The translations under genes and the position numbers were made by a program. Below, piece after piece: positions 1-64,000 of a stretch of DNA of 64,000 nucleotides. This DNA is from Neckera pumila (lineage: Eukaryota; Streptophyta; Bryopsida; Hypnales; Neckeraceae): the NCBI GenBank assembly GCA_963969595.1, contig OZ018408.1:1860001-1924000 (forward strand). The letters run 5' to 3'. The notes under the pieces are model-generated. The model was given only the letters and a program-made list of their open reading frames with translations, made no database searches and was not told the DNA's origin. How positions within the stretch are numbered: position 1 is the stretch's first letter; every line of letters starts with the position of its first letter.

Positions 1-918
1 AGTAATAAGGTAAATTTAGAATACTTTACATGTCTTTAAAGACAACCCAAATAGCCCATCTGATCTATTTTCTTTATGTCTTTTATCCTCATATTTTGAA
101 TTATTATGACATTAAATAGTTATGGCTATAAACTAACATGACCATCTCTATTTAGAATGGAGCAATGCCATATTTGATGGATTATTTGTCCAATGATATG
201 AAATTGGTCAACTATCTAACATGGCAGTCTAATTCGTGTATTACTGGTCACAAATGATGCACCATCAGTGACCATTAAGTTTCCCATAGCTTGCAAAGGC
301 TAATGGGATTGGGATTACCATCTAGGAAGTTGAAAAGCCTCCATAGTTACATAGATGGACTGGGTCCAACTTTGATTGTGATTTTTCTCAGACACTCTCA
401 AACGGTTATTCTCAATTGAATTGTAACACTTCTTTGGCTATAAGCTCTGTGTTTGATCATTGTAGCTTTGCTATTTGGACAGTTTCTTGCATTATTGTCT
501 GAGGGATTTTGGCTGAAGAATAGGAGGTTTTACAGATATGGCTGCAATACAATCCTCTTCAAGTGCTCAAGTCACTGGAAAGATTATGATTTAGATTTTG
601 GCTATAAGCACATTATCATCTTTCACCTCTTCCTTCATGATATAATTATAACTACCCCGTTAATAGATGAAGACTCTTTATTGTTTTGTCATGATACTGC
701 TTTATTTTTATTCAAACCACTATTTCATTTACATTTTAAAGTTCAGCTTAGTTGTATTTGAAATCTAGAGCTATGTAAAATTTTTTGTTTGATTTTAAAT
801 ATATGTCACTAGGATTGCAATTATATTGATTGTGGCTTAATTCCTAAATGCCTAAGGCACCAAATTATGATGTCGACAATACTTTGAAGTTAAATAATAT
901 CTAACCAAATTACTCTTT
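1..918. other. Intergenic, no gene seen
   Basis: AT-rich sequence. The open frames are short, lack family resemblance and have no supporting splice structure. I see no RNA gene or clear element boundary. Confidence 0.5.
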
Positions 919-1828
919 TTAACCTTTAAAGTTCCATGACTATATTTTCATCAAAGAATGCTCAAAAATTGCCATTTTTAGTACGAGTACCAAATTTTTG
1001 AAAAAAAACATTTTTTGACACATATAGCCGTAGGATGTTGTAGTATGCTGACTTGAGAACATGTGGTAAGAATTTCAGAAATTTCCACATCATGGATTGC
1101 AAGATATAAGCATTCAAATTCACTAAAACCATTTTTTGGGCCCTTTAAAAAACAAGGCAGCAGCACTTCACAAGCTCACTGTTCAATGTAAGAATGTCCA
1201 AAGTGATGTTGCTTCTTTGAATTATTTTTCCTAGACAAATTGGCTGCATGCTTGAAAATTTTCACTTCATTTGAAATTGTCCAACATACAGGAAAAAAAA
1301 AGTAAGTAGATAGCAGTAGAAAATGATTCAAAATACTAAATTGTCAAGAATTTAATTACAGAATTGAAAAATGCCAATCCCAATGGTTGCAATGTTTTAA
1401 TAAACAATCTACATCTCATACTTTTATTTTTTCAAAATATTGAAAATTGAATAAGATGAATGACTTCAAAGTTTATTTTAGAGTAAAGAATCTATCACTG
1501 CTTGCAAACTAAAAATCTTCATAACTTGGACTCAATGATCAAAATGAGATGATTCAAAGCTTTCCACGTGTATATAACTCTAGAAAACAAATTTCAAATT
1601 TTTGTTTTCCAAAAAAGTGATGTTTCTTATTTGCCCGAACCGCCCAGTTATAAAAAAAAAGTAACATATTAGGCCATAACTTTTGACTCACATTTCTAAA
1701 TGTCATGAAATTTATTACGCCCACCTTCTATAAAATTTCAGCCTAAAATATGGGAATCTCAAGTCACATGTATCTGTCCAAAATTTCTATATAGTCAAAA
1801 AAATGCATGCTGATCCTTTAGGAGTTAA
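919..1828 (+). mobile_element. 0.9 kb TIR element, copy A
   Basis: About 910 bp. It starts TTAACCTTTAAAGTTCC and ends CCTTTAGGAGTTAA, so the two ends form an imperfect inverted repeat of consensus TTAACTCCTAAAG. The interior matches, end to end and in reverse orientation, the copy at 6,825-7,755, and in the same orientation the copy split by the LTR retrotransposon (30,296-31,085 plus 45,314-45,459). No transposase is visible, so this looks non-autonomous. Superfamily not assigned. Confidence 0.65.
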
Positions 1829-3475
1829 TAGTTTATATTTTTGAACTTTTTTTTTTGAAGTTTAATTTAAGCATCTAAATCAATTTTTTTTTAAATGAAT
1901 GATTATGGTTTTTCTATTCAACATTTTGTACATGGAGGCCACTGCAAATCTTGATTTTCTAGTATTGAGGGCTCTTGGAAATGAGCCTCAAATATAGTAG
2001 ATCTTGGAGAAAAAATCACATTAGAAATTCATTTAAAATAATTGTAGAGTAGATTTTGAGAATCTGTAAATTACTTGGTCTTATGCATGTTATGCCCTTT
2101 AATTTCAAATTTTTTTGGTAACCAATTTTTTAGGTTTGACATGTGAAAAGAGGATTGAAAAACTTCAAATCACTTTCACAATTTTAACAACCTCATGATC
2201 AAACATTATAAGCTTTCAATTGAGAAGTGATATTGTTGTGTTTTGTTTTCCCATGGGATTCTAACATGTCTAGTTGGAATTTGTATGATTGCAATTCCAA
2301 AAAAATTGATACAACATATTAAAAAACTTGGCTTTTTTTTCAATTTAGAGAAAATTCCAACTTATCAAAATTCATAATTTTCCAAAATAAAATGTAATCC
2401 AAGAAAATTTTTATGTTTGAACTTCATAATTTCTTGAATCCAATGGATCCCATGGGCTATAAAATTAGAGGTTGATGTTCAAGAAAATCACTTGAAGATT
2501 CTATTGTTACTTTTATAATTTACACATTTTATTTTGTGGAAAAACCACATGCTCCCTTTATTCCAAAATGATCTTCCACTTCCCCTTAATTTTATTGCAA
2601 TAAGTTAATATTACACTTTGAAAAGGGCTCTAAAGCTCAAAGTTTCAGGACGATAGGAGTGCACCACCAGACATGCCATCAATGACTACCTTACCAAACA
2701 GGTTGAGTAATGTTATTTTTAGCCTTAGGTTCCAAACATTTTATTCAATAAGAAGTTCATTTTAGTTTGGGATAGAGGGAGTAGTTTAAAAAGAAGGCCC
2801 AAAGTGGTTCCAGGATAATTTGTGCCGACCTCAAAAAGAAATATAAGGTGGGCACCCCCAAACACAACACTGATCCTAATCTGCCATCTTCACTCTACGT
2901 ATTGTACATCTCCAAAATCAATTCTGTACCTATGTGGAAGAAACTGATTAGAACCAAACTTTGTTCTTTCATAACTTTTGTATATGATATCCAAATGCTG
3001 CTTTTTTTGTTGCACTCAAACCTCCTTTCACTTGCCAACAAGAAAACCAATAAAAAAATTGACAGATTAATAATAGTAACTAGTCATAGAAGCAAAAAGT
3101 GGTGGTTTGGGGGCTACCCACCTTTGTTCTTGATGAGTTATGCATGCTCTTGGAAAAACCACCTCAGTGACCAAACTGCCCATTCTTTTGGCACTGTCAG
3201 TGGTCCTCATCACATGCATCACATCTTCACTTCTGCTTCAATCTGTTGAATGCACCTTTTGGTACTCTTTTCTCCATAAATGATAAATCTCATTGAAATG
3301 AGTTAAAATGAACTAAAGCAGAATTTTTTAAAAAGTACTCCCTGTTCGAAGCTACAAGCTGATTTCTCACTTGGTGTTAAAGAGTGTTGTTACTGAGGGT
3401 CTTAGAAACAAATATAGGCCTACTTTTGAATTGGATTCACCTTGCAAACATCACCCTAACATCAAGTGCATGCAA
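1829..3475. other. Intergenic, no gene seen
   Basis: AT-rich with homopolymer runs. One frame of about 130 codons (2,848-3,249) shows no recognisable domain. Nothing else supported. Confidence 0.45.
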
Positions 3476-3736
3476 ACCTACACAAAATAGTGATATTAGG
3501 TTGCCTTGTCAATTAGGTTGCCTTATTTGAGATAAATTACCTCATGGATCAATGCTTGTTCCACATGGAGGCACATGCCACTCTTTGAACCAAGCCTTGA
3601 ACTGGTACACAAATCTATGCCATACACATGGCTTTGAATTGAATGCATCATTGTACAAAAGTAGTGAATATTTCTATAGTGCGGACTATTGAGAAATTAG
3701 TGTACAGAAACCTAATTTCACTATTTTGTGTAGTGT
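3476..3736. mobile_element. CACTA-like MITE
   Basis: Inverted ends about 25 bp long: CTACACAAAATAGTGA near 3,479 and its reverse complement near 3,718-3,733. The right end reads CACTACACAAAATAGTG on the minus strand, which fits a CACTA terminus; the left terminal bases have drifted. A matching solo end of about 44 bp lies near 48,147-48,190. No coding capacity. Confidence 0.5.
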
Positions 3737-3779
3737 AGTTAACCCGCCTGAATCCCGGAAATTTGCGCTTTGACATTAT

Positions 3780-4150
3780 CCACGATCGGGAAGTTTAAAA
3801 GTAATGACATGTGCAGATTTTGAAAGTGGGGTGCTTCAAGATGCAACAGAGACTGATGCAACTGAATGACGCAGGCCATGAGCAGAGAATTATAAGAGAC
3901 CAGGACAGAGGGAGGACAGTGAGACGCTGGGAATGGGAGGGCCACGGGGGCCACCCTGGCCGGCGGGCCAAGTGGGGGTGCCAATGCCCTGCAATGTGGG
4001 ATGGCCGGTGGCCACCAGCTTTGATGGGATAGCAGGAATGGCGCCGGGACCAATTCACCAATCCATCCAAAACATCCAAAATGTTCCGGTGATTGGGTTG
4101 AATGTTCTGGTGATGTTCCGGATGTTGTTCCGGTGATTGGGTTCCACCCA
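3780..4150. other. GC-rich patch, possible captured gene fragment
   Basis: A GC-rich island in AT-rich surroundings. Overlapping open frames exist on both strands (for example 3,739-4,173 minus and 3,933-4,136 plus), rich in Gly, Pro and Trp. GTTCCGGTGATTGGGTT occurs twice (near 4,083 and 4,126). I recognise no domain; it could be a fragment carried by a transposon or a diverged exon. Confidence 0.25.
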
Positions 4151-6824
4151 TAGAGTGAAGTCATAAACGTCATATTAACAATCTATAACAACCCTTCTAT
4201 GTATCTATTAGCACTTAAGCATGGACCCATGAAAGATTGACATGTTATTCTTTACGACATTAATGCTTTGATTTTATCACAAAAGTAAATGGATTTGGAT
4301 GAGTATTGTGGCGGAAATGGGGCCAAACATAGAATGGCGGAAATGGATTGGTCTACTTTAACCTTGGAGCGTTGGGTTAGTCATTGTAGAAATCATCCTT
4401 TTCGGTACTGTGAGAATTGTTTGCTGAAAAAAAAAATGAAAGAGAAAACACTTATTGGAAGTCAAACTACCAAGCAAGACCTCCCCTTTTCAAACAAAAT
4501 TCCAAGGGATGAACATCTAAACTTCTATCCTACATAGAAGGATTCCTTATCATCCATCAAACACTCAGCGTTCGCAACAACGCTATAGGATTAAAGTAAT
4601 AGTAGCCTTTTAAAGTCCAAATTCTATATTAGACTTTTGTATACAATTTTTTTGTCTTTTGAATAAAATCAGCCATTATTTACCTTAATTTCATGAATTT
4701 GTTATGAAGGAAGATTATTTTGTAAAGATTCAAGCATTACTTTGGAGTGATGAGAAGTTATTTGTATGAATTAGTCAGTATGAATGAGGTGTATTATCAC
4801 TCTAAAGCAATCTCTTCATCTTTTTGAATATGGATTTGGGATCAATCAGGGTTAGAAAAGGAGCCGGAGCTCTTCAAATTAGGAAGGGAGTTTAGAATCA
4901 TTATCATCACATTTGTATGCCATTTGTGACATAACAAAGTGCAATATAAAAAGTATAAAGTGAATAGACATACTTTTCTAACGTTGGATGAGTATCTCAA
5001 AAATTTGTTTGGTATATACATGAAGCAACCATAACATCAAGTATGCATATTTCTACTATTGCGAGTTTGCTTGATACTAGTTCAACAATGGTGAGTTCCC
5101 TAGGGTAGCTTCATTGCAACTCTGCAAGTCATTTGACATTCAATAATATGGATGAAAAACATTATTAAATAGTCTCTCTTACTATGTTGTGGATGAAATT
5201 GAATTGTAAAGTGGAAATGTCTATTCTCACAATGAGGACGCTCTAATGTTAGGTGAGAGAGTATAGGGTGTGATACTAGAGAAAGTGATATTTGATAGGT
5301 CTTAAGTCATAGGCTAGGTTCATCATCTATGCAAATTGGACATACAACTTCTAGTTGTCGCAAGCAGAATTTGTCAATTTAGTTTGTCTCTAAGTACTCC
5401 CAAGTTCATATTCTGGATGATGAATTGAGTACTTTGGTTAGATGATTTGTCCACATAAAGTTTCATTCATCCAAAGTAATGCTTTCAGAATCTTTAAAAT
5501 TCATACTTCATTTGTGTCCAATATGATGAAATTGAGGTACATAACATATATTTATAAAGTTAGAAATATAAATAAGCAAAATTTCAAGAAAATACTTGGG
5601 CATTATAAAATTAATTGGTATAAAACTTGGTACACAAATCTATACAATCCTTTTTAATATAAAACACGTATAGATTTAGGTTTCAAGACAACATAGAATG
5701 AAAGTGCCAAAGTCCAAGATTACTGCCAATATATTGAAATTGACAACAAAAGCTCAGATGACCTGTGCTATTATATTGGAGTTTGATCTCACCCCACAAA
5801 TCTTATTCACCACTATGGCTTCATTTTCAATCTATTGATTGCAGTATATCAAGTAAATGAGTGTTAGGAGGACATTATTGTTCTCACGAACCATCAAAGA
5901 TGCATGTGCTGTAATTTCTCAAGCATAAAATCAATTAAAAGTAAGAGATCCATTTTTTGCCCCTTTGTAGCTATTATGTACCACTCAATACATTTGAAAG
6001 GATAAAATGTATATTGAAATACACAGTGGTACAAATAAGATGGCTTCTAAATTGTGGCACAAATAGGATCTTTTACCTCACATATACACGTTTCAACATC
6101 GATTGCAATTGCTAATGTATAGTAGGGTACAATAATCTTACAAAATTTTCTTCCTAGGCATATTCAACAAAAAGTCTATGAACTTCAAGATGCTCTTATA
6201 TGTTAAAAAATGCATAGATTTTCAAATTGCAAATTGCATTGGAATCGTAGTAAATGTACTTGAATATCATTAAAAACATATATATACTTAATTCAAGATC
6301 ATACAAAAATTTGGATTCCTTCTATACATTGTCTACCATCTAGTGTTGCCACTATTATTGAAATTACAACTTACAGTCAATAGGGCATACACAAATTGAG
6401 CCACTGCAATTGTTCTAGAGATATTCAATCCCATATTGCTTGGATTTTTTTATATCATTTCTTATTTGTTCTTTGGACTGCTTTGGTGTTGCAACAAACT
6501 TCCAAAGGTTCTCTTCGGGGTTTAGATTTGATGAAGGAAGTCAAGCTAGCTTCTTTATACTATGAGCTTGCGTCTACTTCTCTCAAAATTTATGTTAATG
6601 AATTGAAGCACTCCCTTCTATAAGATTGAGCTCATCAGTTTGATTGTGTATAAAATGAAAACCATTCAATGTGCCCTTGTAAATGTTTTGAAGAAAATGG
6701 GCGACACTTCTTTCACATTGAGGCATCATGACTAAAAGACTCTTATCAAAATCTAAAATGGCATCCCAAACCATCCCAAACATTTGGCCAAACCTAAAAG
6801 TAGGGGCTAGATGCCACAAAACAT
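4151..6824. other. Intergenic, no gene seen
   Basis: AT-rich, frames under 85 codons without similarity to families I know. No element boundary recognised. Confidence 0.45.
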
Positions 6825-7755
6825 CTAACCCCTAAAGGACCAACATGCATTTTTTGGCCGTATAGAATTTTTGGGCAAGTACATACGGCTAGAGATTTCT
6901 ATATCTTTGGCTGCAATTTTAATAGAAGGTAGGGGCAAGGAATATCTTTCATATGCACCAAATTTCATGACATTTTGAAATACGAATAAAAAGTTATGGC
7001 CTAATATGTTATTTTTTTTGTAACTGGGCAATCAGGGCAGATAAAAAAAAATCACTTTTTTCGAAAACAAAAATTTGAAATTGTTTTTCTAGAGTTATAT
7101 AGGGGTAAAAAGCTTTTAATCATCCCATTTTGATCAATGAGTCAAAAGTTATGAAGATTTTAAGTTTGCGGGCAATTATAGATTCTCTACTCTAAAATGA
7201 ACTTTGAAGTCCTTTATCTTACTCAATTTTCAATATTTTTTGAAAAAAATAAATCCTAGAATGTAGATTATTTATTACAACATTGCCACCATTGGGATTA
7301 GCATTTTTCAATTCCAAAATAAAATTCTTGACAATTTTGTATTTTGAATAATTCTCTACTACTATCTACTTACTATTTTTTTCCTATATGTTGTACAATT
7401 CCAAATGAAATGAAAATTTTCAAGCATGTAGCCAACTTGTCTAGGAAAAAGAATTCAAAGAAGCACCATCTTTTTGGACATTTTTTCATCGAAAAGTGAG
7501 CTTGTGAAGTGTTGCTGCTCTATTTTTCCGCAGGGCCAAAAAAATGGTTTTAGTGAATTTGAATGCATATATCTTGCAATCCACACGGCGGAAATTCCTG
7601 AAATTTTTAACATATGTTTTCAAGTCACCATACTACAAGAGTCTATAGTTACATGCATAAAAAAAAGCTTTTTTCAAAAATTGGATACTTGTATTAAAAA
7701 TGGCAGTTTTCGAGCATTTTTGGTGAGAACACAATCATGGAACCTTAGGAGTTAA
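6825..7755 (-). mobile_element. 0.9 kb TIR element, copy B (inverted)
   Basis: About 931 bp, the reverse complement of the 919-1,828 element. Its ends read CTAACCCCTAAAGGACC and CCTTAGGAGTTAA. The same translated trace (a segment reading KNGFSEFEC) appears on opposite strands in copies A and B, which is what exposed the relationship. That frame carries no intact gene. Confidence 0.65.
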
Positions 7756-8358
7756 CTACTTCTAGACTTTCAATTGAATTCTAGACAAAAAGTTCAAAAA
7801 TCTCTAGATAATAACATCTGGAGATCTCCAGATGTTTGTATAGATCTTTAGATGCTTTGTATAGATCTCAAGATGCTTCACACGATCTCTCAATTATTAT
7901 CTCTTGATGTTTCTTCTCCAAATATTAATTTTGGACTCTTTGAAAGTCCAAAAGTAGTTAAATGTGGCATCTAGACAATTCTATGCATACTTTTTCATAT
8001 ACTTTTCATCATACGACAATTTCTCAAGAATTCTTTCCAATCTCAAAAGATGACTCATTATTTCAAATAACTTTGTTCCAGTTTTCTTTTGTCTAATGCA
8101 AGTGCTTGCGAGCAAAAACTAATTTTTTTGCTTTGTGTTCTTTATTGAGATTGTATTTTTGAGGAATGTGGTTCCCAAAGCCAGGCCTATGTATATATGG
8201 TTGCATTGTATCAATGCACATTAAAGTTTCTCGCAATCACTTCAAGTGTTTGATGTTGATCTCAATTCATGAGACAGGACATGTCTCTCATTACGCGATA
8301 TGACAAGTCTTGAGGCCTATTGCTAAAATTTTTGAGCGACCATATTACAAAAGACCTT

Positions 8359-8520
8359 CTACTTCTTTAGAGCAATAGAAATAGTCAAACGTGACATGCT
8401 CATTTTCTCTATAATATCCTTACATTTCATTCCAGCTTGTTGTATTCCAACTACTAGAGCTTTTTCCTCTATGCTCAATATTATTATCCTCATTTTTAAA
8501 ATGAATGCATTATAAACTCC
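8359..8520 (-). pseudogene. Tc1/mariner-type transposase HTH fragment
   Basis: A minus-strand reading begins near 8,520 with a segment starting LSIEEKALVVGIQQAG and continuing through DIIEKMSMSRLTI to a stop at 8,359. This resembles the N-terminal helix-turn-helix of Tc1/mariner transposases (pattern L-S-x-E-E-K, A-G, I-A-x-x-x-x-x-S-R-x-T-V). No DDE/D catalytic part follows, so it is a short relic at best. The family call rests on pattern resemblance alone. Confidence 0.4.
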
Positions 8521-11102
8521 AATGCTAAACACTAAATATGCAATTTGTCTAAGGACACATATAATTTGTATGAAGTTATTTGATGTCAACAAACGGTGTT
8601 GAATGGATAAGGTAATAGAAAGACAATGATTGTAGCTAGTGGTATGGCACAAGTGTTCACGAGTAAAAAGTAGGCTATAAATAATTGGTCCACAATGACT
8701 GTAACAATTATTTTTCCAGTCATTTAGGACAACAATGCTGCAAAATGACTATACAATGACTGTTGCAATCATTGTAGACAAGTCATTTAGGACATGGTTT
8801 TTTACTAGTGTCAAACAATGTGAAGAAGAAACAAGCCTATTTAATCCTCTAAGAATTAGAGTGGGAAACCCATGCATGGTCCTATGGGGCGAAGTATAAG
8901 CCTCCCCTTTTTTATTGCGTCTACAAAGGAAATGCAATGAAATACCTAATGATTTTGTTGCATTTTCAAAATATTCATGTTTATTTTAGGATATGTAAAA
9001 TTTATAAAAAAAATTACAAATATAACCAATCTTTATCTTAAAATGAGATTGTACCCTAGGAAGATAAAGCATAGAAATTTCTCTAAGTAGGAGAACTAAA
9101 AAAGTGCAGAATCTCAAGAAAATAGTTACCTTGATATTTTAAATTTGTTAAAATAGAAAAAATAATTTAGAAGATAAAATATACTTTTTTTTATTTGTAA
9201 CAACTCTATGGAGATGGCTATTCACCAAAATAACCACCAAAATAATATCTTACATGTTTCAAAATGCAAATAGAAAGAAACTTGTCTTGAGGACCTTCAT
9301 AAAAGTAACATAGAATTAACTGTTTTTGAAATTCTTTCAAAACAATCAAAAGATCGTTGTTGGTCTACTAGAATACCATTCCTTCCAAATTTCAACTCCA
9401 AGTTCCTTTTTTACGGATAGAAATAATACTATAAACCCCCAAATTGGCTAAAGTATGACATTCTATTGGAGCTATTTTTATATAATAAAATATTTTTGAA
9501 AAAGAAAAAATTAGCTAAAGTGTATAATGGTCATGAGTGCCTTACATATAAATCTTTAGTCTTTTGGAGTCACAATACAAAAGTTATGGTCAAAAAACAA
9601 ATCAATACGCAACATTTGATAGAAATAGTACAAGTGTTTTTTGCAATTGCCCAAGTAAGAACCCATAAAAGAAAGACAGTGCAATTAGAAGGGCTTTGGC
9701 AGTACTTGGGACATAGTTTAAATCTCGTGCCTAAATCTATTCATGCAACGCACTAACACACATATAAGCAATCTATTTATAGTCACAAATACTAGCCAAT
9801 TTACGCATGCAAAGGCAACCTAGCTAGGTTGCAACAAGAAGTTGAAAGTATATAGTGTATAGAACAACATACAATATGAGGAAAAAAAATTGTAAGATTA
9901 TTGAACCCTATTGTACAAATGAGGGGAGTGTAGTTACGAGCGCACTCTTTGTGCGTGCGCAAAGCATATACTGCCCCATGCATTGGGTCCGTGTAGGCTT
10001 GCCAATTTCCATGGCCAATCACAGCCTTAGCAATCATGCAATTGTGTAGTATTACATTTTGTGTTGGTTTGGACATCTTGATTTGGGTCCTATCTTCTTG
10101 TAGTCACTAGAACACTTTCAAAAGATATCCTCCACACATGATAGTTTCAATATTGCATGAGAAAAAGTTTGTAATATTGCATATTGTCAATCATCTGCAT
10201 GCATGATTGTAAATCCTGGTTTACTTAAGTGCCAAAATTTCACCAAATCGGTATCCCGATTGGCACTCACTCATCAAATTTGAGCTTTCAAAAACTGGCT
10301 CAAAAACCAACTCACAACTTGCAACTAGAGCGATTGAAGATAACTATACCTAAAATTGACCTGTTTCTAAAATTGTTCCCCTACAAATTCTTGCCTAAAT
10401 GTACTCCCACTGTTCATGAGAATCTGCTTTCACCACTTTTGAAAATTCATAATTTATTCATCCTATGTTTACTTTACAACACTCATCTGAGATCCATACC
10501 CCCCCCCACGATTATAAAGCTTTATTGTGCAACTGAAACAAACCCATCTGCGCGCTTTAAATTGAAGGCCAAATCTTTAGCTCATCACAATGTCACATCA
10601 CATTGAAATTCCCCCCAAAAATCCCCCAAAAATTCCCCCAAATAACGAATAATTTGAAGTTATGCAGGCGTGGAGATGTCCACGATGAGCTCGATCCCAA
10701 CCTGCCTAAGTTAGTTTCGAGGCTCCCCCACCCGAGGTTCTATTAATTCTGCCGGCGTTCTTCGATAGATATGCCGCAGAAGCTGAGGTTAGGCACCCCG
10801 ATTTCGGATGCAATACGTACTGGAATCCACAAGAATCCATCCTTCACCACCACATCAACAAGCTCCCTTCAACTGCGGCTTCAAGAGTTAGTTATACATA
10901 TGCTTTAAATATTTCATGAGAATTCTGGTAATTTGAGAGCAGTCGACGATCGACATGCACCATTGACGTGACCACCCTACAGTAGTTTCCAAAGTCCGCA
11001 TACACAAGGAGATGTGGTAGGGTTTCCGAACGCGTTGCGAAAGACGATATATGCTTACGAATTGGCATTGCCGGCCGGTAGTTACTGTCGCCCGTGGTCG
11101 TC
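8521..11102. other. Intergenic and presumed GDSL upstream region
   Basis: Short frames without recognised domains, including a 125-codon frame at 10,229-10,606. Base composition becomes less AT-rich after about 10,650, approaching the lipase start. I do not mark a promoter because no convincing TATA element and start-site combination is visible. Confidence 0.4.
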
Positions 11103-14100
11103 ATGATTTTGCGAAGAGGTGGGTCGCTGGTAGTGGCGTTCTATTGTGTTACGATGACAAGTTTCGTGTGTGAAGCTGATGCAAGACTGCGGCATGCGCA
11201 GTTGCGGAGTCGGGTGCCTGCTTATTTCGTGTTTGGAGATTCGTTCGCGGATGTGGGCACCAACAACTTCGTCCCCAATGCAACCGCACTGGCGAATTTC
11301 CCACCTTACGGCGAAACTTACTTTCACAAGCCCACGGGACGATTCACCAATGGCCGCAACATCGTGGATTTCTTCGGTAAGGGAAGTCACCAACTGCGAT
11401 CATCAATGGTCATACTCGGCAAACGGCATGTACTGTATGTTGCAGAGCTTGGAACTGGTGACTGCTGGGTAGCATAGATCTGAGGTTCCAGAGAGGCGGT
11501 TGCAATTGGAGAAGTGCCAATTTCTTGAAATTCCTTCCAATTGAACGATGTCAGGAAATCTCGAAAGTTCACACAAATCACGCATAATCAGGGAATTCGA
11601 AGTCACCGACGACTTGATTGCACGTAACCTCATGTTTGTTATAATGGTGGATTTCTGTGACAATGGTGCAGTTTCAGTTGCCTGACTGAAACCCCAGTTC
11701 TACTACGGTAGTGAGTCTTAATTTTTAGAGTTTTGAGCACGAAAATGTCGTAATTTGGGCAGTCTGGAACATTCAATTTCAATAAATATGATTGCAAAAA
11801 GCTTCGGAAATCATGATAGTGTGTGTTGTGTTATCCGGCCTAATCTCACGAAATAAAGGTTCACAAAGGTAGTGCTTTGTGATCCAACAATTGTGTGATA
11901 AATGCTGTGATTTTCTTGCTTCTTCATGCAGGATGAGGGCATCTTTTTTCTCTGTGGCCTTACCAGTTTAAGTCCATTTGAGATCGACATGGGCTTGTGC
12001 CCTCGTGCTCAATAGCTCGTGCTCAATAGACTTTTCTCATATGTCACTCCGTAATTTGAATGTTTGTTAGTACGCTATTTTCGTCTCATGCTGTCAAGAC
12101 CTTCACGTGTGACATGGGTTGGGTATGGACAGCTCGAGAAGTCCAACTTCCCAGTGCACCACCATATCTGCAGCCCAACTCTTCCTTCGTCGCTGGTGTC
12201 AACTTCGCTTCCGCAGGAAGTGGCGTGCTAAATGACACCAACGTCGATCCTGTAAGGGAAACCTACGTAATTATATTATATATTTTTCAGTCCTGTTCAT
12301 CAATAGCCATGTTGTCATGTCCTCGTCAATACCTCAACGGGGCGCAGTTCTGGAGAGGTGACAACCAAGAATTGGTATGAAGTCATTTTAGAGCATGATT
12401 ATATCTCATATGTAATCTTGTCCTTTAGAGCGTTACAATGTTTTCTTTCTGACCCTTCATTGGGCATGATTCAACGGGATCCAACATGAGGTTATGTCCA
12501 GCAACGTGAGTAAAGCCATGTCTTCCTCTCAATAATAACATCCCTTCCTCTCAACATTTTTGGTTTAACCCCTAAATGCTCAGTCGTCCTCCTAGAAGTG
12601 GATACTGAATGTTTTGGAGAGTTCACTGCATCCATATAATATACATTGAGGACGCTTTAAGGAAGATCATGTAATGCATCCATGGAAAGAAAAAAGAATG
12701 CTCTACTTGAATCAATGCTATTAATGTTTTTGAGTATCAAAGCAGTAATGTACAATGATTTTCTGAAGTTCCAGTTGTTATTTTGAGTTTGGGCACTTTG
12801 GGGTTGATTCTGGAGCTGCAGGTGGTGCCGATGAGTGTCCAGGTGGACCAATTTAGAACCGTGAGAATCTCCTTGCAAAATAAGCTCGGTGCTTGGGACG
12901 CCCACAGATTGATTTCCAGATCCATGTTTCTCGTGCTCAGCGGTTCAAACGACCTTGTGGCTTACCTTTCTAATCCACACCTTCAAATCCAGATGAATGC
13001 TTCTCAATACTTGGATCAAGTTGTGGAGGTCTACCGAACTACTCTCACTGTGAGTTCCATATCTCCCTCAAATCCCCTGCTGAATAACATTTGGATCGCC
13101 AAGATAATCATGGATCTTGTCCACAGTTTGATTGTCAACATCTGTGTGTTATTTACCTAATAAGAAGGAAGAAGACCATATTTGGAAGATATATATAAGG
13201 ATTTTGATAATTGTTGATAGAAATAATTTTTTGAACCAAAGCAAGCTATGTACAGTACATCATTCAGTCTAATGATAAGGATTTCCCCTACTCAAATTAT
13301 ACTTTCCACAACATGCTCAACCAAAATCGTCATTCTAAAATGATGAATCCTTTATCCGTCAAGGTTTAAGGATGGGATAGACAACAAGATATATCATTGA
13401 ATAGGGGGAGTAAGCTACGCAAGCTGTCCCACAACTCGCTGAACTTGAGTACGTGGCACTCCACTCTCCGCGTCACTTAGATCACTGAGTTCGTGTACAA
13501 GTTCGTGTACTCCGCCTTTGAGACGAGTAAACTCTCCTCAAACTCGCTGAAGGTCTACTGTAGCACATGACTCCCCGTAATATAATTACTTTCCTAAGGC
13601 CATGACTTTTGACAAACCTTGTTGTGATGAAGACCTCCAAGATAAACTAAAACTCAAGGTTGCTGGCCTTGACTGGCAGGATCTCTACAAATCTGGGGCC
13701 AGGAAGGCGGTCCTGTTTGGCCTGGCACCACTTGGGTGCTCCCCTTCAGCGCGGGTGGCGAATCCCACCGAACCTGGCCAATGCTTCCGTGCAGGCAACG
13801 AACTGGCTCTGGGATTCAATGCACGCGTGAAGCAGTTAGTGGAAGCACTCTATTTGACTCAACCCGACTTCAACATCGTCCTGGCCCAAAGTTATGACCT
13901 CGTTCAGTCTATGATTAACGATAAGAAATCATACGGTGCGCAACCTCGATTATCTTTACCATCAGTCCTCGTTCAGTCTATGATTAACAAGACAAAATCA
14001 TAGGGTGAGCCTCCTCGATTATCTTTACGATCAGCCCTGAAATCTCCCGGTTTTGTAAATCAGTATTTTGATAGTCATATTCGTCACATTGACGGAAATT

Positions 14101-14608
14101 CTACGAAATTGGAACACAGTCAGGATAAAGGCTTGCAACAAGAAACTAGCACCAACTGAAACTGGAGCAGGTTAGAAAACCTCAAAATGGCGAGCTGAAA
14201 CTCAAATTTTTACCAGTCCGAAATTTGAGGTCGCCACTTCAACGTCACATTTTTGTCATTTTCGCAAATACGACCATCCTGGCTTAGATTTTGAAAGCCC
14301 ACTCAAGGCTTTAGGTCCACTGTAGTACACCAGTTTAACGAATATGAGGTTGCGCAGGCTTGGACAATGTCAGTGGTGCTTGCTGTGGAGCTGGGTTTCT
14401 GAATGCGCAAGTTCGCTGTGGACTGCCTATGCCCCCGGGTTTGATGGAAATCAAGTCCTCGCTGTGCAAGCGGCCCTCCAAGTACCTGTTCTGGGATATC
14501 GTGCACCCCACAGAGCAAGTGGTGAGACTTCTGTTCAAGAGTTTCTGGTCTGGTGGACAAGCGAATACCACATATCCCATGACCATGAAGGCCTTGGCTT
14601 CCTTGTGA
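11103..14608 (+). CDS. GDSL esterase/lipase, five exons
   Basis: SGNH/GDSL hydrolase of the plant extracellular lipase family; cleaves ester bonds of lipids or cell-wall esters. Exons with GT-AG borders and matching phases: 11,103-11,376; 12,133-12,251; 12,822-13,049; 13,680-13,935; 14,358-14,608. They join to 1,128 nt, 375 codons plus stop. The ATG at 11,103 is followed by a hydrophobic stretch (about residues 8-24), a likely signal peptide. Block I is FGDSFADVG with nucleophile Ser47; block II is GVNFASAGSG (oxyanion Gly113); block III is GSND (Asn174); block V is DIVH (Asp339, His342). All catalytic blocks are present and the length is typical. For exon 4, the acceptor at 13,680 was preferred over one near 13,657 because it gives the usual DLYKSGARK start. 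The true substrate cannot be told. It converges on the methyltransferase gene. Confidence 0.9.
13898..14035 (+). repeat. 69-bp tandem duplication across exon 4 / intron 4
   Basis: 13,898-13,966 is repeated with a few differences at 13,967-14,035. The unit contains the end of exon 4, its GT donor (13,936) and the first intron bases. The second copy has a stop TAG at 14,001 in the exon frame just before a stronger-looking donor (GGTGAG). Confidence 0.8.
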
Positions 14609-15355
14609 GTGTTAGAGCAGGTCAATCGTTGAACTGAGTGTGCAATCACAAGAGAATCTTAAACAAGAAAATACTAATTTGCGGTTCCTAAAATCCTGTA
14701 AGCACATTGCTCAAGTTCAAAATACCAACAAGTAACCATGGCCCATTGTACACGGAGATAATAAGGGGCAAGGATGGTGTGGAAGTTACAGACTGAATTA
14801 CTAGATGAGTTTCTGAATGTTGCACGTGCATTCTCGTGCTCACCAGTACTAGCAAATCAAAGAAAAAACCATATTGACCTGCTGAGGATAACTGCAGGAT
14901 CTGAGCATCTCGAATTTGGACCTCAATGGTCTTCGTGCTGAATCAGTGACGAAACGAGTTGATTTGGACTTCAATGCTGATTCAGGTGGGAAAATGGTAT
15001 AATCCCTACGAATATTTAGTACGGCTTATTATTCCAGTAGCAATAAACACATATCTCTTACGCCCTCGATACAGATTTAATCTCGAATTGAGACAAGGAT
15101 CCAATCCAAATGTTCACATATATTATCTGAATCAACATTGATGCCTAAAACAAGTGTCTCGGCACTGATTTAGAACGAAGACCATTGAGGTCATAATTTG
15201 AGATAATGAAATGAATGGATACGGAATCTAGTTTACCTGGAGGTCATGACCTGCTCAGAAGATTTGATTTCCAACGATACCTGGTGCACTCACACAAGAA
15301 TACCTGGCATCAACATTGATGCCAATAAAAAAAGTCAAAACTTTGAAAACATCCT
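14609..15355. other. Gap between convergent genes
   Basis: Downstream of the lipase stop and of the methyltransferase stop. It should hold both 3' UTRs and polyadenylation signals. No additional gene seen. Confidence 0.4.
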
Positions 15356-18300
15356 TCAAACGTAGTCGTCATCAAGAACTATAGTTTCCGGTGTGGATGT
15401 ACCATTGTCTGCGTCACCGCCATCTCCATAAGGTCTAAAAGGTGGGTCTTCTTCATCGTTCCTACTCATGAGGTAATTGTTGTCGGAGTGGTCCGGCTGC
15501 TCCACCAAGACATCATCAAGAAATACGCCTCCCTCTTTGATCACCTCATCCATCTCTTCCTCTTCTTCATCGCCTTCTTCTTCTTCCTCTTCATCAGACG
15601 AAGCGTGACAAGTCTTACCTCGTTTCCTCTTTCTAGTTCGCCGGATCATAGATTCTATCTTCCTCAGTTTCCTCCCTTTCAGGCCTACCTCAACCTTCAA
15701 TAAATTGGACTCGTGTTTGAAATGGTAGGGCGCTCGAAAGCAGAAAACTGAAAGGTCAAAAAACTCTAGAACTTTATCGGTCCTCCTGCAACATTTGCAC
15801 AGGGTTCGTCATTCTTGCATCTTGTTTCTAAAAGAAATGAGAACAAAATGTTCATAAATGAAATGATGAATGTCAGCAGAAATTTGCAAATTATTTCAAA
15901 TCTATGAGACAGAAGTTGAGAACGTAGTTACTGCATCGTAACTCTATTTGCGAGAGTATTCTAACATCATGGAGAGCTACAGAGAAGAGAAAATGGTAAG
16001 GTTATATTTGTTAAAATTAGCGGATTTTAGAATGCCAAAAATGTGACATTCAAGAGCTTAAAATTTTGAAAGCTAGTATTTTCAAGTGCCTAGAGCTTTG
16101 AACATTAGGGCTTTCAAGTGTTCCATAGGGTGTTCAACTAAAACCTTGAGCTAGGACAGATACAGATGTGAGATTCAGCTGGAATCCAGTTTTCCTTCGG
16201 GGTACCAAAACTACCAAGGGTGCCAAGTTCAAGGTTGTGTGAGGGGACAACTTTCACAGCTGTGAGTTTACATGGTCATATTTGTTAAAATGGCGAACTC
16301 CAAAGCACTAAAAATTAGGAATGATACAGATCTGAGGTTCTGGGAAAGTGCCAATTGCTTGACATTTCGCCCTATTGACGAATATGACGATATACTTGAC
16401 TCGTATAACTAAGATCGACGCTAGTGCATTTAGCTTTGAGAGAGTAGAACGAAACCTGTATGTTTCGTTTTCTCCAGTCTTGATAACAACCCAACCACGA
16501 GCATAAAATCCCTCATAGCCATGCGATGCCAACTCAAGGTCATTGATATTCACGCTGCTTTCGATCACATACTGCATGCAAAGACGCACTGCTATCAGAA
16601 CTTGCAAATTTCTAGATACCAATGCTTCGGCCTGTAAATCTAATTTGGAAGCAACTTGACAAATAACATGCACTTGCTTTACCCAGATTGTTTTCAGAGT
16701 GAAAGTAGAAGAACTGTGACAAGTAACTTTTGTAACACGCAATTCTTCGGTTCAAGAGCCTGCATTGCCTTGGTAGGGATCACAACAGTCTTTCATTACA
16801 TTAATGAGTTTAGAAACGCACCACAAAGAAGGGGCTCCAGGTCCTTCGGCTATAGACTGACCACAACTCGTCCTTTCCTGGAAAAATGAAGATTTTGTTG
16901 TACATCCGTCTGTAACTCGTAACCCTGCAATAATTGCCAATTAAAGAGGAGTAAGATTCTGGATATGGTACAGGGAGGGACATGCGAATACAGCATCACA
17001 TGCTCAACATATATTCGTACCTTTTACCTCCCAATCATGTACCAAAACAAACGAACACTAATTACCTCGACTATACATCACCCTCGCACATGCCTTACCG
17101 GTGCAGCAGATTATCTAGGCTCTCGAAATTTCTCTCGGGAAAACAGTCATCAGAAAACTTAACCCCTTGTGGACCAACGGCCTAAATTTGGCCTTACGTT
17201 CACTTAGAAGTTCATGTAAGAGCAGTTCATGTAGAGCAAGTCATGTAAGAACTTTCTTCTGTTCAGTATTTATTTATTTTCTATCAACACATGCAGTGCT
17301 CTTCACTGACTCTGGTGATAAAAATTCTGGCCTCATCTGCATTATCTCATTCACAGTATGACCAATCAAATTGGTTGTTAAAAACAAAAAAGATGAACAT
17401 TTAACCTGATCCAACCTTCAAGAAATCACAATGTCCTAACCTGTGAGAAAATGCAGTCCAGGAATCCTGAAAATCGACTTCTCCTCGTAGATCGTATAGC
17501 CCGGTTCCCCTCAGAGGATTCCATGTGTCTTCCTCGCCCTGCAGATAAGATGGCACAAGCTCCATGTACTGCCTGCTCAAGAGAAACGTGAAGCTAGCCA
17601 TCACATTGAGAGGACCAGCTTAGTTCTCTCACGACACAGTTGAGCTTCCAATCCGGACTAACTAGAAACTGTTAAGCCTAAATACAATAACACTTACATT
17701 TCAATGCAAAGGGGAAGCTTCTTTCCAGTTTTCTGATTCTTGCTGGAGAAACGATCGCCAGTCCTCCGGAGTATAAGTGCATACCAGTTTGGCCGTTCGT
17801 GTTGGTTATACAATGCCCATATCTACACACGCGACCACCATTGTCCAACAGGCCCAAAGAAAAAGGGAACTGGCAGTATCAATTCTGCTGATATCCTCCA
17901 ATTAGATTACATCCATCTCCATTTTCATGACATGCGAGAAACGAACTGTAAAGAAATCATTATTGACAGCTATTTTAATTCTCTCTGTCACACCTAAGTT
18001 CTGAGGGCAGTCCAGGATGGAAGAGTAAGATGTTACATCGTGAGTCTCCATAACCGAGCACTCCTTTTCCAGACAAGGTCCGGGCAGTTGGATTCGTCTG
18101 CTAGTTTCCCGTACAGAGCTCCAAAGGAGAGGACTCAAAAGATAAGTGATGGCCTGTACCTGCATACACACAGGCAGGACACAAGTCAGTATCATGAAAT
18201 TGCAAATTGATTTTTAGCAGAATCTCTCAAGCATCACAATATTATTAAGCAGATCAGAACAGACCTCTAAGTACGAACAGGGAGTGCAGAATATTCTGCA

Positions 18301-21300
18301 TTGCAGATCTTCAGAGCTTAAGATTAACCAAATGGGAGAAGGCGAAAAGGAGGGAAATTGCAGCAGATAACCGGCGGTGATCAGTTGAAGCAAAGGAGCA
18401 GGGATGGTGGTAGTCTTCCCAAAAGACACCTCAACCCAATTGCCTAATTATGTTATGCTGCCAAAAAATCGGGACTTACAGTAAAAGCGTTTCCTAAGAG
18501 CCTCCATCTGATGGCTGCTTTGAGTGGCTCAAATTCGAGGGCCTCAAGGCACCGGAAACCACCTTTCTGCTTTCCCCTTGCTGGGATATTGGAGCTTTCC
18601 TCGTTCCTGGTCAGAGATCAGCAAGCCCTTGCACCTTGAGTCAAACAATCCTAAGCAGACTCAACAAGTCAGGCCCTTACCACCAAATGCCAACATTACT
18701 AAGCAAAAATGACAAGATGCCAAGACAGTCCTGAATGTGTTTGTTGAGCTTACAAATCGAATGACGAATAGTCCGTGGAGCATGCTCCTTTTACGAGTAC
18801 ATTTGTATGATGAGGTTGATATCCCATAATCAACTCCAGCTCAATATGATTAAGATACCGTAGATTATCTGTTCCTTTCTCCATAACCAATTCCAGCTGA
18901 CAGCTATTGCCTTTATGGTCGTTGTTTGATAAGACGACCTAATCCCCCAAACCACTGAAAACATTTAATCAGGCTGTATTCCATTTAGTTGTCAAGTGAT
19001 AACATACAGGACGCTTTCTTGTGAATTGCAATCAACGAAGGATGCTGTACTTATCCTACTGATGGTCGTTGAGTTCACGAATGTGAGGTAATTCGCATCA
19101 AAGAACGAGTAACGAGGTTTTCAGTGGAATTAGATTATTTCAGGAACTTTTAGACAACATTATTAAAGAAAAAAATTGATTGATGGAGAAATCTCCCTAT
19201 AGTCACATTGATCATTCAGAGAACTCCCTACATATCATGCGGATGCCATTGGATGATCACTGTAACAATAGGGAGACTCCCACCGATAGTGGGAGAAATT
19301 TTCTTTATAATGTTATCTGTGAGTTCCTGAAACGATCTATTTCAATTGAAAACCTTGTTGAATGACGGGCGTGCCGGAACTACAGAACGTACACAAAAAC
19401 TCTCTTCGCAAGATGTGAGTAAAAAGAATGCACCCCAGTCTTCTCTTCAAGTGCAATGGCGTCGTGCAAGCAGCTTTGAACGAAAGTGGAAGGGTGATCT
19501 CGCACTCTTGGCAGCCTGGAGGGATGAGGGATGTTTGTCCAGTATAACCTCCTCCTCTTCGTGGGTGAGAGCTCAATGGAGTCTAACTCAATAGGCAGCA
19601 ACCCCAGGTACTTGGAAATCTCGTCCCGGTCAATCCAAGTCATTGAGGCTACGTTCTCCACCAGAAACCTGCAGCACGCACACTCCAGCATGGAAGTGCC
19701 AACTGGCCAGCAAAGCGGAGGAAAAAAATCTTTTAATTTATGGTTACTTTGAAAAAATCACATCAGTGGATTGTACGCATAACCCACTTTGATGTTAGAT
19801 ATTACGGTTTACCATCTGGGGTTGAAATCCTTCAGCACTCCAACGAGATCAAAAAACAGTCTGCTTCGAGATCCGTGAAGCCTGTACATGCCATATAATG
19901 ATGAAATCAGGTTACAACTATGCTGAACAAGATTAAAGTAGAGGATACCTTGAGCACTATTCCCATTCCCATTGCCAAACTTGAAAATCCTAAGCCACTT
20001 ACTTCTGTCATCTACAGCAATGTATATGTTATACCTCAATATTTTACCAAATCTAAAGGGTACCTAAGGATTTTAGTACCCTCAACCTTCTATTCAAGAA
20101 TATGACTAGGGCTACGATGATTGTGGCAGTACTTTCACAAACAGAATTGGAACTGTTTTTGGAGATTATCCATTGAATGACCTAATGCATTGAATGAAAC
20201 TGAGGTCACCGTGATCGAAAATTTGATGGCACTAGGCGTAAAGGAAAAATGGAAAAAGAACAGACTTTATCTCACCCTTCTTTTTTGCCCAAGCAGCTGA
20301 GATCTTGGCAAGGGAAGCCACCAACAACAAGATCAATTTCTTCACGAATTGCTGGCTTCGCAAGCCTTCTCACATCTCCAACATGACGCACCTCCGGAAA
20401 CTTTGCCTTGACAACTTGAATAGCTGGGTCAAACTGATAGGAATATGTTAGTACGTCGTCTCCTGGCAAGATATAACGACTACTATTATCGCCAGAAAAA
20501 TTTACTTGAGCTTTGATCACTAGCTACAAAAGACAGTTGACTAATACGGGCAATCAAACCTCGTTGGGGGTTGAGAATCAATTGGGCTTAGGACTAGCAT
20601 GATGGATTCTCATGGACAAAATCAGGTATCGCTATTTGCAATAAAGATTTCTCTAGAGGATAAGGTGTACTATGTTCAAAGGTGTTGTTATGTATGAAGT
20701 GAAGCTCATAGTCACCTGACAAATTTCACAAATACAAGAGCAGAGTCCCAACCACCAAAAGTGAGAGAGCGAGGAGCACGTACCACTTCCGAGCTGTAGC
20801 CTACAAAGGGAATTCCCAGGCGTGTCAAAGCTGCCCAGATGCCACCAATGCCATCAAAGAGGCTTAGTACCACAAGCTTCCTTCCAGTCCAGTGTCCGGC
20901 CTTGGCCTTGAACGCCGCCAACCAGTTTCCGTCTCCATCCCCTTCAAACGGCTCCTACAACCCTAATCTCACAAGTATTACACTCCAAACCTTCGCCGTG
21001 AACTTCTCTACAGCGACATCCTAGAATATCCTTCACACTGTCTACCATTGACTGCAGTCCAATTGTCAGTCTTCCAAACTATGCCATAGTGAAAAAGTTG
21101 GGACCCCAGCTGGAACGAATAAAGAGGAGTGAGCGAACGGGCTGACACGCTTCTAAATCGCGGGATTGCAGAATCAGTGTCAAGGTCAGTAACAAATTCT
21201 AAAAACGATGTTCAACACTGCAAAGAACCAGGGCTTCAGTGCACCACCAGAAAGTATTAAACACAAAATCTGCATTGAAGACTGCACTCCCAGTGGCAAC

Positions 21301-21958
21301 ATTCATTCCCAAGGGGATAATATCACACTACAAAGTCCTGAAGACGAAACGAAAATAATCATATGTGCTACATTGACAAAATTTCAGAAATTTGACACCT
21401 TCCAACCAGGAACTAGCCCAGTTTTGAAATTGACTGAACCTCAAGCGATACCCACCATAGACTCTCGAGCTCTCGACAGTTCAAAATCACCATTTCCAAG
21501 CTCTGAATTTGCTATTCAAACAAACAGGATCATATTGGCTTAGATTCGAAACGACCACACCCCAAACCTTATGACACTCTCCAATTCGAGGCTGCAAATT
21601 CTCCTGCCAAATGACGTCCAAATGCCAAATCACAGCCAAAACTCTGTTCCCAAATTTTTTTTATGTGCATTAGTCATTCACACCTCGAGCTCAAGAGACG
21701 ACACCCTCGTACCTCCACTTCCAAAGAGCGAGGCGCAAAGGTGACTGGAGAATGGGATCCCAACCCCTTCTCCAGAATCTGCAAACTTCGAGCTGCAGTC
21801 GGTCGCGGGGGAGACTGCTGCTGCGGATTCTTCTCTAAACTCCATTGCCGCAAGAGAGGCTGCTGGGGCGGAGGGGCTTTGCCCAGGGACGACTCGTGCT
21901 GCTTCAGGCGCAGGGCTTCTCGTTCCAGGTCCTTGATCTTGTGAATTAGGTCTTCCAT
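15356..21958 (-). CDS. DNMT3-type cytosine-5 methyltransferase with C-terminal DUF3444-like domain
   Basis: Probable nuclear de novo DNA methyltransferase. Minus-strand exons with GT-AG borders: 21,958-21,713; 20,954-20,784; 20,433-20,276; 19,881-19,813; 19,668-19,434; 18,896-18,754; 18,606-18,480; 18,159-17,992; 17,822-17,698; 17,572-17,441; 17,131-17,099; 16,924-16,822; 16,571-16,456; last from about 15,747 to the stop at 15,358-15,356. Motifs in order: LSLFDGIGG (I), VGGFPCQDLS with the catalytic Cys (IV), SRLFFDLV, FLVENVASM (VI), RRRLYWTNIP (VIII), IELELIMGYQPHHT, RWRLLGNAFTVQAI (X). The order and spacing follow DNMT3. Exon 1 is coiled-coil and Gln/Pro rich; no PWWP or ADD domain seen. 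After motif X the frame reaches IWALYN-ERPNWYALI, TAFSH, IFIFPGKDELWSVY and GWVVIKTGEN, the pattern of DUF3444, then a basic stretch and an acidic tail. Weak points: first exon, 19,434-18,896 and the last junction. Two separate genes are possible. Confidence 0.75.
19337..19434 (-). other. Unresolved methyltransferase segment (exon end or frameshift)
   Basis: Past the exon 5 frame at 19,434 the minus strand continues in a different frame as REFLCTFCSSGTPVIQQ. That resembles the region that DNMT3 proteins have between the last helix of motif VIII and the motif IX helix. Reaching it from exon 5 needs either a one-base change near the T run around 19,420 or an unusual splice, so the borders here are uncertain. 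Confidence 0.35.
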
Positions 21959-24900
21959 CAAGGGGATCACAGTCTGCTTCTGTTTGTTTCCAAATCCGAC
22001 CCTCAAAATCTTGTCTCGAAATACTGAGCTTCTACCCAAATCATCGAATCTGGTTGCCCGAATTGCCTACATGCTTGGAGCAACAGTCGCACATTCTGAC
22101 ACTCCATTGTGAGTCCTACACACACTCTCTCTCTTATTCTTTCGAATGCACGCACGTAATTCCAAGGGTATCAGAAAGCAGCATTACGTACGCATGAACT
22201 TTCAGTTGCAAAAGGAGTAGAAAGGGAAAGGGAGGTGGAGAAGGAGAAAGGGAGCGACACGAAGGGACAAAACTGCCAAGTCTCTTGAGAACTCCCGTCC
22301 CCTTCCCAGGTCGGGGAACCCAACGGCTGGCGCAATTAAGGGCGGGTTTACACTGGGGTCCAAGATCAAGTCCAAGAAACTCTGAAATCAAGCAATCCTA
22401 TTGCTGAAAATTGTTTACACTTGGGTCTAGTTTGAAATTTGTTGAAATGAGCTAAGGTAGAGCCACCCATTCCCAACCAATGACCCATTCCCGACCTATA
22501 GGTGCATGTATTTTTTACCAAGCTTAGAATGTGTTTTTTTTTCCCTTTTCAAGGTTGGAACAATTGGTATTTGTGTTTTAGCATTTTGATGTCCAAATTT
22601 TTTTGTGTTCGGCAACTTCTAGATTTTCTTGTTTTGGAAAAGGTATCATGCAGGACTTAAGGCGTGATGTAGGTTTTCAGAAATATTCAAAAATTTAGGC
22701 AATATGGATGAAAAAATTCTGCAACATTTTGAACATTTCACTTGTAATATCCAATCATTCAGACATTCCAAAAAACACTTCATTTATGTTTGAATCTGAC
22801 CTTCACGTACGGTAGTTATTTTCTTAAAGAGACAAGAATAGGATGTATTACCTTCCTTTAGGGTGGATTTATACTAGGGCCCAAGACCAAGAATTCATGG
22901 ATTTAGGGTGCCCCCATTTTGGACTTAAACCCTTTGCGCACAAAAAAGAAACTATTTCGATATTCGGGGGCCAAATCAATTCTTCACGTACGATAATTAG
23001 GTATCGCTCTTGATATTTTTTTTGAGGAAATAACTAATTAGTTAATCTCATTAATCCTAAATCCAACAAATTAATTGTTTGGAAGAAATAAATTCTTTAG
23101 GAAAAATAGTTGGAATTTATTATTTACCATCAATGATTGAATTTGAAAATTTTGAATTTATAGTTGGAATCAAAGACCTTAAATTAGTAAAAAAAGTTGA
23201 CAATCAAAAAACCACTACTAAATGCAGATAAAATTTTACATTTATTTTTTGTAAAGGTAATTCTCTAAGGGAGCTTTGCAAAACATAAAATTAATGAACA
23301 ATTGTAGAAAAGTCCTTTTAACCTTAATAAGAGCCCAAGTTTCTAGGAAAGAATGTTCTTTAAAAGGATGAAGTAACTTAACTTCTTCAGTTCATATAGA
23401 AATAATTCTTCACATATTCTTAGGTCTTTCACAATTTAGAGGGGATCCTTACTACATGGTATACAATTTTATGAAGGCTTGCTATCCAACAATTATTGCT
23501 TGTTCCCTCGGTCCCTCCAATTGCCATACAAAATTATTTGTATACTTAATCAAATTTTCAAGTCTTTCTAGTTGATTTTGGAATAAGTGTCTTTTTAAAA
23601 ATGATAGTTATTTTGGTTGCTAATTTGGAATTTTAGATATCTTAGCCCTCTATTTTATCCAACAAGACCAAGAAAAAACATTCAAGCATAAACAACTATC
23701 AATGCTAATTTTGTAATCTTGAGTTTCAAACTTATTAGGAGTTGTATTGTTGATAGAATGATTCAAATCTATCATAGTATGATTGATGGTTCCTTAGCTA
23801 AAGTATTGAGAATGTTATATATACAATTTTTTTATTGAAATGCCACATGATTTGAGGGCTTTTAATTATTTATTTATTTATTTAAAAAAATGTGTCAATT
23901 AAAACAAAGAGAGGAATACAAGTTGGTTTGGGTCAAAGGAATTGTGAGAGAAAAAGTGAGATGCCACCTAGGAGAGAAAAGCCCCATCTAGCGGAAAAAA
24001 ATCATTTATTTGCCAATCAATAAGGAAATCGATTATAGGTCTATTCTTTTATTCATCATTGCATCTATTATAATGAAAACAGATGTGATTCTTCCAAACC
24101 ATACCGACAAGAATGGACAATCCCTCCGAACAAGTAGGTTACTTTTGAAATTTCAATTATAAAATGATAAAACATCTTGTATATTTTGGATCCTAACTAT
24201 ATGTTATGATTAGCCAAGCATCTTCCACATTTACAAAGCTCAAGTTCCAAGTTGTAAGACCCATAACATTGTTAACCTTCACTGGGGGTCTCTTTTGCTC
24301 CGCCCAAAAGCGGGAGCCCCTAGCGCCAGGTCAAGAAAAAGTCACAACTTCTTAATTAAATTCATTGTTGACTTTGAGTTCCCCTAGGATGCGGATTGGG
24401 TCAACTCAACAAGATGCAGATCCATGCATCCAACTGACAACCAATCTAATGTAGACAGAAGTTACGTCCACAAACCAATCTGATGCCTGGGATTATAACT
24501 TAGTTTCCTCCAAGGCATCTAGCGGGGGATTATCTCTCCTCTGAGGGGAAATGAATGAACCTAGTTAACATTGTCATGCCATTGCAAGGTCAATTTCTAC
24601 GTCCAACTTTGGTATAATAGAAGTAACTATACATGAGATTTGGAAGTTCCTAGAATAAAGTTCAAGGTCGACACTCTAATACCCAACTCTTGTGAATCAC
24701 ATATACATATTCTTCAAAAAATTTAGATTTGAAATTTGTTGAATTGATTTTGCTCAAGTTTCCCCAAACCCAATTTCCCATCTTTGGACACAATGCTAAT
24801 TGAATTTGCAAAGAAACTTCAAGGACAAAATTTTATTTTGTCACCAAATGACAGCTTGTAATCATTATAAAAAAAAGATGAGATCATCAAAATGAAACAA

Positions 24901-26154
24901 GTACAGTACGAACATGTTGATGAAAATGATTTCTATCCAAAATTGATGACATGATGGACTTTGTTGGTTGTCCCCACTCTTGAGAAATTTTAAAATACTT
25001 CTCCATGAAGAACACTTATGATCTAAACCGTGTTGCTTTTTCTGCTGCTATTCTAAACCTTCGGTGCCGTGCCCAGGAACTACAGTATACTCACTTTTCA
25101 CGTACAATAGCACGAGGGATAGCCATCAGTCTGAACAGTACAGTACAGTACAACATTTCAGCTTTCCAAGTCAATTGCACCACCGGACTTCTGCACTCTG
25201 GCAGCAAACTTTGTATAAGTTAGCCTGAGTCATACTTCCCATGCTTTGCCAGTCATCAATTTTGTCTTTCACTTCACATTCTTGGTGAACAACTCATGTC
25301 TGTGATCAGTTCGGTGCTTCCAGAGCCGTTCCTGAATTCAATCATGTAGAATTCTCGCCCTACTTTACAATACTTAGTCATATAGGGTCATGATATACGT
25401 AATCAAATCATCACTATAATTCAGAATCACTGCAAGTATCCCACTGAAAGAAGCAACGCTATACTTTGAATGCCGTTACAGATCAAATATGGTTCCAAAC
25501 TTAAGTCTTTTCCGGCACGCAAAGGGTATTTTCCACTCAATCATGAGGTACTGAATCCTGCATCTTTTAGAAAGAAACAAGCCTGCAATTTGCTACAGCG
25601 AATGTGGTCACAAACTTTGGAAATCTTCGTAAGTCACACAAAGATCTATATAATCATGTGACACAAGTATAGAGCAATACACATAATATGAATGGAGACT
25701 TCGACCAAATCTGGCAGCGTTCATGTTCCCGGGACCTATGTCAACAAGACACAGTCCATACCGACATGCACACATTGAAACTAGTGTCAAAACCATCTGC
25801 AGGCCAAGAATCTAAACTACTCTTCAGCAGCCTCTGAAAAATAAGAGAGTCTAGACATCACACAGGCAACTGACCAGCCTAAAATTGAGCATCCAAACTC
25901 CAAACTCCGAGAAACTAAGAGCGCATGACTGCCGTCCAAATCTTACAGCTATTTCTAAAGCGGAGATCGACGAGATTGAATACCAGAGGTTTGCAAGGGA
26001 GTTGGACTACCACACTAAGACGATGAACCGACTGGTCCCTTCTTTCCACTCGAACGTGATAAAACCCTCCAACAGGTTCAAATCAGGGACTGGGAAGAAT
26101 CTCATACTAAACCTAGTAGGAAGGAAATGTAGAACATGGGCGCCTGTGAAACAT
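21959..26154. other. Intergenic
   Basis: No gene recognised. Around 22,451 the sequence TAAGGTAGAGCCACCC matches the left end of the MITE at 57,239. Sequences near 22,345 and 22,860 share the GGG...TTTACACT(G/A)GGG..CCAAG end of the element at 49,012-49,430, so fragments of these small elements are present. A short (TTTA)n tract lies near 23,863. Confidence 0.4.
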
Positions 26155-26170
26155 TGTGTGTGTGTGTGTG
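26155..26170. repeat. (TG)8 microsatellite at CASP-like 3' end
   Basis: Eight TG units lying two bases beyond the stop codon of the CASP-like gene (stop complement at 26,173-26,175), so within its 3' UTR. Confidence 0.8.
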
Positions 26171-26172
26171 CA

Positions 26173-27019
26173 TCAAAGGAGATACCACCGAGCAACGCGT
26201 AATCCTGTTAAGAGGGACGAAATGGCGAGGAAGAGGAAGGCACCAAATCCGAGAGCGATGGAGACGCGAGCTTGCGTACAGTACCCGCCTGCTTGCGAGC
26301 ATTCATATTGCCCATAGATGAGTGTGTTTCCCGACTGGAGAAGCTGCGCCATGGCAATGCCTGCGGAGTTTGCAGAAAACAAAAGGTACGCAAAGCCTTG
26401 GTCATGTCCGAAGTCGAACCACACTTGGAAAGTCTCGGGTAACAGAAGACTGCCCTTCACGTAGGTGTACACGGCCAGCAACGTCTCCACGAAGGAGTAC
26501 ACGCAGATGATCGCATTCACGGCCAATACATACCTGCCCCCAAACCAAAAACCACGCAAAGCTCTTCAAACAACCAGAATAGATCTATTGGGCTATTTAG
26601 ATTGGTCAAGTCAGATCCATACTCGTCCTCGTTTTCTGAGCGCTCGAATGTGGCACTCTTAGCACGCCATGGCTGTAGAGAAGCTCAAAGGCATGTAAGT
26701 AGAATGGGCCTACCATCAGTACAAGGATTTGAAGAAAGGGAGAGATTTAAACTATGAATGAGGCCATCGTCTGTAACGGGGCTTACCGGTAGGGATCGAA
26801 GTCGTGCCAGGCCACTTTTCTATCCGTGCCTCGTATTCGGTGTTTGTTGGTTCCCATTACTAGCACGGCGCTAAGCGAAAATCCAAACGTGATGACTCGG
26901 AAGAGCAGAAGCAGCGCATTCGTGCGCCGCCGCTTCTCCAGAGCGGTTTTCCCATAGAAATGTACGTCCGTGGAGGAATTCAGGGCGCTAGAATCGTTTC
27001 CAATAGCGCCGTTCTCCAT
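26173..27019 (-). CDS. CASP-like (MARVEL-type) four-helix membrane protein
   Basis: Casparian-strip membrane domain protein-like family, plasma-membrane proteins with four transmembrane helices thought to form scaffolds. Two exons: 27,019-26,787 and 26,533-26,173, GT-AG, phase 2, total 594 nt, 197 residues. The N-terminus is hydrophilic and cytosolic. TM1 is about residues 34-56; TM2 follows the junction DFDPYRYVLAVNAI; TM3 carries FGHDQGFAYLLFSANSAG, which fits the conserved Asp and helix of CASPL proteins; TM4 is near the C-terminus (SIALGFGAFLFLAIS). An extracellular loop with Cys residues (YECSQAGGYC) precedes TM4. The length is normal. The arrangement suggests the CASPL4 subgroup, but I would not give a symbol. 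Confidence 0.85.
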
Positions 27020-29244
27020 CGTTCTTCCAAACCGACCTCCTACAACAAAACACCAGCAAAATAACGCCGCTTTTCACCGACTCACAACTCCCGACCGACC
27101 GACCCCACTTCGCTGCTTCCACAACAAAAGCACTATACACACATGACGACAAGAACGCCGCCAAAAATTCATAACCTAAACTGGTTCCAATAGTAGCATT
27201 TCACAATCCTGAAGAAGACGACGAACACCCCAGTTCCAAAACCACACAGGAACCGATTCACTTCGAATACCGGAATTAGATTCAAAGCTGAAACGAGCTC
27301 AAGCTCCCGATCACTAAACCAAAAAAACTTGGCGACTGACCAAAACCACAAAACCACGAGAACGAAATCCCCACTGTACAGAACATCGATCACTCCCCGG
27401 CCACTCTTCCAGAACTGGTTTCCATTCCACGCACCAGAGGGAAATACCTTACCGAGTGAGATGGACCCCCAGCTGGCACACAATCACTCGGTTGCACATT
27501 GAGCTGCCACTGAAGACAGTTACTACTAACTTGACAGTGTGCAGCAGATAATTCTAGAGACGAAAAAGCGTTGCTCCTCTTAGAAGGTGGATAAAGCCCA
27601 GCCGAGGGCAAGAGAAAAAGGACGCAATAACAGGACAGAAGATGGAGCTAAAGAGCGTGGAGCCACTCAGCAGCCCCAGCCCACGTAGTCGAAGGCGACG
27701 GGATGCGGAGCTAAGCTCGCCTTAGTTGCAGACCCCGCCATCCCCAGATATTAATAATAAATTACAGGAGCTCCTGCTAGATTCTGGACCATGGACACAG
27801 TCTTGATGGAGTGGGGCCGGGTAGTTGCAATTTTTTTATTTTATTTTGGCATTCATTGAAATTCTCTAACAAGCACCGCAAGTGATTCTAGATTCCTCCC
27901 TCCGGAACACATTCCTCTTCCAGATTCACTGTTTCCATCACGCACTCACAGGAAACTATAAAGTGTCAATGCATCCCTAATGGGAAGGAAGGCAAAGGCA
28001 AAGGCAAGGACAAAGCAAGCGCATGAGACTTCGGGACATACTCCTTTCCAGATTCGCTGGTCATCATGCACTTACAAGAAACTGTAACTATTAATGAATC
28101 CCCAAAGGAATGAATCAAGGAACTACTGTAGGTAAACGCGGCATGTGCACCACACCCACGAGCGCTGGCATCGACGCTCCTGAAGTCTCATGCGCTTCCA
28201 CTGGCCCTCGATAACTCCGCGGCCACCATGAATGCTGAGTTATTCATTGTTGGATTTGGAAACCTTCTTCTTCTTCTTTTTTTGACTGAAAATTCGTTCA
28301 TTGCTAAGGAACATTCAAAGGACATTGGACCAGGTCAGATGACAAGCGTCCGGCGAAAACAAGCAACACGTTTTAGAAACTTTGATTCGACGGCTCCCTT
28401 CTTGCAATTGGACGTGTGTCAATTTGTGTATCGGAAAAGTTAGAAAATCTGTGTCAAATGAATTTCACTTTGATTTCCTCAAAAAGATTTAAAAATTAAA
28501 ATTAAAAAATAATTAAATTTTTTTATTTTTTATTTTATTATATTGACACAAGTGTGTTGAACAACCTGTCGCAAAATAAGTAAACTTTGATAAATCACGG
28601 CTCCACCCTCTCACTGACTGAGTGTTGCGATTGGATGTGTCGGGGCTCCATGGGTCGTGGACATTCGCTGCACGATTCATCAATGTTTCTTGTGCATGGT
28701 TTTATTATAGAATTTCCTGGGTTTCATTAAAGTCTTCAATTGCAGTGAAATCGTTTAAAGTAATTCTCCACATTCCGAAGTGCTATATTTGAAATTGGAA
28801 ATGTTCGGAGGTGCTAAACTGGGTTTTTTTTCGAAATATCGTAATCGTCCGAGGGTCCTTTTTCTTATACTCCGTATAATTTGGCTGTCAACTGGCGGTA
28901 AGTAAATGCATGCACTGCAGTACCACGCGACAAGATTATCGGGGCCGGGGTGATTTGTTTGATTTCTTTTTCCTAAAAATAAATATAAACAAGTTCAAGT
29001 CCTATCATCATTTGAGGGTGCGGATCAGTCTATTTCTTCGGCCCGGTGATGCTACTGGTGAACCTGGCTTCTGACAGAGCTTCAGGAGAACCGGCCTGGA
29101 AATGGGAATTCCTGCAGGTTGTCAGGCTAGTTGCAAGGCTCCATTAATGCTATGGGCTTGATGCCATACTGTAGGAAGTTATCGCACGTGGGAACACCAA
29201 CTCCGTGAGTACTGTGGATGCTGGAGCCTTATCCTTGATTATGG
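27020..29244. other. CASP-like upstream region and intergenic
   Basis: Upstream of the minus-strand CASP-like ATG. The first 600 bp are relatively GC-rich and may hold promoter and 5' UTR, but no defined element is visible. The rest shows no gene. Confidence 0.4.
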
Positions 29245-29560
29245 TAAGGTAGGGGGTCCAGAAATGGAGCATCTAAGCGCTGAAACTGAATTTTGGGAGG
29301 TAAAACATCTTGAAACATTTTTCAGTCAATTTTCCTTGAAAGACAAGTGGAATTGAAATCTAACCCAAGTCGTTTCATATTTTTTGGACCTTTGTGGAAT
29401 TAGTTACAAATTTTTGAAGTTGGAAAAAAGTAGTCATTTATGGTCATCAAAATGGACCACCTCCTCAAATGTGCATAAGTGGTACATTGAAGAAAGCAAA
29501 ATGTACCTCTGAGTCATGTTCCACTTTAATGCCCGCTCCGTTTTACAGCCTCCTACCTTA
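29245..29560. mobile_element. MITE with TAAGGTAGG ends (M1)
   Basis: 316 bp. The left end TAAGGTAGGGGGTCC and the right end complementary to TAAGGTAGGAGGCTG form an imperfect TIR with further matches (AAATGGAGC / AAACGGAGC). The interior resembles the next element and a stretch at about 51,540-51,760. Confidence 0.6.
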
Positions 29561-29609
29561 ACACAAAGTAACCCTGAAAGGACAAGTGAGAGTCACGAGA
29601 CCTATAAGG

Positions 29610-30022
29610 TAAGGTAGGATGCTCTAAAAGCGACCATTTAAGGGCTGGTCCGCCTTTTCCGTAGGATTGCATGAATAGAAATTTTTTTCACTCATTTTTC
29701 TGAGAAAGAAAAATAGATGACCAACGTAACCCAGGTGGTTTCATATTTTTTGAAGCATTTTTGAATTAGTTATGAATTTTCAAAGATCTCTGTTGTAGGT
29801 ACCTATTTGTGACCCTAGGTCTTCTAAAATGCGTCCACTTACAACTTCTAAAGTGATTTGAGGAAATCAAGACCAATAATTGGCTCTTGCATTAAAGTAT
29901 ATTTTTTTCTAGATTCAATCAATGACTAAAGTGGTCCATTTAAAGACCACCTCATATCCATTCACTACCATTTTATAGGGTTGATTTGAAGAAGCCGGTC
30001 GCTTTTAGAGCAGGCTATCTTA
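29610..30022. mobile_element. MITE with TAAGGTAGG ends (M2)
   Basis: 413 bp. Its TIR of about 26 bp is strong: the left end begins TAAGGTAGGATGCTCTAAAA and the right end, read on the other strand, begins TAAGATAGCCTGCTCTAAAA; both continue GCGACC. Interior phrases (GTTTCATATTTTTTG, GAATTAGTTA) are shared with M1. No coding capacity. Confidence 0.7.
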
Positions 30023-30295
30023 GACAAGAGTATTAAAGCAGCCCTGATGGTGATGTTGGAGAATGTATTATTTATGGTTGAAATCAAAATTCCCATTTGT
30101 TGGTGAAGAGATTGATGTGAGAGTGTATGGATTGTGTCACAAATGCCAACAATTATAACTACTAGTTGTGTATTCCAACTGAGATATTTCCATTGGTAGT
30201 GAAGGATTGAGATTTACTGAATTTATATGCGATGAAGTTTAGAGAGAATCTCTCACTGCATTAAGTGAATTTAATGAATTGTATTCTGTATTGTT

Positions 30296-31085
30296 TTAAC
30301 TCTAAAGTTCCAAGGCCGTTTTTCTATCAAAAATGACTCAAATTGCCAGTTCTATTGCGTTCATTTATGAAAAGAGAAAAATAATTATTTTTAGAATCTA
30401 ACCTTAGGATCTTGTACTTAAATTATCTCAGATCAAATAGTAAAAATTTTACAAAGTTTGACTGTACAGATTAGAAGATATTAGCATTCACAGTTGGAAA
30501 ATTTTGATTTTTTGAACACTGATTTGCAATTTCAGATGACTTTGACCACCATTTGTAAAGAAACTTTGCAGTACAGACCTTGAATTTAATATTTTAATTT
30601 TTTTATGTTGAATAATTGAATTGAGAATCTAAAAAAAAGTAATTCCAAAAAAGTACATTTGATTTTCATTCTTTGAAAAATTGTTAAGTAGAAGTAGGTC
30701 CACGATTGAAAGAAAAACTAAATCGTCAATTGCTCTAAGATGGAATTAAAACACTATAATCCCAATGGTGAAATTGTTTTAGCAAGCAAACTTAGCCTTG
30801 TTGTACAGTTTTTTTGAAAAAATGTGAAAATGGCATTCATAAATGAGTCCTACAAGTTATTTTTTCAAGAAGGTACTCTAATTGCCTAAAAAATAAGATT
30901 GTCCATAACTTTCACATAATAAATCCAAATGGAATGTCTCAAAGCTTCCCACATAGATAAAAATACAATCTATGAGAAAATAATTTTTTGAATTTTTTGA
31001 ATTTTTTTTTGTGTGAGAAGATTTCTGCCCGCCGCATCAAAAAAAAGGATCTTTTGTGCCATAACTTTTGCTCCTGGGCACCAAT
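30296..31085 (+). mobile_element. 0.9 kb TIR element, copy C, left part
   Basis: It starts TTAACTCTAAAGTTCC like copies A and B and follows copy A until the LTR retrotransposon inserts after CCAAT at 31,081-31,085. The remainder resumes at 45,314 and ends CTTTAGGAGTTAA at 45,459. Summed length about 936 bp, against 910 and 931 bp for the intact copies. Confidence 0.65.
31081..31085. repeat. Target-site duplication (left), CCAAT
   Basis: Five bases CCAAT immediately before the 5' LTR, repeated at 45,309-45,313 directly after the 3' LTR. Five bases is the usual Ty3/gypsy duplication. Confidence 0.9.
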
Positions 31086-32905
31086 TGTAGATAGGTGTTT
31101 CTTCTATTTTTCTTAGTCTTTTAGGATGTGTTTTTGACGTTTTAGAGTGGCTGTATGTGTATTTGTGTGCCAATTTGGAAGTTTTGTCTTATAAATAGCC
31201 AAATTGGAGTCCTTTTCCGGTGACGGTTGATTAATTGAGTGGGTCCTAGTTGGTTTATGGTTGGGTTCGAGGGGGTCTTATTCCGAATTGGTTTTGCCAG
31301 TGAGTTGTGGATGAAGGGCGGAGTTGCCAATTTGGATGTTTTCTTTCTGTTTCTATTTGGTTATTTGTGGCAGTTCCGAGTTGGGGTCTGAGCTGTTAGG
31401 TTGGTTATCTCCGAGTTGGTAACTGCCAGTTTTGGAATTCCTATTTGGTTGTTGATTTTGTGGTCATTTGGACCCACTGTTGAGAGCGAGTCCAGTGTGT
31501 GTCCCGGCCAAATCGTGCTGTGTAATTCTGTGTTTCTAGTTCTTTTGTGTGTGATTTTGTGTCTGTGAATCCAAGTTGGTGTGTGTGTGGTTTATGTTAA
31601 GTCATGTTTGAGTCTGTGTTCGAGTCGGAGATGAATGGTGATACCGGTGTGATGTGAGTGAGTGCTAATTAGAGATTTGTCGTGTGATGGGAACATGGAG
31701 TTGGGTGTTTAAGGAAGTGCAGAAAGTTGAAGAATTTATTCAAGTTGTGGAGATGTGGTTTGCCGGAGAGCAGTGAATGTTAACCAGTGGGAAATTCCTA
31801 TTTGGCAAAGATGAGCGCCAGTGTGTGAAGAAGTTGAAGTAGTTGATTTCGAGTTAGTGGTGTGAGGTGATTATGAAGTTAAGTCCAAATTGGAGATCAG
31901 AAGAGAGGACTTAGAATTAGAGCTTATAGCAGTGTTTAGAGCGCTGAGAATTTTATAAGCTGTGGAGCTTGTTACATGTTTTAATGGTGATTTGTCACCG
32001 AGTTGGTTTAATGTGAATTGAAATTATTATGCCAAATGGTTGTGCTGTGAGGGATGCATTATCCGGGAAGTGAACGATTATATTCTTGTTGATTTCAGTT
32101 GGTGAAGTTATAATTTGTTGTAATCAGAGTGGTTGTAGTTGATGTGAGTGGAAACCAAATTGGAAAATTTAAGCTTGAATGTTGTTTGTCTAATTTTCCG
32201 AATTTGGTTATTGGTTGTGTGTTATGTTTGACTCAGTGAGAGATTAATTTGATGATGGGTGATTGAAATCCCGAGTTGATTATAAACATCCTGTGAGTTA
32301 AGTGAGTAATTCCAAATTGGGATCTAAGCAATGTTAATTTCGCAATAAATAGAATTATGTTAAGTGAAGTGTGAAATGACAAGGGAGCAAGCAAAATCAG
32401 AAGGTGAAGATTTGGTGGTTGAGAATGGAGTAAACTAGAAGTTAAGAGTGAAGAAAATTACCAAATAGGAGAGAAGAAGATCCAGTTGGTGGTGAGATAA
32501 AAATCCTATTCGGAAAGCTGAAGAGTGCGGCGCAGTGAGCAGCTGGAAGAGCCGAGTTGGAAGACGGACAACCCGACTTGGTGGTGGTCCCTGTGCCAGT
32601 GCGGAACCGAGTTGGTGGAAAGAACATGAAGACCGACTTGGCATTTGGGAGATTGGCTTAACCTCTTTGGGTGTTAAAAAAATTAATTAAAAATTTAAAT
32701 ATTAAAATTTAAATTGAAAGGAAACTATATATATATATGTTAAATTATGGATAGTTGGGTCTATTTTCTTTCTTGCTTGGTGTTTGTAGTGTCCTATTAG
32801 GCTACTAATTGACTAATTAGAAACGAACCTATTAGACAGACCTCCCTGGATCGAACATAAACTATAAGTTGGGTAAATTCCTAGTTGGGTTCCAACGCAT
32901 CTACA
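31086..32905 (+). repeat. 5' LTR
   Basis: 1,820 bp beginning TGTAGATAGG and ending GCATCTACA, giving a 7-bp terminal inverted repeat TGTAGAT/ATCTACA. Against the 3' LTR I see two substitutions (near 31,670 and 32,085) and a one-base indel (near 31,821). It contains 22 exact matches to CCDANTHGG. The first is at 31,170 and the last at 32,880. Promoter and polyadenylation sites must lie here but I cannot place them with confidence; a TATA-like run is near 32,729. Confidence 0.95.
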
Positions 32906-32908
32906 TTT

Positions 32909-32926
32909 TGGCGCCGCTGCCGGGGA
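32909..32926 (+). promoter_or_regulatory. Primer binding site, tRNA-Asp type
   Basis: TGGCGCCGCTGCCGGGGA starts three bases after the 5' LTR. It pairs with the 3' end of plant tRNA-Asp(GUC) at 17 of 18 positions (compared from memory). tRNA-Asp priming is known for Athila-type elements. Confidence 0.8.
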
Positions 32927-32997
32927 GGCGAAATAATAGGTATTAATTTTTATTTTTCTTCCTCTTTTCTGAGACTTCATAGGTATGATGCTCGGTA

Positions 32998-35900
32998 ATG
33001 AGCAATATCTCTTTAAAATCTGAGGCTAGTAAAAAAGCTAGAGCTAAAAGAGTGAGGAAAAGAGATGCGAAGAAAAATCGCGAATTGGTTTCTAAAACTG
33101 AATCAGAACCAGCATCTCCAAGTTGGAGGAGCTCGTTCCAATTAGGACAATTCTTTAGACAAAATCCTGAGAGTAGTCATAATCAAGGACATGATGACCG
33201 AGTAGAAGAAAATGTCCAAAGTAGGATAGAGAATATAAAAAACAATAAAAATATTAAAGAAGGTTTTGATAAGCACCATTTGTTGTGTGAACCAATTTGT
33301 GTATCAAATCTTCCATCACCAGAGGATTCACCAAGAGAATCTGGTGACGAGGGTCAGTCCAAATTGGAAGAGGTCGGGAAAAGTAATTTAGTATTACCTG
33401 ACCCACCGTTAATTGATTCCCCATTAGGATCTTTTAAAGGAAGATCTAGTCCAGTAGTGGGGGAAGAAGAGAATTCAAGTAGGCGTAAAGATCCAACTTG
33501 GAAGTCGGAAAGGAGAAAAATTCAAATCCCTTTAGCTTTTCAACAGGAGTTCGATTTGGAAACAGTAAGACGGAATTTAGAGGAAACACTTTTCTCCGAT
33601 TTGGGAAGAAATAACCAAGTTGAAGAAAGAAGGGTAGCGATGGCAGCCCCAGTGGCTGAAATCCCAGTAGTAATGAGGCAAGGTGATGAGGTTGATAGGC
33701 CCTATGCACTTATGCCATTTCCGGTTTTTAATGGCCGAATGGGAGATGACCCAGATAGTCATGTGCATCAGTTTTTGACTTGTTGTAATGCTAACAACGC
33801 AAGAACTGAGGCACATTTTTTAAGTATTTTCCCTGGTACATTACGTAATCAAGCTAACAATTGGTTTCAAAGACAACCAATAGGGCATTTTACTACGTGG
33901 ACATGGTTGAAAGACGAATTTTTAACTCATTTTCGTCCCGCTGTATATCAAGAAAAATTATTTGAGAAATTGGCCGAGTTGCATATGGTAAGTGGGGAAC
34001 GCATAGACAGTTATTATGGTAGATTAGAAGAAATTATGCTTCGATTACCAAATCATGATTATCCTGATGCGCATTTTATGCGTCAATTCATAAATGGGTT
34101 GTACCCACCTAAACTAAAGGCTTTTGTCAAGGAAGTTAGTCCTGCTGATTTACCAACAGCCTTCCAAAGAGCTAAGTTGTGGGAAGAAGTACATTTAGGT
34201 GAGACATATATAAGTCCTACTATAGTACAACCTAGTTATTTGGACCAAATAGGAGTGCAAAGAGAAGATTTACCAAGTGCTAATATACCTATCTATAGGC
34301 AACCGGATTATGTTAATGTTATCCCAATGACCCAGACTCAAGTAGCTTCTATTAGGGAACCAAATAATAGGAATCCAATAGGAATTGTTCCTCAACAAAT
34401 TCAACCAATTGTAAAGGAACCCAATTCGGCTGTAGAAGCTCAATTAATGGAATTAACTAAACAATTGGGAAATTTGCAAGTAAACATGGCAAAAACAACT
34501 GAGAAAAAGGGTCAACCAAATGAGGACCGTGCACACATTTGGTGCACAAATTGTAGAGGACATGGGCATATGGCACCTGATTGTCCTTCCCCACAAAATC
34601 AACCATTAAAGTGTAGATTTTGTGGTGGGAAGCATGACACACTTGCATGTAGAAATTTACAAGCTAGTTTAATAACTCATGCAAATAATTTAAATAAAAG
34701 TGCTCAAGTATACCAAGTGGATTCTAATTCAAATAATGGTCCAATGAATAATCCAAATTGGGGAAATAATCAAAATTGGAATAATAATTATAATCGGCCA
34801 AGGAGGAGGAATTTTAATTCTAATCCAAATTATAATTCACCTAACTCAAATTTTATTCCAAATAATTTTAATAATGGAGGATATAATAATAATCCCAATA
34901 GGTTTAATCCTCAAATACCAATTGGGAATAACCAGGGTTGGTCACAATTACCCTATAGTAATGTCAGTCAAGGACCTCCTATTTATGGAGGCAACATTCC
35001 AAATTGGGGTGGTAACCAAGTAGGAGGAAATAGGAATATTATTTGTTACTGTTGTAATCAACCCGGTCATATAGCTACTAATTGTACTAATGCAAGAGCT
35101 AGTGAGCAATATGCTCCCCTATGTGGGAATTGCAAGCAATCCGGTCATACGGCCGAGGAATGCAATGGCCCACGTAGGAATGATTCACAACAAGGTTATA
35201 ATACCAATAGAAGGGATAATAGTCCAGAAATAGTCCAATTGGATGAAAATGAAAACCCTCCAAATAATAAAGATCGTGCTTCCTTTTTAGTTCAAGTGGA
35301 TACTAATGATAATTCAGTTCCTAATAGGAAAGAGAAAAGAGTTCAAAAAGTCTCTACTAGGAACCAAATTGTAAAAGAAAATCCTCAGGGTAATTTAGAA
35401 ATTTTAAAAGAAAAAAAAATTACGCGTAAAGAAGCACAGCAGTTGTTAAATCAACGCAACCAATTCGGTTTAAATTCTATGTTGGGAGGACAGTCTAATA
35501 ATTTGTTAAGGAATCCTATTGGAAATGAAGAACAATCAAATAGGGCCGAGAATAATTTAAGTACTGTCATTAAGAAGCCTAATGGGAAGTCTGTGCAGTT
35601 TGGTGCAGTCACATCAATGACTGTACCAAAGCAGACTAATATACCAAATGGGATCATAGTACCAGGAATTAATTCCCTGCCCGAGTCGGTTGAGAGATCA
35701 AATCCTCATGATGAGGAACCATTGGTGATACCACCTATTTGGTTGGAGCCTGAAGGTCTGGCTGACCAGGCTGAGTCTGATTTGGAAGTTGTTCCCGAAA
35801 TTCATTCGGATACCAAGTTGGGCGAGTCAGATCCGCCTAATAGGAAAGCCCGAATTGGGAAGTTAAAATCACCCATTAGGAGGAGAGGTTTAAATAACCA

Positions 35901-36207
35901 AATAGGAATTATTGATGAGGCTAATCCTTATAATGTTATTGACAATTTGGGTACTGTCAAGGCTGACATTTCTATTTGGCAGTTGTTAGGAATTTCCCCT
36001 TCTTGTCGGGCAGCTCTTAAAGCCAAATTGGTCAGGAAACGAGTTAGACAAGTTCATGAAGTAGCATTAAGTCCCGATCCGGGAGCTCTTGTAATTAATG
36101 TGGAGATAGAAGGCCTAATTGTATCCGGTGTTCAAGTTGATGGTGGTTCCAGTGTGAACCTGATGAACCAGGATACAATGTTGGGACTTCATCTAACAGG
36201 ATTATAA
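32998..36207 (+). CDS. Gag and start of protease, ends at in-frame TAA
   Basis: Capsid/nucleocapsid polyprotein of the retrotransposon, 1,069 codons from an ATG. Order: a basic N-terminus, a retrotransposon Gag domain (about residues 240-400, with WLKDEF and YYGRLEEI), then CCHC-type knuckles near residues 515-550 (CTNCRGHGHMAPDC) and 680-735 (CYCCNQPGHIATNC, CGNCKQSGHTAEEC) separated by an Asn-rich linker, and a long acidic linker. It ends inside a retropepsin-like domain just after VQVDGGSSVNLM, where the active-site triad is DGG rather than DTG/DSG. The TAA at 36,205 is in frame with the next ORF, so protease is split by the stop. About 18 CCDANTHGG motifs lie within the ORF, in all three codon phases. 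Whether the stop is read through or is a lesion is open. Confidence 0.9.
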   Translation: MSNISLKSEASKKARAKRVRKRDAKKNRELVSKTESEPASPSWRSSFQLGQFFRQNPESSHNQGHDDRVEENVQSRIENIKNNKNIKEGFDKHHLLCEPICVSNLPSPEDSPRESGDEGQSKLEEVGKSNLVLPDPPLIDSPLGSFKGRSSPVVGEEENSSRRKDPTWKSERRKIQIPLAFQQEFDLETVRRNLEETLFSDLGRNNQVEERRVAMAAPVAEIPVVMRQGDEVDRPYALMPFPVFNGRMGDDPDSHVHQFLTCCNANNARTEAHFLSIFPGTLRNQANNWFQRQPIGHFTTWTWLKDEFLTHFRPAVYQEKLFEKLAELHMVSGERIDSYYGRLEEIMLRLPNHDYPDAHFMRQFINGLYPPKLKAFVKEVSPADLPTAFQRAKLWEEVHLGETYISPTIVQPSYLDQIGVQREDLPSANIPIYRQPDYVNVIPMTQTQVASIREPNNRNPIGIVPQQIQPIVKEPNSAVEAQLMELTKQLGNLQVNMAKTTEKKGQPNEDRAHIWCTNCRGHGHMAPDCPSPQNQPLKCRFCGGKHDTLACRNLQASLITHANNLNKSAQVYQVDSNSNNGPMNNPNWGNNQNWNNNYNRPRRRNFNSNPNYNSPNSNFIPNNFNNGGYNNNPNRFNPQIPIGNNQGWSQLPYSNVSQGPPIYGGNIPNWGGNQVGGNRNIICYCCNQPGHIATNCTNARASEQYAPLCGNCKQSGHTAEECNGPRRNDSQQGYNTNRRDNSPEIVQLDENENPPNNKDRASFLVQVDTNDNSVPNRKEKRVQKVSTRNQIVKENPQGNLEILKEKKITRKEAQQLLNQRNQFGLNSMLGGQSNNLLRNPIGNEEQSNRAENNLSTVIKKPNGKSVQFGAVTSMTVPKQTNIPNGIIVPGINSLPESVERSNPHDEEPLVIPPIWLEPEGLADQAESDLEVVPEIHSDTKLGESDPPNRKARIGKLKSPIRRRGLNNQIGIIDEANPYNVIDNLGTVKADISIWQLLGISPSCRAALKAKLVRKRVRQVHEVALSPDPGALVINVEIEGLIVSGVQVDGGSSVNLMNQDTMLGLHLTGL

Positions 36208-39204
36208 GAGACCAAGTTGGTATTACGCATGGCTGACCAGAGTAGGGTCAAGCCATTAGGCATTTTACCCAAAGTTAAAACTAGAATAGCCGGGTTAATA
36301 TTTATGATAGATTATATTATATTTCAACCTAATACCCAAAATGCTTCCTATCCCATCCTATTAGGTAGGCCCTGGTTGTATCAAGCCAGGGCAAAGGACG
36401 ATTGGGGGAAGGGACTTATGAAGATTGCCCAAGGTAATCATACAGTTAGTATTGCCATGTATGCTAATAAATATCTTGGTGAAACCCAATGGGAGTCCCC
36501 TGGCAATACTAGTGATTTTGGTTATGATTCCGAATTGGATGATCTGCATACTAATAGAATAAATATAAAAAATAAGGATAAAAATATAAAAGATCAAGTA
36601 ATAAAAAAATATAAAGAACTAGCTTTAGGAGAATATATTATCCCTTGTGAGGACGAAGATAATTCGGATAAGGCCATTTATGGTTGGTTAACCGATAAGG
36701 TAGTATATGGAGTTAATTCCGATTGGGAAGTTGAAGAGAGTAGTGAAGAGTATTATTTGGATAAAATGGCTGATGTCCCTATTAGGTCATATGTGGCTAA
36801 GGATCAGTGTCAAAATGTGAATATTGGGTCTTTGATAGAAGAAAAAAATATTCAAATAAATAAGGATTTAAAACCTGAAGAATTAGCCAAGTGGGCTCGA
36901 TTCTTTGAGACTCATATTACTACATTTGCTTGGTCTTATAAAGACTTGAGAGGGGTTTCACCTAAAATATGTGAACATCATATTGATTTGGAGGATGGAG
37001 CTAAGCCAATTAGGCAAAGGCCCCATCGTCTAAATCCTAAATATTCATTATTAGTAAAGGAAGAAATAGAAAAATTAATTAATATTGGTTTTATTTATCC
37101 TGCTCCTAATAGCAAGTGGGTAAGTCCTATAGTGATTGTGCCAAAGAAAGATGGACGTATTCGTATATGTCAAGATTTTAGGAAGTTAAATGCTGTTACT
37201 AAGAAGGATGGATTTCCATTACCCTTCACTGACAGTATTTTGGATACGGTGGCCGGCCATGAATGTTATTCATTCATGGACGGTTTCTCTGGATATAATC
37301 AAATCCAGATCGCTAGGGAAGATCAAGCTAAAACGGCTTTTGTAACCGATTTGGGTATATATGCGTCTAGAGTTATGTTATTTGGACTTTGTAATGGGGC
37401 AGCCACGTTTCAACGTGTGGCCACTTTAGCCTTCCAAGACTATCTTCGAAAATTCATGGAGATTTTCTTGGACGACTTTTGTGTGTTTGGTACCAAATTC
37501 GACCATGCTAATCATTTGGCATTGTGTTTCGAGAAATGTAACAAGTTTGGCATTTCTTTAAACGCATCAAAATGTCAATTTTTAGTACCTTATGGCAAAT
37601 TACTTGGTCATATTATAAGTGGTGAGGGAATTAGAACGGATCCCGATAAAGTGGCTAAAATATCCAAATTGCCTATTCCCTCTACTATTACTCAAGTACG
37701 TGGATTTCTTGGTCATGTTAGCTATTATCGTCGGTTCATTAAAAATTATGCCCAAATAGCTTTACCCCTGACCAGTCTTCTTAAAAAATTAGAAGTGGGC
37801 ACTAACCCAGTGTGGACACCTGAGTGTGGTGAGGCATTTTTAATATTAAAACAAAAATTAATGACGGCTCCAGTATTGATTTCACCTAATTGGGAAAAAT
37901 CTTTTCATGTATATGTGGACGCCAATAATGTGGCAATGGGGTGTATCTTGAGTCAAAAAGATGAGTTTGACAAGGATCATCCCATATATTATGCTAGCCG
38001 CCAATTTGTACCCGCTGAAAAAAATTATACTACTACCGAGCGGGAGGCCTTAGGTATGATTTATGCGGTACAAAAATTTCGTCATTACCTACTTGGGTAT
38101 AAGTTTACGTTTTATGTTGATCATGATGCGCTTAATTATGTTATAAATAAGCCACAATTAAGTGGGCGTCTGGCTAGGTGGGTGTTACTTTTACAAGAGT
38201 TTAATTTCGATATAGTGGTTTGCCCAAGTAAACAACACTCTAACGCTGATTTTCTTTCAAGGTTAGAGGATAAAGTAGATCCAAATGGGTCACCGGTGGA
38301 GGATGATATTCCCGACGCTGCCCTTTTTGAGGTAGATATTATTCATACCGAATATGCGGATATTTTAAATTATTTAAGTACTAATTTGTTTCCTAGTAAT
38401 TATAGTGCTAGGCAAAAGTCTGCCCTAATTAGGAAGGTTGCTCCTTATACATTGATTGACAAAACTTTGTATAAGTTAGGTCATGATGGTGTGCTTAGGA
38501 GGTGCATTTATAGGAGTGAAGTTCATGATATTCTACAAAGTTGCCATTCGGATGTGTGCGGTGGCCACTTTGCAGGTATATCTACAGCACAAAAAGTTTT
38601 GCTTGCTGGCTATTGGTGGCCGTCCCTATTTCGGGATGCTCACGAATTTGGAAGGCGCTGTGATCCGTGTCAGAGGGTGGATAAACCCTCACCTTCCACG
38701 GCAATGCCGTTAATTCCTTTAATGGCCTTAGTCCCATTTGAAAAATGGGGAATTGATTTCGTAGGTCCCATTGCCCCAGCTACAAAACATGGCCGTAAAC
38801 AATATATTTTAGTGGCGACTGATTACGCTACCAAATGGGCTGAGGCTATGGCTGCCCGTAATGACGATGCCAAAACGGTGGCACGTTTTTTATATGAAAA
38901 TATAATTTCACGATTTGGGTGCCCTCGGGAATTAATTAGTGATCGGGGCACACATTTCTTAAATACTACTATTGAGGAATTAACTACTAGGTTTTTAATT
39001 AAGCATAGGAAGACGGCCCCTTATCATCCTAGGGCTAACGGGCAAACCGAGAAAACAAATGGGATATTGTGTAAAATTTTGACTAAGACAATAAGTGGGG
39101 CTGCTACTAATTGGGATGAAAAATTATGGGGTGCCTTGTGGACATACCGAACTGCCTACAAGGGTACAACGGGGTTTTCCCCATTCCAATTGGTATACGG
39201 CTAA
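36208..39204 (+). CDS. Pol: protease end, reverse transcriptase, RNase H, integrase core
   Basis: Same frame as Gag, directly after the TAA. The start matches the C-terminal half of a retropepsin (YPILLGRPWL). The reverse transcriptase has SPIVIVPKKDGRIRIC, FMDGFSGYNQI and the catalytic box IFLDDF. RNase H has VYVDANNVAMG, TTTEREALG and VDHDALNY. The integrase has an HHCC finger (CHSDVCGGHF then CDPC) and a DDE core at GIDFVGP, ISDRGTHF and GQTEKTNG. All catalytic residues of RT, RNase H and integrase are present. A TAA at 39,202 interrupts the frame shortly after the core. Only about seven CCDANTHGG motifs fall in 36,208-39,600, the lowest density in the element. Confidence 0.92.
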   Translation, partial: ETKLVLRMADQSRVKPLGILPKVKTRIAGLIFMIDYIIFQPNTQNASYPILLGRPWLYQARAKDDWGKGLMKIAQGNHTVSIAMYANKYLGETQWESPGNTSDFGYDSELDDLHTNRINIKNKDKNIKDQVIKKYKELALGEYIIPCEDEDNSDKAIYGWLTDKVVYGVNSDWEVEESSEEYYLDKMADVPIRSYVAKDQCQNVNIGSLIEEKNIQINKDLKPEELAKWARFFETHITTFAWSYKDLRGVSPKICEHHIDLEDGAKPIRQRPHRLNPKYSLLVKEEIEKLINIGFIYPAPNSKWVSPIVIVPKKDGRIRICQDFRKLNAVTKKDGFPLPFTDSILDTVAGHECYSFMDGFSGYNQIQIAREDQAKTAFVTDLGIYASRVMLFGLCNGAATFQRVATLAFQDYLRKFMEIFLDDFCVFGTKFDHANHLALCFEKCNKFGISLNASKCQFLVPYGKLLGHIISGEGIRTDPDKVAKISKLPIPSTITQVRGFLGHVSYYRRFIKNYAQIALPLTSLLKKLEVGTNPVWTPECGEAFLILKQKLMTAPVLISPNWEKSFHVYVDANNVAMGCILSQKDEFDKDHPIYYASRQFVPAEKNYTTTEREALGMIYAVQKFRHYLLGYKFTFYVDHDALNYVINKPQLSGRLARWVLLLQEFNFDIVVCPSKQHSNADFLSRLEDKVDPNGSPVEDDIPDAALFEVDIIHTEYADILNYLSTNLFPSNYSARQKSALIRKVAPYTLIDKTLYKLGHDGVLRRCIYRSEVHDILQSCHSDVCGGHFAGISTAQKVLLAGYWWPSLFRDAHEFGRRCDPCQRVDKPSPSTAMPLIPLMALVPFEKWGIDFVGPIAPATKHGRKQYILVATDYATKWAEAMAARNDDAKTVARFLYENIISRFGCPRELISDRGTHFLNTTIEELTTRFLIKHRKTAPYHPRANGQTEKTNGILCKILTKTISGAATNWDEKLWGALWTYRTAYKGTTGFSPFQLVYG

Positions 39205-39600
39205 GAGGCCATTCTTCCCATTGAATTTGAGATTCCTAGTCTTAGGATTGCCATAGAAAATAAATTGGGGGATGAAGAGAGTTTAAGGGCACGACTCACA
39301 ACTTTGGAAGCTTTAGATGAAAAGCGGTGTGAGGCCTATTTAAATACTTTAGCAACCCAAAATAGGCGTAAATCCTATTATGATTCTAAGTTGAGGCCTA
39401 AAGAATTTAAAGTTGGAAGTTTGGTTCTTTTATATGATAGCCGATTCTTTAAATTTCCGGGGAAATTAAAAATGCATTGGTTAGGCCCATATGAAGTGGT
39501 TGATGTTAATCCTAATGGGTCCTTGCAATTAAAAGATTTTGAAGGCAATTTGCTTCCAACTAGGATTAATGGTTATCGGCTTAAGCCATATTTTGTTTAA
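39205..39600 (+). CDS. Integrase C-terminal region, downstream of in-frame TAA
   Basis: Same frame as pol, ending at TAA 39,598-39,600. It contains WLGPYEVVDVNPNGSLQL and NGYRLKPYF, typical of the integrase C-terminal domain of OTA elements, and no chromodomain. It would be translated only if the stop at 39,202 is read through, so this copy's integrase is probably truncated. Confidence 0.8.
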   Translation, partial: EAILPIEFEIPSLRIAIENKLGDEESLRARLTTLEALDEKRCEAYLNTLATQNRRKSYYDSKLRPKEFKVGSLVLLYDSRFFKFPGKLKMHWLGPYEVVDVNPNGSLQLKDFEGNLLPTRINGYRLKPYFV

Positions 39601-39786
39601 ATGCCGAGGGCGGCATTAAATTTTATGGGGGGCCTATCTGTGTTTAAAAATTTTAAAAAAATAAATATATATATATATATATACATCAAATTTAAATTTA
39701 AAGTAGTATGATTATATATTTTAATTACATATGTCATAGTTTTAATAAATGGAGAAAAAAGAAAAGAAAAATGAGAAAGAGAGTTA

Positions 39787-39876
<90 letters not shown>

Positions 39877-40609
39877 CATAATAATATTAATTAAAAAAAA
39901 TTAATTAAAAAAAATAAAAAATAAAAATAAATGATGAGAAATGCCAAGTCGGAGTACCAATTCGGAGGTGACATACCAAAATGGAGGAGGTGGCAGGGGC
40001 CACTCACTGAAAGATGGGTATCATTTCAAATAGGCATCATGTTAAGCCGCCAAGTTCCAAATCGGCGGGATTGTCATCATCAGACCGAGTTGGTTTGTTA
40101 CGAGGCGAAGAGCGAAACCAAATTGGAAGATGAAAGTAGCTTGTGTGTTGTGAAACCTTGGCAATTTGGTGTGTTGTGCGCGTAAAATTGAGAGAGTTGC
40201 TGTGTGTGTGCTTGTGCTTGCGTGGATGAGACCAAATTGGAAGTTGTGTGAGATGTTGTATGTTTTGAGTGAGTGAGCATTGTCGCCAGTCCAAGTTGGA
40301 GTGATTCAGGGCAAAATTGGAGTTCTTTGCGAGTGGCTGAGAGCGTGAGGAGTCTTGCATTACAAGTTTTGAAACCAATTAGGGTTTTAAGCGCGACGTT
40401 GGGGATACAGAGGATATTTTGGTTTGCTTTTTGAGTATTGTGTTTTAGAAGAGGCGTTGTTGTAGTTGTGATCTGAGTTGGGCGCACTGTGAGCAGAAAT
40501 ATGACCAATTAGGGATGGAGAGAAGCAATTTTTCCGAGAGAAAGTGAGGTTTTCGTTTCGAATTGGGAGCATTCGTCGAGAGAACTTAAGGTTGTGGATT
40601 GCAGGTACA
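39601..40609 (+). other. Spacer between pol and the extra ORF
   Basis: Roughly 1 kb. An AT-rich first part holds (AT)n near 39,665 and a (TA)n(GA)n microsatellite at about 39,794-39,869. The second part (39,940-40,609) resembles the LTR in style and holds about nine CCDANTHGG motifs. The last bases read TTGCAG followed by GTACA and the ATG at 40,610, so a splice acceptor just before the extra ORF is possible. Confidence 0.6.
39794..39869. repeat. (TA)n(GA)n microsatellite
   Basis: About 17 TA units followed by about 20 GA units inside the retrotransposon, between pol and the extra ORF. Length is likely variable between copies. Confidence 0.9.
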
Positions 40610-43450
40610 ATGACGGATTCCACTAACAAGGGGAAAAACCCAATGGAGTCAGAAACCGAATTGGTGGAGCCGGAGGTGCAAAAAGAAAAGAAACCAAGAT
40701 TGGGGGATGACCAGCAAGCACCTATTGCCCTGTCCAATGTCGAGTTTGCTAGGGAGCAAGCTGGGGCAGTTGAGAAGGTGGATTGGAACGAGGAGGAGCT
40801 GTTGAAGATTCGTGAAGCCGGGTTGTGGGATTTTTTCCAACTGGTATCGACTTTGAAAGAGGGAGACCTCAACAAGTTGGAGGTTTTCACAATGTCGTAT
40901 ATAGTTCCGCAGCGACAGGGATTGTTTCGTGGTGAGCCGGTGGAATTGAACCCCAGTCGGATAGCGGAAGTGTTTCTATTATCCAAGTCGGGTTTGTCCG
41001 TGCGAGCTGTGGGGGAAGATGGTACCAATTCGGTGTTGGAATGCTTCATTGGAAACGTAACGGAGGAGTAGTCTTCTCAGGATGCGTGGGAGTTGCGGTT
41101 AATAGAACCAAGTTGGCATCCATGGATTGAGTGGGTGAAGACCAATTTGTTATTGGAGCCGACAGAGGGAACGGTTTCTAGAAGTAGCCTCCGAGTTGTA
41201 ATGGCCGTGAGGAAAGGCGTGGAGATCAATTGGGCGTTGTTTCTTTCAAGGAAGTTGCACGCAGCGGTGGTAAATTTCAGTAGGATGCCGAGTGAAGCTT
41301 TGAAGGGAGCCAAATTATTATCCTATTTGGTAGAGGCGAGTTGTAAGAACTTGCCTGAGTCTCAAGCGGTTCCCAAACTAGAGGCAGGGCAGCCGAGTAG
41401 GGAGAGGCCTCCGCAGACGGTGGGGCAGTTTAAGTCCCAGTTGGAGCAGATGATGACCAATTTGGAGCAGTTTGACCCTGCCAAGTTGGACAGCGTTCAA
41501 AAGGAGAATGCTGCATTGTTGCAGGAGGTCTCAAAGCTGAAAGCCGAGTTGGCTGATTCTCAAGAAGAGCGAGTCCAGTACGAGATCCAAGTCGCGAGTG
41601 AGCAGCAAGATCTTTTGGACCAAGTTGGGGAATTAAAGGAGAAAGTGAACCGGCTAGGGAGGAAGGTGGAGGTAGAACAGAGTGCCAAATTGGAGTTGCA
41701 GGAGTGGATGCATGCTATGGAGCACCAGTTAGAAAATTGGGAGGTGAAGGTGAAGCAAGCTCTAGCCAAGTCGGAATCTGAAGAGGAGGAGGAGCTTATT
41801 TCACTAAAGCAACCCGAATTGGTGGGACTTGAGGCGGAGGAGCAGCGAGTGCGGGAGTACTACAAGGATTTGCATGCATCGAGTAGCCGTGCCCAAGAGA
41901 AGTCCACTCCAATTCGGAAACGCCAGCGAGTATTTCACGCGGAGGACTTGGCCGTGTTGAATTTGCGAATTCCGCCTACTTCCAATTTGGAATTCGCTTA
42001 TGCATGGGAGCGGGAGGTGTTTTTTCTTCATACAGGGCTGCAGATGAACGAAGTCCTTCCAAAGGCAAAGTTTAAAACAATTTGGAATAGGGCTATTCAG
42101 CTGAAGTGTGAAAATTTGGTGGCCGAGATCGTGGCACGGGGGGAGATGGTGCCAAAAGACAAATTGGCTGCGTTGGCGACGGTAGGGGATTACGGGGCAC
42201 GGAGCTTGCTCTTTTATTCCGAATTGGAGGCAGCATTGGCCCAGAGGCGGCGGATGGCATATACCTATTCGGCGAAGAGAAGGGAGTGTGTGGGGTCTCA
42301 ATTGTTGGACGGGGTGGCCCAGGCTTTATCTGCATCGAGGCCAGCCTTGCAGGTAATTGATGCCGAGTGGATAAAGGCAATTACGAGTTTGGAAAAGGAG
42401 TTTCAAGCCCCAGATTGGCTGCATGAGACGATTACAAATGTCCAAGATCGGTGTATGGAGAGCAAGGTGGTGGATGTGCATCCTGCCACTTATGTAGCCA
42501 AATTCGGGTCGGTGCGTGAGAGTTTAGCAGGTAAACTCCAAGTTGGAGGGTTGAGAAAGGTTCCTATTTGGAATACGGAGGCAGAGTTGAGTTACAGGCG
42601 GCCCCAAATTGGTGATGCATGGGTAGACTTGCCCGGCTTGTCAAGTACTCTCATTACGTGGAAGTTACCTGAGTATTCTTATTCGGAGTTGGAGGACCGG
42701 TTCTTGGGCTGCTATGAAGCCCTGTTTGACAAGCTTTCAGATGTTCCTTTTCCAAGTTGGAGTGCGGTGTTTTGGCTAGGGCGTGATCACAGTGAGGTGC
42801 ACAGGGCCCCACTTGTGGCATTGGACAAATTGGATCATATGGAGCGTGCCTCTCGCGTGAATCATCCTCCCAATTTGGTTGCTGCTGATCCGAGATTTTG
42901 TCCTTGCCCACGTTGTTATTTCTGGAGGGCAGATGCCAAGTTGGATTCGCTTTGGTACAACTGGCCGGTGATTCAGGGCAAGTTTACTACTTACCAAGAG
43001 TGTGTGGATTCCTATTCGGAGTTTGCAGCCCAGCATAGATGCCACAAGGATCCCGTGTGCTTCAAGGCTAGTATCTTTGCGGCGATATTGGCGAGTTGGT
43101 GCAAGGAGTACCAATTTGTGGTTGACTACCGAGTGGGAGCACGTCTTAGCACCAACATGGAGATTTTTTCCAAGATTCATTATCATTCGGCGAAGCGGAT
43201 GAGGTTATTAGAACTGATGTGTGTGACTCAATTTTTACCAGGTGCTCATAATGTTATGATTTCAGATGCGTGTGTGGGGTTGGGGACTCGTCGTGGTCTG
43301 GTGTTTCAGTTTTATGATAATCAAGTGCCGATTTGGAAAGAACGTGCTGCTTTGGCAAAGAAGTTGCGAGAGACGGCAGGGAATCCTAAGACTAGGCAAT
43401 TGCTTCCTCTTAAGCGTGGGGTGGCTCGGACGTTCAAGCTGAGAAAATAG
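40610..43450 (+). CDS. Extra 3' ORF of unknown function, coiled-coil, split by one TAG
   Basis: I do not recognise this protein. One frame of 946 codons from ATG 40,610 to TAG 43,448-43,450, interrupted by a TAG at 41,069-41,071. It sits in the env-like position but shows no signal peptide or membrane helix. N-terminal part: charged leader, then a globular stretch around WHPWIEWVKTNLL and VEINWALFLSRKL that faintly recalls the plant mobile-domain / putative plant transposon protein families. Middle: a long coiled coil, about 41,430-41,870, in heptads of Leu, Glu and Lys. C-terminal half: a Trp/Tyr-rich globular region with a CPCPRCYFW cysteine cluster near 42,900, ending very basic (RGVARTFKLRK). 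About 24 CCDANTHGG motifs lie within the ORF. The ORF ends 37 bp before the 3' LTR. A nucleic-acid-binding or anti-silencing role is inference. Confidence 0.7.
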
Positions 43451-43487
43451 AGTTTGGCGGGAACGCAAACGAATCGGTGTGGGGCTA

Positions 43488-45308
43488 TGTAGATAGGTGT
43501 TTCTTCTATTTTTCTTAGTCTTTTAGGATGTGTTTTTGACGTTTTAGAGTGGCTGTATGTGTATTTGTGTGCCAATTTGGAAGTTTTGTCTTATAAATAG
43601 CCAAATTGGAGTCCTTTTCCGGTGACGGTTGATTAATTGAGTGGGTCCTAGTTGGTTTATGGTTGGGTTCGAGGGGGTCTTATTCCGAATTGGTTTTGCC
43701 AGTGAGTTGTGGATGAAGGGCGGAGTTGCCAATTTGGATGTTTTCTTTCTGTTTCTATTTGGTTATTTGTGGCAGTTCCGAGTTGGGGTCTGAGCTGTTA
43801 GGTTGGTTATCTCCGAGTTGGTAACTGCCAGTTTTGGAATTCCTATTTGGTTGTTGATTTTGTGGTCATTTGGACCCACTGTTGAGAGCGAGTCCAGTGT
43901 GTGTCCCGGCCAAATCGTGCTGTGTAATTCTGTGTTTCTAGTTCTTTTGTGTGTGATTTTGTGTCTGTGAATCCAAGTTGGTGTGTGTGTGGTTTATGTT
44001 AAGTCATGTTTGAGTCTGTGTTCGAGTCGGAGATGAATGGTGATACCGGTGTGATGTGAGTGAGTGCTAATTGGAGATTTGTCGTGTGATGGGAACATGG
44101 AGTTGGGTGTTTAAGGAAGTGCAGAAAGTTGAAGAATTTATTCAAGTTGTGGAGATGTGGTTTGCCGGAGAGCAGTGAATGTTAACCAGTGGGAAATTCC
44201 TATTTGGCAAAGATGAGCGCCAGTGGTGTGAAGAAGTTGAAGTAGTTGATTTCGAGTTAGTGGTGTGAGGTGATTATGAAGTTAAGTCCAAATTGGAGAT
44301 CAGAAGAGAGGACTTAGAATTAGAGCTTATAGCAGTGTTTAGAGCGCTGAGAATTTTATAAGCTGTGGAGCTTGTTACATGTTTTAATGGTGATTTGTCA
44401 CCGAGTTGGTTTAATGTGAATTGAAATTATTATGCCAAATGGTTGTGCTGTGAGGGATGCATTATCCGGGAAGTGAACGATTGTATTCTTGTTGATTTCA
44501 GTTGGTGAAGTTATAATTTGTTGTAATCAGAGTGGTTGTAGTTGATGTGAGTGGAAACCAAATTGGAAAATTTAAGCTTGAATGTTGTTTGTCTAATTTT
44601 CCGAATTTGGTTATTGGTTGTGTGTTATGTTTGACTCAGTGAGAGATTAATTTGATGATGGGTGATTGAAATCCCGAGTTGATTATAAACATCCTGTGAG
44701 TTAAGTGAGTAATTCCAAATTGGGATCTAAGCAATGTTAATTTCGCAATAAATAGAATTATGTTAAGTGAAGTGTGAAATGACAAGGGAGCAAGCAAAAT
44801 CAGAAGGTGAAGATTTGGTGGTTGAGAATGGAGTAAACTAGAAGTTAAGAGTGAAGAAAATTACCAAATAGGAGAGAAGAAGATCCAGTTGGTGGTGAGA
44901 TAAAAATCCTATTCGGAAAGCTGAAGAGTGCGGCGCAGTGAGCAGCTGGAAGAGCCGAGTTGGAAGACGGACAACCCGACTTGGTGGTGGTCCCTGTGCC
45001 AGTGCGGAACCGAGTTGGTGGAAAGAACATGAAGACCGACTTGGCATTTGGGAGATTGGCTTAACCTCTTTGGGTGTTAAAAAAATTAATTAAAAATTTA
45101 AATATTAAAATTTAAATTGAAAGGAAACTATATATATATATGTTAAATTATGGATAGTTGGGTCTATTTTCTTTCTTGCTTGGTGTTTGTAGTGTCCTAT
45201 TAGGCTACTAATTGACTAATTAGAAACGAACCTATTAGACAGACCTCCCTGGATCGAACATAAACTATAAGTTGGGTAAATTCCTAGTTGGGTTCCAACG
45301 CATCTACA
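43488..45308 (+). repeat. 3' LTR
   Basis: 1,821 bp, TGTAGATAGG to ATCTACA, nearly identical to the 5' LTR. The preceding bases (GAATCGGTGTGGGGCTA) make a poor polypurine tract, so the plus-strand primer is not clear. TSD CCAAT follows at 45,309-45,313. Confidence 0.95.
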
Positions 45309-45459
45309 CCAATTGAAATAAAAATTATATCCTATAAAGCTAATGTATTTTTTTATCTTCATAAAAAGTATCAAAAAATAATGATGAATATTGAAGCCAT
45401 AGTAGCCTGCCTGAAGTCCATTTTGTCCCTTGATGGGACAATGGGACTTTAGGAGTTAA
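45309..45459 (+). mobile_element. 0.9 kb TIR element, copy C, right part
   Basis: Begins with the right CCAAT target duplication and ends CTTTAGGAGTTAA, the terminal repeat seen in copies A and B. It completes the element interrupted at 31,085. Confidence 0.6.
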
Positions 45460-46344
45460 TGAAATTGGAGGGAAGATATTGTGCAAATGCAAAGTATGTT
45501 AAGCTATAGTTTTGCATCATAAAAGCATGTTTTTAGGATATGACATTGACAACAATACAATCGTAGAGGCATTGTGTACTCTAATGTTTTTTCTTTAAAG
45601 TTTTCAGCAATCATAAATAAGCATCTTGAATTTGCATTAGTTTTCAAAGTATTTGAATGGCTTTGTTATGGTGTTCAATGTCTAGAGCTTTGATATTTGG
45701 ATGGGCGCAACATTAACGAGTATGTATATTTATATGTCTATTTGTTACAAATTGCAAAGTGTACAAAAGAAAGAGATGTTGTATTAATCAAAACAGATGT
45801 TTGTGGGCTTGTCCTATATGTGTTGTCTGTATTGGAATTTGAGAGTGTACATGATTTATAAATTAAAGATTGAATTGCTAGTCCATAATTTGATGGATAA
45901 AATTTATTAGTATTAGTATTGTTTGTCCATTTGATAATTGGAAATTCTCTTTCAATGAAGCATTGGAAGATATATCATATTTTAGAAGTAGGAGTGTAGA
46001 AAGTGAATTCTAGGAGATATCATATTTTGGAAATAGGAGTGTAGAAAGTGAGTTTAAGACTTTCATATAGTAATCTTTGTAGGAATGGCCAAATGGCCAA
46101 ACATCTTTATGGCGGTAGTATGGTTCAAGTGAGCATGTTCATACATATATTCTTTAGGTTTACTTAAGTTGGCATGGTTGTTTTCTATTTCATTGCCCAT
46201 ATATTGGTGTTGGTTATAAATTTGCATATAAAGTTTAAGTGTCTAATTTGTTCTTGACCCCTTTTTTGCAAATTTTTCCTTCTCTGTTATATACACATAT
46301 AAGGAATACACCATAAACCAACAACAATTCAATTCAATTCATTT
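45460..46344. other. Intergenic, no gene seen
   Basis: AT-rich. A near-repeat of about 30 bp (GGAGATATCATATTTTGGAA) occurs around 45,967 and 46,014. Nothing coding. Confidence 0.45.
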
Positions 46345-46931
46345 CTAATACAAGTACTAAGTTTTAGAAAAAAAATATTTTTGGACACATGTAATTAAAG
46401 GATCTTGTAGTAAACTGGTTTGGAAAGATGTGAATTTTTTTTTAGAAATTTCCACCTTGTAGATTGCAAGATAATAGCATTTGAATTGACAAAAATCCTT
46501 TTTTTGTCCCTGCAAAAAAATGGGCAACTGCCCTTCACAAGGTCACATTTGTATAAAAAAATGTTCAAAATGGTGGTTACTCTTTTTGGATTCATTTTTC
46601 TAGACAAGTTGGATACATGCTTGAAAAACTGAGATAATTTGGAATTGTACAACATGTACAAAAAAAATAGTAAGTAGAAAGAAGTAGAGAATAATTTAAA
46701 ATACTAAATTGTCAAGAATTAATTATGGAATTAAAAAATGCCAATCCCAACAGTCGTAATGTTGTAATAATTAATCTACACCCACTTTTTTTATTTTTCC
46801 TCAAAAATATTATAAACTGAGTTAATAAAGAACTTCAAAGTTTATTCTAGAGTAAAGATTCTATAGCTACCCGCAAACAAAAACTCCTCATAATTTCATC
46901 AATCAAAATAGAATGATTCAAAGCTTCCGTG

Positions 46932-46965
<34 letters not shown>

Positions 46966-47010
46966 TAAATCTGGAGAACCAATTTCAAATTTTTACTTTG
47001 TTTAAAAGTG
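46345..47010 (+). mobile_element. 0.9 kb TIR element, copy D, partial
   Basis: Follows copy A from about its position 985 to 1,625 (for example GATTGCAAGATA followed by GCATTTGAATT), but both terminal repeats are missing. A (TA)n tract near 46,930 is inserted. Confidence 0.5.
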
Positions 47011-47315
47011 ATATTTTAAGAATTTTGGTAGCTGCTTGCCAAGCATTGAAAATCACATATCATACAATAAATTTTTAACCATGCAGTCAAAATTTAAAGA
47101 AATTGGAAGCTAATCCTTGGACAAATGTTGTGTGAAAATTTAAAATAAAATAAATAAAAACTCCATTTATAGTGAGCTGCCCAAAATCTCTATGTTACCA
47201 AAAAACAGTATTTGAACATTTGGGGATTTAGATATGGGGCTTCAAAGATTAAAGTTAAATAGACTATAAACTCTATCTCCATATTCTTAAATTAACTTGA
47301 AATTACATCTTCATG

Positions 47316-47618
47316 TTACATTAGAGAAAAATCCAACCCCTTAGAGGCCGTTCGAAGTTGACATGCCACGCTATTTTTTGCATGGCCTGTCAACTTCAAA
47401 AAATGCTCTTGGTGAGCAGTCAACTTTTGCAAATTATTATTATTATTATTTTTTAAATTAAATTTATTTTTTTTAATAATTTTTATTCAGAATTCTGGAT
47501 TCCTGCACCACTGCTGCTGCAGTTTCAGTAGGGTGGAAATACGAGAATTTTTTTTTTCAAGGTACATTGAAGGGCTGTGGAGCAGCCCTCCAAAGGCCTG
47601 AAATTTCCTCTAATGTAA
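47316..47618. mobile_element. MITE with CATTAGAG ends (M3)
   Basis: 303 bp. The left end TTACATTAGAGAAAAATCC and the right end on the other strand TTACATTAGAGGAAATTTC are inverted copies. An internal hairpin GTTGACATGCC/GGCCTGTCAAC lies at 47,356-47,396. Ends are shared with M4 and M5. Confidence 0.65.
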
Positions 47619-49011
47619 TTTGTTAGCTCATTTATTTTACGAAGGTAAACCTCTCTATTCACAGGATGTGATAATTTTTTCTACTTTTGGTCAATGTCTT
47701 GCATTATTTTGATATATACAATACTGACTGTCTAGTACCATGGCACAATTTCAACCAACCAACTTTCATAATAGATTTTTTTCTTGATTCTTTTTGAATG
47801 TGTCCACTTTATTATCCATACTATCTATCTACATCTATACTCACCATATTATAAAATATTCATATAATCCCTATCTATTAAGGCTAACTTATCAGTAAAA
47901 TTCCTACTACGTGATGTTTTTATATAGCCAACAAAATCGTGAAATTAAGTTACCACATGCTAGTTTCTTGACCTTTGGCACTATGTAAATATTAATTGTC
48001 AATACATGTATAAGAATGCACAACTTTTGACTCAAATGTTGTTGTAACTGGGACTCATGAACTTCCACGTGTACAAATGGAAATATCTGTAAAAGTATTG
48101 TTGACTTTAATAGATTGTGAAGTAACTTTTTTGTGATAATACAACCTAATTGTTAAGGCAATCTAATGTCACTATTTTGTGTAGTTTGTAAATATTAGAG
48201 TATGCAGCATTTCATGGACCTACATATCATCCAAAGTTTTGCTTATTTGAAATAAGTAAATCTTGCTTTTCAACTCACATAGTTTTATAAAAAAACGACT
48301 ATGATCTCCCTAAGATTATGACTCTTGATAATAGAAAAAGGCAAATTTCCTAAAAGGTTGAAAATAGGTTTTATTGCTTTACTTATCCTTTGAGAAGAAT
48401 AAAGGCCTTCTTACATGTTGGCCTAGTTTGGTTCTTTTGTGCAAATTGAAGTCATAAGACAAAATAGATGGGAAATTTCGTTAAAATGGCGGTATTCCGT
48501 GTGCCATTTTGACGGCGTGCCATTTTGACCATCTAGGACAGGCATAGATTTTAGAACAGCTGTTCTAAACCATCTAGGACAGGTATAGATTTCAGAACGA
48601 CCATTCGGAACTGCAAAAGTGCCAAAGTTCTGGAATGCTGCCATTTTAATGAAATTTACCATATAGGCTCCACTAATTGTCTTGCCTATCATCAATAAGC
48701 AAAAAAATAGGAGTTCGTATTTTATCTATATTGGTGGACAATCCCATTGGTCGAGATTGGTCAATCTTGAGGAAATCAATACGTGTGGAATTCTTATTGT
48801 ATCCCTCCCCACCTATTGGGTCCACAAGAAAGTGGAATTGCTTACTTGAATCTATAATACCTCTTGTGAAGTTTGTCCATCTACTAATATAACAAAGGAG
48901 AATCTCCTTACATGTATTAGTAGGTGGGTGCGTTCATCTATACCAAATCACAGGAAACACATTTATATTCTTTCTATATAATTGTGAAATGCACAAACAT
49001 TGATGGAATTT

Positions 49012-49430
49012 AGGGTCAATTTACACTAGGGCCAAACCAAGGACCAGAAGCACTCCAAGGTACTCCAATTTGTTGGATGTGAGTCATGTGACCATACAAA
49101 GCGAGAGTCTAAGACAAAAAATAATAATGACACTTTGCATGGTCTTGGTATAAATTCAAAAGAGACCATAGTTGAGCCATATCCATGTATTATTAGAGTT
49201 GACATTGTCAACAACAAGATCAATGAAATAGACAAAATCTATGGCTGTGAGGTTTTACCCCACCATGCATTCCTAGAAATCTATTAGGCCTATCTAAAAG
49301 AGGTGGTATGAAAGAAAAAAGCTTTTGGAAACCAGCAAAACATTATTTACTTTGGCTATGTAGGATTCCAATTATATAAACTTTTCATCCATAAAAAATG
49401 ACTTGGGCCTTGGCCAAAGTGTAAACCCAA
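49012..49430. mobile_element. MITE with GGG..TTTACACT ends
   Basis: About 419 bp. The left end GGGTCAATTTACACTAGGG and the right end on the other strand GGGTTTACACTTTGGCC are inverted, both continuing into CCAA. Related ends occur near 22,345 and 22,860. No coding capacity. Confidence 0.5.
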
Positions 49431-49441
49431 CTTAGACCATG

Positions 49442-49790
49442 CATTAGAGAAAATTTCAGGCCTTTGGAGAGCTGCCCTGAAATTTACTTTTTTTTTTGCT
49501 CAAAAATTCTTTTTTCTCCTATTTCTGCGCAGCAATTCCTGCTGTGACAGTGGCGAAGGAACCGAAATTTGCAAATAAAAATCATTTAATTTTTATTAAA
49601 ATCTTAAGAAAATATATTTTTTTGAAATTAAAAAAAAAAAAATTCTGCGAAATTTGACTGCTTTGGTGGACAGTTAGCCACTCTGACTACTCACTGCAGC
49701 AGTCAACTGGAGTGACAGACCAAGCTTTTTTTAAAAGCTTGGTTTGTCACTCTGGAGCAGCCCTCCGGAGGGCTGATATTTCTTCTAATG
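49442..49790. mobile_element. MITE with CATTAGAG ends (M4)
   Basis: 349 bp. CATTAGAGAAAATTTCAGG at the left; on the other strand CATTAGAAGAAATATCAG at the right. Near the right end is a strong hairpin, GACCAAGCTT against AAGCTTGGT, extended by GAGTGACA/TGTCACTC (about 49,710-49,755). Same family as M3 and M5. Confidence 0.65.
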
Positions 49791-52700
49791 ACCTATCTCT
49801 CTACCAATCTTTGCTTTGATAATTCAAGAGGCCTCTAATTTAGCCTTGGTATAAGAACACCCACATTGTCACACTAAAAATTTGGTTGCTTTGGCTCTTG
49901 GCGCACCCAGACTGAAAATGCTCCTATCCACCCTCACAGGCCACGGATAAAATTCTTGAGTGGCCCACCCAAAATTGAGCTTGGCACAGACTCCTTCAAT
50001 GTTGATCATCACCCTTTCCGTGACCCCCAATTTGGGATTCACTCTTGAGGTCTCACCATTCCAACAACTCATTGGACAAGCAGTAATAGAAGACACACAA
50101 ATAGTATCCTTGACTTTATGAATAGTAGCCCACCTATCATTGAGGGTGTTGGATATTCCACTTCACAGTGGGGACTTGGCAAGTGGAATCAGCAAAGAGA
50201 TATATGAAACCCGTAATCAAACATTTGATGAGTCACATGATTTTCCGTGTGACGGGGGCGATGCTCTAATAAAACCGGACTTCATTCTCCTCAGTACTTC
50301 CACAGTGACTGCTGATTGGTGGAACATCTTCTTCTGCCCACGGGACTCCCCATGGACGAGTCCACCCGAAGCCTTCAGTCCCCGAGTTGACAAGCAGACT
50401 GACTTCTGTAATAACTCCCCTGTGGAAGTCAGTGCAGTCTATCATCCATTTCTTTTTGAACTGATTTCGATTCCTCTCTCCTCAGTCCTCAATCCTCACT
50501 GGTGTGGTGTATAACAGTATTAGGGTACACCGTATGTACACATGTTTTTCTCATGGGTGCAATAATAGAACTCTTACTAGACTCCAATTTGCAAGGACTG
50601 AAATGGACAGGATTCGCTGGCTATGCCCTGGACTTGTGGCCATGACGTGTCAGTTGTGTTTCATGCAGCGAGCATCTCAACTAATAAAGGGTGAATAACT
50701 TAACTTCAACGTTGAAATTAGGGCCTCCATGCAACCAGCGCTGGCTTCACCAATACTATAAGTTAGTGCATCATCACCGAAGCATGTGCCGTCTAACCGA
50801 CCTCAATATTGTTAATAAGTAACTTAACCCCTGAGCGCCCAGCCCGTGAATAGGGAACTGGGGTCCCAGACGACCTACTTGCAATCGAATTGGCACCGAG
50901 GACTGGAAATTGAGATCCAGGGAAGTTCACCGTTGAAATGTCTAGTAGAAAACTACTTGAAGGTGCTGGGATAGATTGCATGTGTTTTGACCGTATGACA
51001 AAAAAGACCGCTGGATCGGACGGAGGTCTCAGTCCTTTGGCTCCCTGAGAATGCGGGAGACGCAACTTCCCAGTCCACTGAAATTAAGTTACTGTGGAGT
51101 CTCAGTTGACGTAGCAACTTACAGTACAATCAGTGATCAGTCCCCACGTAGCACTCCACACACAGTGACATTGTGGACATTGTGGGCTCACCAAATCCAT
51201 TCGGCCTACTAAGTTAGCTCACTCACGAATCCAACCAACAGTAACAAGTAGAGAACCCGGCCAACAATTTCAAACAGGCTAGCCGGCAATCATGTCTTCC
51301 CGCATATTCAACTGAAGAATTCTCTCCCAGGCATCGACACTCCGTGTAAGGTACTGCTTTTTCAGCTTGTTGGAGACGCTTTCTGGATCAGTCTTAGGAT
51401 GCTGCGATTTGCAGAACCTTATGCATGTTTGTTGCACACTTCACCGCTGATTTCAGTGGCCACTTCAACTGCGCATCGAATGAGCCCATTAGCGCCGGAT
51501 TTGACCGTACCAATCTTCATATTACAACTACCGAAGGTGGCTGTGACCATTTAAGAGCTGATTGAGTTTTTAAGGAAGCTAAACTCCTTGAAACACTTTT
51601 CAATAAATTTTTGTAGGAAGAAAAATGGAATTGGCATCCAATGCGAGCCGTTACATATTTGTCGGACCTTTGTAGAATTAGTTATGAATTTCTGAAGTTG
51701 AAACGCAAAAAACACTAAAAGCGACCACTTCTTAAAATGTGCACTAGATTTAAGGCCATGTGACCTATTCCAGAAAAAAAAAAGGTTTTAATCCAACCTG
51801 ACCAGTTTTGCTTGAATTAGACTAAAATGCACTACTAACTAATAGTCCCAAATGAATGACCTAAGGTATTTTGGATAAAACTAAAATATAAATTAAAGTA
51901 TGTCTTTCATATTTTTTTCAAGGTTTTCATCTGAAGGGGTTATGTAATGCAATAAAAATATTTACCTAAGTGCCATTATGTTTTCCCTTAAAATAAAAAT
52001 TATATATATGGTCGAGTTTGAAAATATTTATAAATATTATTCAAATCAATTTCAAACGCTTCCCTTTTAAAGATTCATCAAAATACAATTTATTTGTTTA
52101 GTACGTGATTATGTAACAATTGACTAATTCAATTCCATCTTGCATTGATTTGTACAAAATGTTCAAAATTAGATTATGAAACATTATTGTCTTTCTATAA
52201 TAGTAAATTCTTAACACTTCAATAATATTGTATATTTTTTGTTCATTTCCTTGTACAAGGAGTAAGACAATAGCAATCTCAATCTTACAATACATGTATT
52301 TAAATCTCAAAAGCTCGTGCAAATTCGAAGAATAAGAAACCTATAGAACTTAAGATCTTATATTCAAATGATTTTCTTACCAAAATTATATTTGCCTAAA
52401 ACCTCTAAGTCTCCATTCTTCTTCTTCTTGAGGCTTCTTAGGGGTTAAATATAATAAATTTTACTTTGTATGAAAATTGATAGAAAAGAGCTTTCTCTCG
52501 GGTACGCAACTCCCATATTATATGGCCCTGATTATAATCACTTATAATGCATTTTAGTCCAATCTCAAAGGACATAATATGTTTTAATGTAGAAAATTCT
52601 TGTAGCCCTTTTAACAAGGAATCCAAAAATATAATTATATAAATGAAATGAATATTTTTGAGGACAATAATAGCATTAAAAATCTAATTATATGAGTTTT

Positions 52701-54489
52701 TTTAATACATGTATCATAGGACAAGCTACCCAGCTTTGGGGGCTTTTTAATAAAATTTTAATTTTAATTGAAGGGAACTTTTTGTAAGGATTTTAAAAAA
52801 CTACGCATAGGTTTTCCAATTCTTTATATATATTGTGAGGTTTTTTTCTAATATAGATGGAACCCAAAATTTTCTACATTTAGTTTTTTTTTAATTTAGT
52901 CTTCACCCAACTTTTTGATCTTTTTAATTTGATATAATTTTTACAAAAGCTGTCCTCTAAGCCTTTTTAATGCCAATGACCCCCACAAATAATAAAAGAG
53001 TTGCGTACCCGGGAGCTTTCTATTTGTTACCCTATAATATTCTAGAGTTTTCCTAAAAATTATGAAATGTCCGCACCACAGGCCCTCCTGCCTTGCGCCC
53101 CGGATATTCCAGCCCCGCGCGCCCCATCCGGAGTCTGCCCTCACATGCGCGCCCTCATGGCGTGCCGGGTTTTGCCAAGGGGCCGTGGCTCTAACTTAGC
53201 CACGGGCCCAGCCCCTTAGTCAAGACCCCGTTACATCCTTCCAATTGGATCCTTTTTCACTTCTTATTCTACATTAATTGCATATGAAATCTTATTCAAC
53301 TTGAATTGTCAATAATGATGCTAAAAAAACTTTTGATTCTAACTTGCAACTTACCTGCAATGTGAGATCTCAATGTGATTTGAACATACCTGCAATCATA
53401 CCTTATTGTCATTCCAAAATATACAAATATTCAAGTTGAAAAAAAAATTAGGTCAACTCTAATTATTTAGAGCTTGGAGCAAGATTTAGGTTGTAAATCA
53501 TATTTTTGTTCAGTATGTTCTACCAAAAAAAAATTATTCAATTGAAAGTGTCATTATATTATTCAGAACGGTTGGGAGTTCTACCATCCAGTAATAGGCA
53601 AACTATTTTGTCGTTGAGTTCAATGTTGAAAATTCAACACTGAGGTCACTCAGCGATGGAGAAGAAGCTAACATTGACCAATACCGGTAGTAAGCAGTTC
53701 GACCACATTCTAATCGGTGTTGAAATATGAGCCAACATAAATCATAATGTTCAGATTGCACTCAGGCAAGTGGGACCATTACTGATTAGTCAATAATGTT
53801 AGGGCACCCATTTCTCGTCATGATTTTCAAGTAAAAACGTTTCCAACACTTAAGTGCCCACAATAAGGTTATCTGGAATCTACTGTAAAAAGTTGAGCAG
53901 GCTACATGTTCCTAGATAATCACAATGTACTGTTAACAGGCAACTCCTGTAGCACTGTCTGGCACTTGCAAAGTACTTTGTCGCAACAGCACATTCTGAG
54001 AAAAACAGAAATTGAAATAATCAAGGATAGAAACGTAGTTCCTCTTTGGCAAAGACATCACAATGACTCTGATTTCCAAGAGTAGAGCATCGATGAGTAC
54101 ATCAAAACCAGGACACAAAGACATACTTTTTGACACTTGGCCTCAAAGACTCATTTCTAGAACTAAATTTGCCCTCATCTCTGCACTTGTGAACCGCTAT
54201 CTGCAGAATGACTGATTTGCGACTACATGCATTTCGAATTCAACATCATAGAAGAGAATGACCAGGATATGAATTCAATAGTCAAAATTCACTCCGGGAG
54301 GTAGTGACAAGGTCAATTCGGAGCCCAACCCATCGAAGCATAGAAGAAACCAAACAACACAAAAGAGGTAGTTTCGTAACTCTCCAAGGTTTCAAACTTG
54401 AGCTCATGTGGCTCCAATATTTACAAGAAAAATGGAAGTTCACCTCAGAACGGGGTATTTCGCTGTTGAGAGTCTTTACCACAGCTGAA
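49791..54489. other. Intergenic, presenilin downstream side
   Basis: No gene recognised. A 75-codon minus frame (49,869-50,096) has no clear family. About 51,540-51,760 is a diverged relative of the interiors of M1 and M2. A GC-rich stretch lies at 53,080-53,215. The sequence just below 54,490 should include the presenilin 3' UTR. Confidence 0.4.
53080..53215. other. GC-rich island with hairpin
   Basis: A sudden GC-rich block within very AT-rich DNA, rich in GCGC. It ends in an inverted repeat, GGGGCCGTGGCT and AGCCACGGGCCCAGCCCC, around 53,178-53,215. Function unknown. Confidence 0.35.
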
Positions 54490-55893
54490 TCAGAAGAATA
54501 CGAGATTCGTGGACATGTCCAGAATGAATGGGTCCATGACAAGGCGCGCCAAGAAGTAAAACACGACCCCAAGAGAGATGGAGATCGGCAGAGCAGGCAG
54601 GGCTCGTTGCCAGACAGCCAGCAATATTAGCGTCGCCCCTAGACCTGCAACTATGGCGAGGTAGCAAGCATACACAGTCATCAGGTCATACATGGCCGCC
54701 CGCCCCACCAATACGCTATAGAAGACGAAGTCCCCCAGCCCTAGCTTAATTGCTCCAGAAAGCCCCAGCCCCTGAATTTCATCGTCCTCTTCTGAAGGTT
54801 GAGAACCTCCATTCATTGCTCGAGGTCCATGCTCTGCTTCCAACCTGTCTGGTGTTGCTGAAGAGCTCTGGGTTTGCCGTTGTACCAAAGGAGCCCTATC
54901 ATCGTCAACATGAGAATCGGGATTCTCAATTCTCATGGTAGAGAGGGCATGTAACGTGCCTGCGTCGCCAGTTGAAGAAAGTAACCGAGAACCGATGATT
55001 CCGACTTCAGGTTCAGTAGGAGGACCGGTGACAAGAGACTCCCCTGGATCCAGAGAATTATCACGCATAGGACTTTCTCCAAGGTCTATACCTGGAGATG
55101 CATTAGGTCCATTTGAAGTTTGCGACGATCTCGAGCGTCTCCATCGTCTCGCCCGGGGTCTCTCTGCATCCATTTGAGTTTGTGGAGGTGGCATCCGCAT
55201 CGTGCCTGCTGGAACATTAGGTCGAGCTTCGTATATAAGAGCCGGAATCTCTTCGTCTCGCTCAATTGCGAGCTCCACGAGCAAATTAAGAGGACCCCTC
55301 GGTGTCAACACAGCCACAACATCATACGCTGCCATGGCCAGAAGCAGCACCCATGTCGTCCACTCCGGGAGCTTCGTGAACCAGAAGGCCACGAGCATAC
55401 CAATGACGATCAGATACCCTTGAGTGACCATAATCGGCATTCGGCAGAAGAAAACAGCCGCGACGCCCACACTCGCGAAATTAATGGTACAAATCAAGAA
55501 CGTAATCACGTCGATAGGAATCGAGTATTTCCTGATGATCTGTAAGGCGACAATTCCGCCCATCCAGGCTAGCACTGTAAACGCCGAAAAGCCCATGTAG
55601 ATGCGAAGGCATCGAGTGCACCGGTAGTAGAACAAGACAACCAGCATGAATGTCACGAGCGTGACGATGACCACGAACACAAGTGCGTTCAACAATGCTC
55701 CCCCCAGCTTCTCGGAAAAGGAGTCGGAGGCTTGCTCGTTGTACACCATCATAGCTATGTTTGAAATCGGCGCATCATCTCCGTGAGGATCCAAGATGTG
55801 AACTAGAGAAACCACCAAAAACATGCATATCGAAACGGGCGTCACTATACCAACAATCTCACCCCCCACAACGTCAAGAATCCCCCTCTCCAT
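54490..55893 (-). CDS. Presenilin, intramembrane aspartyl protease, catalytic subunit of gamma-secretase
   Basis: Single-exon gene of 467 codons. The ATG at 55,893 gives MERGILDVVGGEIVG, the usual start of plant presenilins; an in-frame TTG just upstream was not used. Nine-helix aspartyl protease of endomembranes that with nicastrin, APH-1 and PEN-2 forms gamma-secretase. Catalytic Asp191 is in AAYDVVAVL (TM6), catalytic Asp388 in GLGD (TM7), and the PALP motif is at 433-436. Between TM6 and TM7 lies a hydrophilic loop of about 170 residues (210-378), acidic and Ser/Pro rich with an Arg-rich patch (RPRARRWRRSRS), as expected for the poorly conserved cytosolic loop. All catalytic elements and the hydrophobic C-terminus are intact, so it looks functional. 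Lack of introns is usual for plant presenilins. Confidence 0.95.
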   Translation of the reverse strand: MERGILDVVGGEIVGIVTPVSICMFLVVSLVHILDPHGDDAPISNIAMMVYNEQASDSFSEKLGGALLNALVFVVIVTLVTFMLVVLFYYRCTRCLRIYMGFSAFTVLAWMGGIVALQIIRKYSIPIDVITFLICTINFASVGVAAVFFCRMPIMVTQGYLIVIGMLVAFWFTKLPEWTTWVLLLAMAAYDVVAVLTPRGPLNLLVELAIERDEEIPALIYEARPNVPAGTMRMPPPQTQMDAERPRARRWRRSRSSQTSNGPNASPGIDLGESPMRDNSLDPGESLVTGPPTEPEVGIIGSRLLSSTGDAGTLHALSTMRIENPDSHVDDDRAPLVQRQTQSSSATPDRLEAEHGPRAMNGGSQPSEEDDEIQGLGLSGAIKLGLGDFVFYSVLVGRAAMYDLMTVYACYLAIVAGLGATLILLAVWQRALPALPISISLGVVFYFLARLVMDPFILDMSTNLVFF

Positions 55894-57238
55894 GACTCCA
55901 GAAATCAATTTGACCGTAAAATCTTCTTCCCAATCAGAGTGTGAAAATGGAGAAAACCCTAATACTTCTGCCCTTCATACTCACTCGGTCAATCGGCAAA
56001 CACTCAATGAACAGAGCTTCGACATCGACCAACCCATTTCTATCTCCCTGATGCCTCCCTGACTCCGTAGCTAACTGATGTTTGCGGTTCGAGTTCTGTG
56101 CACTGGGAACCCTAACTCTTCAATGAAATGATTTGCACCGAAAGACGCATTTGCAGAGCACAGAATCGCAACAGTGAATTGTCGGAAATCTTTGAAAATT
56201 CTGCTACTCCATCCACGGCGAACCCTGAAGCAATCAAGAATCCCAACCCTAATCGCCCAGCTCTGTCGGGATGTGTTTTGCGAACTCTCCACCACCACAA
56301 ACTTACAATGAACCAGAACGTAACAAGTCGTCACAAGTTTGGTTTGAGGAAGACCTACAGATAGACTACCCTAACATCACTATCTGTCACCAAATCAGCC
56401 AGTTACCAAGATACCAGTCCTCTCATCCCATAGCAACTTCTTCAAGCACGTCAAATCTAAGAGAAAATCCACGAAATCAAATGATTTAGCTGCTAATTCA
56501 TTTGATTCCCCACAACCTAACCTGCTGAAAATAATCGTAACCCTTCCGACAATTGCCTTTGAGCGTGAGGCAGCAATTTCGCAACTTACTTACTTAAGAA
56601 CACCAAGGGTTGCGCGATGCAGGGCCAAATAACGATGAGAATAATAAGTTACGCCGATCAGAAGCTCGCGCTGGCGTCAATTGGAAGGGCGTCAATCCCG
56701 CCGCGTGCGCGCAAAACCAAACCTGAGGAAAGAGTGATGAACTTGGAGAGGCCAAGACGGGGGTTTGGGGAAGAAACGAGACTCCGACAGAGAGGCACGA
56801 ATGAACGAACGAACTAAGAGAAAGCCCCGCGTAAGTGACGAACGAACGAAGAATGAAAGTCTCGTTCAAGAATGAAAGTCTCGTTGCATCTAGTAATTAC
56901 TTGGTTTCTTACAAAACAGATGGACACAATTCAATTTTTATTAAATCTTTTATACATTGTATTTCAATGAACCAAAAAGAGGCATCCCAATCCTTTTGTT
57001 CCCCCCTGTCGCTGTCAAATAACGTGAGCCGTTGGATATATTAATGTAAAAATATATTCCCCCCACGCACCATTGATTCCATTGAGTGTGGGGAGCGTGG
57101 ACCTTAGATTTGGTAAAAAAATTGAAAAAGGCTTTTGAAAGCCATCCATGTAACGCCGTTTCTGATAAAATCAGTAGCCGCTGATGCCGCCCGTGATAGG
57201 GTTTCACTTGGCTCTGGCACTTTGGTTTTGGTTTTGTA
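55894..57238. other. Presenilin upstream region
   Basis: Upstream of the minus-strand presenilin ATG; presumed 5' UTR and promoter. Frames here overlap each other on both strands and show no domains. A GC-richer segment with GCGCGC lies around 56,640-56,830. Confidence 0.4.
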
Positions 57239-57657
57239 TAAGGTAGAACCACCCATTCCCGATTAGGAATTTAATTGTGACCGGTCACTACAAGAAAAAG
57301 GGGTGTTTTAAGTATAATCCTAGTAGTATACTCTTTTAAGTGATGACCTTTAAGTAAGGTTTTTAGTAAAACTTTACTGAAAAGATTGTCTTTTTAGTAA
57401 AATTTTACTAAAAACCTTACTTAAAGGTCATTACTTAAAAGACGATATTACTAGGACTATACTTAAAACATCCCTTTTCTTGTAGTGGGTTCTAAAGATA
57501 GTACTCATTTTAGAACTTAAATGTAGGTACACTATAGATAGCTTATTGTTTGTTGACCAAAATAATAAGCTATCTATGATATAAGAACATTTTAGTTCTA
57601 AAATGAATACCGTCTTTAGAAACCGTTGCAATTAGGTCCCTAACTGGTTCTACCTTA
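57239..57657. mobile_element. MITE with TAAGGTAGAACCA ends, host of a nested MITE
   Basis: The left end TAAGGTAGAACCA and the right end TGGTTCTACCTTA are exact inverted repeats of 13 bp. The interior right of the nested element is itself a fold-back: TTCTAAAGATAGTACTCATT against AATGAATACCGTCTTTAGAA, with AGATAGCTTATT/AATAAGCTATCT in the middle. The same left end occurs at 22,451, and TAAGGTAG starts M1 and M2. Confidence 0.7.
57286..57487. mobile_element. CACTA-type fold-back MITE
   Basis: 202 bp, beginning CACTACAAGAAAAAGGGGTG and ending TTCTTGTAGTG. Almost the whole length is an inverted repeat around a short centre near 57,385. It is flanked by GGT at 57,283-57,285 and 57,488-57,490, the 3-bp duplication expected of CACTA elements. 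No coding capacity. Confidence 0.9.
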
Positions 57658-59504
57658 TTGTGTGTTTCTGCTAGAGATTTGTGAGTCTGGAGGTACATTT
57701 GAGGTAGTACATTTGAGCTTTGCGAGTCTGGAGGTTTTTGATTTGGTGTCTTGTTTAGAATCTGCAATATTGGCGTGCTTATTGATTGTTGCTCTTGTCT
57801 TGTTGTTCATCGTGGATTTGATTTCTATTGAGTATGATTAGGGTTCTAGTGTGCTCATTGTTGCTTGTGTCTTTGCTATTCATTGTCGTCAATTCCTCAT
57901 AGTGTTGCCACCCAACCACAAGAAGTAAGCTTCCTATTTTTGATCTTCTTGAATTTGCTTGTCTGATTCAAGAAGAGTGTTAATGCTTGTTTTGCTTAAT
58001 GGGAGTTTGTATGTGTTTGTGTTTCCTTGTTGTTCCATTAGCATGAGTTCGATGAGTGCTTGTTTACTTGAATGGTGGTGTGTGCAAAGTTGAATGGTGG
58101 TTTCAGACTTGAGGTTTTTTTTAATAGACGATTGCTTGAACATATATTTTTGTTTAGAATATATGTTGTCTTTGTTGGAGAGTTGAGTTTTCTAAAGATG
58201 ATTATCCCATTTCCAATTGTAAACAAGAGAATCAAGACTCCTTAGAATTCTTGAGAACCTCTTTGTTCCTGAAGCTGTTTGAAAATTGATTACTAAAAGT
58301 TGAAATTGGAAGTAATAACTTAGTTAATTATCATTAATAACCAACAGCTTATAATGTAACTCAATCAAGTTTAGTACTGCGAATTGCAACATAAGAACAA
58401 TGAAAGAATTTTCATTTTCTAAGAAGCTCTTTGTGAATATTTTGGTGCTGGCAATCTATTTCAATTTGCTTACTTTCAGACAAGGGTCTTTGTTGATAGT
58501 TTTTGCGTTGTGTGATATTGAGTTTGCAGAAGATGGCTTTGGTTTGAGTTTGAAATTGTAGTTGCAATGATGCCGCACAAGAAGCTTATTACTGGAACAG
58601 ATGAGGTTATTCTTAAAATTAGAATTTAGAGTTTTGTAGGCTCGTTGGCACAAATTATAGTTTTAGATGTTGGAGTTTATGATGACTACAGATTTTTTAT
58701 AAACATCTTTAGTGTATTTCTTAAAATAATAATTTGGAAAGTTCTGATTAAAGAAAGGACAACTGAACCCCAATTTTTGTTTTAAATGTTTTTCATCAAG
58801 TGAAACAATGAGTAGTGTACCCGTTTCACAATTAGTGTATATTTTTTCAACCAATGGATAAATGGCATGTGTAACCCTTCTAAATTTTTGTAAAATCTTT
58901 ACAATCCATGGAAAAATGACACCTATATCCCTTGTGTTAATGAGGTGTGTTAATACTGAAAACAACTCTTTATTACAACAATGTGTTCAAAATGGAGGCA
59001 TTAACTTTGGTCTATACCATAGTGTGTATCTATTGACGAGGATGGATGCGGATGGACGCGGCGATGGATGAGCCCACGGCCCTATTGACCTATGCTAAAC
59101 TTCAGCCATTAACTCTAAAATTCCATAACTTTGTTTTACCCAAAATCCTCCAAAACTACTATTTCTATTGTGAAGAGCAAAAAAATTACGGAGTATTTTT
59201 TTTTTCACATCCAAAGGTAGGATCTTACATCAAACTACCTTGAGAAAGTGTGAAAGAAATTTTAAAACTTTGGCTTTGAAGGTTGCAAAATATCAAATGT
59301 TTGTAGTGAAAGTAAGCTTTTTTGTTCTCCTACTCTATGGAAGATCATAAGACTTTGAATCCAAAATCTTGCAATACAAAAGTTTTGAAGTGAAAAAAAC
59401 TTGTTATGGTGGAGGATGGTAATGAGAGTCTATAGAAAGAAAGAAGATGAGGAGGAAAGCCTAATTGTGATTTTTAGGCTGCCAAAGCTTGAGTATTTAT
59501 ACTA
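57658..59504. other. Intergenic, no gene seen
   Basis: AT-rich. Frames stay below about 100 codons and show no domains. Confidence 0.45.
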
Positions 59505-59588
59505 CATTAGGAAAAAGTTGAACCCTGGAAGAGGCCGTGAGACCTGAGAACGCAGGGAACGCAAGCCGAAAAAAAAAAAAAAAAAAAA

Positions 59589-59624
<36 letters not shown>

Positions 59625-59962
59625 GACAGCGAACTGCAGGCGCGGAACAGCGCGGAACAGCAGGGAACAGTGCAGCTGAACTGCTTAAAAAAACATTAAA
59701 ATTTTTTTTTATTAAAATAAATTCAAAATTACAAAATTTTCAGATCTGACATGGCACTACACATGCCATGTCAGACTGCAATCATTACAATTTTTATTAT
59801 TTTATTATTATTTATTTTTATTTTTATTTTTTTATTTTTTTATTTTTAAATATTTTTTAAATATTTTTTAATTGTAAATCACTGTTGAGTTCCCTTGAGT
59901 TCCCTGGAGGGGAAGCTTACACTACGAAGCAGACCCTTTCAGGGTTCATTTTTTTCCTAATG
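59505..59962. mobile_element. MITE with CATTAG ends (M5) containing A23T30
   Basis: 458 bp. CATTAGGAAAAAGTTGAACC at the left; on the other strand CATTAGGAAAAAAATGAACC at the right. The interior holds a run of 23 A followed by 30 T (59,570-59,622) and a hairpin CTGACATGGCA / TGCCATGTCAG at about 59,746-59,774. Related to M3 and M4 by ends and by the TGACATG hairpin. Confidence 0.65.
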
Positions 59963-61842
59963 CGGGTGGTTGAACATTTACTCTTGAGCACCAAATGAAA
60001 TATCTGTTATATGTTATGTGGAAATGAAAAGCTATAATACACTAATAATGAAATTTAGTGTTATTCTTTCATGGAATTTATTTGAATTTTCATTTAGTTG
60101 ACAATTAGTGTTCTTGTTGAATACTAATTTAGTGCAAGGTGAACCATCTTGGTTCTAATTCAATTTTTTGGGTGGAAATTTAGTTGACAATTACCAACAT
60201 TGTTACCATTTAGTGTTAGTTCATAGTTAGTGATGCAATATACTAAACTTCATTACTCTTAGGGCCATTTCACACTATATTGTATGTCTTAAGTTCTACT
60301 AACTTTTCAAAATTTGATTGGCAGAGAATTGAAAAGTGGGACTCGGGCTTCTCACTATATTCCAAATCCCAAATCGCTCTAAAACGCCTACATGGCAATA
60401 TTGTTTGGAAGTTTTGACACTAAAGAAGTGGAACTTAGAGGCCAAATTTGATCCATCAAAAATAGAAACCTAACTCAGCCTCCAAGTCCCAATAATTTTT
60501 CGAATATTAAAGGAAGAAAAAACTACCATGTAAGGCTTTTTTGTGGGCTAAATTTTTCTCCAAAAAATGAGTAAGTAACATTCCTTTCCAAATGAGTGGG
60601 TGACACTTATACAAGAGACAAGTTGGAACTAAGAGTTGGAACTTCGGTCTTACACTATGAATCCCCAAGTCCCAAAATTTTTATTTTTTATACACAACCC
60701 AAGAAAGTTGGGATTTGACCTTGAACCGGGACTTAGAAAGTTTGAACTTGGGATGTAGTATGAAACGCCTTTTAGTATAGTGAGAAGGACTAGTGGCCAA
60801 GTTACTTGACTTGTTCATGTGAATAAGCCTTGAAAAAGTCAAAATGTCAATAAAATCTTGGAACCAGCTACCACTTGAAACGACCAAGAACGCACTTCAT
60901 AACATTGTTTTCCAATGAGGTAGAGGTCCCTTTTGCATCTTTGAAAAGAGGACTCCTCTTGTCAAAGAAATTGTCTTAATTAGCTCCTCAGCCGACTACA
61001 ATCCTTGGAAAGCATAACACTTTGAGTTCCCAACATGGGAAGGACCATTGCCTGGTTATACAATGTTATGTTGACACTTGGTGCACTACCAAAGCCTTCT
61101 CACGGCACAAGTCCTATGGCTTGAATTTAGAATTTTAAAATAAAATAAAGAGGAAAGATGAGCGGAAACAACCAAATGTCTTGTCATCCACTGCTCTCTG
61201 GATTCATGTCACTGATTATAAACTTATGGAAAGTTCTCATTGACAAGAGTTTTGGAACGTACTGTAATCCAACTTAGACCTTTCATAAGCCCCGCGCACA
61301 TGGCTGGTGGTGAAGGCTGTGTTTGCAGCCTCACCAACTGAGGCAGCCCCCCATCCACCACCAGCCAGCTCGACCTCGACAGGTACTGGTGGCCTTCCCC
61401 GGAGTGAAACCACCCTGCTGCAGGATGGTTTGGTAAACTTAAAAGAAGGCCCTTTGTCAACGGATTTTTAGGCGCAGTAGAGAGAGAATCCTTTTCTCTC
61501 TCAACTGAGCAGATTGAAAAAACTGTGAGGTTTTTTGGTGTCGGAGCTTGGAAGAGTTTGGAAGGGCTTGAAAGAGCTTCAACTCCATGTTCAATTATCT
61601 TGGTATGTGTATTTGTTTTTTTCAATTTGTTTTTGGGAAATGGTAGTACATATTCTTGGGAATGTTTCTTTGTTGCTTTTGAATTACATTTTGTATTGAG
61701 TGCAAGTTATGGAAGGTCCTCTCCATTTTAGGATTTTAGGACCAAATTTTTGTTTGGAAACAATTTGAGAAATTTTTTCAAGTGGATATGGAGCCCATAT
61801 TTTGTGCTCAAGTGGTGCTCAAGTGGCTCATAATTGCTCTCT
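59963..61842. other. Intergenic / probable Harbinger 5' region
   Basis: No gene recognised before the transposase. The left terminal repeat of the Harbinger element was not identified; it may lie here. Confidence 0.35.
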
Positions 61843-62841
61843 ATGACAATGAACAACTGCTTGAGTTACAAAAGTCGGGCTTGGGAGGTCTTGAATTCCG
61901 GTGGAGGGACTTCTATGGAATTTCATTTTCTTTGGTTGTTGTTCTTGCTTTGTAAGAGGAAGAAACCAAATGCTTCCTGTCTCTTTTGGGTAGAGCCTCG
62001 GCAAGGGACACATTGGAATTATGTAGAGAGGGTAGTGTGGAGAGCAAGTAATGAAATGCACCACAACAAATTCAAAAAGTTTTATAGAATGAGTTTTGGT
62101 GCATTTGAAAACTTGGTGAACATGTTGACACCAATCCTGAAAAGTAGGTGTGTGAATCAAGTGAGTCCACAAATGGAAATCAAAAAAATTGTGGCATGTG
62201 TGCTTTATGAATTTGCACATGGCTATAGTTCGGAGCACATGGCAGATTGTTTTAAAATTGGTGCTTCAACCATTAGGAAGTATGTTGACATTATTTGTGA
62301 CATACTTACAAAGAAAGACAAATTGTTTAGTCATTACATTTGTATTCCTAGTGGAGACCGCCTTCAAACTATCATTTCTGACTTTGAAGAAATAACGAGA
62401 TTGCCAAACATTTGTGGAGCTATTGATGGGACTCATATACCATTAGCAGAGAATCCTAGTAGAAGAGTGACATTAGCTGCTAGTGACTTTTTCAATAGGA
62501 AAAAAATTCATTCTACTGTTCTACAAGCGGTATGTGATTCGCAGATGATTTTCTGGAACATTTGCACTGGCCAACCTAGAGGAGTGCATGATGGTGGTCA
62601 ATTCAAAGTCTCAAGTTTGTACAAGAGTTTGAAGAACCAGGACATTCTTCAACAACTGGTAGTTTGGGTGGAAGATGTCCATTGCACTCCTTATTTGATT
62701 GGAGATGCTGCATATCCCATCCGAAGCTATGGGAATGTAAGGTTACTTGTGCCTAGGGATGGAGAAGCATCAAAACATGAGGGAGAAAGATTGAGGGAAA
62801 AATTGTATGTACAATGGGTTTTGGAAAACCCTAATGATTAA
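61843..62841 (+). pseudogene. PIF/Harbinger (HARBI1-like, DDE_Tnp_4) transposase, C-terminal deletion
   Basis: 332 codons from ATG 61,843. The N-terminal helical region contains FYRMSFGAFENLV and the helix-turn-helix-like ADCFKIGASTIRKYV. The nuclease domain has GAIDGTHIP (first Asp, residue 195), a GQPRGVHDGGQF box (second Asp, about residue 250) and YLIGDAAYP (residue 288). The family normally continues with an R-x-x-V-E-x-x-F-G-x-L-K segment carrying the catalytic Glu. Here the frame passes from SYGNVRLLVP straight to GERLREKLYVQW, the usual C-terminus, so that segment is missing and catalysis is probably lost. A convergent Myb/SANT-like partner lies 210 bp downstream, the expected two-gene set of this superfamily. 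Terminal repeats not found. Confidence 0.85.
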
Positions 62842-63051
62842 TGAATGCTACCATATTGCACATGCAATTTCTCAAATCTTTGAATGCAATGTTTGTATAT
62901 AAGTACAATGAATCATGTTGGAAGTAAGTCTTTTATTGAACGTAGTGGATTTGTAACAAATCCAAAGAAATCCAATTAAATTCCACACAGCATTGGTAAA
63001 ACATTCCAATGCTCTAAAGCCTTGCAAGAACATAACACATAGAAAATACTT

Positions 63052-63820
63052 CTACTTAGAAGTACTAGAGGAGTCCTTGCCCTTGAGCACTTCAACAAAC
63101 AAAGCGGCCATTTGCAATTGGCCCTTCATTGCCAAGTCCCTGCTCTCTTTGTCACTCTCTATCATCTTCTCTGCAATGGACATCTTCATCTTCTCCACCT
63201 CTAGAATTACCTTAGAGAAATTGGTAATGGCGGAAGCAATGGACTCATCTACAATAGCTAGCTTTCTCTTTCTCTTTCCAGCACTCCTATTAACTTGTCC
63301 CTCACATCCAGATTGGTTAACCGCTTGTGAACGTGGGGACAGTGCAAAAGTAGAATCTGTAGATGGGGGAGTACGAGGAGTGGTATGCAAAGTGTTCTCC
63401 CCATCATCACTCACAACATGAACCTCTGAATGCTGCATATGGACACCCTGATCAACACCGTGAGGAACCCCATTGATTTTAGCCGTACCACCAAAGATAT
63501 TGTCAAAGATTTCATACCATGGACTCCAAGAAGAAGGTGCAACTCCCGTTTCTTCTTGCTTGGCCTTCTCCTCTTGGTAAGTAGTCTTCATCTTGTTCCA
63601 CTTGTCCCGAGCTTGGGTCCATGTTCTTTGAGGGTCGTTAGGAAACTAAGCATTCAACTTCCTCGCAAAGGCCTCCCAATTCGCTTGCTTGAATGGCTTC
63701 CGGTTGTACTCAAAGTACCTCTCCTCACATATGCCTACAAAAAACTTCAAAGCTCCTTCCGTCCATTCCCTCTTCAAATTAAAGAACCACCCTTTCCTCT
63801 CTCTTGGGTCCCCTGAAAAT
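63052..63820 (-). pseudogene. Harbinger-associated Myb/SANT-like protein, broken
   Basis: Minus strand, stop at 63,052. Reading inward from about 63,820, the Myb/SANT-like DNA-binding fold appears: GWFFNLKREWTEGALKFFV, then WEAFARKLN, then DPQRTWTQARDKWNKMKTTY and WYEIFDNIFGG. The rest is a hydrophilic linker with KRKRK and a C-terminal helical region (FSKVILEVEKMKMSIAEKM). In this superfamily such a protein assists the transposase in nuclear import and DNA binding. A TAG at 63,646-63,648 splits the Myb domain, and the start is also unclear: the DEGGVDF reading near 63,825 is in another frame, so either an intron ends at about 63,816 or there is a frameshift. Not functional as read. Confidence 0.75.
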
Positions 63821-64000
63821 CAACCCCTCCCTCATCACCAAACATAAGTGCTAATAGCCCCCCCTTGGAACCTCCATTATGCCCCCAAATCACAAACCCT
63901 AACTCAAACAAATGAAACTCAAAAAGGAAGGACTCCCTGGAGTTCAGAAGAGTACGGCTTGTGACCTGTGCTGGCTCTGTGGCGAAGGAGAAGAAGCGAA

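What the first reader, a model, noticed from the sequence alone, without database searches (positions are those of the whole stretch)
31086..45308. Retrotransposon saturated with a 9-bp degenerate palindrome, CCDANTHGG
Across the whole LTR element short words recur: CCAAATTGG, CCGAGTTGG, CCAAGTTGG, CCTATTTGG, CCAATTCGG, CCTATTAGG, CCGACTTGG. All fit one palindromic consensus CC-D-A-N-T-H-GG. In the 5' LTR I count 22 exact matches in 1,820 bp, for example at 31,170, 31,199, 31,245, 31,283, 31,327, 31,376, 31,411, 31,440, 31,571 and 32,552. About 18 fall in gag, 7 in pol, 33 in 39,940-43,340 and a matching set in the 3' LTR, roughly 100 in all. Independent bases at about 40% G+C predict one or two. 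I noticed no such cluster in the flanks. No known LTR signal explains it. A working idea is a dispersed binding site for an element-encoded or host protein, as VANC anti-silencing proteins have in VANDAL elements of Arabidopsis. Other options are a packaging/RNA signal or a host factor captured by the element.
Basis: partly seen in the sequence, partly recalled or inferred. Interest (0 to 1): 0.92.

Follow-up and report, generated by a model that had tools for sequence, protein, structure and literature searches.

The report
Retrotransposons marked with private DNA words
In a land-plant genome (probably a moss), several families of retrotransposons that share one extra gene are each peppered with their own short palindromic DNA word, which suggests that the extra gene makes a protein that recognises its own element's DNA, perhaps to escape silencing.

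Summary
CCDANTHGG occurs 106 times in the 14.2-kb element and 5 times in 49.8 kb of flank; dinucleotide shuffles give about 1.6. The 1-nt spacer is strict: 84 sites, against 8 each for 0 or 2 nt. Against copy L010, 0 of 84 fixed bases changed in the non-coding 3' part while 292 of 1302 others did. Half-sites vary independently, so this looks like a dsDNA site, not RNA pairing.

The decisive result came from the same genome. The extra 3' ORF has 59 matches there. The 16 best-scoring ones carry the same word. More distant ones lack it; of 23 such loci in my tree, 16 carry other words (CCRATYGG, CWATWG, GACAANTTGTC or, weakly, TGCTTNAAGCA) and seven, one clade, carry none. Word class follows the ORF tree with the minimum 5 changes; shuffles gave 15 or more. 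Three related elements without a detectable ORF, two of them decayed, have no clear word.

Best reading: the ORF encodes a dimeric DNA-binding protein that marks its own family, working like VANC of VANDAL transposons but not a VANC. Binding and anti-silencing are inferred.

The parts
31081..31085 (.). target-site duplication CCAAT, left copy
   Evidence: the same five bases follow the 3' LTR
31086..32905 (+). 5' LTR (TG...CA), 22 CCDANTHGG sites
   Evidence: 1818 of 1820 aligned bases identical to the 3' LTR, plus one 1-nt gap
32909..32926 (+). primer-binding site TGGCGCCGCTGCCGGGGA
   Evidence: sequence; tRNA-Asp type by recall, not tested
32989..36207 (+). gag and start of protease frame (Retrotrans_gag, zinc knuckles); 19 sites; ends at an in-frame TAA
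   Evidence: protease by eye, no Pfam match
36208..39600 (+). pol frame (RT, RNase H, integrase), with one further in-frame TAA ending at 39204; 9 sites
39601..40504 (+). spacer between pol and the extra ORF, 8 sites
40505..41071 (+). first part of the extra ORF (N-terminal domain), in frame with the next part, ended by a TAG in this copy; 4 sites
   Evidence: the frame is open over 981 aa in L011
41072..43450 (+). main part of the extra ORF ('ORFb'): probable coiled-coil region, then a conserved Cys/His-rich C-terminal domain (aa 300-732); candidate sequence-specific DNA-binding protein; 22 sites
43488..45308 (+). 3' LTR, 22 sites
45309..45313 (.). target-site duplication CCAAT, right copy
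31170..45291 (.). dispersed array of 106 palindromic CCDANTHGG sites (first site at 31170, last at 45283)

Best explanation
CCDANTHGG is the double-stranded DNA binding site of a protein encoded by the element's own extra 3' ORF (40505-43450). The protein probably binds as a coiled-coil dimer, one subunit per CCDA half-site, with a fixed 1-nt spacer. Selection has built up and keeps sites along the whole element, including coding sequence, so that the protein can recognise its own family and no other. Related families have changed both the protein and the site. The most likely use, by analogy with VANC, is to keep the family's own chromatin from being silenced. Shown here: the array, its geometry, its conservation, its turnover and its co-segregation with the ORF. 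Inferred: that this ORF product is the binder, that it is a dimer, and that the effect is anti-silencing.
For: Enrichment of about 50-fold over shuffles, with strict spacing. Half-sites independent (35 complementary pairs, 37.5 expected) and strand-symmetric (P = 0.30). Purifying selection on the fixed bases, L009/L010: 0 of 84 changed against 292 of 1302 in the non-coding 3' part and 0 of 132 against 76 of 2178 in the ORF. Sites turn over between subfamilies: 10 of 46 (L014) and 10 of 48 (L015) aligned sites intact, yet 50, 42 and 40 sites per locus. Not copied by duplication: 1 of 84 sites lies in a tandem repeat, and site flanks are no more alike than random ones. Other ORF clades carry other words, with a nearly diagonal table and 5 class changes on the ORF tree against 15 or more in 2000 shuffles. 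One element each of classes A, B and C has an LTR pair 99.7-99.9% identical (B and C pairs cut at the end of the stretch), so distinct words coexist in recently inserted families of one genome. Elements of the same pol clade without a detectable ORF (L048, L049) and of a sister pol clade (L045) lack a clear class word. The ORF diverges fastest: about 32% identity in its C-domain and no match of its N part on its own between class A and classes B or C, against 39-41% for gag and 67-76% for RT to integrase.
Against: No binding or methylation data. No known DNA-binding domain in the ORF, and the fold prediction failed. The ORF is not sufficient: 7 of 34 loci, one clade around L042, have no word that my scans could find. 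Gag and pol also differ with the class, and among the places listed I saw no recombinant that separates them from the ORF. The ORF-less controls are few, and two of three are decayed copies (L048 and L049: 3 and 5 stops in the pol match); L048 has 3 CCDANTHGG in 5 kb. Site conservation is weaker in the decayed copy L012 (9 of 90 against 210 of 1286), in class B (19 of 132 against 1292 of 4750) and in class C, where the most distant pair shows almost none (84 of 216 against 1834 of 4321).
Confidence: 0.55

Rival explanations
1. Same binder (the extra ORF product), other purpose: it coats the element's cDNA or integrated copies for transcription, nuclear import, protection against self-integration, or clustering, rather than countering silencing.
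For: Sites lie along the whole element and in both LTRs, including gag and pol, as a coat or scaffold would need; all the binding evidence above applies equally.
Against: No direct evidence for any such role. The only worked-out precedent that I found for family-private words in a plant transposon is anti-silencing (PMC5735166, passages read).
Confidence: 0.2
2. Another element protein (Gag nucleocapsid or integrase) is the binder.
For: Gag and pol differ between classes too (gag 39-41% identical between class A and classes B and C), and Gag has zinc knuckles.
Against: Elements with related pol but no detectable extra ORF (L048, L049, both decayed) and a sister-clade element (L045) have no clear class word. 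Nucleocapsid and integrase are not known (recall) for strict 9-bp palindromic dsDNA sites.
Confidence: 0.12
3. A host-encoded transcription factor or silencing factor binds the word.
For: Palindromic sites of this size are typical of host factors; the binder has not been identified.
Against: Different families in one genome, with near-identical LTR pairs where these were seen (one element each of classes A, B and C), carry nearly exclusive words that track an element gene. One host factor would not explain five words, and conservation suggests that the sites help the element.
Confidence: 0.08
4. An RNA-level signal: packaging, dimerisation or splicing.
For: A palindrome in RNA could pair between two genomes; most of the element is expected to be transcribed.
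Against: Half-sites do not co-vary (35 complementary pairs against 37.5 expected), which pairing within or between copies would favour.
Confidence: 0.03
5. Artefact of base composition, coding bias or tandem duplication.
For: None beyond GC content near 41%.
Against: Dinucleotide and codon shuffles, spacer controls, hardly any tandem repeats, genome-wide control.
Confidence: 0.01

Closest known systems
VANC proteins and their target motifs in VANDAL (Mutator-like) transposons of Arabidopsis
   Same: A transposon family carries many copies of a short word (8 or 9 bases); relatives carry a different word; the word goes with a fast-changing gene in the element (PMC5735166 and PMC10398659, passages read).
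   Different: Here it is an LTR retrotransposon, not a DNA transposon. The words are palindromes with a fixed spacer, scattered singly through coding and non-coding DNA, not in non-coding tandem repeats. The protein has no match to the VANC domains in Pfam. Binding and demethylation are not tested.
Ty3/gypsy LTR retrotransposons with an extra 3' ORF (Athila/Tat-like by recall)
   Same: LTRs, PBS, gag, RT-RNaseH-integrase order, extra ORF between pol and the 3' LTR.
   Different: I know of no described member with a family-private dispersed palindrome; none showed in the listings, which are partial.
Extra ORF of sunflower Tekay elements, said to resemble dsRNA-binding proteins (PMC12844716, passages read)
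   Same: An extra ORF in plant LTR elements that has been discussed in the context of anti-silencing.
   Different: It is called dsRNA-binding-like, and no dispersed DNA word is mentioned in the passages that I read.

Membership tests
Ty3/gypsy LTR retrotransposon | Near-identical LTRs with TG...CA ends, short target duplication, PBS | tested here: met
   1818 of 1820 aligned bases, TSD CCAAT, PBS at 32909
Ty3/gypsy LTR retrotransposon | Gag, then RT-RNaseH before integrase | tested here: met
   Pfam order
Chromovirus branch of Ty3/gypsy | Chromodomain at the integrase C-terminus | tested here: not met
   No chromodomain match in 36208-39204 or 39205-39600 at E up to 0.1
Athila or Tat lineage of Ty3/gypsy | RT/integrase phylogeny | not tested
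   No reference elements were compared; the label is recalled
VANC/VANDAL anti-silencing system | Encoded by a Mutator-like DNA transposon | tested here: not met
   It is an LTR retrotransposon
VANC/VANDAL anti-silencing system | Protein with DUF1985/DUF287 regions | tested here: not met
   Neither is among the 21 families matched by any of 12 ORF members in a Pfam scan at E up to 10 (HMMER filters drop most matches above about 0.1); domain names from PMC5735166. A search of the host genome with the DUF1985 model (accession recalled) did not complete
VANC/VANDAL anti-silencing system | Short word accumulated in own family and differing between related families | tested here: met
VANC/VANDAL anti-silencing system | Word sits in non-coding tandem repeats | tested here: not met
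   1 of 84 sites in a tandem repeat; 54 of 84 sites lie in gag, pol or extra-ORF frames
VANC/VANDAL anti-silencing system | Protein binds the word and removes silencing marks | not testable with these tools
   No binding or methylation data at hand
MADS-domain CArG box | CC(A/T)6GG, 10 bp (recalled) | tested here: not met
   Spacer strictly 1 nt, 9 bp in all; G at position 3, any base at 5 and C at 7 occur

The most novel reading that the evidence does not exclude
Plant LTR retrotransposons encode their own family of sequence-specific self-recognition proteins, unrelated to VANC, whose palindromic address exists in five versions (at least four rewrites) and is written across the whole element; and a second, unrelated extra ORF in a sister lineage (word ACCGGA) evolved the same trick independently. 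Self-addressed DNA marking would then be a general, convergent strategy of plant mobile elements.
Probability: 0.5. Interest if true: 0.95.

Novelty: new variant of a known kind. Interest (0 to 1): 0.9.

Why it matters
If right, transposon-encoded self-recognition is not a peculiarity of VANDAL DNA transposons: retrotransposons, probably outside seed plants, would have it too, with a different protein and a cleaner code. One genome would hold a natural series of related proteins with at least four clearly different sites, which makes the evolution of DNA-binding specificity directly testable. It would also explain how several retrotransposon families could be active in one genome without waking each other.

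Tried and rejected
Composition, codon bias and tandem duplication as causes: rejected. RNA pairing: disfavoured by independent half-sites. CArG box: rejected by length. AlphaFold2 of the ORF C-domain with two sequences gave pLDDT 32 and was not used. Profile search of the PDB with 12 ORF sequences gave 5 matches at E 0.19 to 0.95, several of them coiled coils, taken as chance. Protein searches found a single relative outside the genome, P0001, 71% identical over 61% of the query, on a 1.5-kb contig from a JGI source (only about 8,000 candidates were scored each time); a viral-contig scan found none. As a proxy I folded P0002, a relative of the unrelated class E ORF, with 76 others (77 of the 101 relatives; pLDDT 72, pTM 0.53: a confident N-terminal domain plus long helices); Foldseek had no match at E up to 0.001 and the second look aligned only the helical part, about residues 295-483, so this is inconclusive.

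Corrections to my own work: loci from the genome search come in contig orientation, which I learned. The alignments with minus-strand loci are therefore wrong and were redone, and the 1-kb profiles for the L025 and L037 elements are in the wrong order (redone). L035 and L036 were first labelled 'none' and given class F only after L054 and L058 were fetched; class labels are thus post hoc. L059 (20 class C words in 5 kb, about 8 expected from the flanks), L026 (weaker palindrome scan, 10^-7.7) and L035 (4 class F words) are weak members. Six of the 40 ORF loci were left out of the 34-locus tree because they overlap others or are short (L013, L017, L020, L021, L023, L032); all six are dense in the class A word (16 to 38 each). 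Of 59 ORF matches (this copy included), 40 were fetched as loci, several from the same element; 19 were not fetched on their own. L033 is 40% identical to ORFb over about 211 residues and is class C, so identity over a fragment does not predict the class. L048 shows an AT-rich low-complexity palindrome (10^-9.6) that I did not count as a word. Each literature listing (20, 23, 52, 58, 67, 68, 86, 87) showed at most 12 titles with the first lines of abstracts; the 2022 EMBO J paper on eudicot VANCs is not held, so it was not read.
Full report
What is there. The window lies at G000:C1:1860001-1924000 of a 339.5-Mb genome in 18 contigs. The host is photosynthetic: 49 matches to the chlorophyll a/b-binding family. 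For one of these proteins the nearest single-domain solved chains are 7xqp_a and 8htu_U, which I recall as moss photosystem structures; 'probably a moss' is therefore an inference. The element at 31086-45308 is a young Ty3/gypsy LTR retrotransposon: LTRs of about 1820 bp with 1818 of 1820 aligned bases identical, a 5-bp target duplication CCAAT, a primer-binding site at 32909, gag with zinc knuckles, and RT-RNaseH-integrase. Between pol and the 3' LTR is an extra ORF (40505-43450). This copy's gag-pol frame is broken by two in-frame stops and its extra ORF by one; another copy (L011) has the extra ORF open over 981 codons.

CCDANTHGG is found 106 times in the element, 84 times with one LTR counted, and 5 times in 49,777 bp of flank. 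Dinucleotide shuffles of the one-LTR element give a mean of 1.58 and a maximum of 5 in 100; codon-preserving shuffles give means of 4.9, 1.5, 0.8 and 3.7 in the four coding blocks against 19, 9, 4 and 22 observed (the third block is not significant alone). The half-sites CCDA and THGG need exactly one base between them: 84 sites, against 8 with none and 8 with two. Density is lowest where protein constraint is expected to be highest: 12.1 per kb in the LTRs, 5.9 in gag, 2.7 in pol, 8.8 in the spacer, and 7.1 and 9.2 in the two parts of the extra ORF. Genome-wide the pattern is 37,041 against 22,176 for the reversed control. Two small clusters that I read outside full elements (L060, L061) match DNA beside class A relatives (L024, L019); L061 also matches loci of classes B and C.

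It looks like a conserved double-stranded site. The bases at positions 3 and 7 vary independently (35 complementary pairs observed, 37.5 expected) and the two halves have similar base frequencies (P = 0.30), as expected for two subunits reading two half-sites and not for RNA pairing. Near copies keep the sites: window copy (L009) against L010, 47 of 48 aligned sites intact; against L011, 46 of 49; against L012, whose ORF match holds five stops, 40 of 49. In the non-coding 3' part, fixed motif bases differ at 0 of 84 positions (L010) and 1 of 90 (L011) while the rest differs at 292 of 1302 and 280 of 1291; there the free central base differs at 14 and 20% of sites. The contrast is weaker with L012: 9 of 90 against 210 of 1286. 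Against a subfamily with about 54% DNA identity, only 10 of 46 (L014) and 10 of 48 (L015) aligned sites are shared, yet those loci have 42 and 40 sites against 50 here: positions turn over while the number is kept. Sites are not spread by duplication: 1 of 84 is in a tandem repeat and site flanks are no more alike than random flanks. In other classes conservation is weaker: class B 19 of 132 against 1292 of 4750; class C from 9 of 204 against 427 of 4443 to 84 of 216 against 1834 of 4321 in the most distant pair.

Relatives carry other words. The extra ORF has 59 matches in the genome, this copy included. An unbiased scan for palindromes (three fixed bases per half, gap 0 to 6) found CC.A-T.GG as the top pattern in the 16 best-scoring loci (L009-L024, identity 40-100%) and in L032, at 10^-7.8 to 10^-55.6 (class A). 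Loci of the other word classes, mostly about 30% identical, have at most one CCDANTHGG each but have their own words: class B CCRATYGG, no spacer (L025, L029); class C CWATWG, no spacer (L026, L027, L028, L030, L031, L033, L034 and weakly L059); class D GACAANTTGTC-like, 1-nt spacer (L037, L043); class F TGCTTNAAGCA, 1-nt spacer, sparse (L035, L036, L054, L058). Spacer scans are sharp: B (L025+L039) 49 against 0-4 at other spacings; C (L041+L027) 141 against 11-30; D (L037) 28 against 0-2. In 11 loci tested for their own class word (A, B, C, D or F) the count exceeds every one of 200 dinucleotide shuffles. Classes A to D share the half-site core C-N-A / T-N-G. In nine 5-kb chunks of window flank the best palindrome reached 10^-4.0. 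In one native class B and one class C element, whose LTR pairs are 99.8 and 99.7% identical over the 1.1 kb seen, the words run along the whole element; in the class D element they start only after the pol match.

Word class tracks the extra ORF. On a tree of 34 ORF loci (11 A, 2 B, 8 C, 2 D, 4 F, 7 none) every class is one clade: 5 changes, the minimum for six labels, against a mean of 19.9 and a minimum of 15 in 2000 label shuffles (labels were assigned after seeing the words). The table of word densities by locus is nearly diagonal; the main exception is that class B loci also score for CWATWG, which overlaps their own word. Between class A and classes B or C, RT to integrase is 67-76% identical, the start of the pol frame 49-56%, gag 39-41%, the ORF C-domain about 32%, and the ORF N part has no match on its own, although longer alignments do extend into it. 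Elements of the same pol clade without a detectable ORF in the 5 kb read (L048, L049, both decayed) and a sister-clade element (L045) have no clear class word; L048 has 3 CCDANTHGG. Against a simple rule: seven loci of one ORF clade (L038, L042, L044, L047, L055, L056, L057) have the ORF and no word that I could find, palindromic or not, so the ORF is not sufficient, or that clade uses a site that these scans miss.

The protein. The ORF has an N-terminal domain, a probable coiled-coil stretch (weak leucine-zipper-type matches below cut-off) and a conserved C-terminal domain with a Cys/His pattern, FCxCPRRYKW ... YNWP ... C ... H..H.DPVCF. No Pfam family matches any of 12 members with E below 0.003. 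That this domain contacts DNA is inference. A two-sequence AlphaFold2 model was useless.

Mechanism. The most economical reading is a dimeric, element-encoded DNA-binding protein and its private, selected sites: a self-address. What the bound protein does is not shown. VANC proteins of Arabidopsis VANDAL transposons are the only precedent that I found: they bind family-specific words of eight or nine bases and remove silencing from their own family (PMC5735166 and PMC10398659, passages read; also mentioned in passages of PMC13317346 and PMC12859917). This element works like that in its logic, but it fails three VANC membership features (transposon type, DUF1985/DUF287 domains, non-coding tandem repeats). 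I put about 0.9 on a dsDNA-binding site, about 0.75 on the extra ORF product as binder, and about half on anti-silencing as the purpose.

A possible second system. Three elements of a sister pol clade (L046, L050, L051) carry a different extra ORF, unrelated to ORFb by profile comparison (hhalign probability 0.1%), and an excess of ACCGGA/TCCGGT (24, 20 and 25 in 5 kb; shuffle means 3.5 and 2.3 for the first two, the third not shuffled) on both strands; L050's ORF is only 29% identical to L046's, yet the word is the same. That ORF family has 101 relatives in the protein collection. This enrichment is weaker, the word is not palindromic and the DNA is richer in GC (about 50%), so I hold it as a lead.

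Literature. In the listings of searches, each at most 12 titles, I saw no description of family-private dispersed words in LTR retrotransposons; most subscription papers, and the 2022 EMBO J paper on eudicot VANCs, are not in the library.

Noticed in passing
L046:2075-3748, L050, L051: A sister lineage of Ty3 elements has a different, unrelated extra ORF and an excess of ACCGGA/TCCGGT on both strands: a possible second self-address system; the ORF has 101 protein relatives elsewhere.
   Followed up: partly
L038, L042, L044, L047, L055, L056, L057: One clade of the extra ORF has no detectable dispersed word, although the pol beside L042 is as close to the window's (68%) as that of word-bearing classes B and C.
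   Followed up: partly
window:31079-31085 and 45309-45315: The element sits in CACCAATTG, so its target duplication CCAAT resembles a half of its own word; one insertion only, perhaps chance.
   Followed up: no
window:36205-36207, 39202-39204, 41069-41071: LTRs are almost identical (very recent insertion) although gag-pol and the extra ORF of this copy are interrupted by in-frame stops, so it may have been mobilised with help from other copies.
   Followed up: no
P0001: The only outside relative of the extra ORF found is a 486-aa protein, 71% identical, on a 1.5-kb contig from a JGI source, so a related element was sequenced elsewhere.
   Followed up: no
L060 1885-2967, L061 1611-2439: Small clusters of CCDANTHGG outside full elements match DNA beside class A relatives L024 and L019; L061 also matches loci of classes B and C.
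   Followed up: partly
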